Origin: an uncultured Lachnospiraceae bacterium
Lineage (GTDB): Bacteria; Bacillota; Clostridia; Lachnospirales; Lachnospiraceae
NCBI GenBank assembly: GCA_947591245.1
Contig: CANQCY010000015.1
Coordinates: 1 to 45,066, forward strand
Reading direction: 5' to 3'
DNA length: 45,066 bases
Part shown: in pieces, positions 1 to 45,066 of the stretch
Position numbering within the stretch: the first letter of the stretch is position 1
Layout: each line of letters opens with the position of its first letter
Program-made: the position numbers and the translations under genes
Notes under the pieces: model-generated
What the model saw: the letters and a program-made list of their open reading frames with translations, nothing else
Databases searched by the model: none
What the model was told of the DNA's origin: nothing

Positions 1-141
1 TTTCGGATAATATTCACTTTTCAATGTTCATTGCCAGCTGTGCTGAATATAATCACTCATGATTCCGAGAGATTATTTTATTCCAAACATCTGTTCTCCC
101 CGCATCCGTTCTGCTTCCGGGAGACCGATTTGATTGGCAGT

Positions 142-2445
142 TTACTTCTTAATCTTAACCTTCTTTTTCGCACTCCATGCACTGTATTGCTTCTTCCCGT
201 CTACAGTAACATAAGCTCTTGCCCGTACATAATAGGTCTTTTTATTTTTCAAGCCCTTGATCGTCGCCTTCAAAGTAGAAGCTTTCTTAATCTGAATCTT
301 CTTTGCAGACTTCATATTGCTCTTCAGGGAATACTGAATCTCATAACCAGCCGCATCTTTTATCTTTTTCTTAAGGGTAACCTGCGCTTTCTTGCCCTTA
401 ACATTTTTCACGCTCCGAATCGCAGGCTTTGCAAGCGTAACCTTTCCACCCTCATTCGGAGCGGTTGTCACTGTCGGCGCCGGCTGTACGGATGCTTCCG
501 GCTGTACAGATGTGTTCGGCTGTGAAGGCGTGCCCGGCTGTGCGGACGCTTCCGGCTGTGAAGGCGTGCCTGGCTGCGCGGATGCTTCCGGTTCCGGAGC
601 TGGCGCCGTTGCTTTTGTAAACTCCCATGACGCCACGCGGTAATCCGTGCCACGGAACACAAAATATACGTCATGCACGCCGGATACTCCTGTCAGATTC
701 GCCTCTATCGTATCATAAACCTCTTCGCCCGTATTTTTCAGCGCCAGCGTTCCTACCTTGTTCCCTGCGCTGGTCGGATCGTCGAGAAATACTTCGATTG
801 CTCCATGTTCTGTAGCAGATGCGACTCTTGCCGTAATCTTGGCCGCGCCCTCGCCAAAATCCACGCCGCTGATTTTCGTCCAGTCTCCCGTATCGATCTT
901 ATCGAGAACCATCGCCTCCGCCTCATCGGATTTTGCCGATTTCACTCCGGCGCTGTAAGAAGTCGTAGTCGCATTGATCTTGCCATCATATGGATCAAAG
1001 TTTTCGATCTGCTCCGGTCCCTCATAGGTTGGCTCAATTTTGATATCATCCGTGTCTTCGTCCACTTCGATCTCATCCACGTGCAGACAGCGGTAATCAT
1101 TGGTCGTATGGTAGAGCATATTTTCCAGAGCCGTGGAGTGGTATATGATATAATCATGTCCTTTATAGCTCAGCATACGATGGTGGTTATTATATGATTT
1201 GCCGTAAATGCTGCTCGGATTTGCCAGAATAGTTCCGAGATATTTCCAATCATCTGTGCTCTCCTGTTCTTCCGGATTAAATGCAATATCCATCGGATCC
1301 GTAGAAACATAGCAGGCGATCTGCCCGCTGGCGATCGGATTCAATGCGCCTAGCGGCTGTTTGCTCCCATTCACTTGGAAATTCGTACAGTACGAATAGA
1401 AATACTTGCCGTGGAACTGGTTGATCTCGCTGTCCTCAAACAGATAATACGTATCCATCTCCTGCGGTTCACCGTCCATCAGCACCTTCCCCGTATCCGG
1501 CTCAAATTTGATCTTGCACACGCGTCCGGTTTTCGGATGGGACTTCTGCAAGTCTGTCGCATTGTTGCCTCCCGGTATGCCGCCGCCGAAATATACATAG
1601 GCGTTGCCCTGATCGTCTACAAGCGCTGCCGGGTCAAAGCACCATACGACGTCTTTGCAGTTCGGACTTCCCTGACTAAACAGCGTCGTGCCGAGATCAT
1701 CATACCACGGACCGGTCGGGGAGTCTCCCCGAACATATCCGACTGCGCCGCCATTCGTATGGAACAGATAATATTCCATCTCTCCGTCGCCGTCGCCGTC
1801 ATATCTTATACCGGATGGCGCCCATGCCTGAGTACCCCATCCTCTCTTAACCTTATCGCCGGAATCCTCCGGCTCATTCGTCAGGTTCTGGGTATCCATA
1901 AACCCTTCATCGGTCCAGTTTACCATGTCTTTCGTGGACATAATCGTCAGGGAATGGTTGTGATATCCGTTCTGGATCATCTCAGAATCAGACGATGAAT
2001 ATTCGACCGCCTCGGTCGTACCATACACATACAGCTTTCCATCGCCGCCTTCCCCACTGTTATCAATCGAAGTCGGATCCGCACAAAAATTCCAATTTGT
2101 CAGCATGCTTGTAATCGGATGCGCTTCGCCGTCTTCCGTCGTATACGCCACCCCCGGCGTCAGTTCAAGCGCTTTCACGTCCCACGCCTGTTTCTCGCTC
2201 TCTTCCGGCGTAAACGGATCATCTGTCTGTTTGCTGTACGCCTTGATGTCGGCGCCGTTTTTCAGCGCCCCGTTCTCGTAAGCAACGACAGAATTGTTCC
2301 AGCCATAGGTATAAGCATCTTTATATTTGTAGGATACTTCATCCCCATCTGCACCCGCTGCAGAGCTTGGCGCCATCGTGGCCGTCACCATAGAAAGGGC
2401 AAGCGCCGCCGCCGTCAGGCACGATAATTTCTTTTTCAACCTCAT
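142..2445 (-). CDS. Secreted glycoside hydrolase family 43 protein with CBM-like and Fn3-like domains
   Basis: Predicted extracellular arabinosidase/xylosidase-type hydrolase acting on plant polysaccharide side chains. The ATG at 2445 is chosen because AGGAGGAACAG lies just upstream; an ATG seven codons earlier has no such site. A signal peptide (MRLKKKLSCLTAAALALSM) ends near residue 30. The five-blade GH43 region spans about residues 95-450. Candidate acidic residues are Asp123 (FCADPTSID), Asp271 (CFDPAAL) and Glu340 in the SEINQFHGKYF segment, and NNHHRMLSYKGHDYIIYH is also typical of the family. A beta-sandwich ending VHDVYFVFRG (about 490-620) looks like CBM6. A repeated PEASAQPGTPSQ linker follows, then a Lys-rich Fn3-like domain (about 675-767) of a type common in Lachnospiraceae. 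It stands alone behind its own promoter. The family is clear; the exact substrate is not. Confidence 0.88.
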   Translation of the reverse strand: MRLKKKLSCLTAAALALSMVTATMAPSSAAGADGDEVSYKYKDAYTYGWNNSVVAYENGALKNGADIKAYSKQTDDPFTPEESEKQAWDVKALELTPGVAYTTEDGEAHPITSMLTNWNFCADPTSIDNSGEGGDGKLYVYGTTEAVEYSSSDSEMIQNGYHNHSLTIMSTKDMVNWTDEGFMDTQNLTNEPEDSGDKVKRGWGTQAWAPSGIRYDGDGDGEMEYYLFHTNGGAVGYVRGDSPTGPWYDDLGTTLFSQGSPNCKDVVWCFDPAALVDDQGNAYVYFGGGIPGGNNATDLQKSHPKTGRVCKIKFEPDTGKVLMDGEPQEMDTYYLFEDSEINQFHGKYFYSYCTNFQVNGSKQPLGALNPIASGQIACYVSTDPMDIAFNPEEQESTDDWKYLGTILANPSSIYGKSYNNHHRMLSYKGHDYIIYHSTALENMLYHTTNDYRCLHVDEIEVDEDTDDIKIEPTYEGPEQIENFDPYDGKINATTTSYSAGVKSAKSDEAEAMVLDKIDTGDWTKISGVDFGEGAAKITARVASATEHGAIEVFLDDPTSAGNKVGTLALKNTGEEVYDTIEANLTGVSGVHDVYFVFRGTDYRVASWEFTKATAPAPEPEASAQPGTPSQPEASAQPGTPSQPNTSVQPEASVQPAPTVTTAPNEGGKVTLAKPAIRSVKNVKGKKAQVTLKKKIKDAAGYEIQYSLKSNMKSAKKIQIKKASTLKATIKGLKNKKTYYVRARAYVTVDGKKQYSAWSAKKKVKIKK

Positions 2446-2515
2446 ATCTGTTCCTCCTGTCCTCATTCAAAAGTTGCGCAAAAGCGCCAAAATACTTGCA
2501 TCTTTATAGTTAATG

Positions 2516-2544
2516 ATTATAACATATGCACAATTCATTGTCAA
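2516..2544 (-). promoter_or_regulatory. Consensus sigma-A promoter for the GH43 gene
   Basis: On the minus strand, TTGACA (2539-2544) and TATAAT (2516-2521) are separated by exactly 17 bases, a perfect 12/12 match. The predicted transcript starts near 2509 and has a leader of about 64 nt before the ATG at 2445. Confidence 0.9.
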
Positions 2545-2592
2545 CCGCCCAAATCCGTCCACATTTTGCCACAACCATCCGTTTTTCCGCCC

Positions 2593-4674
2593 TTACGCGT
2601 TCTGCTCCCCACCCACAATACGGCATCCGATCCTAACGGTTCCATCTCCGTCTTCTGCCGTGCGGACTACAATGCCCTGATAGATATTAACCTTTGACGG
2701 CGGGAAGCCTTCGATTTCCAGCTCAACGCCTTCCCCTTTCTTTATCTCCATATCTCCGGGATCGATCGTGCATGCAAAACCTCCGGAGCTGATATCCACC
2801 ATTTTTCCGGCAAATTTGCGTTTTGTGCTCCAAAAGGTCAGGGTACACGTATTGTCAAGACCCATCCGGTCAAATTGGCGGCGGTTTATCACAGACGGAT
2901 TACTGTTTACCATAACGAAGAATGCGTTCTCGCCATCCGCTTTCGCTTCAGAAACAGTTACATTGCTCCAGTGGCACAGCACATTCCCTACAACGATCCG
3001 CATATGTATCGGACGCTCCCCATCTTCGCCATCGAGGGAAAAGCTGGCGCTCGCCGGCAGCCCTACTACGATGCCTTTATCCTCTGTCCGCAATACCTCG
3101 CCCACATATTCCCTTTCGCGGCCGCCGCACTCTGTCAGAAATTCTGCCTTCATACCCGGTTCCAAATCCTTAAGCCCCATGAAACCGCCCTCTCCAAGCT
3201 GTTCCATAAGCGTGCCGACAACACGGCCGATCTGTTCGATATTGGATGATGTTTCCTCATATTTGCCCAGCATTGTTTTTGTCGTTGTGTCTGCATTCGC
3301 CACCCGTTCGGTCGTTATCTCCATCACATCGCAAATCTGTTTCATGTTATCAACCATATTTCGGTTTGAGCTCTCTACTTCCTGCATCGCCGCATCAATG
3401 ATCTGAATATTTTCGCCGAGCTGCGTGGAATCCGCTGTAATGTCGGAAACGCTCTGATCCACCTCGCCAATCTTGCCAAACATGACATTGATCAAGCGGA
3501 TCGTCTCGGTGATTGACTGCGTCATCTTGCCAGAGGTCTCTTCCAGATGCTGCAGCGCCGCCATAATGCTTGCCGACGAGTTCTGCGTTCCCATACTCAG
3601 ATTGCGTATCTCATCCGCCACGACAGCAAAACCTTTTCCCGCCTCGCCCGCGCGCGCCGCTTCAATCGAGGCATTCAGGGCAAGCAGATTCGTGCGGGAT
3701 GAGATGCCTTCTATCGTCCCCGTTTCTTCTTTCACGCGGTTAAATTCATTTACAAATTCCCCCAGAACCTCTTCTACCTGCGACGACAGGTTCCCCATTT
3801 CTTTTGTGAGCTCTATAACCCCGGCAAGCTCCCGCGAGCTTGTTTTCGCATGATCAACAGACTGATTGATCAAAAGAACCATCTTTTCGATCAGATCCGC
3901 CACATTCCGCACCTGCGTATTAATATCGGAAGTCATGTCCATGGAAGACATTGTCTTTTCATATAAAATACCGTTTTTGTCGGTCAGCTCTTCCATATTG
4001 CGTACAACATCCTGCGCGCCCTCTTTATTTTCATCCGCCAGATCCATGACTGTATTGACGCCTTCAACAATGGCATCGCTTGCCTCTTTGACCTGATTAA
4101 CCGTGTGCGTGACCCGCTGCAGATTTCCCTCCAGCGAGTTTAACATGGCGCCGTCCGTTTTCGTCAGATGGCTGATCGCCAGAATATAACTCGCATAACA
4201 CATGATCATGCTTGCCGCCTGCACCTCGTAGTATGTAACGTCCATAGGCGTGTTCCTGCCGGACATAAAAGCTTTCACAATATACATAAATAATACAATA
4301 GTATTGAATACGCCGCATCGGATAATATAATTCTTATCTTTGAATAATATCAGCATGCCGGAAACGGGCAGCATATAAACAAACGTCAGGTTATTGCTCG
4401 TCGTCATCATGACAAATAAATAAAAAATACCATACCCGACCGCCACAAAATGCTTGTAAACGCCCGCACCTGTACCTTTGACCTTCAACGCGGCAAGGCC
4501 GGCGATAAACGGGCCCCAGCAAAACAACAGAAATATGGCAAGATATGGTACGGTACGCTGTCCCTTAAACACCTCAATCACATAAGCGACGGAAAGAATG
4601 ACGCACAGGCACAGCCATATCGTCATCACCTTGCGATTTGCGCTTTTTGCAAATTCCTCTTCATTGTATTCCAT
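2593..4674 (-). CDS. Methyl-accepting chemotaxis protein with C-terminal PilZ (c-di-GMP) domain
   Basis: Membrane chemoreceptor. About six hydrophobic segments occupy residues 15-170, so the sensor is membrane-embedded, not the usual large two-helix periplasmic loop, and no HAMP domain is obvious. A long coiled coil follows with the conserved signalling hairpin (about 322-362; [20 protein letters not shown]). After residue 495 comes a YcgR-N-like beta domain, then PilZ, with both ligand motifs intact: RxxxR in RRQFDR (598-603) and DxSxxG in DISSGG (627-632). The start is supported by AGGAGG nine bases upstream. PilZ domains bind c-di-GMP, so receptor output may depend on that messenger (inference). 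No che genes are nearby, so it is an orphan receptor that would signal through a CheA encoded elsewhere. Confidence 0.93.
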
Positions 4675-4746
4675 TAAATCATCCTCCTTCTATTTAATTT
4701 TCATTATGACGCCGCAGCCAAAAGGTATTGAAAACCCGGCATCAAA

Positions 4747-5733
4747 TCATTGTCCCATATATTCTCGGAAAATCCGTTCCAGATCCCCGATCGTTTCTAT
4801 TTCATTTAACCGCCGCCGGATTGACGCCGAATGCGGATAACCGGAAGTATACCATGCCGTATGGGCGCGCATCTCCCGCATGCCGCAGCTTTCGCCTTTC
4901 CATGCCGCCTGCATTTCGGCATGCCGCATGATCGTCTCAAACACTTCCCGTATATCCGGTTTGGGAAGCTCCTCCCCGCATGCCAGATAATGCCTGATCT
5001 GTGTAAACAGCCATGGATTGCCTCTTGCTCCGCGTCCCACCATAACTGCATCGCAGCCGGTCTCTTCAATCATGCGCTGCGCATCCTCGCCGCATAGGAT
5101 ATCGCCATTCCCGATCACGGGTATGCTTACGGCTTCCTTCACGCGGCGTATAATATCAAGGTCAGCCGTGCCGCTGTAATACTGCGTCCTCGTCCTGCCA
5201 TGGACGGCAATCGCCGATGCGCCGGCATCTTCCACCGCCTTCGCCATCTCGACCGCCTGTTCCTCCCCCTGCCGGAAGCCCTTGCGGACCTTTACCGTCA
5301 CAGGTTTGCGAATCGCCTTCACCGTCTTTCTCACGATCTCTGCGGCCAACGGAATATTATTCAGCAGCGCCGAACCCTCTCCGTTATTTACTACCTTGGG
5401 AACGGGGCAGCCCATATTTATGTCAAGTATATCAAAATTCCTCTCTTCGATCTGCGCCGCCATGCTGCTTATAATATCCGGATCAGAGCCAAAAAACTGC
5501 AGCGCCGCCGGCCGTTCCTCCTCCCGGATCTCCATCAGCCGTTCTGTATTTTTACTGTGATAATAAATGCCTTTTGCGCTTACCATCTCCGTATAAACCA
5601 GATCAGCTCCTTTTTCCTTACACAGCTGCCGGAACGGCAGATCCGTCACGCCCGCCATCGGCGCCAAAATAAGCCGTCCCGAAATTTTGACGTCACCGAT
5701 CTGCCACGGCTTATTTCCTACCGCTTCACTCAC
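4747..5733 (-). CDS. dusB: tRNA-dihydrouridine synthase (DusB type)
   Basis: Flavin enzyme that reduces specific uridines in tRNA to dihydrouridine. The TIM-barrel FMN core opens with [29 protein letters not shown] carries the family cysteine near residue 93, followed by VKVRKGF, the AVHGRTR segment and [16 protein letters not shown] phosphate-binding motifs; all are standard for Dus. An upstream ATG at 5775 would extend into coaX. I chose GTG at 5733, which has AAGGG seven bases upstream and overlaps the coaX stop in GTGAGTGA, implying translational coupling. The 328-residue length is normal. It is the last gene of the citrate synthase-unknown-coaX-dusB run. Confidence 0.93.
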
Positions 5734-6526
5734 CTGTCTTCCCTTTCTTCTCCTCAAATGCTTTTGTCTTCTCATAAACCAGACGGGTTCCCTGAAGCGT
5801 CAGGTTCGGATCATAGATATCAATCGCATTCGTCGCATCCGAGATGCAGCGTCCGAGTCCACCTGTTGCAACGACGCGTATATTGGGGATGCCGGACTCT
5901 TTCTTAATCATCTTTACAATGTATTCCGTCTGCCCGATCGTGCCGTAAATCAGTCCTGCCTGCATGCCTGTAATCGTATTTTTCGCCAAAATCGTATCCG
6001 GCTTCTTTATCTCGATCTCCGGCAGCTGCGCCGCGCTCGACCACAGCGCGCGCGCGCTTATTTTAATTCCCGGACACGTCACCCTGGCTGCAAAAACGCC
6101 GTCGCCGGTAACGAGGTCATACGTCGTCGCCGTTCCGTAATCGACGACGATCACCGGGCCGCCATACATCTCGTAAGCGCCGACTGCGTCCACGATCCGG
6201 TCAGCTCCGATCTCGCTCGGATTGGCAGCGGCGATATGGATTCCCGATTTGGTATCGCTGCCCACGATATACGGCGTCCTTCCAAAATATTTTTTAATGC
6301 CGCTGACTAATGAATACATCACTTTTGGAACAACCGAGGCGATAATAACATCATGAATCTGATCCTCGACGATATTGTGCCTTGAAATCGCCTCGACGAT
6401 CGCCTCCCCGAATTCGTTGGAGGTTCTGGGCAGATTCGTCGTAAGGCGAAATGTAAATTGGAGCTCGGCCCCGTCAAACACGCCAAAAGTAAGATTTGTA
6501 TTTCCTATATCGATTGCCAGTAACAT
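5726..6526 (-). CDS. coaX: Type III pantothenate kinase
   Basis: Catalyses ATP-dependent phosphorylation of pantothenate, the first step of coenzyme A synthesis, in the cytoplasm. The ASKHA fold signatures are complete: LAIDIGNTN at residues 4-12 (phosphate 1 and catalytic Asp), [14 protein letters not shown] in the middle, [11 protein letters not shown] (phosphate 2) and VATGGLG (adenosine). The 266-residue length is typical of CoaX, and type III enzymes resist CoA feedback and need a monovalent cation (family knowledge). It begins 19 bases after the preceding small gene and overlaps dusB by 8 nt, so it is part of one transcript. Confidence 0.95.
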
Positions 6527-6545
6527 ATCTTTATCCTCTTATTTT

Positions 6546-6869
6546 TTAATCCTTTTCCGCAAAAAACTCCCGGTAATACTCTTCCAGCGACTCAAACAGT
6601 TCCTCCTTTTCCCGCCGGAGCTGTTTGATTTTCAAATGGCTTCCGATCTCATCAAAAAAGAAATCGTTCTCTTTCGCTGTCGTTGACAGATAAAGCGTCC
6701 CGTCCTCTTCAAATTCCATCGTAAAAACGCCGCCCACATCTTCCGTCAGCATCACGCTTAATATCCGAAGCTCATCCCGAACGGATTCCGGCAGAGAAGA
6801 ATACCTCGGATTCAAATAAAATTTCCGCTCATATGCACTGCACGCGCAAAGGATCTGTTTTTCATCCAT
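6546..6869 (-). CDS. Small conserved-looking cytoplasmic protein of unknown function
   Basis: A 107-residue acidic protein that I do not recognise as a named family. It has no signal peptide or membrane segment. The N-terminal half contains a Cys pair (ILCACSAYERKFYLNP), and the middle looks like a beta meander (GGVFTMEFEEDGTLYL). The C-terminal 30 residues are a charged amphipathic helix. It starts 5 bases after the citrate synthase stop and ends 19 bases before coaX, so it is firmly inside the operon, and its coding style matches its neighbours. AAAGGA lies about 11 bases before the start. Context suggests a housekeeping role linked to its neighbours but does not identify it. Confidence 0.8.
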   Translation of the reverse strand: MDEKQILCACSAYERKFYLNPRYSSLPESVRDELRILSVMLTEDVGGVFTMEFEEDGTLYLSTTAKENDFFFDEIGSHLKIKQLRREKEELFESLEEYYREFFAEKD

Positions 6870-6874
6870 CCCGG

Positions 6875-8248
6875 TTATTTCCTTTCACTCATCGGCACAT
6901 ATTCCTTATGCGAACACACAGCCTTATAAGCCGGGCGTATAATCTTCCCGGCATTCACAAGCTCTTCAAGACGGTGCGCGCTCCATCCGGCGATACGCCC
7001 GATTGCAAAAAGCGGCGTGTACATTTCAATCGGCAGGCCGAGCATACTGTATACAAGTCCGCTGTAAAAATCAACATTCGCGCTTACTCCCTTATATATA
7101 TGCCTCTCATTCGCTATGACTTCCGGCGCAAGGCGCTCCACCTTTTCATAGAGCGCATATTCCGCCATCATATTCTTTTCCTCTGAAAGTTTTTTTACAA
7201 ATTTGCGGAACGTCTTGGCACGCGGATCCGAAATCGAATAGACCGCATGTCCCATACCGTAAATCAGTCCTGATTTATCAAATGCCTGCTTATTCAAAAG
7301 AGCTGTGAGATAGGATCGGATTTCATCCTCATCCTCCCAGTTTTTCAAGCTTTTCTTCATATCCTCAAACATCAGGGAAACTTTTTTATTGGCCCCGCCA
7401 TGACGCGGGCCTTTCAATGAACCGAGAGACGCTGATATAGCCGCATATGTATCCGTGCCGGAAGACGTAACGACATGATCCGTAAACGTAGAGTTGTTTC
7501 CGCCGCCGTGCTCCGCATGAAGCACAAGCGCAATGTCCAAAATTTTCGCCTCCAGCGGCGTAAACTGGCTGTCAGCGCGCAGCATATGCAAAATATTTTC
7601 CGCCGTTGAATACTCCCGCTTCGGCGGATGCAGAAAGAAGCTGCTTCCCTCGTGAAAATAACCCGCCGCCTGATACCCGTATACAGCAAACATAGGCAGC
7701 AGCGCCACCAGCTCCAAACACTGGCGGAGAACATTTTCCGTCGATGTATCATCCGCCTTTTCATCATAAGAGTAAAGCGTGAGTACGCTTCTTCCAAGCG
7801 TATTCATCAGATCCGAGCTCGGCGCTTTCATGATAATGTCGCGCACAAAGCCGGTCGGCAGGCTTTTTCGATATTCCGCAAGAATGTCCTTCAAATCCTC
7901 CAGCTGGCTCTCCGTCGGCAGTTCGCCAAATAAAAGCAAATACACAACCTCTTCATAACCAAATCGTTTCTCCTGCAAAAAACCATCCACGATATCCTCG
8001 ATATCAATTCCCTGATAATAAAGCTTGCCCTCGCACGGAACCATATCGTGGTCAATCACCATATAAGAACGTATCTCAGAAACCTCCGTCAATCCGGTCA
8101 GGACGCCCTGCCCGTTCAAATCCCTGAGTCCCCGTTTCACTTTATATTTATCAAATAAAGTAGAGTCAATCGTACTGCTCGCCTCACACACGTTAGCCAT
8201 CTGCCGTATCCAGTCGCGTCGATATTCCAAATTCAAATTTCCGTTCAT
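6875..8248 (-). CDS. gltA: Citrate synthase
   Basis: Condenses acetyl-CoA and oxaloacetate to citrate, probably feeding 2-oxoglutarate and glutamate synthesis in a fermentative anaerobe (inference). The three catalytic residues are visible: His283 in GPRHGGAN, His334 in GMGHAVYSISDPRAKTF and Asp393 in NVDFYSGLVY. The glycine-rich HAEHGGGNNSTF (244-255) is a citrate synthase landmark. At 457 residues, with an N-terminal extension of about 50 residues before the core, it resembles the longer enzymes of clostridia. AAAGGAGG precedes the ATG. It leads a tight run with the small unknown, coaX and dusB. A 2-methylcitrate synthase cannot be excluded from sequence alone, but no prp genes are near. 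Confidence 0.92.
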   Translation of the reverse strand: MNGNLNLEYRRDWIRQMANVCEASSTIDSTLFDKYKVKRGLRDLNGQGVLTGLTEVSEIRSYMVIDHDMVPCEGKLYYQGIDIEDIVDGFLQEKRFGYEEVVYLLLFGELPTESQLEDLKDILAEYRKSLPTGFVRDIIMKAPSSDLMNTLGRSVLTLYSYDEKADDTSTENVLRQCLELVALLPMFAVYGYQAAGYFHEGSSFFLHPPKREYSTAENILHMLRADSQFTPLEAKILDIALVLHAEHGGGNNSTFTDHVVTSSGTDTYAAISASLGSLKGPRHGGANKKVSLMFEDMKKSLKNWEDEDEIRSYLTALLNKQAFDKSGLIYGMGHAVYSISDPRAKTFRKFVKKLSEEKNMMAEYALYEKVERLAPEVIANERHIYKGVSANVDFYSGLVYSMLGLPIEMYTPLFAIGRIAGWSAHRLEELVNAGKIIRPAYKAVCSHKEYVPMSERK

Positions 8249-8308
8249 ATTGGCCCTCCTTTCTTCTTTGAAACGCCCATAAAGCCCTACTGCATAAAAG
8301 ACAGCTTG

Positions 8309-9292
8309 TCACAGCGTCGCCGCCATAACCGCCTTGATCGTATGCATCCGGTTTTCCGCTTCCTCAAACACCACGTCCGCATACTGCTCAAACACCTCGT
8401 CGGTCACTTCCATTTCCGTAAGCCCGTACTTCTCATATATCTCTTTGCCAATCCCCGTCTTTAAATCGTGAAATGCCGGAAGGCAGTGCATAAATACAGC
8501 CGTATCCTTCGCATTGTCCATCACTTTTTTATTGATCTGATAGGGAGACAGCGCCTGTATGCGTTCTTCCCATACCTCATCGGGTTCCCCCATGGACACC
8601 CATACGTCTGTATAAAGAACGTCGGCGTCTTTCGCGCCCTCCATCACATCTTCAGTCAGCGTAATCGCAGCCCCGCTTGCCTCTGCGTACTGTTCGCACT
8701 GAGCCTTCAGCTCGTCGCTCGGAAAATATTTCTTCGGCGCGCAGGCAACAAAATCCAATCCCATCTTTGCACAGGCGATCATCAGGGAATTCCCCATATT
8801 GTAGCGGGCGTCCCCCATATAAACAAGCTTGATTCCTTTCAGCCTGCCAAACCGTTCCCGGATTGTGAGCAAATCCGCCAGCATCTGGGTCGGATGATAT
8901 TCATTGGTCAATCCGTTCCAGACCGGAATTCCCGCGTATTTTGCAAGTTCTTCCACGATCTCCTGCCCGTACCCGCGGTACTCGATGCCGTCAAACATCC
9001 TTCCGAGCACCCTCGCCGTATCCGCTATGCTCTCTTTTTTTCCGATTTGGGATCCCTTCGGATCAAGATAGGTCACGCCCATGCCCAAATCATGAGCCGC
9101 CACCTCAAAGGAACACCTCGTCCGCGTACTTGTCTTTTCAAAAATAAGAGCTATATTTTTTCCCTCAAATTGTTTATGTAAGATTCCGTTTCGTTTTTTT
9201 TCTTTCAATTCTGATGCCAAATCCAGAAAATAAGTAATCTCTTCCGGCGTAAAATCCTTTAACGTCAGAAAATTTCTCCCCCTAAGCTGCAT
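8309..9292 (-). CDS. argF: Ornithine carbamoyltransferase
   Basis: Transfers the carbamoyl group of carbamoyl phosphate to ornithine, giving citrulline. The carbamoyl-phosphate motif [13 protein letters not shown] lies near residue 48, [13 protein letters not shown] supplies the second phosphate/ornithine contact, and MHCLPAFHD carries the conserved Cys of the ornithine site. The start at 9292 follows GGGAGGAAAGAAA; an in-frame ATG eight codons upstream has no ribosome site. Length 327 is normal. No other arginine genes lie beside it, so biosynthetic (argF) versus catabolic (arcB) use is not settled. The absence of arcA/arcC favours biosynthesis. Confidence 0.93.
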
Positions 9293-9313
9293 TTTCTTTC
9301 CTCCCTTATCCGG

Positions 9314-9342
9314 CAAAAAGTATTTTGACCCCGGCTGGGGTC
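9314..9342 (-). terminator. Probable intrinsic terminator after the SPFH gene
   Basis: Eight bases past the SPFH stop, the minus strand folds into GACCCC-AGCC-GGGGTC (9327-9342), a perfect 6-bp stem with a 4-nt loop. AAAATACTTTTT follows; the T run is short and interrupted, so termination may be partial and allow read-through into argF. Confidence 0.6.
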
Positions 9343-9349
9343 TATGAAT

Positions 9350-10282
9350 TTAATTATCTTTTACGCTTTCGACAACCGCTTTTGCCAAACCGGCAATCCC
9401 TTGTATTTCAGAAGGGATGATAATTTTCGTCGCCTGACCGTCCGCCGCCTTTTCAAAGGCTTCCAAACTCTTTATCGTAAGTACTTTGTCAGACGGCGCC
9501 GCCTCGTTCAGATAACGGATCCCTTCCGCCGTCGCTTTCTGCACGGCCTCGATCGCCTGCGCGCGTCCCTCTGCTTCGCGAATCATCGCTTCTTTTTTCG
9601 CTTCTGCCCGAAGAATGGCCGCTTCCTTCTCTGCCTCTGCTTCGAGTATTGCGGATTCCTTGTTGCCTTCCGCCACAAGTACCGACGATTTTTTCTGACC
9701 CTCGGCGCGGAGAATCGACTCGCGCCTCTCTCTCTCCGCCTTCATCTGTTTTTCCATGGAATCCTGTATCTCCCGCGGCGGAATGATGTTTTTCAGTTCC
9801 ACGCGGTTCACCTTGATTCCCCATGGATCTGTGGCAATATCAAGATTCGATCTCATATGCGTGTTGATCGTCTCGCGGGATGTAAGCGTCTGATCCAGTT
9901 CCAGATCGCCAATGATATTTCTCAGCGTCGTTGCAGTCAGGTTTTCAATTGCCACAATCGGATTTTCCACGCCATACGCATACAGTTTCGGATCCGTGAT
10001 CTGGAAAAACACTACCGTATCAATCTGCATCGTTACATTATCCTTCGTAATCACCGGCTGCGGTGCAAAGTCCATAACCTGCTCCTTCAAATTCACTTTC
10101 CTCGCCACGCGGTCAAGAATCGGCATTTTAAAATGTATGCCAACCGACCATGTCGCCAAATAACCGCCGAGGCGCTCCACGATATACGCATGCGCCTGCG
10201 GTACGATTTTAATACAGGATGCGAGAATCATAAGCACGATTACAACAAGCACGACGCCTATTCCTATAACAATTTCGTTCAT
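9350..10282 (-). CDS. SPFH/band 7 (stomatin-like) membrane protein
   Basis: Membrane-anchored scaffold of the stomatin/prohibitin/flotillin superfamily, implicated in membrane microdomains and protease partners. An N-terminal membrane helix (about residues 5-27) is followed by the SPFH domain (VERLGGYLATWSVGIHFKMP; NVTMQIDTVVFFQITDP). An Ala/Glu-rich coiled coil with repeated EAEAEKEAAILRAEAKKEA follows at about 190-250. The second in-frame ATG (10282) is preferred because GGAGG is ten bases upstream, whereas it almost touches the first ATG (10291). Its partner NfeD is immediately upstream, a well known SPFH-NfeD operon pairing. The exact client or process is unknown. Confidence 0.92.
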   Translation of the reverse strand: MNEIVIGIGVVLVVIVLMILASCIKIVPQAHAYIVERLGGYLATWSVGIHFKMPILDRVARKVNLKEQVMDFAPQPVITKDNVTMQIDTVVFFQITDPKLYAYGVENPIVAIENLTATTLRNIIGDLELDQTLTSRETINTHMRSNLDIATDPWGIKVNRVELKNIIPPREIQDSMEKQMKAERERRESILRAEGQKKSSVLVAEGNKESAILEAEAEKEAAILRAEAKKEAMIREAEGRAQAIEAVQKATAEGIRYLNEAAPSDKVLTIKSLEAFEKAADGQATKIIIPSEIQGIAGLAKAVVESVKDN

Positions 10283-10339
10283 TTCGTCCATTCCTCCATT
10301 TTTTCTTTCTCACTGCAATTTCCAAACTATGATATAAAA

Positions 10340-10759
10340 CTACTTCACAATCAGCTTCACGCCTTCTACCGATGCCACCGTCACGCGTTCGCCCGCCGGA
10401 ATCACTCTCCCGTCGCCGCTTCTCGCCGTCCATTCGACGCCGTTTAAGCGCACTTCCCCCAAAGACATTTCATTATCGATCTCTTTTGTGACAACGGCGG
10501 CTTTGCCAATCACTTCATCAATATTCGTTTTCTCTTTTTCTTTATTAATAAATTTCATCGCAATCGGCCGGAATAGCGCCATGGCAGCAACCGAAAGAAC
10601 AAAACACGCCAAAATCTGCACCCATATGCCGAATCCCAGCGCGGCCGCAATCGCGGCGCCGATCGCTCCAACACAAAACCATATCGTCGTAAGGCCAAGC
10701 GATATAATTTCAAACACCAGCATCACTGCGAGAATAATAAGCCAGACCACAACGCCCAT
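10340..10759 (-). CDS. NfeD-family membrane protein (short form)
   Basis: Partner of the adjacent SPFH protein. Three hydrophobic helices occupy roughly residues 1-75 (VVVWLIILAVMLVFEII, TIWFCVGAIGAAIAAAL, WVQILACFVLSVAAMALF). A C-terminal beta-barrel of OB type follows (IGKAAVVTKEIDNEMSLGEV ... IPAGERVTVASVEGVKLIV). The long NfeD serine-protease domain is absent, so this is the short class. The ATG at 10759 is picked because AAAGGGG lies seven bases upstream; ATGs at 10765 and 10789 are badly placed for it. It is the first gene of the operon behind a strong promoter, with 57 bases separating it from the SPFH gene. Confidence 0.9.
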   Translation of the reverse strand: MGVVVWLIILAVMLVFEIISLGLTTIWFCVGAIGAAIAAALGFGIWVQILACFVLSVAAMALFRPIAMKFINKEKEKTNIDEVIGKAAVVTKEIDNEMSLGEVRLNGVEWTARSGDGRVIPAGERVTVASVEGVKLIVK

Positions 10760-10815
10760 ACGCATTCCCCTTTCCGGTCCTTGCGCCAAAAACGCAAAAA
10801 TACAACGCCCTATTT

Positions 10816-10844
10816 ATTATACTACATAAATCGAAATATTGCAA
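10816..10844 (-). promoter_or_regulatory. Sigma-A promoter for nfeD-SPFH
   Basis: Minus strand TTGCAA (10839-10844), a 17-base spacer, then TATAAT (10816-10821), 11 of 12 consensus positions apart from the final -35 bases. It lies in the 90-base gap between the SpoU methyltransferase stop and the chosen nfeD start. Confidence 0.82.
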
Positions 10845-10849
10845 ATATT

Positions 10850-11629
10850 TTATCGTTTCCGCCGGATCTCATACATCAAAAGAGCCGCGGACACAGCCGC
10901 ATTCAGCGACTCCATCTCTCCCTCCATGGGAATCGCAATCGTTTCATCCGCCTGCGCGAACGTCTCCGGACGCAGTCCGTTTGCCTCATTTCCAATCAAA
11001 ATCCCTGTCTTCCCCTGAAATGAACAGGCGGTATAGTCCCTCTCTGCCCCCGGTCCGGCTGCGTACACCGTAAAACCGTCCCGCTGAAGCCTCCCGACCT
11101 CATCCGCCATATCAGAAACCGCATAGAAAGGCATACGAAATAATGCGCCCATCGTGGCGCGCACTACCTTGGGATGAAACAGATCCACGCATTGTCCGGA
11201 TAAAACAACCGCCGTCATGCCCGCACCCACAGCGGTTCGGAAAATCGTCCCCATATTTCCCGGATCGCGGATATCTTCAAGGCATATAAAAGCTGCGTCG
11301 GGCGCCTCCGTCAGCTCGTCCCTTCGGTATCGCGGCGCCTCTACGAGAGCCAAAACCCCCTGAGGCGTGGCAGTATCCGACATTTCCCGGAAAACCCGCT
11401 CCGACACCCATTCGACGCCTGTATCTTTTATTTTATGCAGAAGCCTCTTCTCATATTCATCCCGTGCGGCTTCTGAAACATATACCCTCCTTACCTCCCC
11501 ATACCGCAGCGCCTCCTCCACCATCGTAAATCCCTCTGCCGCAAAGCATTGTTCCTGTTTTCGGTATCTGGCGCTTTTATTTAATTTGCACACTTTTTTC
11601 ACCTGCGCATTTGCCCTGCTCTCGATCAA
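10850..11629 (-). CDS. SpoU/TrmH-family RNA 2'-O-methyltransferase
   Basis: SAM-dependent ribose methyltransferase of the knotted SPOUT fold, acting on rRNA or tRNA. An N-terminal substrate-binding domain (FAAEGFTMVEEALRYGEV) precedes the three SpoU motifs: RDPGNMGTIFRTA with the catalytic Arg, GILIGNEANGLRPE, and IPMEGEMESLNAAVSAALLM. The start is TTG at 11629, with GGAGGTG eight bases upstream, and TTGA overlaps the stop of the GTPase-NYN gene; such overlap normally couples translation. In Bacillus subtilis the SpoU gene rlmB lies beside the NYN nuclease gene rae1/yacP (established). The same pairing recurs here, although this protein is not clearly RlmB and the target nucleotide is unknown. 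Confidence 0.9.
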   Translation of the reverse strand: MIESRANAQVKKVCKLNKSARYRKQEQCFAAEGFTMVEEALRYGEVRRVYVSEAARDEYEKRLLHKIKDTGVEWVSERVFREMSDTATPQGVLALVEAPRYRRDELTEAPDAAFICLEDIRDPGNMGTIFRTAVGAGMTAVVLSGQCVDLFHPKVVRATMGALFRMPFYAVSDMADEVGRLQRDGFTVYAAGPGAERDYTACSFQGKTGILIGNEANGLRPETFAQADETIAIPMEGEMESLNAAVSAALLMYEIRRKR

Positions 11630-14241
11630 TGCCCTTCACCTCCGTTTAGCAGCTGTTCCCGTATTTTTTCATTAACCAGATCAACGTCCTCCCGAAACGC
11701 CTCCGCTGATATTCTGACAGCTCCGTAACCGAGTATGATCATCTGCTCCATACCGTCCGAAGTGGCAACTCTCACCCGGTTCTTTCCGACAATGCGTTTC
11801 GTCGCCTTTTCAATATACATATCCGCCGTCTCCGCCTCTTTCGTATACACAACGCTGATATTGTGGTATGTCTCAACGCTGCCCGGATTTCCTTTGACTT
11901 TATAGGCGTCAAATACAAGAATGAGCGTGCAGCCCGTATACCCCTGATAATTGCACAAAATATCCATAAGGCGCATCCGCGCCGCATCAAGACTCGTCTC
12001 AGAAACCGCCCGCAGATCGTCCCATGCAAAAATAATATTGTAACCGTCCACAAGAAGATAATCCCCGGCTGGCTTTCTCTTCCGTATCTCCACATGCTCC
12101 CTCTCATCATCCGCCCGTATGATATGCCGCTCCGGCGGCACAGCGCGCCGCTTCGCCGCCCCGAACGTCCGCTCGAAAATCGCCTGCAGCTCCCTGTCTT
12201 CCGCCTCGTAATCCCTGTCGGCATCAAATGCAGGGCGTTCCTCCGCCGATACCGTGGCGTCCCGAACGCCCCCGGCGCTTTTCTTCTTTTTTTCAAACCG
12301 TTCTGCCACGCTCTCCACATGCATGCGATCCATGACTTCATTCCATTTGACCGCCACCCCCGCCCCATGGGAACAAAAAACCGAGTCGGCAGTATTTTCC
12401 GCATCGCTTTCGCACTCGTATCCGATTTCAGCAATGACTTCCTCCGCATTATGGCACGGCTGATACCCTCCGAACGTACAAGAAATATGCCCTCTTCCCT
12501 TCGTATAGGAGGCAAACTCCACCGGATAGCCTTTCATGCGCGACACCGGACAACGTCCCGTCAGGACGGGCCAGCCGGCCTTCCCCTGCTGCGTCTCAAA
12601 TTCACCGCACATTTTTTTTATATCCGCCATCGCACGCCCAATGCAATCAGGCGGGAGTTCCATTCTAAAGTTGTAGAATGGTTCCAGCAAAATACTCTCC
12701 GCCCGCATCAGCCCATGCCGTACGGCACGGTAAGTCGCCTGACGGAAATCGCCGCCCTCCGTATGCTTTTTATGCGCCCTGCCCGCCGCAACCGTTATTT
12801 TCATATCCGTAATCGGCGACCCGGTCAGCACGCCGGCAAACTCCTTCTCCGCCAAATGCGTCAAAATAAGGCGCTGCCAGTTTAAATCCAGCTTGTCCTC
12901 ACTGCAGTCCGCCTCCAGCACAAGACCGCTCCCCGCCGGGAGAGGCTCCATCCAAAGATGCACCTCTGCATAATGCCGGAGCGGCTCAAAATGCCCGACG
13001 CCCTCTACGCCGCCGGCGATCGTCTCCCTGTAGCATATTTTTCCCGGCCCAAACGCGACCTCCGCTCCAAACCGCTCGCGTATCACATCGCCCAGCACTT
13101 CCAGCTGCACCTCTCCCATCGGCTGCACGGAAACCTCTTGCGTCTTCTCATTCCAGACAATGTGCAGCTGCGGATCCTCTTCCTCCAGCTGCCGCATGTT
13201 TTTCACCGCCGCAATCATGTCGGTTCCCTCCGGGAAAATAATGCTGTAGTTTAACACCGGTTCAAGCTGCGCGCCTGCAAAATCCGGGCAAACGCCCAAG
13301 CCGGCGCCGGCGCGGACGCTGGCCAGACCCGTCACTGCACAGACCTCGCCGGCATGGACAACCTCCCTTGTCTCATACCTGTCTCCCGAATAAATGCGAA
13401 TCTGATTTATTTTTTCATCCGTAGGCATTCCGGCTTTTTCTACCGCTGTCCTGACCCGGAGTTCCCCTCCCGTGATTTTCATATGCGTAAGCCGCGTTCC
13501 TTGGGCGTCCCTCGTAATCTTATAAACTTTGGCGCCAAAGGCGCCACTATATTCTACTTTTGTAGTCAATAGGTCGAGCCCGTCCAAAAGAGCCTCCACG
13601 CCTTCCAGCTTCAAGGCTGACCCAAAAAAACATGGAAATATTTTTCGTTGCGCAACCAACGGCGCAAGATCACTCTGCGCCGCAATAATGCCGGTTTCAA
13701 TATATTTCTCCAACAGAGCCTCGTCACACACCGCCGCATCTTCAAAAAACTGCTGCGACTGCATGTCCGATGCATCGACGCAGCTGGCGGACAAACGATC
13801 CTGAAGCTCTTCCATCAAAGCATGGCGGTCTGTTCCCGGCAGATCCATTTTGTTTACAAATACAATAGCTGGAATGCGATATTTTTCCAAAAGCCGCCAA
13901 AGCGTCTCCGTATGTCCCTGGACGCCATCCGTACCGCTGATGACCAAAACCGCATAATCCATCACCTGCAGGGTGCGTTCCATCTCCGCCGCAAAATCCG
14001 CATGCCCCGGCGTATCCAGCAGAGTGATCGCCAAATTCTTCCACTGAAGCTCCGCCTGCTTAGAAAATATCGTGATTCCCCGCTCCCGCTCATATGGATG
14101 CGTATCCAAAAATGCATTTCCGTGATCGACCCGTCCAATCTCCTTGATCTCTCCGCAGCAATACAGCAGTCCCTCGGAAAGAGTCGTCTTCCCGGCGTCC
14201 ACATGGGCAAGAATGCCAAGGGTAATCCGCTTCTCTGTCAT
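11626..14241 (-). CDS. Tet(M)/EF-G-like translational GTPase fused to a C-terminal NYN (YacP/Rae1-type) nuclease domain
   Basis: An 871-residue ribosome-acting GTPase. G motifs are intact: AHVDAGKTTLSE (12-23), DTPGH (76-80) and NKMD (130-133). EF-G-like domains II-V follow to about residue 600. Where Tet(M) uses its tetracycline-displacing domain IV loop (YSPVS), this protein has GRAHKKHTEGGDFR (487-500), so drug resistance should not be assumed. A charged linker (about 640-722) leads to a NYN domain from 724, with four acidic residues at the expected places: Asp732 (LLVDGYN), Asp778 (VFDAYK), Asp807 (TADMYIEK) and Asp829 (TSDGMEQ). Rae1/YacP cuts mRNA in the ribosomal A site (established), so the fusion suggests a factor that both opens and cleaves at the A site (inference). 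The ATG has GGGAGG nearby. Confidence 0.9.
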   Translation of the reverse strand: MTEKRITLGILAHVDAGKTTLSEGLLYCCGEIKEIGRVDHGNAFLDTHPYERERGITIFSKQAELQWKNLAITLLDTPGHADFAAEMERTLQVMDYAVLVISGTDGVQGHTETLWRLLEKYRIPAIVFVNKMDLPGTDRHALMEELQDRLSASCVDASDMQSQQFFEDAAVCDEALLEKYIETGIIAAQSDLAPLVAQRKIFPCFFGSALKLEGVEALLDGLDLLTTKVEYSGAFGAKVYKITRDAQGTRLTHMKITGGELRVRTAVEKAGMPTDEKINQIRIYSGDRYETREVVHAGEVCAVTGLASVRAGAGLGVCPDFAGAQLEPVLNYSIIFPEGTDMIAAVKNMRQLEEEDPQLHIVWNEKTQEVSVQPMGEVQLEVLGDVIRERFGAEVAFGPGKICYRETIAGGVEGVGHFEPLRHYAEVHLWMEPLPAGSGLVLEADCSEDKLDLNWQRLILTHLAEKEFAGVLTGSPITDMKITVAAGRAHKKHTEGGDFRQATYRAVRHGLMRAESILLEPFYNFRMELPPDCIGRAMADIKKMCGEFETQQGKAGWPVLTGRCPVSRMKGYPVEFASYTKGRGHISCTFGGYQPCHNAEEVIAEIGYECESDAENTADSVFCSHGAGVAVKWNEVMDRMHVESVAERFEKKKKSAGGVRDATVSAEERPAFDADRDYEAEDRELQAIFERTFGAAKRRAVPPERHIIRADDEREHVEIRKRKPAGDYLLVDGYNIIFAWDDLRAVSETSLDAARMRLMDILCNYQGYTGCTLILVFDAYKVKGNPGSVETYHNISVVYTKEAETADMYIEKATKRIVGKNRVRVATSDGMEQMIILGYGAVRISAEAFREDVDLVNEKIREQLLNGGEGH

Positions 14242-14248
14242 ATGTTAC

Positions 14249-14279
14249 CTCCCTTTTCATAAGGGAGCCTTCGTCTCCC
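14249..14279 (-). promoter_or_regulatory. Possible translational switch: alternative hairpins over the GTPase-NYN ribosome site
   Basis: On the minus strand CTCCCTT (14261-14267) can pair with AAGGGAG (14249-14255), a perfect 7-bp stem with a 5-nt loop that buries the Shine-Dalgarno. The same CTCCC can instead pair with the upstream GGGAG (14275-14279; 7-nt loop). The two stems exclude each other, as in a sequestor/anti-sequestor leader. No ligand domain or clear leader peptide was recognised. Confidence 0.45.
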
Positions 14280-14349
14280 GTCATCTGATCATTTTATCAC
14301 AATATATCGCAAGTGTATATGGGAACGTACGTTTATATGGGGCGGTCGC

Positions 14350-15486
14350 TTAATCGTTTGTTTCATCTTCCCCGGCCAGTTCGATTTCCACGCTCACTGC
14401 AACGCGCGTCCCCCTCCCTTTTTCGCTCTTTATCTCGATCCTGCCGCCCATCAGATCCACAATTTTTTTAACCGTAGCCAGCCCAAGCCCGTACCCGTTC
14501 ATTTTACGCACTGCCGGATCCTCCTCCCTCTGGAGCGGCTGAAACAGTTTTGGCATAAATTCTTTCCCGACTCCGACTCCATTATCTTCAACTACGATCG
14601 TAAGGCTGATCGCATCGCTCTCTTCCCTTTGCTTCATATTTTCTATCACCGTTAAAGCAATCGTTCCATCTTCCGGCGTATACGCCATCGCATTTTCAAG
14701 AATATTCCACATGGCCAGGCGGAGCATCTCCGGATCGCCAATTACCATTTCATCCCGGAGAGACACGTTCAGCTCCAGTTTCTGCCCGCCTGCCTTTGCC
14801 TGATGCGACAGCTGTTCTATGACCTCCCAGATCATATCCCGAAGAGGAAAAATCTCCTTCGCCAAAGGCTGGTCAGCCCTTACAAAGTCTGTCAGCCGTC
14901 TGCATAACTGTTTGACGGCAAGCGCAAATATATCTCCGGGTTCCTGAAGAATTCCCGACATCTCGTCGAACACTATCTGAAATATCTCACCTCGGTTCTC
15001 GCACTCCAGCGCCCTTACCACAGTATGAAGCGTCTCTGATCTCATGTAATCCGCAGTCCGATCTGCAATTGTCAGAAGATACCGCCCTCTGTCGCAGGGC
15101 GTTGTTTTCACGCAGACACGGTACAGCCCCTGTTTCCGCGCCTTCTCTACCGTATAGTCTTTCCGCTCGGATAACGGATGCCCGCCTTCACAAAAATTTC
15201 TGACGATTTCATCTCCAAGCGGAATATGAAGCGCTTCAAACAAATATTTCACATCCCCGCGCACCCGCTCTCTCTCGATATCAAATTTCCATCCCACGCT
15301 GTCGGACAGAAATTCCACCCTTTTGCGCTTTGGAAAATAGACCAGTATAATCCCGTCAAAATCATCTGCCACATGGTTCATCCACGTCTTCACCGCCCCA
15401 GAACTTGCCAAACAAATGCGAGCTATAACTATTGTTCCAAGTAAAGCCAAACTAAAAAAAACAATTATAATATCTTCTCTTCCCAT
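14350..15486 (-). CDS. Orphan membrane sensor kinase with degenerate phosphoacceptor site
   Basis: A histidine-kinase-like protein: one N-terminal membrane helix (about 6-28), a cytoplasmic sensor region of unrecognised type (40-145), a helical dimerisation segment and a full HATPase domain. ATP motifs are good: N box NILENAMAYT (261-270), G1 VEDNGVGVG (299-307), G2 GYGLGLATVKKIV (331-343) and SEKGRGTRVAV. Where the HisKA motif SHELRTPL should be, it reads VFDEMSGIL (172-180), with Asp174 in the histidine position. No response regulator is adjacent. It may not autophosphorylate conventionally, may use a displaced His (for example LHTVV, 153-157), or may modulate another kinase (all inference). 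GGAGGG lies 6 bases upstream of the ATG. Confidence 0.8.
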   Translation of the reverse strand: MGREDIIIVFFSLALLGTIVIARICLASSGAVKTWMNHVADDFDGIILVYFPKRKRVEFLSDSVGWKFDIERERVRGDVKYLFEALHIPLGDEIVRNFCEGGHPLSERKDYTVEKARKQGLYRVCVKTTPCDRGRYLLTIADRTADYMRSETLHTVVRALECENRGEIFQIVFDEMSGILQEPGDIFALAVKQLCRRLTDFVRADQPLAKEIFPLRDMIWEVIEQLSHQAKAGGQKLELNVSLRDEMVIGDPEMLRLAMWNILENAMAYTPEDGTIALTVIENMKQREESDAISLTIVVEDNGVGVGKEFMPKLFQPLQREEDPAVRKMNGYGLGLATVKKIVDLMGGRIEIKSEKGRGTRVAVSVEIELAGEDETND

Positions 15487-15548
15487 GGTATCCCTCCGTG
15501 TTTATCCAATCGTTCCTTTTTTCCTTCTTCCTGACATGACTGAATCTC

Positions 15549-15577
15549 ATTATATCATGCTTTGAATAGGTTATCCA
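15549..15577 (-). promoter_or_regulatory. Possible promoter for the orphan kinase
   Basis: Minus strand TATAAT (15549-15554) is preceded at 17 bases by TGGATA (15572-15577), a 4/6 match to the -35 box. It lies 63 bases upstream of the kinase start. The rest of the 282-base gap (15487-15768) holds the terminator of the next gene and AT-rich sequence. Confidence 0.5.
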
Positions 15578-15671
15578 CCTTTTTGTCTTTTTTAACCGAC
15601 TTTTAACTTTTTGTTAATAATTGAAAAGCAAAAACTTTCTTGTGGAACAAAGATGCCTTTTAAAACGCTCT

Positions 15672-15709
15672 AAAAAAAAGAAGAGAAGCCCCCTTCTGAG
15701 GGAGGCTTC
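15672..15709 (-). terminator. Intrinsic terminator after the LRR protein gene
   Basis: About 60 bases past the LRR stop, the minus strand reads GAAGCC-T-CCCT-CAGA-AGGG-GGCTTC (15685-15709): a 10-bp stem with one bulge and a tetraloop. A T-rich tract ending in eight T residues (15672-15684) follows. This is a textbook rho-independent terminator. Confidence 0.88.
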
Positions 15710-15768
15710 CCTTCCATGCCAACCATTCATTATACCGTGCTGCAGATCCTTTATCGCAATGCTTTCGG

Positions 15769-17346
15769 TTAGGACAGCGTTTTTCCTTTCACAGAAGAAT
15801 ACGTACCCCAGATCTTCTTTCCATTAACCGTCGTATATGCACGAACCTTGTAATAGTATTTCACGTTCCTTGACGTAGTTTTTGTGTAGGTCACCTTAGA
15901 ACCGGACGTAACCGTCTTGATTTTTGAAAAGCCGCCGGAACGGGAAGTGGAACGGTAAATGCGGTATCCGCTGGCGCCAGTTACCTTACTCCATGACACC
16001 GTTACTTTTGTCTTGGATGCTTTTGCAATTGACAGGCTTTTCGGAGCCGCCGGAATCGGTTTTCCCGAAACTGCGCTTGAATATCCCCCATAGTAATAGA
16101 TGCCGTCGATCAGGCGGTATGCGCGCACCTTATAATAGTATGTCGTACCGCATGAAATCCCGGAGTTGGTATACGACACTTTCGAGCTTGAGGTAATGGA
16201 TTTAATCTTCTTAAATCCGCTGGTTTTGGAAGTAGAACGATAAATGCGGTATCCCGTCGCTCCATCCACGCCGCTCCATGTGATCTTGATCTTATTGTAT
16301 GCGGTGCTCGACGTCTGAACTGTAGCCACCGCGCCGAGAGTTACAGATTTCTCCGCAAATTCCGTTTTATCCGCATTGACTGTCACGGTAACGGTCTGCT
16401 TCGTACCCGGAATCACATACGCGTATGTGAAAGAAGATGGCACGCTCGTCAGCTTATCCCACACAATAGCGTTTACCGTATCTTTATATACGCCGTTGTT
16501 CGATATATTTTCCGGTTTCACCGCCCCTGTCGGAAGGACGACCCCGCAAAATGAATCCGTACCGACATTAACGGTCTGAACCTTAAGAGTCAGGCGGCTC
16601 TTCCGGTTTTCCAGCACTTTCAGATTTTTAAGCGCAGAAGTATTTATATTTACGATGCCGTTTCCACCGCAATACAGCGTCTCGAGCGCCGTCATGTTCT
16701 CTACGTTAATCGCAGACAGCGCATTGCTGCTGCAATCCAGTTCTTTCAAATTGAACAGGCCCGCCGTATTTAAAACAGCAATCTCATTGTCGCTGCAATT
16801 CAGCTCCAGCAGCTTTGTAAACCCGGCCAGTTCAAGCGCCGTAAGGGCGTTATTGCTGCAGTCAAGCGACTCCAGTTCATATGACTGGCCAAATTTAATT
16901 TCAGTCAGGTTATTGTAAGCGGCATTCAGTTTTTTCAGCTGCTTAAGTCCCGACAAATCTAATGATTTGATATTATTATGGGAAGCATCCAGCTCTGTAA
17001 TGCCGGTGAAAAATTCGATGCCTTTGAGATCTTCGATCTCCAGTCCCGCGATTTTCAGACTTCCCGCGTATGCGCCAAGCGTCTCTTTTACCGACTCTGT
17101 AAACGCATCCCCGTCTTTCAGTTCCCCTGAGAAAAACTCGTTGTTGACAAATTTACGGAAATTCTCATCGGGAAACGCCGATTTAATATCTGCAGCCGGC
17201 GATTCAGCCGGCGCCGTTTCTGCCGCCGCAGCCGTCGGCGACGGATCTGCCGGCGCATCTGCCGCCTGCGTTCCCTTTATTGCCAAAAACGGGATGGCAA
17301 GAACCGCACATGCTCCCAAACATATTTTTTTTGCTAATTTCGTCAT
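15769..17346 (-). CDS. Secreted leucine-rich-repeat protein with two Fn3 domains
   Basis: An extracellular 525-residue protein of likely binding or adhesion function. The signal peptide (residues 1-28, cut near TQAADA) is followed by an Ala/Pro linker. A capping segment (INSERT-like FPDENFRKFV motif, about 58-67) common in clostridial surface LRR proteins comes next. About six LRRs follow (115-250) with the pattern L-x-x-L-x-C/A-x-x-N (for example LESLDCSNNALTALEL). A beta domain (260-340) and two Fn3 domains (about 345-440 and 440-525) share near-identical GYRIYRSTSxxxGFxKIK and YYYKVRAY elements. No LPXTG or membrane anchor is visible, so attachment is unclear. GAAAGGAAGATAGAAT precedes the ATG. 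It is monocistronic, ending at a strong terminator. Confidence 0.88.
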   Translation of the reverse strand: MTKLAKKICLGACAVLAIPFLAIKGTQAADAPADPSPTAAAAETAPAESPAADIKSAFPDENFRKFVNNEFFSGELKDGDAFTESVKETLGAYAGSLKIAGLEIEDLKGIEFFTGITELDASHNNIKSLDLSGLKQLKKLNAAYNNLTEIKFGQSYELESLDCSNNALTALELAGFTKLLELNCSDNEIAVLNTAGLFNLKELDCSSNALSAINVENMTALETLYCGGNGIVNINTSALKNLKVLENRKSRLTLKVQTVNVGTDSFCGVVLPTGAVKPENISNNGVYKDTVNAIVWDKLTSVPSSFTYAYVIPGTKQTVTVTVNADKTEFAEKSVTLGAVATVQTSSTAYNKIKITWSGVDGATGYRIYRSTSKTSGFKKIKSITSSSKVSYTNSGISCGTTYYYKVRAYRLIDGIYYYGGYSSAVSGKPIPAAPKSLSIAKASKTKVTVSWSKVTGASGYRIYRSTSRSGGFSKIKTVTSGSKVTYTKTTSRNVKYYYKVRAYTTVNGKKIWGTYSSVKGKTLS

Positions 17347-17432
17347 ATTCTATCTTCCTTTCTTTGACTTATTTGCTACCAGTATAAAATACTTATTTGA
17401 CAAATATTTGTTCAATTCGTGACAAAAAAAAG

Positions 17433-18326
17433 TCATCCGCAAATATAGCGAATCGCTTTATAACAGCACTCAATTTCCGCCTGTTTCGCGCTTCCTCCGT
17501 TCTCCCCGTCTATTGTAAACGGAATATTCTCGTCGGAAATTATTCTGAATTTTTTTCCGTGAAATCCGAGAATCTGTTCATTCGGTTCCAATTTAACAAA
17601 GGAATTCAAAACCGCCTGGAGCTCCAGCGGCGTTTTCGGCTTGCGGATAAAAACTCCTTCAAAAAGGCCGTCGCTCAAGGATACATTGTGGTTCTTGAAA
17701 AAAGAAAATCCTCCGATGCTTTTTGCATTGCTCACCATCCCAAAAATAAAATCATCCTCTATCGCCTCATGATCCGTCTCTATAACAGCGTGATATGTCT
17801 TAATATTGCCAAGCTGCGCCATTCCCTGAAGCAGATAGGCAGTCCTGCCAAGAAGGTTTTTTGCCGCCTGCGGCGTCTCATAGGAGACCGAGGTAAACGC
17901 GCCAAACGCACATACATACGTAAAACACCTGCCGTTCATGAGCCCGATATCAACCGGTTTTACTTTGTCTTTCGCTGACACCTTTGCCGCCAGCCTCACC
18001 CTCATGGGAAGCTTCAGCCCCCTTGCAAAGTCGTTTACCGTTCCGGTCGGAATATAGCCGCAGAGCGGGCGTTCCTCCGGGCGCAAATCCATCAGTCCCT
18101 GCGTCACCTCATGAAGCGTGCCGTCGCCGCCTGAACATACAACGCGGTCATAATTTTTCGCAAGCTCCCTGACAATTTCTGTCGCTTCCTCCTCACGCTG
18201 CGTAGCGTAGACGGTAACCTCATGTCCCGCTTCCATAAACGTCTCTATCACATCGGAAAGCTTATTTCTCAACGTCCCTTTTCCCGCACGCGGATTGTAT
18301 ATGAATAATAACCGTTTCGTCCTCAT
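17433..18326 (-). CDS. Diacylglycerol/lipid kinase (DagK/YegS/BmrU family)
   Basis: A cytoplasmic, membrane-associating lipid kinase that phosphorylates diacylglycerol or a related lipid for phospholipid recycling. The nucleotide site is clear: FIYNPRAGKG (9-18), the hallmark CSGGDGTLHEV (about 64-74) and IPTGTVNDFARGL. The catalytic Asp-type segment SDGLFEGVFI is near residue 217, and the second domain ends with ENIPFTIDGENGG. The 297-residue length is normal. GGAGGGAAAGAG gives the ATG start. It begins 13 bases after queA stops and is the second gene of that operon. The precise lipid substrate cannot be read from sequence. Confidence 0.9.
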   Translation of the reverse strand: MRTKRLLFIYNPRAGKGTLRNKLSDVIETFMEAGHEVTVYATQREEEATEIVRELAKNYDRVVCSGGDGTLHEVTQGLMDLRPEERPLCGYIPTGTVNDFARGLKLPMRVRLAAKVSAKDKVKPVDIGLMNGRCFTYVCAFGAFTSVSYETPQAAKNLLGRTAYLLQGMAQLGNIKTYHAVIETDHEAIEDDFIFGMVSNAKSIGGFSFFKNHNVSLSDGLFEGVFIRKPKTPLELQAVLNSFVKLEPNEQILGFHGKKFRIISDENIPFTIDGENGGSAKQAEIECCYKAIRYICG

Positions 18327-18339
18327 CTCTTTCCCTCCA

Positions 18340-19368
18340 CTAATCTGTTATAAGCATGGCGTCTCCGAAACTGAAGAAGCGATATCCCTCCCGAACCGCT
18401 TCTTCATAGGCGCGAAGAATAAATTCCCTGCCCGCCAAGGCGGAAACCAGCATCAAAAGCGTCGATTCCGGCAAATGAAAATTCGTGAGCAGAGCGTCCG
18501 TAATGCGGAACTGATAACCGGGATAAATGAAAATGTCGGTATCTCCCCGCGCCGCTCTCAACAGCCCGTTTTCATCCGCCGCAGACTCGACCGTCCGGCA
18601 GCTCGTCGTTCCGACGCAGACGATACGCCCGCCCTCCCGCCTCGCCCGGTTGATCTTTTCCGCTTCTCCCGGTTCGATAAAATAATGCTCCGAATGCATA
18701 TGGTGCTTCGACGCGTCCTCCTCCTTAACCGGACGAAACGTACCGAGACCTACATGCAGCGTCACATTTGCCACGATTACGCCCTTTTCCTCAATTCTGC
18801 GGAACAGATCTTCCGTAAAATGAAGGCCGGCGGTAGGCGCGGCGGCAGAACCGTCATAACGGGCATACACAGTCTGGTACCGGTTCTTGTCCTCAAGCTT
18901 GTGGGTAATATAGGGCGGCAGCGGCATCTGTCCGAGTTCATCCAGAATTTCTTCAAAAATCCCATCATAAAAAAACCGGATCAGCCGGGTTCCATCTTCC
19001 AGCGCCGCAGTAATCTCGCCCCGGAGAAGCCCCCCGCCAAACACGATCCGCGTACCGGGCCTTGCCTTTTTCCCCGGCTTCACGAGAGTCTCCCACGTAT
19101 CACCGCTTCTCCTTTTCAGTAAGAGAAATTCAATCGCTGCTCCTGTCTCTTCTTTCGTTCCGAACAGTCTTGCCGGAATGACTTTTGTATTATTTCTCAC
19201 AAGGCAGTCTCCGGCCTCCAAATAATGCACAATATCCGTAAACACCCTGTGCTCGATCTCTCTCGTTTTTTTATGGAGAACCATGAGCCGGGATGCGCTC
19301 CTGTCTGCGAGCGGATCCTGGGCGATCTGTTCCTTTGGCAGTTCAAAATAAAAATCACTTGTTTTCAC
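18340..19368 (-). CDS. queA: tRNA preQ1(34) S-adenosylmethionine ribosyltransferase-isomerase
   Basis: Penultimate step of queuosine synthesis: transfers and rearranges the ribosyl moiety of SAM onto preQ1 at tRNA position 34. Family blocks are complete: [19 protein letters not shown] at the N-terminus, [13 protein letters not shown], the [14 protein letters not shown] and [14 protein letters not shown] blocks, and [19 protein letters not shown]. The start is set at GTG 19368, giving the usual MKTSDF-type N-terminus with GGAGG five bases upstream; ATGs at 19380 and 19422 would add atypical residues. The 342-residue length is right. It is transcribed from the divergent promoter region shared with ppx and leads into the lipid kinase gene. 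Confidence 0.95.
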
Positions 19369-19426
19369 GCTTTCCTCCATCCGCGCACGTCCTCTGCGCA
19401 TTCGTTTCACTGCTAAATTCATTTAT

Positions 19427-19455
19427 ATCATATATGATAATACAAATCTTTGCAA
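19427..19455 (-). promoter_or_regulatory. Sigma-A promoter for queA-lipid kinase
   Basis: Minus strand TTGCAA (19450-19455), a 17-base spacer and TATGAT (19427-19432). The -10 box lies in a perfect palindrome, ATCATATATGAT, that could be an operator. The -35 hexamer is itself palindromic. Confidence 0.75.
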
Positions 19456-19463
19456 TAAAATAC

Positions 19464-19492
19464 TGGCGATTTTAATAAAATAATAGTACAAT
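19464..19492 (+). promoter_or_regulatory. Possible promoter for ppx-ppk1
   Basis: Plus strand TACAAT (19487-19492) has TGGCGA at 17 bases upstream (19464-19469; only 3/6). An alternative uses the palindromic TTGCAA at 19450-19455 with TAATAA at 19473. The exact pair is uncertain; the region is the only space for a promoter. Confidence 0.4.
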
Positions 19493-19542
19493 GGAAATAT
19501 ACTTAACTATTACTTCCTTTCAGAAAGGAGAGGCAACCTGTT

Positions 19543-21042
19543 ATGGCTATTAATACTTATGCTGCTATTGACGTCGGCTCCAGCGTACTCGCAATGAAAA
19601 TTTTTGAGATTTCAAAAGCGCACGGCGTCGTGGAGATCACGCATATAAGACACGAATTGTCACTGGGATCGGATGTTTTTGCATACGGGCTGGTCTCATA
19701 CAAGACAATATCTGAAATGTGCCGCATTCTAAAAGATTTCAAAAATATTATGAACGAATACAAAGTCGCCTCCTACCACGCCTATGGCACGGATGCGCTG
19801 CGCGAGGCGTCCAACCGCCTTGTCGTACTGGATCAGATCAAGCTTCAGGCGGACATCCGCATCCGAATTCTCAGCAACAGCGAGGAACGCTTTCTGTATT
19901 ACCGGGCGACGTTCATGAAAGAAAATATTTTGGCTGATTTAGCGGATGAAGGCGCGCTGATCGCAGACATCAGCGCCGGCAGCGTACAGTTTTCCATTTT
20001 CAGCCAAGACACGCTTGCCTTCACCCAGAAACTGAAACTGGGAGCATCCCGCATAAGCGGGATCCTTCACTCGCTGGAACCGGAGGTATCAAGCTATTAT
20101 GAGCTAATATCCGAATATATGGAGAAAGATCTGACCACTTTTCACAGCATGTATCTTGCGGACAAAAAAATATCCCATATCATAACCGTAGGAACCAAAA
20201 TCCCGGAACTCCGGCATTCGCTCATGAAATCGGACAAGGGCTTCACCGGTACGATTTCCCGCAAAGAATACTCAAAGCTCGATTTTGCCGCCATACTGGG
20301 AAATGAGCCGCCGGAACTGGTCATTCCAACCCTTCTTCTTCTCCGGAAAATTGCCTCGCTTACGAAATGCGACGATCTGTACCTGTCCGAAACCGATCTG
20401 TGCGACTGCATAGCCGCTGAATACGCTGTGAAAAAGGAACGCATCAATACGAACCACGATTTTACGAAAGACATCATTGCCACCGCCAAAAACATCGCCC
20501 TCCGCTATGGGGTAGATATGAATCATGTTGACAATGTTTCGTACTTTGCGACTGAAATTTACGACAGCATCCGGAAGCTTCACGGGCTCGGCAAGCGGGA
20601 GCGCCTGCTTCTGCAAATCGGCGTGATCCTGCACAGCTGCGGCGCCTATATCAACATGAGCCAGACGCGGGAAAATTCCTACAAGATTATCATGAGTACG
20701 GAAATTATAGGAATTTCCCATAAAGAGCGGGTTATCATCGCCAATATCGTCCGCTACAACAATGAATATTTTCCTATGTATGAAGAAATCGAGGACGAAA
20801 TCACCAGGGATGAGTATATCACGATCGTCAAGCTCTGTTCCCTGCTGAGGCTGGCAAATGTACTGGACAAAAGCAACACTCAGAAAATCAAGCGCGTAAG
20901 CGTAACGCTGCATGAAAATTCGCTGCTTATCGCCGCTTACACAATAGAAGATATCACACTGGAGATCGGATTGTTCCATCAAAAGGCTAATGTATTTGAG
21001 GAAGTGTTCGGCATACGTCCGGTGTTGAAAAAGAAAAAATAA
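19543..21042 (+). CDS. ppx: Ppx/GppA-family phosphatase (exopolyphosphatase or pppGpp hydrolase)
   Basis: Hydrolyses polyphosphate ends or pppGpp in the cytoplasm. The N-terminal ASKHA half shows AAIDVGSSVLAMKIFE (7-22), a YGTDALREASNR block (82-93), LSNSEERFLYY (108-118) and a DISAGSVQFSIFS block (143-155). The catalytic Glu is expected in SNSEER, as in the family. The C-terminal third is an HD-like domain (LLLQIGVILHSCGAYINMS ... ISHKERVIIANIVRYN). The usual DIGGGSTE glycine triplet reads DISAGSVQ, a notable divergence that could alter activity. AGAAAGGAGAGG precedes the ATG. It sits seven bases before the ppk1 leader, so synthesis and breakdown enzymes are co-transcribed. Ppx versus GppA specificity is open. 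Confidence 0.88.
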   Translation: MAINTYAAIDVGSSVLAMKIFEISKAHGVVEITHIRHELSLGSDVFAYGLVSYKTISEMCRILKDFKNIMNEYKVASYHAYGTDALREASNRLVVLDQIKLQADIRIRILSNSEERFLYYRATFMKENILADLADEGALIADISAGSVQFSIFSQDTLAFTQKLKLGASRISGILHSLEPEVSSYYELISEYMEKDLTTFHSMYLADKKISHIITVGTKIPELRHSLMKSDKGFTGTISRKEYSKLDFAAILGNEPPELVIPTLLLLRKIASLTKCDDLYLSETDLCDCIAAEYAVKKERINTNHDFTKDIIATAKNIALRYGVDMNHVDNVSYFATEIYDSIRKLHGLGKRERLLLQIGVILHSCGAYINMSQTRENSYKIIMSTEIIGISHKERVIIANIVRYNNEYFPMYEEIEDEITRDEYITIVKLCSLLRLANVLDKSNTQKIKRVSVTLHENSLLIAAYTIEDITLEIGLFHQKANVFEEVFGIRPVLKKKK

Positions 21043-21055
21043 GGAGAGGATGCAT

Positions 21056-23143
21056 ATGACCAAGTTTTATAACAGAGAATTAAGCTGGCTTGGATTTAAT
21101 TATCGAATTTTATCCGAGGCAAAAGACAAAACCTTACCGCTTATGGAACGTCTTAAATTTTTAAGCATTACCGCCTCCAATCTGGATGAATTTATTATGA
21201 TCCGGATTGCTTCATTGAAGGATATGGTACACGCCAAATATACAAAAAAGGATATTGCCGGACTGACGCCGTGTGAGCAGCTGGAAGCCATATCGCAGGG
21301 CACCCACCAGCTCGTGGAAGCGCAGTACAACACATACAACCGCTCATTCCTGCCGGCGCTCAAGCGCCAGGGGCTGAAAATAGTAACGCAATATGAAAAT
21401 CTGACGAAAGAACAGGCCGCCTATGTCGACCGCTACTTTCAAAAAGAAGTTTATCCGGTGCTTACCCCGATGGCGGTGGATTCTTCCCGTCCTTTTCCGC
21501 TGATCCGCAATAAATCGCTGAATATTGCCGCCCTTCTTGTGGATAAAAAAAGAAAAGGCGCCATCGACTTTGCGACAGTCCAAGTACCTTCCGTGCTGCC
21601 GCGCGTTGTTTCCATCCCGTCGGAAACGGAAAATGAAACTGCCGTCATCCTTCTGGAGCAGATTATAGAAAAGAACATACAGAAACTATTTTTGAATTAT
21701 AAAGTTGTCGCCGCCTCTCCGTACCGCATTATGCGAAACGCCGACCTGACGATTGACGAAGATGAGGCCGCAGATCTCCTGATTGAAATTGAAAAACAGA
21801 TCAAAAAGAGGCAGTGGGGAGAAGTCATCCATCTGGAGCTGGAGTCCGGCATCGACAAACGGCTTTTGAAAATCTTGAAAAAAGAACTCCAGATTGCGGA
21901 AGAAGATATTTTCCGGATTAATGGTCCGTTAGACCTTACATTTCTTATGAAAATATACGATATGGACGGCTACGACCACTTGAAAAATGAGCCGTTCCAT
22001 CCGCAGCCGCCGAAAAACCTTGATATGAACCGGGATTTGTTTGAACAGATCCGTCAGGGCGACATCCTTCTGCACCACCCGTATGAAACCTTCGATCCGG
22101 TAGTCAATTTTGTGCGCCTCGCAGCAAAAGACCCGGACGTGCTCGCCATTAAGCAGACGCTCTACCGTGTCAGCAGCCATTCGCCGATCATCGCTTCTCT
22201 TGCGCAGGCCGCGGAAAACGGCAAACAGGTGACGGTTCTCGTAGAACTGAAAGCGCGCTTTGACGAGGAAAATAATATCGTATGGGCGCGCAAACTGGAA
22301 AAAGCCGGCTGTCACGTTATTTACGGTCTGGTCGGTCTGAAAACGCACAGCAAGATCACCCTTATCGTGCGCCGGGAGGAGGACGGCATCCGCCGCTATG
22401 TCCATCTCGGCACCGGCAACTACAACGACTCGACGGCGAAGCTTTACACCGATATGGGTATGTTTACGTGCAAACGCCAATTCGGAGAAGATGCAACCGC
22501 CGTCTTTAACATGCTGTCCGGCTACTCGGAACCGCTTGTCTGGAATAAGCTCTCTCTTGCCCCAAACTGGCTGAGAGACAAATTTGTCTCGCTCATTAAC
22601 CGCGAAAAAGATAACGCCCTGAACAATAAACCGGCAAAAATCATTGCCAAAATGAACTCTCTGTGCGACGCCGGTATCATAAAAGCGCTTTACGAGGCAT
22701 CCGCCGCCGGCGTCGAGATCGAGCTGATCGTGCGCGGTATATGCTGCCTCAAGCAGGGAATCAAGGGAATGAGCGAAACCATCCATGTCCGTTCCATCGT
22801 GGGAACTTTCTTGGAACATGCGCGTATTTTCTACTTTGAAAATGACGGAAAACCGGAAATATTTATGGGAAGCGCCGACTGGATGCCGAGAAACCTCGAC
22901 AAGCGCGTGGAAATCCTCTTTCCCGTAGAAGATGAAAAACTCAAAGCCCAGATCATGCACATTCTGGACGTTCAGCTTTCCGACAATCTGAAAGCCCATA
23001 TTCTCCAGCCGGATGATGTGATCGACAAAGAAAAAGACAGCCCCGTACACATATACGGTGGGATTTATAAAAAAGCGGAACGCCGTGGGAAACCGCCGAT
23101 CGGTTCTCAGATGACATTCTGCGAAGAAGCAAAGAAAAAATAG
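21056..23143 (+). CDS. ppk1: Polyphosphate kinase 1
   Basis: Reversibly polymerises the gamma-phosphate of ATP into inorganic polyphosphate. The N-terminal RELSWLGFNYRIL and ITASNLDEFIMIRIASL blocks, the middle KQTLYRVSSHSPI segment and the C-terminal VRGICCLKQGI and MGSADWMPRNLDKRVEIL blocks are all conserved. The two active-site histidines are present: His431 (GLKTHSK, the phosphorylated one) and His588 (TFLEHARIFYF). The ATG at 21056 is preferred because AAGGAGAGG is optimally spaced; an ATG at 21050 is too close. The 695-residue length matches the family. It forms an operon with ppx and ends in a GC-rich inverted-repeat zone shared with rnhA. Confidence 0.96.
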   Translation: MTKFYNRELSWLGFNYRILSEAKDKTLPLMERLKFLSITASNLDEFIMIRIASLKDMVHAKYTKKDIAGLTPCEQLEAISQGTHQLVEAQYNTYNRSFLPALKRQGLKIVTQYENLTKEQAAYVDRYFQKEVYPVLTPMAVDSSRPFPLIRNKSLNIAALLVDKKRKGAIDFATVQVPSVLPRVVSIPSETENETAVILLEQIIEKNIQKLFLNYKVVAASPYRIMRNADLTIDEDEAADLLIEIEKQIKKRQWGEVIHLELESGIDKRLLKILKKELQIAEEDIFRINGPLDLTFLMKIYDMDGYDHLKNEPFHPQPPKNLDMNRDLFEQIRQGDILLHHPYETFDPVVNFVRLAAKDPDVLAIKQTLYRVSSHSPIIASLAQAAENGKQVTVLVELKARFDEENNIVWARKLEKAGCHVIYGLVGLKTHSKITLIVRREEDGIRRYVHLGTGNYNDSTAKLYTDMGMFTCKRQFGEDATAVFNMLSGYSEPLVWNKLSLAPNWLRDKFVSLINREKDNALNNKPAKIIAKMNSLCDAGIIKALYEASAAGVEIELIVRGICCLKQGIKGMSETIHVRSIVGTFLEHARIFYFENDGKPEIFMGSADWMPRNLDKRVEILFPVEDEKLKAQIMHILDVQLSDNLKAHILQPDDVIDKEKDSPVHIYGGIYKKAERRGKPPIGSQMTFCEEAKKK

Positions 23144-23162
23144 AGATGCGAAGAGAGCGGGA

Positions 23163-23221
23163 CGCCGCTTGCGGCGCCTTTCGAGAGGCTGCGCGACGAG
23201 GTTTTACGAATCCGCAGCCTC
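23163..23221. terminator. Inverted repeats between convergent ppk1 and rnhA
   Basis: Two hairpins: CGCCGC-TT-GCGGCG (23163-23176), followed on the plus strand by CCTTTCG, and GAGGCTGCG/CGCAGCCTC (23185-23193 and 23213-23221, 9 bp perfect, 19-nt loop), which overlaps the last codons of rnhA. T runs are short, so a bidirectional terminator is plausible but not certain. Confidence 0.4.
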
Positions 23222-23854
23222 TTTCGCATTTATCGCACTCTTTGCCAGTTGATCTGCCATATCATTATATTTGTCCCCGGAGTGTCCCTTTACTTTGACA
23301 AAATGAATTTCAATCTCATGCCGAATCGATTCATAATAATCTTTATATGCTTTTGTTCCCTCCCTGTTTGTTTTCCACTCGCCGAGACACCACGAAGCAA
23401 TCCCCTGATAATCATGATAAATGCTGAGCTTTTTTATGCCAAGCTCCACCGCCTTTCTCATCGCCGTTTCGGCTCCGAGTATCTCTCCCGCCACGTTCCG
23501 CATAGAAGCGAGCTCAGGGTTTTCCCCTTTCTGCGCGATTCGAATCTCTTCGTTTCCTACCAGAAATACAATCCCGCAGCTATAGTCTTTTGTCTCTGCA
23601 TTGTAGCTTCCGTCCACATATGCGACCGCTTCCCCATGTCCCGGCAAAACCGCCTCATCCGGCGAAATGGCCCCATCCGGCACAGATGCTTCCCCAGCAT
23701 TGCCATTTACATACCGCCGCGCCTCCTCCATGCTGGAAAAACTCTTATGGAGCGCCCCCGCATAGCCGTCCACCTGGGCTTTGCATTCTTCCCATGTCAG
23801 ATATACGCCGGGCGTTTTTCCCGCCTTGACTGCGTAATATTTCTTTTTTGCCAT
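23204..23854 (-). CDS. rnhA: Ribonuclease HI with N-terminal hybrid-binding domain
   Basis: Cleaves RNA in RNA-DNA hybrids. Residues 1-50 form the caulimovirus-viroplasmin-like hybrid-binding domain (KYYAVKAGKTPGVYLTWEEC; SFSSMEEARRYV) seen in eukaryotic RNase H1 and many Firmicutes. A short linker leads to the catalytic domain (about 75-210). Catalytic acids are visible: Asp81 (AYVDGSYN), Glu124 (VAGEILGAE), Asp148 (IYHDYQGI) and Asp201 (MADQLAK), with His191 in VKGHSGD. The 216-residue length is typical. CCGGAGAG lies about ten bases before the ATG. It converges on ppk1 and is followed upstream by a membrane-protein gene with a 46-base gap. Confidence 0.93.
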   Translation of the reverse strand: MAKKKYYAVKAGKTPGVYLTWEECKAQVDGYAGALHKSFSSMEEARRYVNGNAGEASVPDGAISPDEAVLPGHGEAVAYVDGSYNAETKDYSCGIVFLVGNEEIRIAQKGENPELASMRNVAGEILGAETAMRKAVELGIKKLSIYHDYQGIASWCLGEWKTNREGTKAYKDYYESIRHEIEIHFVKVKGHSGDKYNDMADQLAKSAINAKEAADS

Positions 23855-23900
23855 ACAAATTCACTCTCCGGTTCTCAGATTTCCGGGTATTTATCCAGTC

Positions 23901-24725
23901 TCACGATCCGCGCCCTTCCTTCATGCCGCGTATCGCTGCGAGCGGATTTGGCTCCACTACGCCATGGCGGAACCAATGGTACAAAATAGCTCCCGCGCCG
24001 CCGGCAAGCGCCGTATAAACGACAATATAGGAAACATCATAGGCGGTCTTGCTGTCGCCATCGAAGATCTGCCGCAATATTATATTGATAAGTATCACGC
24101 CTCCATACAGGCAGATGACGGAGATCCACGCCTTTTTGTTTTCGTTTTGCAAATAAAAGCTTCCCATAATCAGAGTGATGGCAAAAATGATTACAAACAT
24201 AACAAGACATTTATACATGCCTGTAAACGCCGTCGCAGCCGAGCGTTCCAAAATCAGCCGTTTAATATCATCCGACCCCTGATAACTCCCATTATTAATT
24301 TGTATCGAATAATAGATATCGCGCACATAGAGAGCAATATATTCAACGGTTGTCTTCCCAAGCGAAAAACCGATTCCCACCGCCGCGCTTCTGTACAGAG
24401 AGCGCTGCTTCTGATTTGTCAGGTAAATCCCCCAGAACAAACTAAGCGCCGTACATGCCACGCCGCACAGCATTCCCAAAAAATTGACGGCAAAAGTGCG
24501 GAATCCTCCGCTTCCGAAAATCGGAATCCAATTCACAAGCACCACAAGAAATACAGAAAGTACGGATTGCCACACATATCCGAGAAAGCCATAGGCAACC
24601 GCACCCGAAAGCCCCGTTTCAATCTTGCTGGAACGCTTTTTCAACATGAGCAGCGGAATTGCCATAGCCGTGATGCTCAACAGTATGCACGCTGCCATCG
24701 ATACTATTTTTGCCATAGAAACCAT
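23901..24725 (-). CDS. Polytopic membrane protein of unknown function
   Basis: A 274-residue integral membrane protein with about seven hydrophobic helices (roughly 8-28, 40-65, 75-100, 112-130, 165-188, 200-215 and 230-248). The N-terminal layout (short helix, LKKRSS loop, GAVAYGFLGYVWQSVL) and the GIGFSLGKTTVEYIALYV segment faintly recall YhfC-type putative intramembrane proteases, but I cannot confirm that family. No transport motif or signal peptide is seen. It has its own strong promoter starting at the end of the upstream MacB-like gene, so it may be expressed separately from that operon. GAGGGAAAATAG precedes the ATG. Confidence 0.8.
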   Translation of the reverse strand: MVSMAKIVSMAACILLSITAMAIPLLMLKKRSSKIETGLSGAVAYGFLGYVWQSVLSVFLVVLVNWIPIFGSGGFRTFAVNFLGMLCGVACTALSLFWGIYLTNQKQRSLYRSAAVGIGFSLGKTTVEYIALYVRDIYYSIQINNGSYQGSDDIKRLILERSAATAFTGMYKCLVMFVIIFAITLIMGSFYLQNENKKAWISVICLYGGVILINIILRQIFDGDSKTAYDVSYIVVYTALAGGAGAILYHWFRHGVVEPNPLAAIRGMKEGRGS

Positions 24726-24792
24726 AACTATTTTCCCTCACCGGTACAGACTATTGTAATAAAGACCTCTGTCTCGCTAAACTTTTATAGTC

Positions 24793-24821
24793 ATTTTACT
24801 TCCCAAAAGAGATTTTGTCAA
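24793..24821 (-). promoter_or_regulatory. Sigma-A promoter for the polytopic membrane protein gene
   Basis: Minus strand TTGACA (24816-24821), a 17-base spacer and TAAAAT (24793-24798), 11/12 consensus. The -35 box abuts the stop codon of the upstream gene (24822). A further TACAAT occurs downstream but lacks a partner. Confidence 0.82.
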
Positions 24822-25376
24822 TCAATTCCATGCGTTTATTTCCTGTTTATACTGCCACGCCTTTTCTGCATCATCGCACAGGACCGCCGCATGAGTCAGC
24901 TTTTCCCCGGCATCTGGCTTCACCTCGCACACACAGGCCTCTTCCTCCTGAAATTCCACTCCCGCAACAATATATTCCGTTCCGCCTACCTGCACCTTCC
25001 GACCTGCGACGTCCGTGCTTCCGAACAATACATACGCCGTTTTGTTCCCGAGAAGGCATTTCCCCGCGTCGTCGGCGCGCAAACCATTGGCGTCCGGGAA
25101 TAGGGCGGCTGAATTTCCTGCAATCCGGTATACTGACGCCCTCGTCTGCCGCCGGAACTCCTGATTTTCCACGATCTGCGCCTTTTTCCTGCGCCAGAGC
25201 GCGCACGATTCCATTTTATTCTGCATTTCTTCGCTGTAATGCACCGGAGTCTCCAGCTTCCATTTTACTGCGTCGGGGCGGGATATCTGCTCCCTGACCC
25301 AAACTCCGGCAACGCCGGCGAGCGCTCCGAGCGCCGCGCAAAGCAGGAAAAAATGCAAAATACTGCGGCTATTCAT
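24822..25376 (-). CDS. Membrane-anchored protein resembling a lone MacB-type extracellular domain
   Basis: A 184-residue protein: one N-terminal membrane anchor (about 6-27; FFLLCAALGALAGVAGV), then an extracytoplasmic domain. The segment AYVLFGSTDVAGRKVQVGGT followed by EYIVAGVEF closely matches the small-lobe signature of MacB-type ABC permeases (LFG-x-D-x-x-G-x-x-V-x-x-G-x-x-x-V-V-G-V). The FtsX membrane domain that normally follows is absent, and no MacB ATPase lies in the window. It starts within the last codons of the adaptor gene (8-nt overlap, ATGAATAG), indicating coupled translation. It could be a reduced permease remnant that kept its expression, or a dedicated partner of the adaptor. 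The MacB resemblance is by eye. Confidence 0.7.
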   Translation of the reverse strand: MNSRSILHFFLLCAALGALAGVAGVWVREQISRPDAVKWKLETPVHYSEEMQNKMESCALWRRKKAQIVENQEFRRQTRASVYRIAGNSAALFPDANGLRADDAGKCLLGNKTAYVLFGSTDVAGRKVQVGGTEYIVAGVEFQEEEACVCEVKPDAGEKLTHAAVLCDDAEKAWQYKQEINAWN

Positions 25377-26922
25377 CTCCCTCCGCCATCCGCACGCGAC
25401 CGCCCGGCTTTAATTCCCGATCGGAAGCAACAACGATCTGTTCTTCCGATTCGAGCGGCGCTCCCTTTAGTGCGGCAAACTCATCATTTTTGTCAACGAC
25501 CTCCACTTTCCGCTTTTCCACGCTGTACTCCCTGCCCAGAAACGTCTCCTGTTCCCGTAGAACGAGCACATATTTCTCCGTTCCTGACAAATACAGCCCG
25601 GATACCGGAACATAACAATCCCAGCGGTCGGATTCCGACTTTACCTTCATCGTACCGATTTCCCCCTCAGCAATCTGCTGATCCGACACCTCAGCGCTCA
25701 CCTCATACCCTCCGTCCTTATTGGATTTTATACCGGTTATAGCAACCCCCTCCTTTTTGATGATTCCCTCCTGAAAACTCAAGCTCACCTCATCCCCTAC
25801 ATTCAACTGCTTTCTCTGGTCGCTGTCAATGCTAGCCGTAAACCGGAAGCCTCCTGATGCGTCCCGATAAACAATGCTCGCTCCGTCCGGCGTATTCTCG
25901 CCCACAGAGACGGCAATCCGCTCGATCACCCCATCCCTCTCGCACAAGACCCGTCCTTTGTTTTTCAGCAGCTGCTCATACTCTTTTATCTTTCGGCTCT
26001 TTTGCGATATCTTGTCCCGAATCCTCTCTTCCGTGCCCTGATCTGAAGCATCGGGAGCGGCGCCGCCATCTGGCTCCGCATATTCCGCATCCTCATTGTC
26101 CCTTTCATACTGCCTCTTCTGCTGGCTGAGCTGCTCGCGCCTGTTCTCTCTGGCGTCGAGGAGCGCCTCCCGTGCCGTTCGGCACGCATCCTCCAACGCC
26201 TTCTTTCCCTGCCTCCACTCTTTCTTTGCAGCGGATTCAAACGTAGAAGAAAAAATAGAAAACGCCTCCTGTTCTTCCTTAGCGGCTCCCTGCTTTTCGG
26301 CGGCCGCGCGAAGCGTCAGATATTCCTGACTGCTATTTTCCGCATCCTCCCAATACCTTTCCCACGATGGATATAAAGAAAGCTCCTTTGCCGCGCTGCG
26401 GTATTGTTCTTTTACCTTTTGTATCTCTTTCCTCAGCGAAGCGTCTAACGTCTGAGCGTCCTCTTTCTGGCGTTTTTTTCGCCTCCGCTTCTCTTCTTTC
26501 CGCTCCCTTGCCTCCCGTTCCCGCTCTTCTTCTTCTTTCCTCCGCTCCCTGTCCTGTTTCTGAAGCTCCTTTTCCAATTCGCTGATTTCGCTTCGTATAG
26601 CGCCTGTTTTTTTCCGTATATCCTCCCCGTCAAGCCGGAATAACGTTTCTCCCTTCTTCACCGTGTCGCCCTCTTCTACGCATACTTTCCGAACCCGGAT
26701 CCCCCCTGCCGCAACTACCGCTTTCCGTGAAATTGCCTGCACCGTCCCAACCGCCTCAAAGCCATGCGAAATCGAGCCGGATTGCGCCTCTGCCACCGTG
26801 ACCTGAGGCATTCGGTACGCATATATTCCGCGGGATGCAGCCGTACAGGCAAGCATGAAGATCAGAAATCCGGCAAACGCGCGCATCACCTTCCCGCGAA
26901 ATTTTTTTACCTTATTCACCAT
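25369..26922 (-). CDS. HlyD/MacA-like membrane fusion (adaptor) protein with long coiled coil
   Basis: A 517-residue adaptor of the efflux membrane-fusion type. A membrane anchor (about 13-34) precedes a split lipoyl/barrel-sandwich domain: the first half is VRKVCVEEGDTVKKGETLFRL (about 77-97) and the second is GRVLCERDGVIERIAVSVGE (about 335-354). Between them lies an exceptionally charged coiled coil (about 105-330) rich in Glu, Arg and Lys. Beta-barrel and membrane-proximal domains complete the protein (QLNVGDEVSLSFQ; VPVSGLYLSGTEKYVLVL). In Gram-positive bacteria such adaptors usually serve MacB-type ABC exporters. Here it follows sugar-type permeases by 17 bases and overlaps a MacB-like fragment, an odd pairing. 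The start has AAAGGCGG upstream. Confidence 0.85.
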   Translation of the reverse strand: MVNKVKKFRGKVMRAFAGFLIFMLACTAASRGIYAYRMPQVTVAEAQSGSISHGFEAVGTVQAISRKAVVAAGGIRVRKVCVEEGDTVKKGETLFRLDGEDIRKKTGAIRSEISELEKELQKQDRERRKEEEEREREARERKEEKRRRKKRQKEDAQTLDASLRKEIQKVKEQYRSAAKELSLYPSWERYWEDAENSSQEYLTLRAAAEKQGAAKEEQEAFSIFSSTFESAAKKEWRQGKKALEDACRTAREALLDARENRREQLSQQKRQYERDNEDAEYAEPDGGAAPDASDQGTEERIRDKISQKSRKIKEYEQLLKNKGRVLCERDGVIERIAVSVGENTPDGASIVYRDASGGFRFTASIDSDQRKQLNVGDEVSLSFQEGIIKKEGVAITGIKSNKDGGYEVSAEVSDQQIAEGEIGTMKVKSESDRWDCYVPVSGLYLSGTEKYVLVLREQETFLGREYSVEKRKVEVVDKNDEFAALKGAPLESEEQIVVASDRELKPGGRVRMAEGDE

Positions 26923-26939
26923 TCACTACCGCCTTTCTT

Positions 26940-27800
26940 TTATTCTTTTATACCCATTGCAATGATTCCCTGCTCCAGATAATCCTGCCCCAGCGCAAAA
27001 ACAAATGCCGCCGGCACAAGCGCCACAACCGAAGCTGCCAGCGCCGCGCCCGCCTGCCCGCTTTTGATCTCCGGCAGATAGAGCGATAGCGGCCACAGAG
27101 CCTTATCCCTGATAAACGCGAGCGGCTGCTCCATCATATTCCAATATTCCAAAAATCCGAGCACAAATGCAGACAAAATCCCCGGCATGCCAAGCGGTAT
27201 CGCAATGCGGAAAAACACTGAAAATTCTCCCGCTCCGTCCACTCTCGCCGCCTCTGCCAATTCTTTCGGTATCGCCAAGAACCCCCGGTAAATGATAAAC
27301 ACCGGAAATGTAGAAAAAATTGCCGGAACAATGACAGACGCCTGCGTATTCATCCAGCGGAGACGTTCCAAGACGAGGTAGGACGGCAGCATAGTCACCT
27401 GAAACGGCATGAGCATCAGTATAATATAAACCATCAGCAATATGCGCTTCCCGCGGAAATGATACGCCGCCAGCGCCCATCCTGCCGGAATGGCAATGAG
27501 CGCCTGGCCCGCCAGGATCAGAAGCGTAATTTTCATTGAATTCCAAAATACAATGAAAAAATCCGGCGTTTCAAACAAGAGGCCGATATAATGCCGGAGC
27601 GTCGGATAAAGGGGAAGCGGCTTCCACATTGAAATACCGCCGCTCTCATTCAAAACCGGAATCAGACCGTCCGACAATTCCCTCACGCTCTTGAAGGATG
27701 CAAGAAATGTCAAAATCACCGGAGTACACACGGCAAGCGCAAACAGCGCCAATACGACCGCACCGCCCATACGGAATACCCGCCTCATACATCTATGCAT
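26940..27800 (-). CDS. MalG-type sugar ABC transporter permease
   Basis: The second inner-membrane permease of a carbohydrate-type ABC importer. Six helices are apparent across 286 residues. The cytoplasmic EAA loop that docks the ATPase reads ELAEAARVDGAGEFSVFFRI (about 186-205), ending IPLGMPG. The ATG at 27800 overlaps the stop of the MalF-type gene by 8 bases and has GGAG seven bases upstream; a longer start at 27869 would lie deep in that gene. No ATP-binding subunit is encoded here; many Firmicute sugar importers share a distant MsmX-type ATPase (established), so this need not mean a defect. Confidence 0.9.
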   Translation of the reverse strand: MHRCMRRVFRMGGAVVLALFALAVCTPVILTFLASFKSVRELSDGLIPVLNESGGISMWKPLPLYPTLRHYIGLLFETPDFFIVFWNSMKITLLILAGQALIAIPAGWALAAYHFRGKRILLMVYIILMLMPFQVTMLPSYLVLERLRWMNTQASVIVPAIFSTFPVFIIYRGFLAIPKELAEAARVDGAGEFSVFFRIAIPLGMPGILSAFVLGFLEYWNMMEQPLAFIRDKALWPLSLYLPEIKSGQAGAALAASVVALVPAAFVFALGQDYLEQGIIAMGIKE

Positions 27801-28665
27801 TTCCCTTCTCCTTTCCGAAAAACTCTCCTTTTCCCAGAAGCAGTACAAAAGCGGCGAAAACCAATGCAATACATACCGCTGCCGCCGACATTTTGTCCAC
27901 GTCGAGTTTTATAAACCAGTTATTGAACAAATGCTGCAAAAGATACATCTTCTTCTGGGGATACGCCCCCGACACAAGATATGCCTCGCGGAACACCTTA
28001 AACGAATTTAGAAACGAGAGAACCGCAATCGTAAAAAATGTCGGCTTCAACATCGGAAGCGTGATGTATCGGAAACGCTGCCATGCGGAGGCTCCATCTG
28101 CTTTTGCCGCCTCTGCCAGCTGCTTTGGTATATGTTTCATTCCGGCATGCCAGAGCACAACGGTATATCCCATATTCTTCCATACATAGCTGATAATCAG
28201 CACCCAGAATGCCAGATCGCTTCCAAGCCAGTCTGCCGCCGGAACGCCGATTTCCTGAAGACATGCATTAATAATTCCGTTTTTGTGGAAGAACAGCTTC
28301 CAGATCAGAGCCAGCGCCGCCGTGGGCGCCGCCATCGGAAATAAAAATACGGATTTTAACTGCTGTCCCCACCGCGCCCCATTGAGGGCAAGCGACAGGA
28401 GTAATGACAAAGCGATGAGGACAGGGAGTCCCGCTGCGACAAAACGCGCCGTGTTTTTAAACGCCAGCAAAAATGCCTGATTCGTAAAAACGGCTTTATA
28501 ATTGGCAAACCCGCAAAACACTCCCTGAACCGCCGTGTAAAAAGAGCACCTCACCATCTCGGCAAACGGGAGCAGCACAAACGACGCCACGCCAAGCAGA
28601 CTGGGCATTAAAAAAATCTGGTAATGCTTTTGTTTACTCTTGCCCGAGAAGCTGTATTTTTTCAT
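27793..28665 (-). CDS. MalF-type sugar ABC transporter permease
   Basis: The first permease of the importer pair, 290 residues with about six helices. The EAA loop is QLAEAAKADGASAWQRFRYI, then TLPMLKPT. FLMPSLLGVASFVLLPFAEM is a typical MalF-family first helix. The start is ATG at 28665 with AGGAAATAT upstream. This lies 32 bases inside the end of the lipoprotein gene, and an in-frame TTG at 28689 lies deeper still. The overlap implies coupled translation of binding protein and permease. The substrate is not predictable; the fused binding protein is unusual for a plain sugar importer. Confidence 0.9.
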   Translation of the reverse strand: MKKYSFSGKSKQKHYQIFLMPSLLGVASFVLLPFAEMVRCSFYTAVQGVFCGFANYKAVFTNQAFLLAFKNTARFVAAGLPVLIALSLLLSLALNGARWGQQLKSVFLFPMAAPTAALALIWKLFFHKNGIINACLQEIGVPAADWLGSDLAFWVLIISYVWKNMGYTVVLWHAGMKHIPKQLAEAAKADGASAWQRFRYITLPMLKPTFFTIAVLSFLNSFKVFREAYLVSGAYPQKKMYLLQHLFNNWFIKLDVDKMSAAAVCIALVFAAFVLLLGKGEFFGKEKGNA

Positions 28666-30940
28666 ATATTTCCTGTGCACTTTCCTCAATCCCCTTTTCT
28701 CCTGAGAGTGCGGCGGCGCCGATGCGAAGCACCTGCTCCCGTATATTTCCCTCCATATTTACCGGCGTTTTCAGGCTTTGGAACATATCTTCCACCTCCC
28801 CAAGCTGCTTCTCCGACGGCCAGACAAGATCCAGATCATAGACCGAATCCGGATCCTCCGAATCCGCTACGGCGATCCCTACTCCCGCCCCCGCATTCGG
28901 ATTTTCGCTGAATTTCGCAAACGCCTCTTTGTTCACAGGAAATCCGTCTCCCAGGTCTTTCTGCTGAACATCTGTAGAAAGCATCGTTTTCACAAATTCT
29001 GCGGCAAGTTCCTTGTCAGAAGCCGCCGTCGAAATCGCAGCCATGCCGGCCGGCACGAATACATCCTTCTTCTGGCCCTGCCATTTCTGCCACGACGCCG
29101 TCTTTTCCTTGTTCATTATAGAAAACAGCATTCGCATGTCGGTCATGCCCCGATACAGCCCCGCCGTAATTTTCTGGCATCCGATCATCAGCCGGCTGAG
29201 CTGGTAATCCCCGCACAGCGGATCATACCTGTTTCGCTGGCTCTCTTCCCATTTCTTTAAACTGTAAACCTCCTCCTCATGCTTTTTCTTATTTGCCTGA
29301 TCCAGATTTTTCTGCTCCGCCTCATATATCCGTTTTGCCTGCGTCAGAAATTCCGCAACCGTCCTTTTGTCTACATCTGCCGTATCCTCGTTCCACGTAC
29401 CCGCGCACACCGTCCAGAGCAGCGTCAGAACCTCTTTCTCATTGTACAGTCCGAGCACAGTCTCTTTCACATCGCCTCCCGCAAGCTTTTCCACTACATC
29501 CGCCAGCGAGGCAAGATCGGTGATTTTCGATATCTCATCGGCGTCGCCCGCTGCCAGCGGCACGGCAAAACGAATGGGAACCGCATATATTTTGCCGCCA
29601 GTCTGACACGACTCCAAAATATTTTTATAAAAACTCCCCTCCGCCTGCACCTGTGAAAGCAGTTCGCCGAGCTCCGCCAGCATCCCTTTTTCAACATAGG
29701 AATTAAGCGGAAGTCCGTCTAGCAATATAACGTCCGGTCCTTTTCCCGCCAGAATTTCCGTATTCAGATTTCTTATGGCGTCATCCTCCGTCACTCCGTC
29801 CCCGCCGCTCAGGCCGTTTACCACCTTGACATACACATCCTGATGCTTCCTTCGGAACGCATATACCGCCTGACGTGCCGTAATATTGTCATACAAGCTG
29901 TAAACGCTGAGCTGTCGGTCCGGCACGGCAAGCGCCTCCGGATCATACGTATAGGAATCAATTTCCCCGTTTTCATACAGAATCACAATCCCGCCATCTG
30001 CAAGTCCAAATACCTGCGACGCCTTCTGGCTTGGACTCCCCAACGTGATCAGGTTGCCGTCTGCGAGCTGTTCCGTGACATTTCCCCCTTTTACATGGGA
30101 AAATATCCCCGCCGGGGATGCCGCCAGTATTTTTCCCTCCCCATCGCTTCCCAAAATAACGTATTCCGATTTCTCCCCCTGAATATATTCATTCAAGACC
30201 GGATCGGACGCTTCCAATGTCTTTTTGTCCGCGTCATACAGATAAACCTTATCGCGGTACGCCGCCGCCACTGTATCTCCGCACGGAAACAGCCCAAACA
30301 GCGTTGTTCCTCCAACATCCAGACGCTCGTACGCCTTGTGTTTCGTCAGATCCACTTCATAGATGCGCTCGCTGTTTGCCGTGAGAAAAACCGACTTATT
30401 TCCGGAGAAAACCGCCTGTACTGCACCCGCCTTATATTTTTCAAGCCCCAGCTCAAATTCATCCTTTTTTCCCTTTTTATCAAAATAAATGTATTTTTCC
30501 GGAAAAGCTTTTCCAGCGGATGAACGCCCCCACGAGATATACGAAATAAACATCCCCCCATCCGGCGCTACCGCCGCGCTCGTAATATCCGCCTGTTCTA
30601 TGTTCAGAATCCTGACAAGTTCTTCATTCTCTTTCGTATCCCATGACTTTCCTTTATCCTTGGATATACTGACCCTTCCGTTTTTCACGTCGATCAGTTT
30701 CCAGCTTCCGTCTTCCAGAATCCCCATGCTTCCGCCGCCGTCATATCCCTTCGGGATTTCCAGCAACTGTTCCACATACCGTCCTTTGGCGCCATTCTTC
30801 TCGGCCTCATCCTGCCCTGCCGGTATTTTTCCGCCAGACTGACCGCCTCCCGATGTCCCGCCCGCGCTGCAGCCCGTCAGTGCAGCAAGCAAAGCAACCG
30901 ACAGAATCGCGGATATAAAACATCTTTTTCTCTGATTCAT
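28634..30940 (-). CDS. Lipoprotein with N-terminal propeller-like region and C-terminal solute-binding domain
   Basis: A lipid-anchored extracellular protein. The signal peptide ends in lipobox LTGC (Cys24 from the ATG at 30940, which has AGGA eight bases upstream; ATG at 30946 is a close alternative). A Gly/Ser spacer leads to about six repeated beta-sheet units (about 70-345), each with a G-x-x-x-I/V-x-x-x-D-G core (SMGILEDGSWKLIDV, VAPDGGMFISYI, VFGLADGGIVILYENGEID), resembling a beta-propeller. From about residue 350 comes a family 1 solute-binding domain (ARQAVYAFRRKHQDVYVKVV; EILAGKGPDVILLDGLP; VFVPAGMAAISTAASDKELA). Such binding domains are normally stand-alone. The fusion suggests the protein reads a surface ligand or partner as well as feeding the permeases (inference). 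It is first in the operon. Confidence 0.85.
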   Translation of the reverse strand: MNQRKRCFISAILSVALLAALTGCSAGGTSGGGQSGGKIPAGQDEAEKNGAKGRYVEQLLEIPKGYDGGGSMGILEDGSWKLIDVKNGRVSISKDKGKSWDTKENEELVRILNIEQADITSAAVAPDGGMFISYISWGRSSAGKAFPEKYIYFDKKGKKDEFELGLEKYKAGAVQAVFSGNKSVFLTANSERIYEVDLTKHKAYERLDVGGTTLFGLFPCGDTVAAAYRDKVYLYDADKKTLEASDPVLNEYIQGEKSEYVILGSDGEGKILAASPAGIFSHVKGGNVTEQLADGNLITLGSPSQKASQVFGLADGGIVILYENGEIDSYTYDPEALAVPDRQLSVYSLYDNITARQAVYAFRRKHQDVYVKVVNGLSGGDGVTEDDAIRNLNTEILAGKGPDVILLDGLPLNSYVEKGMLAELGELLSQVQAEGSFYKNILESCQTGGKIYAVPIRFAVPLAAGDADEISKITDLASLADVVEKLAGGDVKETVLGLYNEKEVLTLLWTVCAGTWNEDTADVDKRTVAEFLTQAKRIYEAEQKNLDQANKKKHEEEVYSLKKWEESQRNRYDPLCGDYQLSRLMIGCQKITAGLYRGMTDMRMLFSIMNKEKTASWQKWQGQKKDVFVPAGMAAISTAASDKELAAEFVKTMLSTDVQQKDLGDGFPVNKEAFAKFSENPNAGAGVGIAVADSEDPDSVYDLDLVWPSEKQLGEVEDMFQSLKTPVNMEGNIREQVLRIGAAALSGEKGIEESAQEIYEKIQLLGQE

Positions 30941-30971
30941 TTTTCTCATCCTTTCCCTTTGTTTTGACTCC

Positions 30972-31004
30972 ATTGTAACGCATCTCCCTCTAAGCTTCCT
31001 CTAA
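30972..31004 (-). promoter_or_regulatory. Lipoprotein operon promoter with 11-bp-phased direct repeat (likely response-regulator site)
   Basis: Minus strand -10 TACAAT (30972-30977) has no good -35. In its place are two copies of TTAGAGG(A/G)AG (30995-31004 and 30984-30993), starting exactly 11 bases apart. Tandem repeats phased by one helical turn over the -35 are typical of OmpR-family activator sites, and such a regulator is encoded divergently next door. Confidence 0.6.
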
Positions 31005-31045
31005 ATTTAAAAAACTTTTTAGATATAATTTAAAGAAAAAGATGT

Positions 31046-31090
31046 TATAATGAATTCAGAAGGAACTGCAAAGCCGCACAGGGCTTGCAG
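31046..31090 (+). promoter_or_regulatory. -10 box and 5' UTR hairpin of the two-component operon
   Basis: TATAAT at 31046-31051 has only a poor AT-rich -35 region. An AATTTAAA repeat occurs at 31004-31011 and 31027-31034. About 15 bases downstream, CTGCAA-A-GCC / GGC-TTGCAG (31066-31090) forms a 9-bp stem with one bulge in the leader. This suggests activator-dependent or leader-level control. Confidence 0.45.
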
Positions 31091-31135
31091 CAAACATTTG
31101 TTATGCGCAAAAGCAGCGCAGAAATGAGGGGAAAT

Positions 31136-31819
31136 ATGAGACTTCTGCTGATTGAAGACGATGTGCCGTTTAGCGACGCCCTTTCTTTTCAGTTAAGTCA
31201 GGAAAATATATGTACTGACATATGCGCCGACGGCAGCGAGGCGTTCTTATTCATTGAAGAAAATGCGTACGACCTGATTCTTCTTGACCGTATGCTGCCC
31301 CATATAGACGGCATTTCTTTATTAAAGAAAATACGGCAGCGGGGCAACCACACGCCCGTTATCATCCTGACCGCGCTCGGAGAAACGCACGACCGCGTAA
31401 CCGGACTGGATGCGGGGGCGGACGATTATCTTGTAAAACCATTTGACTTTGAAGAGCTGATGGCGAGAATCCGCTGTATCCGGCGGCGTCCCGCAGACTG
31501 GATCGATGGCCGGAAACTTGCTTTTTCCGATCTGTCATATGACGCAGACCGGCGTCTGCTGTGCGGTTCTTGCGGAAGCTGCACGCTCTCCCGCACGGAG
31601 AGCGCCCTGTTTGACATATTGATCCGCAATCCAGAACAAATTCTGCCGCGGGAAACCATTATTTCACGCGTCTGGGGTCCGTTTGGAAATGTAGAGGACG
31701 GCAATCTGGACAATTATATCCATTTTGTCCGCAGACGGCTAAAACAGGTATCCAGCCGCACGACGATTCAGACCGTACGCGGCGTGGGCTACCGTTTGAC
31801 AAATGGAGGAGAAAAATGA
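31136..31819 (+). CDS. OmpR/PhoB-family response regulator
   Basis: A cytoplasmic DNA-binding regulator of 227 residues. The receiver domain has the acidic pocket (IEDD, 6-9), phosphoacceptor Asp51 (LILLDRMLP), switch Thr79 (VIILTALGE) and Lys101 (DDYLVKPFD). The C-terminal winged helix (about 125-225) ends with DNYIHFVRRRLKQV and TIQTVRGVGYRLT, the standard recognition helix and wing. The ATG at 31136 follows GAGGGGAAAT; upstream in-frame starts lack a ribosome site. It overlaps the kinase gene by 4 bases (ATGA). It is divergent from the lipoprotein-permease-adaptor operon, whose promoter carries a phased direct repeat that is its most likely target. Confidence 0.94.
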   Translation: MRLLLIEDDVPFSDALSFQLSQENICTDICADGSEAFLFIEENAYDLILLDRMLPHIDGISLLKKIRQRGNHTPVIILTALGETHDRVTGLDAGADDYLVKPFDFEELMARIRCIRRRPADWIDGRKLAFSDLSYDADRRLLCGSCGSCTLSRTESALFDILIRNPEQILPRETIISRVWGPFGNVEDGNLDNYIHFVRRRLKQVSSRTTIQTVRGVGYRLTNGGEK

Positions 31820-33108
31820 AACTGTTTTCCTACGTCCACCGAAACCTTACCCTTCTTTTTACCGGTATCGCAAGCCTGATTCTGATCGCCATGTCGCTCG
31901 GCTATCTTTATATGTCTGAGAGGGAATGGCACGAAAAAAGCTTTCTGTCCTTTCTCAACACCTCCAATACGATTCTGTCAAACCTGAACAATCAGGATAC
32001 GATACGTCTGAGCTGGCTCACAACCATATCGGAAAGCAATCATTTCATCATAGCGGTATATGACAATGGCATGCTGCTCTCTTCCAGTGAAGCCGGTCTT
32101 TCCGAATCGCAAAAAAAACTGGCTGCTTCTACGCTTGACGCCGTGAAGGGCAGCTTAACGGAAGCCTCCGCCACATCGCCGGATTTTTCCCCTGTCCGCA
32201 AGGAGCTTACCGTCGTATCTGACGAAGGGGTCGCGTATTACGGCAATACCGCCCTGTTCAAAGCAGCTCCCTCGCCGCTGTACGCTGTCATTCTCTATTC
32301 TACCGGCGATCTGGTTCGGCAGCTGTCCGAACAGCGCATCCTGTTTTTCGCCGGCATTCTCACGGGTATTATCGTTTTGTTCATTTTTACGTACTTTTTT
32401 ATCGGAAAACTTCTCGCGCCGATTCGTGAAAACCAGAGGCAGCAAACCGAATTTATCGCCGCCGCCTCACATGAACTGAGGACGCCGCTTGCCGTCATCC
32501 TCTCTTCCATATCGGCATACCGGAAAGCAGACGCCGAAACCGGAGCTAAATTTTTGACAACCATAGAAAATGAGAGCCGCCGAATGTCAGCTCTCATCAA
32601 TGATTTACTTTTATTAGTTAAGACAAGCGGTTCTTTGTCCCATTTCGTTATGGAAAATACGGAGCTCGACACGCTCCTTTTAGATGCGTTTGAATCCTTT
32701 CTGCCTCTCGCATCCGAGGCGGGCATTCATCTGAATCTCGCGCTTCCGGACGCCGCCGTTCCCTCATGCCGCTGCGATGCGGCGCGCATTTCCCAGCTTC
32801 TCGGCATCCTTTTATCAAACGCCATAAGCTACGGCAAAACCGGCGGTTATATCACGCTTTCGCTGCGCTGCGAATCATCCCGTTTTCTTATTGTTGCAGA
32901 GGATAATGGCTGCGGTATATCAGATTATGCAAAACCTCATATCTTCGATCGTTTCTACAGGGAAGATCCCTCGCGTTCGGACAACGGACATTTCGGTCTC
33001 GGCCTCTGCATCGCCAAAGAAATCATCGACGCCCACCGCGGACGCATCACCGTTTCCGATACGCCGGGCGGCGGCGCCACCTTTACCGTATCTCTGCCGC
33101 ACTCATGA
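31816..33108 (+). CDS. Membrane sensor histidine kinase
   Basis: Partner of the response regulator just upstream. Two membrane helices (about 11-33 and 174-196) flank an extracellular sensor of about 140 residues with no recognised fold, followed by a short linker and the HisKA domain with phosphoacceptor His219 in ASHELRTPLAVI. The ATPase domain has the N box (LLSNAISYG), G1 (AEDNGCGIS), F box (FDRFYRED) and G2 (HFGLGLCIAKEII), all intact. GGAGGAGAAAA precedes the ATG. The 430-residue length is normal. The signal is unknown; with the divergent operon it may detect a cell-envelope stressor or an extracellular compound that the permease/adaptor system handles (inference). Confidence 0.94.
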   Translation: MKLFSYVHRNLTLLFTGIASLILIAMSLGYLYMSEREWHEKSFLSFLNTSNTILSNLNNQDTIRLSWLTTISESNHFIIAVYDNGMLLSSSEAGLSESQKKLAASTLDAVKGSLTEASATSPDFSPVRKELTVVSDEGVAYYGNTALFKAAPSPLYAVILYSTGDLVRQLSEQRILFFAGILTGIIVLFIFTYFFIGKLLAPIRENQRQQTEFIAAASHELRTPLAVILSSISAYRKADAETGAKFLTTIENESRRMSALINDLLLLVKTSGSLSHFVMENTELDTLLLDAFESFLPLASEAGIHLNLALPDAAVPSCRCDAARISQLLGILLSNAISYGKTGGYITLSLRCESSRFLIVAEDNGCGISDYAKPHIFDRFYREDPSRSDNGHFGLGLCIAKEIIDAHRGRITVSDTPGGGATFTVSLPHS

Positions 33109-33125
33109 CCCGGTATCGTTTCCGG

Positions 33126-34511
33126 CTAGCAAAACGCATCCTCCAAAAATACGGCATATCCTTTCATCGCCTCATACACATCCGCCTTGCTCACAATCTC
33201 CCACGGCGCATGCATATTGAGCACAGCAACGCCGCAGTCTACAACCTCCATGCCGTAAAGCGCCATAATGTACGCAATCGTCCCGCCGCCGCCGATATCC
33301 ACTTTCCCCAGCTCCGCTGTCTGATACGCTATTTTGCGGTCATCCAGCATTTTACGGATCGATGCAAGATACTCCGCATTGGCGTCATTACTGCCGGATT
33401 TTCCCCGGGAACCGGTATATTTATTAAATACCATGCCCTTCCCGAAATAGGCCGCATTTTTCGGCTCATACGCCGCTTTAAACGTAGGATCATACGCCGC
33501 GCTCACGTCTGATGAGAGCATTCTGGAATTGGAAAGGCATCTGCGAAGGGCAAGGTCGCTGTATGTTCCCATGCAGTTCATCAGCTCCGCCAACGTGTTT
33601 TCAAATGTCTTTGAGCGCATGCCGGTCGCCCCTACGCTTCCGATCTCTTCCTTATCCACAAGCAGACAGCATGTCGTATGCTCCGTTCCCTCCACATCAA
33701 GCATCGCCTTTAATGAAGTAAACGCGCATACGCGGTCGTCCTGCCCATATCCCATAATCATGCTGGCGTCGATTCCCGACTCCCTTGCCCCTCCCGCCGG
33801 AACAACTTCTAATTCTGCCGAGAGAAAGTCTTCCTCTTCCATCTCATATTTTTCTTTCAAAATCTCAAGCACGTTTCGCTTCACAGCATCTTTTTCATCA
33901 TCTTTCAGCGGGATGCTTCCAAACAGGATATCAAGTTCTTCTCCCTCAATCACCTTATCCGCCTTCTTTTCCATGCGCTCCCCGGCAAGATGAATGAGAA
34001 GATCAGTCACGCAAAATACAGGCTCCGCCTCGTCCTCTCCGATCGTAACGTCCAAAACGGCGCCATCCTTTTTCACTACTACGCCGTGTATGGCAAGCGG
34101 CAGCGTCACCCACTGGTACTTTTTGATCCCTCCGTAATAGTGCGTATCTAGATAAGCAAAACCGCCTTCCTCATACAGCGGATTCTGTTTCAGATCCAGA
34201 CGGGGGGAATCAATATGGGCTCCGAGAATCGCCATGCCGTCTTCCAAAGGCTTCTTCCCGATTTGAAAAAGGGACAGCATCTTCTTCATTCCGACAGAAT
34301 ATACTTTGTCCCCGGCTTTCAGCTTTTTGCCCGCCGCCACCAGTTTTGCGAGATCCTGATATCCCGCATCCTCTGCCATGGCGATAGCCTTTTTCACGCA
34401 TTCCCTCTCCGTCTTTCCCTCATTCAGAAATTGCCGGTATTCTTTATTTATTTTATTCAGCTCTTTCAGCTCTTTTTTTGTATAATTTTTCCATGCATTC
34501 GACCGTTCCAT
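33126..34511 (-). CDS. M18-family metalloaminopeptidase
   Basis: A cytoplasmic zinc aminopeptidase removing N-terminal (often acidic or hydrophobic) residues from peptides. Metal and catalytic segments are complete: GAHIDSPRLDLK (about 96-107), the LLVDKEEIGSVGATG block with the Glu pair, SSDVSAAYDPTF, and the C-terminal VLNMHAPWEIVSKADVYE with the final metal His. The ATG at 34511 follows AAGGAGG; an upstream in-frame start at 34547 lacks support. Length 461 fits the family. It converges with the sensor kinase gene, with only 17 bases between stops and no clear terminator. Confidence 0.94.
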   Translation of the reverse strand: MERSNAWKNYTKKELKELNKINKEYRQFLNEGKTERECVKKAIAMAEDAGYQDLAKLVAAGKKLKAGDKVYSVGMKKMLSLFQIGKKPLEDGMAILGAHIDSPRLDLKQNPLYEEGGFAYLDTHYYGGIKKYQWVTLPLAIHGVVVKKDGAVLDVTIGEDEAEPVFCVTDLLIHLAGERMEKKADKVIEGEELDILFGSIPLKDDEKDAVKRNVLEILKEKYEMEEEDFLSAELEVVPAGGARESGIDASMIMGYGQDDRVCAFTSLKAMLDVEGTEHTTCCLLVDKEEIGSVGATGMRSKTFENTLAELMNCMGTYSDLALRRCLSNSRMLSSDVSAAYDPTFKAAYEPKNAAYFGKGMVFNKYTGSRGKSGSNDANAEYLASIRKMLDDRKIAYQTAELGKVDIGGGGTIAYIMALYGMEVVDCGVAVLNMHAPWEIVSKADVYEAMKGYAVFLEDAFC

Positions 34512-34610
34512 GCAATTTGTCCTCCTTATGTCCTTTGGCCCTAACATTATTATGACGCCGGAGCCAGAAGCCCCAGCATTATTATTCTATTTTCTACCAA
34601 TTTCCCGAAA

Positions 34611-34841
34611 CTATTCATCAAATTCGGCTATGATATAAAATCCTTTTTCATTTTCCACAATTTCCTTTACGACCCCTTCTTCACTGTGCAGCCGCTCGGA
34701 AAAAGGAATATTTCCCGACATCGCCACCGCCGGCACAATCGTATAATAGCACGCGCTCGGAAGGCGTCCTTCTATGACCCGGACAGTCTGTCCCTTCTCA
34801 ACAAGGCCTTCACGTTCCATCTTAAATTCCATCTCACGCAT
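34611..34841 (-). CDS. Small protein of unknown function
   Basis: A 76-residue protein not recognised as a named family. There is no signal peptide or membrane helix. Its hydrophobic and glycine pattern (KGQTVRVIEGRLPSACYYTI; EEGVVKEIVENEKGFYIIAEF) suggests a small beta-barrel, and the C-terminus is acidic. It starts 20 bases after the preceding repeat-containing gene stops and is read in the same direction, so the two are probably co-transcribed. AAAGGA lies about 12 bases before the ATG, a rather wide spacing. The coding pattern and operon position support a real gene. Confidence 0.68.
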   Translation of the reverse strand: MREMEFKMEREGLVEKGQTVRVIEGRLPSACYYTIVPAVAMSGNIPFSERLHSEEGVVKEIVENEKGFYIIAEFDE

Positions 34842-34861
34842 AAATAAAAATCCTTTCCCCG

Positions 34862-35389
34862 CTACAGGCGCTGTCCCCGTTTTCCCTCGTACCGGCTGCG
34901 AATCCTCAGTTCCGACATCAGAAACGCATAGGCGTCCGCGCCGTCATTTATCGTCAGATCCAAACTGACCGCCATATTATTCAGCGTGCGTTCATCAAGG
35001 TCATCCCTCATGCTTTCCAATACTTTCATCTTTTCCTCGTACGTCTCCGCATCCAAAAATCGGATAATGCCCGGTTCTGCCTCCTCCTCTTCCGTCACGA
35101 TTTCTTCCTGCCGGTCTGCAGCATTCTTCTCTTCCGCAGACTCCTCCTGCCAGTCTGCAGCATTCTTCTCTTCCGCATACTCCTCCTGCCGGTCTGCAAT
35201 CTCCTTCGCACTTTCGTCCGGTTTTTGAAAAATCTTCATAAAATGTTCCTTTGCCAGAACAAACACCTCATAATCGCCGGACATCTCCTGAAAACAAATA
35301 GCTTCCGTTCCGTCCGGAAGCATCCTGCACTGTGTTATCACCTGAACTGCCTTGTTTGACCTTCGCGAGTAATAAATATCCTGCAGCAT
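34862..35389 (-). CDS. Unknown protein with Glu-rich tandem repeat insert
   Basis: A 175-residue acidic cytoplasmic protein, family not recognised. The N-terminal 55 residues look globular (QDIYYSRRSNKAVQVITQCR; GDYEVFVLAKEHFMKIFQ). A low-complexity insert (about 60-105) follows, built from a 13-residue unit, EESAEEKNAADWQ-like, repeated twice and started a third time. The C-terminal domain (about 107-170) is helical (EEKMKVLESMRDDLDERTLN). The start follows AGAGGTG at seven bases. Its own promoter lies just upstream. The perfect-looking DNA repeats suggest recent slippage or expansion, so insert length may vary between strains. Confidence 0.75.
   Translation of the reverse strand: MLQDIYYSRRSNKAVQVITQCRMLPDGTEAICFQEMSGDYEVFVLAKEHFMKIFQKPDESAKEIADRQEEYAEEKNAADWQEESAEEKNAADRQEEIVTEEEEAEPGIIRFLDAETYEEKMKVLESMRDDLDERTLNNMAVSLDLTINDGADAYAFLMSELRIRSRYEGKRGQRL
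35106..35198 (-). repeat. 39-bp in-frame tandem repeat
   Basis: Units at 35106-35144 and 35145-35183 differ at two positions, and a third partial copy runs to 35198. The unit length is a multiple of three, so copy-number change would keep the host gene in frame. Confidence 0.85.
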
Positions 35390-35413
35390 TTAGACACACC
35401 TCTGTTTTTTTTC

Positions 35414-35443
35414 ATTGTACCACAAATCTTTCCAATTTAACAA
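35414..35443 (-). promoter_or_regulatory. Sigma-A-type promoter for the repeat-containing gene
   Basis: Minus strand TTGTTA (35438-35443), an 18-base spacer, then TACAAT (35414-35419), 25 bases before the ATG at 35389. It sits between that gene and the XRE regulator stop at 35451. Confidence 0.65.
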
Positions 35444-35450
35444 CACTAAC

Positions 35451-35798
35451 TTACTTATTTTTATTATTCATTTTATCCAAAATTTCAGCATAATACCGCA
35501 GCGTTCGCGCCATTATTTTGCGATGCTCCGCCTCGGTATGTTCCGCCTCAATCCTCCTTAGAGCCAGCGTCCTGCCATATATAAAATTCATATCGCAGCG
35601 AAGCTCGTTTGCCAGAATATACGCATAGACCGGCGATAAACCTGTTTGTCCCTTTTCGATCCTATATAGGGCGTCCTCCGTAATTTGAAACAGGTCTGCC
35701 ATCTCTTTTCTCTTCATTCCACGCATTTCCCGAAACTTTTTTAAATTTGCCCCGATCATGACGTCTATGTTATTATTCTGCCGCTTCGTCTGTTTCAT
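35451..35798 (-). CDS. XRE-family helix-turn-helix regulator
   Basis: A 115-residue DNA-binding protein. The HTH_3 fold spans about residues 16-72: LKKFREMRGMKRKEMADLFQ then ITEDALYRIEKGQTGLSPVY and ILANELRCDMNFIYGRT. A C-terminal amphipathic helix (about 80-110) may mediate dimerisation. AAAGGAGCATAC gives the ATG, and that ribosome site is formed by the last bases of the larE remnant. No promoter lies directly in front; the nearest is the consensus promoter at 36173-36201, so expression probably runs through the pseudogene. The target is unknown; the gene pair downstream is a candidate. Confidence 0.88.
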   Translation of the reverse strand: MKQTKRQNNNIDVMIGANLKKFREMRGMKRKEMADLFQITEDALYRIEKGQTGLSPVYAYILANELRCDMNFIYGRTLALRRIEAEHTEAEHRKIMARTLRYYAEILDKMNNKNK

Positions 35799-35809
35799 AT
35801 GTATGCTCC

Positions 35810-36145
35810 TTTGCTGTTTTTCAATTCCCGTACAACGGCGGTCCTCACTGTCTCTTCCGTCAGCCGGGAGAGCTCTTCCGGTAATAATTCAATTCTTGCC
35901 ATATATCCGTGAATCCGAACGCGCACTTGGGAAAAGCCCATATCAAATGGCAGCTGTTTTCCGGATTTTCAGCAAATCCGTCTATCGCCAGCAAATCTGC
36001 ATCCACGAAGACCTGGCGGATCCTTTGCCGCCTTCAGCAAAAACGCGGAATCAACGCCGGCGGAAAATGCAACAGCAAGCGTCCCCATACCGGAAATCGC
36101 CTGCTTTAGCCTATTGTATTTCTCATTTAATTCTAACTGCTCCAG
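35810..36145 (-). pseudogene. larE: larE remnant (ATP-dependent sacrificial sulfur transferase), three frames
   Basis: No intact reading frame exists, but three fragments in order and in three different frames match LarE, the sulfur-inserting enzyme for the nickel-pincer cofactor. Fragment 1 (36020-36145) is the PP-loop start, KQAISGMGTLAVAFSAGVDS then AFLLKAAKD. Fragment 2 (35947-36012) reads VFVDADLLAIDGFAENPENS, the block before the CYxCK motif. Fragment 3 (35810-35944) reads MGFSQVRVRIHGYMARIELL, the C-terminal block. Roughly 20 and 130 codons are missing between them, as is the terminal YVTLDL-type end. It fills the 399-base space between the XRE and M15 genes. No larA, larB or larC is in the window. 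Confidence 0.85.
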
Positions 36146-36172
36146 TCAGTATTTCCCGCCCCTCTTCAAAAA

Positions 36173-36201
36173 ATTATAGTATAATTTCTGCACAGCGTCA
36201 A
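36173..36201 (-). promoter_or_regulatory. Consensus sigma-A promoter upstream of the larE remnant
   Basis: Minus strand TTGACG (36196-36201), a 17-base spacer and TATAAT (36173-36178), 11/12 consensus. The -35 overlaps the stop codon of the M15 gene. It is intact although the gene it served is decayed, and probably now drives the XRE regulator. Confidence 0.85.
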
Positions 36202-36839
36202 TACTGAAAATGCTGATAGTCCTTTGACGCCTCCCACTCGCCGCCCCATGTGAAGCCGTTTCGGATAAAAATCTGATAACAGGGATCCTCCGGCGTGATC
36301 TTGTGCTCAAACTGCTTTTCACGATTCTGATACCGCCTGCCGTTCTCCGGCTCACACACCATCTTTCCATCCTTCATATGTATATACGGATTGTACCGCG
36401 GATTGATATCAACCGCCAATCCGTAGCTGTGATTTGACAGGCGTTTCGTTCCGGATACCGTGCGGAAATTAAAACAGGACGTATTATTATCCGCCATGGA
36501 CAGATTGTCGTCAGCGTCGTAGTCATCTACAAGAACCATTTTTTCAATCTCGTATTTCTCTTGATACAGCTCATAAAAAATATCGCACAGCTTTGAGGCA
36601 ATCTTCTTATTCGCTACCATTTCGCCGATGCGAACCTCTCCGTCAAAGCCGTAATGAAGCGTCCTGATATAACGCAACTGCTCTCTGGGTACAGTACAAT
36701 TTTTCTTATACGATTTCCCATCCATGCGCTCAAACTGCACGGATGAGAGATTTGTATGGTAAAACAGCTTTCTGATCTGCCCGGAATCTGCCCCGGATAC
36801 ATCTACGATTGAAAACGCCTTTTTTGACTGAAACTGCAT
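36198..36839 (-). CDS. M15-family metallopeptidase (D-Ala-D-Ala carboxypeptidase-like)
   Basis: A predicted zinc peptidase of the VanY/M15 superfamily acting on peptidoglycan-type peptides. Zinc ligands are apparent: His and Asp in LSNHSYGLAVDINPRY and the final His in DYQHFQY. GGEWEASKDYQHF is the typical C-terminal signature. No signal peptide is seen with either start. I chose ATG at 36839 (213 residues) because the longer version from 36914 begins inside the ligase gene and adds an Arg-rich tail; the ribosome site of either start is imperfect. It follows the AMP-ligase gene closely and may belong to that cluster. Cytoplasmic or non-classical location is unresolved, and a peptide-trimming role in the pathway is possible. 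Confidence 0.8.
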   Translation of the reverse strand: MQFQSKKAFSIVDVSGADSGQIRKLFYHTNLSSVQFERMDGKSYKKNCTVPREQLRYIRTLHYGFDGEVRIGEMVANKKIASKLCDIFYELYQEKYEIEKMVLVDDYDADDNLSMADNNTSCFNFRTVSGTKRLSNHSYGLAVDINPRYNPYIHMKDGKMVCEPENGRRYQNREKQFEHKITPEDPCYQIFIRNGFTWGGEWEASKDYQHFQY

Positions 36840-36891
36840 TTCTCCTACCCCCCTGCGTCTTGCTGCCGGCGTCTGATTCCGGAAATTTTCT

Positions 36892-38451
36892 TTACGCCGT
36901 CGGAAGCGGCTCATCGATCTCTGCTTCCTGTCTCTTTATCTTCTTTGTGGAATTTCTGATAAACGGATTTTTTCTCACTACGAGAGATGTGATCTGGCGG
37001 TAGGTCGGCTGCGTTTTGTTGTACTCATCCAAAAAAGCCTGCAGCGCCGAACGAATCGCTTCCTCATCCAATCCTTTCACTGCAGCCGCATCCCGATCCG
37101 GATAAATACGCGCAGTGAGTCCGTTATTCTCACCCGTGACGATCACTTCCCCCACCAGAGGATTCAGCCCCAGCTTATTTTCAATTTCCTCGGGCGAGAT
37201 ATTTTCCCCGTTTGAGAGAATGATAAGATTTTTTACGCGCCCGTTGATAAACAAAAATCCATCCTCATCCATATATCCCTTATCGCCTGTATGAAGCCAC
37301 CCGTCCTTAAGCGCCTCCTCTGTTTCCGCCGGCATTTTATAATACCCTTTCATGACGCTGCTGCCTCTGACAAGAATCTCTCCATCCTCAAATTTGATCT
37401 CAGCGTTACAAAGAGGACGTCCTATCGAGCCCGCTTTCGAGTCTCCCGGCGTATTGTTGCTGATCACCGGCGAGCACTCCGACATGCCGTATCCCTCATA
37501 AATGCCTACGCCGTACTCGGCAAATTTATCAATGTAATACGGATCCAGATGGGCGCCGCCCGAAAAAATAGTTTTCAGATTGCCGCCGAACACATTATCT
37601 GCCAAAACCTTTTTGGGAATCGCGGGGTCGGCGCTCGCAAGCCTTTTACAAATGGTCTCTATCATCAGGGGAACCATAAGCATCACTTCCGGCTTAAACA
37701 CTCCCATATTCTTTATCATATGAAGCAGCGAATCATTAATGCATACTGTTGAGCCGAGGGAAAATCCTTTAAGCCAGTCCATGACAAGACAGAATGCATG
37801 ATGAATCGGAAGCACGCTGAGCAATACCGTTCCCGGTTCCGCCGTATAATTAACCGAAATCACATTCGTTGCCAGATTATTCTGCGTCAGCATAACGCCC
37901 TTGCTCTTTCCGGTCGTACCGGATGTGAAAATAATCGTAGCCACATCGTCCGGATCAGGACGTTCTGAATCCGCGCCGTCCTTTCCCGACGCTTTTTTGA
38001 GAGAAGCCAGCGTTCCCACTTCTTCCACGGAACCCTCTGTCTCCTCCTCCTGTAAAAGCCATATATTTCTGAGCTTAGGACACCCCGCCAGAATAGCGTC
38101 CAAAAGCGGCTGGCGTTTCGGATCCAAAAACAGCGCTTCCGAATCCGATCGGTTAATAAGATCAACCAGATCCTCACCCGGAAGTCCCGCATCAAGCGGC
38201 ACGGCAACGGTTTTCCCCGTAATCAGAGCCAGATAGCTCTCGATCCATTCGACAGAACTCGTTCCGATCAAGGCGATGTGTTTCCCCGCAAAGCCCTGTG
38301 CCAGCAAGGCCTTTCTCAAGCCGGCCGCCTCTTCCATCAGCTCACTGTAGCTGCGTTCAAAAATTTCTTTCTTTTTCAGCCATTTGACAGCCGGAATCTC
38401 TGAGTACTTCTCCCCGCTCTTCTCCAAAATATCACGAATCAGAATTGGCAT
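36892..38451 (-). CDS. AMP-forming acyl/aminoacyl ligase (ANL superfamily)
   Basis: Activates a carboxylic acid as an adenylate and most likely loads it on the adjacent carrier protein. The 519 residues show the P-loop IIFTSGTTGKSKGVMLT (about 168-184), VLPIHHAF, the YEGYGMSECSPV acyl-adenylate motif, GWLHTGDKGYMDEDGFLFI, the hinge GRVKNLIILSNGENISPEEI and C-terminal NSTKKIKRQ with the catalytic Lys. The N-terminal half resembles fatty-acyl ligases more than NRPS adenylation domains, but specificity is not readable by eye. The start codon directly abuts the ACP stop (TAAATG), so the two are translated together. Confidence 0.92.
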   Translation of the reverse strand: MPILIRDILEKSGEKYSEIPAVKWLKKKEIFERSYSELMEEAAGLRKALLAQGFAGKHIALIGTSSVEWIESYLALITGKTVAVPLDAGLPGEDLVDLINRSDSEALFLDPKRQPLLDAILAGCPKLRNIWLLQEEETEGSVEEVGTLASLKKASGKDGADSERPDPDDVATIIFTSGTTGKSKGVMLTQNNLATNVISVNYTAEPGTVLLSVLPIHHAFCLVMDWLKGFSLGSTVCINDSLLHMIKNMGVFKPEVMLMVPLMIETICKRLASADPAIPKKVLADNVFGGNLKTIFSGGAHLDPYYIDKFAEYGVGIYEGYGMSECSPVISNNTPGDSKAGSIGRPLCNAEIKFEDGEILVRGSSVMKGYYKMPAETEEALKDGWLHTGDKGYMDEDGFLFINGRVKNLIILSNGENISPEEIENKLGLNPLVGEVIVTGENNGLTARIYPDRDAAAVKGLDEEAIRSALQAFLDEYNKTQPTYRQITSLVVRKNPFIRNSTKKIKRQEAEIDEPLPTA

Positions 38452-38694
38452 TTATTCATCCTCCTTCTGCAGCTGCTCCATTAATTCAAGAGCTTCTCCT
38501 ATCGTAAGCGCTTTGAGAGCGTCTTCCTCCTCCAGCTCCACGTCAAATGTATCCTCTAATTCTCCCAAAAACGACATAAAATCAAGAGAGCTGAAGCCAA
38601 GATCCTCCCGGAACCTCATATCATTATGCATATCCTCCGGCTTCACATCACTGTACTGCGCTACCATTTTCTTGAACTCCATTTCCCGCGTCAT
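38452..38694 (-). CDS. Acyl/peptidyl carrier protein
   Basis: An 80-residue acidic carrier. The phosphopantetheine attachment site is Ser36 in EDLGFSSLDFMSFLGELE, with the usual helix II pattern and the Phe before the Ser. Helices I, III and IV are recognisable. GGAGGTAAGAAG precedes the ATG. It lies between a stand-alone condensation-type enzyme (32 bases upstream) and an AMP-forming ligase (immediately downstream), so it is a dedicated carrier of this cluster and not the fatty-acid ACP. A phosphopantetheinyl transferase is not in the window and must come from elsewhere. Confidence 0.93.
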   Translation of the reverse strand: MTREMEFKKMVAQYSDVKPEDMHNDMRFREDLGFSSLDFMSFLGELEDTFDVELEEEDALKALTIGEALELMEQLQKEDE

Positions 38695-38726
38695 CTTCTT
38701 ACCTCCATAATCCGTTTACATATTTT

Positions 38727-40112
38727 TTATACCTGTTCCATAATTTCCCCGATACTCATATCCGGCTCTGCAATTCCTTTAAAAAGAATTCTCATCATAT
38801 AGTAATATAAAAGCTCCATATCATGCTCTTCTAACCGGGCAGTCTGATAATGGTAGGAGAAATGCATTCCGCCGTACTCATTATGGGATACCGTCAAATA
38901 CATCTTTTTTGTCGCCGCCCCGTTTGCAAACCATTTGGAATGCTGGGAAACGTGAACCAGATGCGGATTGTCCATCTTGACCGGCATCGGCTGATACGTG
39001 AGATAACAGCTCTCATAAGTTGTATTTTCCGGTGTGCGGTAACGCCTCCGCATCTCTTCCTCGATCAGCGCCGGATCGTAGTTGCTGTGCATGTAAATCC
39101 GATTCTGCACATTCTGAATCTCATATGCTGCCGCCAGAAATTCTGTGTCGGGAGAAATCACTGTTCGGCAGGGGAACATAATCGTCCGGCTTCCCCCTGA
39201 CGTCCACTCGTCATGCGTGGAACGCCTGGAAATAAAATTCTGAATCGTAATATCTTCCTGACCGTTATTCATTTTGGACAAATATGTGCGAATCGACAAT
39301 AACAAAAGATTAGTCATCGAAATCTGATGGTTCATGCAGAAATCTATAAGATTTTTCGTCGGCTCCGGCTCCAGATCATAGTCCTTTACCTCGACGAACA
39401 AATTCTTCAGCTCAATGTCCGCCGCACGCAGCGTCGGATCACCGTGTTTTTTTCTGGATTCCTCCAGCACAGACGATCCCTGAATATCTGAATAAAGCGG
39501 CTCGCCCAGCGCGTCAAGCTGATCTTCCCAAAACTTCTTATCCTTGGCAAAACGCTTTTCGTTATTTGCCTTCTTCAAATCCTTTGCCAGCGCCTTCTCA
39601 AAATCCGCCAGCTCGCTCGGATACTCAGATTTAAACCGGAAATGCGTATATAGCTGCATCAGGTCATTGACCATCACGACCAGGCCGCACGAATCAATAA
39701 GCCTGTGATCCATATGGATGAAAAATCCATTGTACCCTTCCGGAAGCTTGAGCATAATCACATCGCACAATGGAATATCATCCCCGTCAAACGTCTGATA
39801 CGCCCACTGCTGCATTATTGCGTCCGCCTCTGCCAGAGTCATGCCCGACAGATCCTTGAGCGGAATATCCCTCGTATCCTTTTCCATGATATACTGTCGG
39901 ATCTCTCCATTTTTATCCGGTTTTGTAAATCGGACCCGCATACATCCGTACCGCTCAAATTCCAGCTGAATGCATTTTTTCAACAGTCCGAAATCCAGCG
40001 CCGACTTTAAAGACGCCACAGCGCTGACGCCCGACACTTGCTGCGTACCGTATTTCCTGATCCAGTTGTAATGCAGTTTCTGCGCCGCCGTCAATGAATA
40101 ATACTCTTTCAT
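38727..40112 (-). CDS. Stand-alone condensation-domain-like acyltransferase
   Basis: A 461-residue member of the CoA-dependent acyltransferase/NRPS condensation superfamily. The active-site HxxxD is His136-Asp140 (IHMDHRLIDSCG); the first His of the classical HHxxxDG is Asp here and the final Gly is Ser. The second lobe has SMTNLLLLSIRTYL and DITIQNFISRRST, with ATKKMYLTVSHNEYGGMHFS in the latch region. It would transfer the carrier-bound acyl or aminoacyl group to an amine or hydroxyl acceptor. It heads the condensation-carrier-ligase trio and is preceded by a 135-base gap with no clear promoter. AGGAG lies about 12 bases before the ATG. Acceptor and product are unknown. Confidence 0.85.
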   Translation of the reverse strand: MKEYYSLTAAQKLHYNWIRKYGTQQVSGVSAVASLKSALDFGLLKKCIQLEFERYGCMRVRFTKPDKNGEIRQYIMEKDTRDIPLKDLSGMTLAEADAIMQQWAYQTFDGDDIPLCDVIMLKLPEGYNGFFIHMDHRLIDSCGLVVMVNDLMQLYTHFRFKSEYPSELADFEKALAKDLKKANNEKRFAKDKKFWEDQLDALGEPLYSDIQGSSVLEESRKKHGDPTLRAADIELKNLFVEVKDYDLEPEPTKNLIDFCMNHQISMTNLLLLSIRTYLSKMNNGQEDITIQNFISRRSTHDEWTSGGSRTIMFPCRTVISPDTEFLAAAYEIQNVQNRIYMHSNYDPALIEEEMRRRYRTPENTTYESCYLTYQPMPVKMDNPHLVHVSQHSKWFANGAATKKMYLTVSHNEYGGMHFSYHYQTARLEEHDMELLYYYMMRILFKGIAEPDMSIGEIMEQV

Positions 40113-40247
40113 ATATTGTTGCTTCTCCTTCTTTTAACCTGCCGCAAGGGACTGATCTATTTCTTTGCCAGCCTAACATATTTTTAATGATTAATCTACC
40201 CCCTAAAGCACTTAATGGACATTTTACCCAAAATTGACCAAGACCTT
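40113..40247 (-). other. Intergenic region with unexplained AT-rich sequence
   Basis: The 135-base gap between the hydrolase and the condensation-type gene has no convincing -35/-10 pair and no terminator. It contains two related plus-strand elements, TACCCCCTAAAG (40198) and TACCCAAAATTG (40225), that could be protein-binding sites. Nothing else is identified. Confidence 0.35.
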
Positions 40248-41249
40248 TCATAATGAATTTCCCGCAACGGATTTCAAATCATTTTCTTGAAAAAACTGCA
40301 GAAGCTTTCTGCGGTACAGTTCCGGTTCCTCATACGCGCTGCAAAGGTGTCTTGCCTCCGGTACCACGACCAGCTCTTTCGGCGCCCGGCACAAATAATG
40401 GTTAATCCTCGAATTTTTCGGATCCACATACGTATCCTTTTCGCCGTGGAAAAAAAGGACAGGACGCTTATTTTTCCTCATTGCTTCCGCTGTGTCCGCA
40501 TTTTTCATGGAAAAGCCGGCAAATAATTTGCAAAACAGGTTAAGGCGGAACAATAGCAAGCCGATCCAATGCAGATGGAACCAATTCGCCGCCATATCCT
40601 GAACCTGTCCTTTCATGGAACGGAAACCGCAGTCAGCGATCAGCCCTTTCACCTCTTTCGGCAGCCTGTGGCCGGATGCCATCAGTACTGCCGCCGCCCC
40701 CATCGATTCCCCGTACAGATAAATCGGGAGCTTGTTCCGGTTTTTTCCCGCGATATAATACGCCCATTTCTGTACGTCATACTGCTCCATTGCACCAAAT
40801 GTGATGTATTCTCCCTGGCTCTCTCCACAGCATCTCTGATCCATAAAAAGCAGACTGCAGTTATGCTCATGGAGAAATCTGGCAGTATAGGCAAAATCTC
40901 CAAAGCCGCTGCCCTTATAGCCGTGGCTCAAGATAACATGCCTCTTTGCATTCGCCGCCGGCAGATAAAAGGCATGCAGAAGCAGGCCGTCCCTGCTTCT
41001 GATATAGCAGTTTTGCATGTTCTGCCGCCTGCACCATTCCTTCCCCTCCTCATACTCTTTCTCAAATTTATCCCTCGGATGATTGATCTTTGTATGAGAC
41101 AGTTGAAACCATTTTCTCTTAACCAGCCTTTTGTGCTCCTTGCATCGGACGATCATTTCAAAAAAAGACCATCCGAACGCCATAAATATAGTAAACGCCA
41201 CTGTAAAAACGCCCGCTGCTTTCATCGCCTTTTCTTTCACCTTTTTCAC
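40248..41249 (-). CDS. Membrane-anchored alpha/beta hydrolase
   Basis: A serine hydrolase with an N-terminal membrane helix (about 13-34), so the catalytic domain is tethered. The oxyanion segment is ILSHGYKGSG (106-115), the nucleophile elbow YGESMGAA places Ser182, the acid is Asp271 (GEKDTYVD) and the base is His300 (EARHLCS). It resembles YqkD/BAAT-type hydrolases of Firmicutes. The start is GTG at 41249 with AAGGA seven bases upstream; a second GTG three codons later is also possible. It precedes the condensation-carrier-ligase genes in the same direction. It could release or edit a thioester product, or be unrelated to the cluster; the 135-base gap leaves this open. Confidence 0.85.
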   Translation of the reverse strand: MKKVKEKAMKAAGVFTVAFTIFMAFGWSFFEMIVRCKEHKRLVKRKWFQLSHTKINHPRDKFEKEYEEGKEWCRRQNMQNCYIRSRDGLLLHAFYLPAANAKRHVILSHGYKGSGFGDFAYTARFLHEHNCSLLFMDQRCCGESQGEYITFGAMEQYDVQKWAYYIAGKNRNKLPIYLYGESMGAAAVLMASGHRLPKEVKGLIADCGFRSMKGQVQDMAANWFHLHWIGLLLFRLNLFCKLFAGFSMKNADTAEAMRKNKRPVLFFHGEKDTYVDPKNSRINHYLCRAPKELVVVPEARHLCSAYEEPELYRRKLLQFFQENDLKSVAGNSL

Positions 41250-41276
41250 CTCTACGTCCTTATTTTAGTTCTCCCA

Positions 41277-41317
41277 GTATAAATAAGCGGTAATGCCGGC
41301 ACCACCGACATTACCGC
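41277..41317 (-). terminator. Strong hairpin after the PepSY gene
   Basis: Minus strand GCGGTAATG-T-CGG / CCG-G-CATTACCGC (41287-41317) forms a 13-bp stem including one U-G pair, with a 5-nt loop. TTATTTATAC follows. The hairpin is very stable but the tail is only moderately T-rich. It ends transcription of the 44.8-41.4 kb pair. Confidence 0.6.
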
Positions 41318-41370
41318 CGCAGAATTTATTAGCTTTCGTTTTTTGAAATCTTAGCAGTCCTATTCATGCT

Positions 41371-42105
41371 TTAATCATCAATATCCGTCTCAAATTCGAG
41401 CACCTTTCCGGTTTTGGCGTCTATCTTTACCTCATACTCATAGATTCCCTTAACCATCTCGATTTCATAAACCTGCACCCCGTCGTCGTTATCGAGTTTC
41501 GCTTTAATGATCGTTGCGCCCGGCGCCTTTTTCTTTGCAATGGACTTTGCTTGCTCCAGTCCGACATCTTTATTGTTGGAAGAAGCTGATTTTGAAACAG
41601 TAATTTTCCATTCATACTCCAAAAGCTTCCCTGACTTGCCGTCATAAACCAATGTATAATTTTTATTTCCCTTCCGCAGATGGACCTTATACTCCGCTCT
41701 TCCATCATCATACTCCAAAACCATGCGAAGCGCCGTTGCATTTTTGACTTTCTTTTTTGCTTTTTTCTGAATAGACTTCCGGGAAATATTTTTCCTGCCC
41801 TGATCAGGGTAAGGAGGATTGCTGATTTCCCAATCATACTGAATCATTTTCCCATCGGATGCGCGATATTCGAAATTATACTCTTTGCCGCCTTTCAAAA
41901 GCTCCACCTCATACACATGCGTTCCGTTATCATAATCCGATTCAACCTTGAGCACCGTGGCTGAGGGCACTTTCTTTAACGCCGCTTTCCTCGCCTCCTC
42001 TGCACTCGTCATTTTCTTAGCTTGCACAGCTGTTCCGCCACACATTAAGAAAAACAAAGAAAACAGCATGCTGCAAACCGCTACTTTTGTAAATGTCCTT
42101 TTCAT
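41371..42105 (-). CDS. Secreted protein with three PepSY repeats
   Basis: A 244-residue exported protein. A signal peptide (MKRTFTKVAVCSMLFSLFFL) is followed by three PepSY domains (about 33-95, 108-165 and 182-242). Each has the family pattern of an Ala/Lys-rich helix (EEARKAALKKVPSATVLKVE; SIAKKKAPGATIIKAKLD) and two strands ending in D-x-x-x-G-K-V/M-L/I-x-Y/F (DAKTGKVLEFE). PepSY domains are linked to protease inhibition or cell-envelope sensing (family knowledge). A Cys within the hydrophobic stretch (FLMCGG) is weakly lipobox-like, but the surrounding residues favour ordinary cleavage at VQA-KK. It follows the large Big2 protein gene by 55 bases and is probably co-transcribed. AAAGGATGACG precedes the ATG. 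Confidence 0.88.
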   Translation of the reverse strand: MKRTFTKVAVCSMLFSLFFLMCGGTAVQAKKMTSAEEARKAALKKVPSATVLKVESDYDNGTHVYEVELLKGGKEYNFEYRASDGKMIQYDWEISNPPYPDQGRKNISRKSIQKKAKKKVKNATALRMVLEYDDGRAEYKVHLRKGNKNYTLVYDGKSGKLLEYEWKITVSKSASSNNKDVGLEQAKSIAKKKAPGATIIKAKLDNDDGVQVYEIEMVKGIYEYEVKIDAKTGKVLEFETDIDD

Positions 42106-42160
42106 AATTCGTCATCCTTTCTGAAATAATATTTGCTTTTGCCAAAGTTTTGACGCTCTG

Positions 42161-44803
42161 CTATGGAACTGTTACCCGCTCTACGATAATCTCTGATATG
42201 ATCAGATCCTGGATCTTGACGCCATATCCTGCTTTTATGGAAAGGCAGTTGCATTCTCCATCTTTCGCTGTTATTTCGACAGTACCGGAATACGAACCGT
42301 CCGACCGTATCGTTGGCTTAAGGTATACGTGCGGATCTTCCGTATAAGCGCCTCCATTCCCTGTATCATAAGACGGCGTCGTCCAAATCCTGAAATCATT
42401 GGATCCCCATTTAGGACCGGAGATCGTTACCCTTATTGTTTCCCCTTTCTTAACAGTGATCGGATTCGGGAAATACAAAAATGTTTCTCCCTCCCCTGTT
42501 CTTGTATCGTTAATCCTGACCGTATCGCTGTCAATATCATAAGATCCAAAACTTGAATCAACCCGTACGGCAGACAGCGTAACCTTCTTTTGCGGGTTTT
42601 CCGTTGGCTCCGGAGTCGGTAACAGGTCTTCCGCAGAGCTGACTGTGATCTTGTCTGCCGCCGTCCACGCCGCTGATGTTAAATTGATATGCAGCGCCGG
42701 ACGAACGCCGCCGCCAGTATTCACTGCGATAAAACCGGAACAGTCAGTAAATCCTTCGCTTCCGACATATGCCGCGTCAAAAGGAAGGCTGCCGGAGTCG
42801 CGCAGCCACCACCAGCCATTGCCGGCGTACTCGCCTTCGCTATTTGTCCATGCGCCGTTCTTCTGCGCATATGCGGTATTTTTAACCTGTCGTGTTGCGG
42901 ATTTATTTTCATGATGAATGGCAAATCCGTAATCCATTTCTTTCACTTCATCGGCTGACAGCAAATACACCTGATCGGCCGCCGCATCGCTGCCTTGCGA
43001 AAGGATCGTACTCTTATCCTGATCAGTAAATGCACAGGAATAAAATTCCTCATTCAACCACTGGCGGATGCTGCTTTCCTGCCATGTAACAGAACCGCTG
43101 TTTTCATCATTGTAAGGCAATGTATCCAGACTCTGTTCGGATACGATAAAGGCGTCGTCTTCATTTACGGATAGCACGCGCCATATGATCGGTTCCTTCT
43201 TATAATAGCTGCCGCCTTTGTAAATCATGATCGTGCCGTCGGAATCCGCATATTCCTGACCATCTTCCGGCGACGCGATAGCTTCCGCCGGCTCATAGAG
43301 GCTTTGATAATACGAACCGAACGCAACCGAATCCCAGACGATATCATTCCCTTGGTTGACCGGACCATTGATGCCATAAGCGCCGGGTTCTCTTGTGATC
43401 AACGGCGGGAGCGTCGGTTTCTCAGTTGGCGTAGGAGTCGGTACCGGGGTACTGGCAGGGTTCAGGTCTTCTGCGGTCGGACTTTCCTTGTCGCTAAAGA
43501 TAATCGACTGAATCGTAATCGTAATTGATTTTCCCGCATCTATTTTGTCCGGACAAAATATCTGAAATCCGCGGATGCATCCGCCGGCGCAGTCATCTGT
43601 AACGGAAAATACAAGCGTCTTTTCTGTTTTCGATTCTACGATTTTTTTGGACCAGTCCGGATGTTTGCCCGCATTTTGATCTTCCGGACCAGCCATATTT
43701 ACATCATACAAGGCATGGCCAAGATTTCCGCCTTCGCTCGTATACGTAAGAACAACTGATTTATAATTGCTATAATAATTTTGCGCGTTATCCGGCAGAT
43801 AGAAATTCACGGCTGCATATTGGCTTAAAAAAGTTACCGTAACAGAGCCATCCGGGTTATTGACGATCTTTGCATTCGATCCCGCTTCATTGTGAATCGC
43901 ACCCTCAGCCGTCAATTCCAATCGCTTCACCGGCGATGCGGTCGCATCCGGCCTCTCATATTTAGGAGTGGGTATTGATGTAGCCGGAGCTTTTGCCGGC
44001 TCTTTCGTCGGTTCTTTTGTCGGGGCCTTCGTCGGCTCTTTCGTCGGAGCCTTCGTTGGCTCCTTTATCGGCTCTTTCGTCGGAGCCTTCGTTGGAACCT
44101 TCGTCGGTTCTTTCGTCGGGGCCTTCGTCGGCTCTTTCGTCGGAGCCTTCGTCGGAGAATCCGTCGGAGCCTTCGTTGGAACCTTCGTCGGTTCTTTCGT
44201 CGGAGAATCCGTATGATCAGGAATTGCCGCGGGAGGCGATGTAACAACAGGATTCCCTGTTCTTTTCGGCGCTGGCGATGTATCCGGAACAGACGGGGCC
44301 GTCTCCTTCGGTACGGATGTTTTATGTACGGAAGGATTTGGCGTCTCTGTAGGAGCTGTTCCCCCCGGCTGCGAAAGATTGCCGCCAGAAAGATTGCCGC
44401 CATTTCCGCCATTTCCGCCATAATCCTCTGATCCATTATCCTTTGGCAGAACTACCTGTATTTTACAGGTTGCCTTCTTTTTCGTCCCTTTCACTTTTGC
44501 CGTAATCGTTGTCTTACCAACTTTAACGGCCTTTACTACGCCTTTTTTGGATACTTTGGCAATGCTCTTTTTGCCGCTCTTCCACTTGATCTTTTTCTGC
44601 GTCGTTTTCTTTGGTTTAAAGGAAGCCTTGAGCTTTAAGCTTTTTCCTTTTTGTAATTTATACGTTGAATAGTTTAGTGTAATCTTTTTTAGTTTAACCG
44701 TTTTCCTCCGGGCAAAACTGACCGGCGTACACGTTGGAAAAATAAGCATGATTACCATCGACATAATCAGGGATACTGCGATTGGCTTTTTCCTTTTTTT
44801 CAT
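42161..44803 (-). CDS. Large secreted protein: Big2, PTK-repeat linker, beta-sandwich and DUF6273-like domains
   Basis: An 880-residue exported surface protein of unknown role. The ATG at 44803 is set by GGAG eight bases upstream. A signal peptide (about 1-30) precedes a Lys-rich Big2 Ig-like domain (35-120; KGKSLKLKASFKPKKTTQKK, KVGKTTITAKVKG). A Gly/Asn spacer and a PT(K/D)xP repeat linker (200-272) follow. Next are a beta-sandwich (about 295-440), a second Thr/Pro linker, and a DUF6273-like module (about 490-700; VAFGSYYQ, PIIWRVLSV, SSIRQWLNEEFYSCAF, GGVRPALHINL). A C-terminal carbohydrate-binding-like beta-sandwich (about 735-880) completes it. No sortase motif is seen. The extended linker suits a cell-wall-spanning stalk (inference). 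Confidence 0.85.
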   Translation of the reverse strand: MKKRKKPIAVSLIMSMVIMLIFPTCTPVSFARRKTVKLKKITLNYSTYKLQKGKSLKLKASFKPKKTTQKKIKWKSGKKSIAKVSKKGVVKAVKVGKTTITAKVKGTKKKATCKIQVVLPKDNGSEDYGGNGGNGGNLSGGNLSQPGGTAPTETPNPSVHKTSVPKETAPSVPDTSPAPKRTGNPVVTSPPAAIPDHTDSPTKEPTKVPTKAPTDSPTKAPTKEPTKAPTKEPTKVPTKAPTKEPIKEPTKAPTKEPTKAPTKEPTKEPAKAPATSIPTPKYERPDATASPVKRLELTAEGAIHNEAGSNAKIVNNPDGSVTVTFLSQYAAVNFYLPDNAQNYYSNYKSVVLTYTSEGGNLGHALYDVNMAGPEDQNAGKHPDWSKKIVESKTEKTLVFSVTDDCAGGCIRGFQIFCPDKIDAGKSITITIQSIIFSDKESPTAEDLNPASTPVPTPTPTEKPTLPPLITREPGAYGINGPVNQGNDIVWDSVAFGSYYQSLYEPAEAIASPEDGQEYADSDGTIMIYKGGSYYKKEPIIWRVLSVNEDDAFIVSEQSLDTLPYNDENSGSVTWQESSIRQWLNEEFYSCAFTDQDKSTILSQGSDAAADQVYLLSADEVKEMDYGFAIHHENKSATRQVKNTAYAQKNGAWTNSEGEYAGNGWWWLRDSGSLPFDAAYVGSEGFTDCSGFIAVNTGGGVRPALHINLTSAAWTAADKITVSSAEDLLPTPEPTENPQKKVTLSAVRVDSSFGSYDIDSDTVRINDTRTGEGETFLYFPNPITVKKGETIRVTISGPKWGSNDFRIWTTPSYDTGNGGAYTEDPHVYLKPTIRSDGSYSGTVEITAKDGECNCLSIKAGYGVKIQDLIISEIIVERVTVP
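43990..44206 (-). repeat. Degenerate 12/24-bp coding repeats (PTK linker)
   Basis: Tandem four-codon units specifying PTKx (x = A, E, V, D or I) run through the linker of the Big2 protein. Larger 24-bp blocks recur almost identically, which favours slippage or recombination and strain-variable length. Confidence 0.85.
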
Positions 44804-44914
44804 CAACCATTCTCCATTCTGAAGCATCTGTGCAGGAGGCATGCGCCGGATACTATTTGCGAAGCTTCCATAAACAAATAATACCATATTTCCTGTTTAG
44901 CGCCTTCCAATGTA

Positions 44915-44943
44915 ATTATAGCGTATTTCGCGCAAAATATCAA
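44915..44943 (-). promoter_or_regulatory. Sigma-A promoter for the Big2/PepSY pair
   Basis: Minus strand TTGATA (44938-44943), a 17-base spacer and TATAAT (44915-44920), 11/12 consensus. The predicted transcript has a leader of about 105 nt before the ATG at 44803. Confidence 0.85.
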
Positions 44944-45008
44944 GCAGCCGCCGTTTTTTTTATAAAGCTTTTATAAATGTGCATATTTTTTCCTGAATCC
45001 GTGAACCT

Positions 45009-45029
45009 TGCCTCAAAATATATGAGGCA
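45009..45029. repeat. Inverted repeat near the window end
   Basis: TGCCTCA (45009-45015) and TGAGGCA (45023-45029) form a perfect 7-bp stem with a 7-nt AT loop. It may be a terminator of a gene beyond the window or an operator. The rest of 44944-45066 shows no gene. Confidence 0.4.
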
Positions 45030-45066
45030 TCCAATAACGCCCCGTGAGATGTTGGTGTTTCAAACT

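Follow-up and report, generated by a model that had tools for sequence, protein, structure and literature searches.

We lean, with modest confidence and from sequence comparison, towards reading the gene at 11626..14241 as encoding a single-chain mRNA endonuclease of Clostridia that depends on the ribosome and has taken on the role of Rae1. The gene lies in a window of 45,066 nucleotides (the whole stretch of DNA that was analysed) and joins a translational GTPase resembling Tet(M) and EF-G to a NYN domain of the Rae1/YacP type. The architecture itself is already known: Atkinson 2015 (PMC4342817) reports a fusion of Tet and a YacP-like NYN domain in ten Clostridiales, gives no experiments on it, places it in the Tet subfamily and guesses at RNase-based antibiotic resistance. 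The window protein has the same architecture and comes from the same taxonomic group. Compared with that description, we find the fusion class-wide, in a clade separate from that of Tet(M/O/S/Q), and linked to the absence of a NYN gene after rlmB; these points, the tip loop of the GTPase, the extension of the GTPase, the empty slot between rlmB and sigH and a conserved linker motif are new. By title and abstract, the open-licence literature yielded no other paper on the fusion and no functional study of it; the sequence-only reading of this DNA likewise knew of no such study, although the architecture was in print.

Architecture of the fusion protein

The gene, its parts and its downstream neighbour are as follows.

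11626..14241, minus strand: whole gene, Tet/EF-G-like GTPase plus Rae1-type NYN; 871 aa, ATG start
14248..14253, minus strand: likely ribosome-binding site GGGAGG, from the sequence, six bases 5' of the start
13570..14232, minus strand: G domain, residues 4-224 (AHVDAGKTT, DTPGH, NKMD); Pfam GTP_EFTU
13300..13533, minus strand: domain II, residues 237-314; EF-G_D2 under the Pfam cut-off, EF-G-like fold over 1-609
13048..13263, minus strand: domain III, residues 327-398; Pfam EFG_III
12700..13044, minus strand: domain IV, residues 400-514; Pfam EFG_IV
12742..12783, minus strand: domain-IV loop GRAHKKHTEGGDFR, residues 487-500; alignment with Tet(M) 504-517
12448..12690, minus strand: domain V, residues 518-598; Pfam EFG_C
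12313..12474, minus strand: family-specific C-terminal extension, residues 590-643; common to unfused homologues, missing from Tet and EF-G rows
12064..12312, minus strand: linker, residues 644-726; mostly low-confidence in the structure model
12160..12198, minus strand: conserved linker motif, residues 682-694, consensus DKELxxIFERTYG; alignment of 82 proteins
11650..12057, minus strand: NYN (Rae1/YacP) domain, residues 729-864; Pfam NYN_YacP and YacP structure alignment
12046..12048, minus strand: Asp732 codon; conserved-residue alignment
11908..11910, minus strand: Asp778 codon; conserved-residue alignment
11821..11823, minus strand: Asp807 codon; conserved-residue alignment
11755..11757, minus strand: Asp829 codon; conserved-residue alignment
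10850..11629, minus strand: SpoU-type 2'-O-methyltransferase, downstream; overlaps the fusion gene by TTGA

Both halves were recovered by the profile search that the sequence-only reading had proposed. GTP_EFTU matches residues 4-224 of the 871-residue protein at 2.8e-54, domains III to V score over their Pfam cut-offs with domain II falling under its own, and an EF-G-like fold is matched over residues 1-609 only (VIA-align), a comparison that hardly probed the NYN part. The P-loop, NKxD and DTPGH motifs keep their core residues in every row of a 56-row alignment (A1, the model alignment, which holds 56 of 57 diverse sequences, L027 being omitted; A2, used for searching, consists of 30 rows, with L050 omitted from the shown set), and the DTPGH histidine, H80, is present. 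In motifs and fold the protein is thus an EF2-family GTPase, and the earlier description of the GTPase as intact and EF-G/Tet(M)-like holds. The fold and GTP motifs are shared with EF-G, whereas identity to EF-G is about 28%, the tip sequence differs and the protein lies outside the EF-G clade.

NYN_YacP matches residues 729-864 at 1.7e-47 (162 bits against a cut-off of 24.6; profile positions 1-138 of 166), and 137 residues of the NYN part can be aligned with the solved YacP of B. subtilis (5mq8/5mq9; E 1.4e-26), its four aspartates falling on aspartates of those structures. The sequence-only reading had noted these aspartates at the spacing expected of the active site. That reading had also named loss of the aspartates in orthologues as evidence against it. 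None is lost: Asp 732, 778, 807 and 829 are conserved in 86/86 aligned full-length proteins (the window protein, 81 of 85 full-length homologues and the remaining 4, aligned separately). Unlike Rae1/YacP, the window NYN domain sits on a GTPase, follows a linker motif, is not beside rlmB and lacks the C-terminal tail of stand-alone Rae1, which some fusions retain; because of the missing tail, its contacts with the ribosome may differ. The structure model of the fusion (pTM 0.65) has two linker stretches at pLDDT <50, and the predicted placement of the NYN domain relative to the GTPase is unreliable.

Distribution and origin of the fusion

The sequence-only reading had called for a survey of how widely the fusion occurs, and the answer is that it is common. 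Counting as GTPase-positive any genome with a match at E <1e-50 (a threshold of our own, with counts tallied by hand from the search tables), the GTPase family is present in 164 of 393 genomes of the class, and a NYN_YacP match in 250. Open frames of at least 780 aa were classed as fused and those of 600-730 aa as unfused. Among the matches listed (150 GTPase rows, covering the GTPase-positive genomes except 15 of the 164, which have no row), at least 124 of the 393 class genomes carry a fusion-length frame, at least 20 an unfused one and at least 5 a partial one. Exactly one NYN match is found in 119 of these 124 fusion-length genomes and more than one in the other 5; of the 20 unfused-GTPase genomes among the matches listed, a NYN match lies elsewhere in 14 and is lacking in 6, which means that the GTPase serves some function in the absence of NYN. 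A Fisher test of GTPase-NYN co-occurrence is trivial here, since co-occurrence is built into a fused gene. In a sample of the phylum the family appears, at E up to 1e-50, in 26/299 genomes.

Within the genus, the window's own genome included, one NYN match is found in 36 of 37 genomes; the open frame that holds it is at least 842 aa long in 30 of these and shorter in the other 6. One or more stops lie inside the matched stretch in 8 of these 36 rows, perhaps where the profile overruns the gene end. Across 62 loci, homologues are labelled Roseburia, Agathobaculum, Ruminococcus, Faecalibacterium and Oscillospiraceae, among others; those nearest to the window protein (65-66% identity) are records of Roseburia and Eubacterium. 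Among plasmid records, a place covering 80% of the fusion protein occurs in 2 of 72,556, one of them in Monoglobus and annotated 'translation factor GTPase family protein'. The fusion has the look of a housekeeping gene that is common in clostridia, not of an antibiotic-resistance gene.

The unfused relatives terminate at about window residue 641-647, right after the family's own C-terminal extension. As they end where the linker starts, the GTPase was extended, probably once, and the comparison indicates that the NYN domain is joined at the natural C-terminus of the GTPase. The linker is 65-132 residues long (median 75; 82 proteins) and mostly unconserved apart from the motif DKELxxIFERTYG, in which E684 is kept in 81/82 proteins and T692 in 78/82; the motif probably docks the NYN domain, either at rest or onto the ribosome. 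In a tree of 37 rows (13 fused, 16 unfused, 4 Tet and 4 EF-G), 15 of the unfused proteins make up a clade within the family (96/84), and the 13 fused proteins share another (98/94) with one NYN-less plasmid protein of L. salivarius, L151, which is a long branch inside the fused clade in both this tree and a quick one of 72 rows (49 fused, 18 unfused). A single clade of the fused rows alone is not rejected (p-AU 0.75; 37-row tree). In the NYN tree, where L120, a contig-end fragment, was script-labelled 'alone', the fused domains instead fall into two groups that lie among stand-alone domains from the same order, and they come together as one group in 0/200 bootstrap trees; a single fusion event is thus unsupported by the NYN half. 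Despite this, we suggest on the GTPase trees that the fusion probably had a single origin.

The strongest evidence that the fused domain took over the work of Rae1 comes from a slot that appears to have been emptied. Searched with the RlmB of the window's genome as the only query, 15 of 20 loci with a stand-alone NYN gene have RlmB immediately upstream of it (the remaining five include L120, the contig-end fragment, which has no upstream sequence), and the full order rlmB-NYN-sigH is found in 7 of the 9 stand-alone loci with longer flanks. In B. subtilis, yacO and rae1 are co-transcribed and act on one pathway (PMC6613710). By contrast, NYN adjoins rlmB in none of 31 fusion genomes (the window's genome and 30 others). 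In 13 of the 31, sigH lies downstream of rlmB, 14-340 bases away in 12 and 788 in one; the other 18 gave no SigH match after rlmB within a flank of 0.3-1.5 kb, which leaves only 13 genomes in which the emptied slot can be seen directly. In the window's genome, rlmB (TIGR00186, 241 bits, over the cut-off) has a sigma factor of the SigH type (NF006148, 228 bits, likewise over the cut-off) 32 bases downstream. Since these fusion genomes lack NYN at the place where it normally sits, it seems that Rae1 has been replaced by the fused domain. The slot also offers an evolutionary handle on what Rae1 gained from placement on a GTPase.

Proposed function and alternatives

We suggest that the GTPase would dock at the factor site when a ribosome has stalled or slowed with its A site empty, and that the basic loop of domain IV would probe the decoding centre. 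Upon GTP hydrolysis domain IV would withdraw, and the tethered NYN domain could then enter and cut the A-site codon, as proposed for Rae1; the cut mRNA would pass to trans-translation and exonucleases. Both domain IV of Tet(M) and Rae1 are placed in the A site in the literature, and one ribosome could hardly hold both simultaneously. From this competition for one site we infer a sequential hand-over. The sequence-only reading had described a one-chain quality-control factor that enters stalled ribosomes, clears or opens the A site with GTP and cuts the mRNA. That reading is supported in part, by the intact GTPase, the Rae1-type NYN domain and its aspartates, the lost Tet(M) tip and the genomic signs that the fused domain stands in for Rae1; A-site cutting, use of GTP and quality control would be predictions. 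Clearing and cutting at once does not fit a shared A site: 'clear, then cut' would need a hand-over through the 65-132-residue linker, which is conjecture, or a cut elsewhere. 'Quality control' is also narrower than the evidence, which fits regulated decay as well, because Rae1 is described as a translation-dependent nuclease that destabilises mRNA.

In its most specific form, which we put forward tentatively and regard as rather doubtful, the proposal would be of a GTP-driven rescue nuclease: a GTPase family of Clostridia and relatives that uses its basic tip loop to sense vacant-A-site stalls and, once GTP is hydrolysed, passes the A site on to a tethered Rae1 domain, which cuts the mRNA, the stand-alone Rae1 having been displaced across much of Clostridia. 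Ski7 and Hbs1 of eukaryotes are rescue GTPases tied to RNA decay and offer an analogy, a translational GTPase linked to mRNA destruction; they differ in being EF1-type GTPases with other partners, and we know of no NYN domain of the Rae1/YacP kind in their chains. If true, the specific form would make the fusion a bacterial one-chain counterpart of that eukaryotic pairing of GTPase and decay. If the main reading is right, the fusion would show how GTP aims a bacterial nuclease at the A site and would connect stalled ribosomes with mRNA decay, in a way open to testing, in one of the major groups of gut bacteria.

The NYN domain could instead be merely tethered, cleaving a small number of mRNAs for regulation as Rae1 normally does, while the GTPase raises its local concentration on ribosomes and keeps an older job such as unjamming or drug clearance. 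The long and mostly unconserved linker, the translation-dependent action described for Rae1 and the existence of unfused GTPases with the same loop (14 of the 20 genomes listed having a separate NYN match and 6 none) are all consistent with this. However, one fused clade spread across many families, in which both halves and the linker motif are conserved, suggests coupled action, and we consider simple tethering unlikely, if worth serious attention. In four genomes compared by eye (G046, G165, G221 and G316), the unfused GTPase is adjacent to rae1 in none.

The gene neighbourhood bears on a further alternative, in which the protein would act in rRNA or tRNA maturation or ribosome assembly, the GTPase checking a new subunit and the NYN domain trimming RNA. 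The window gene overlaps an rRNA-methyltransferase-like gene, stand-alone NYN genes mostly come after RlmB, and an older prediction for the NYN_YacP-type domain, quoted in Atkinson 2015 (PMC4342817), was of this kind. Against it, later work puts Rae1 on translating ribosomes, and the SpoU-type methyltransferase adjoins the fusion in only 4 of 84 loci with room for it (L025, L061, L063 and L064), besides L062, whose contig ends inside the adjoining methyltransferase. We judge maturation distinctly improbable. The methyltransferase was rejected as a conserved operon partner on the same count; its adjacency is limited to near relatives, and it is probably not part of the system. A-loop methylation is the work of RlmP. 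The commonest neighbour family of the fusion occurs at 17 loci, mostly labelled Agathobaculum, and none was found among the fusion loci that recurs beyond near relatives.

Relation to the tetracycline-resistance proteins

The GTPase shares its domain order and 29-31% identity with Tet(M), Tet(O), Tet(S) and Tet(Q), and tet_protect is the best NCBIfam model for the fusion protein, but at 418 bits it falls well under its cut-off of 775 (the best EF-G model scores 330 bits). In the 37-row tree, Tet(M/O/S/Q) make up a clade of their own (100/100) and the family of the fusion a second one (100/99), with a warning from the program that the long branches of EF-G and Tet come together; the quick 72-row tree agrees on this placement. 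These trees indicate that the fusion GTPase and its unfused relatives are a family next to Tet(M/O/S/Q), not within it. The proteins differ further in the C-terminal extension, the added NYN domain and the tip loop. The sequence-only reading had noted that the drug-displacing loop of Tet(M) is replaced, and the alignment agrees: YSPVSTP (507-513 of Tet(M)) becomes HKKHTEG at the same columns of the window protein, within a family pattern GRAHxKHTEGGDFR of which GRAHxKHT is the 70% consensus across fused and unfused rows. Pro509 and Val510, at the tip that contacts tetracyclines (PMC7456112; for Pro509 also PMC8161019), are replaced by K492 and H493, and KH is likewise what fused and unfused rows show at 70% consensus. 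It is therefore very unlikely that the protein confers resistance to tetracycline or another A-site drug with an added RNase, as Atkinson 2015 suggested: the tet_protect match and the Tet-family annotation of an unfused relative favour that idea, but the shortfall in score, the separate clade, the lost tip, the presence of a match throughout the genus (36 of 37 genomes), the mere two plasmid records and the absence of a neighbour family recurring past near relatives all oppose it. The annotation of that relative reads TetM/TetW/TetO/TetS family, and such a tetracycline-resistance label could inflate resistance counts.

Occurrence of the GTPase and the NYN domain

Six genomes of the class-wide survey (G085, G088, G113, G127, G236, and G344) carry an unfused GTPase of the same family and give no NYN match anywhere in the genome, so the GTPase has a function independent of Rae1. 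Five others (G179, G232, G266, G341, and G426) each have more than one NYN_YacP match alongside a fusion-length frame (at least 780 residues).

A plasmid-borne relative

L. salivarius plasmid, 4998-6917: L151, a family member that lacks the NYN domain

In the GTPase tree, the long branch of L151 falls inside the clade of fused proteins. Its domain-IV tip loop is changed (ASNVHTVGGDFR), and an ISL3-family transposase gene adjoins its gene. The record labels the protein as TetM/TetW/TetO/TetS-family resistance, despite a score of 384 bits against the tet_protect model, whose cut-off is 775 bits.

Linker, C-terminus, and neighbouring genes

DKELxxIFERTYG motif of the linker (window, 12160-12198)
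Methyltransferase of the SpoU type, carrying an MRM3-like substrate-binding domain (window, 10850-11629)

Within the linker motif, E684 and T692 are near-invariant; outside the motif, the linker is variable. Many fused proteins from L021-L040 retain a C-terminal tail resembling that of stand-alone Rae1 (RNYL.DAL..E), and the window protein has no such tail.

The methyltransferase, which we take to be possibly an A-loop enzyme of the RlmP type, is encoded by a gene that overlaps the fusion gene by TTGA, an adjacency confined to near relatives. Elsewhere in the window, the protein encoded at 15769-17346 has leucine-rich repeats and weak fibronectin-III-like matches.
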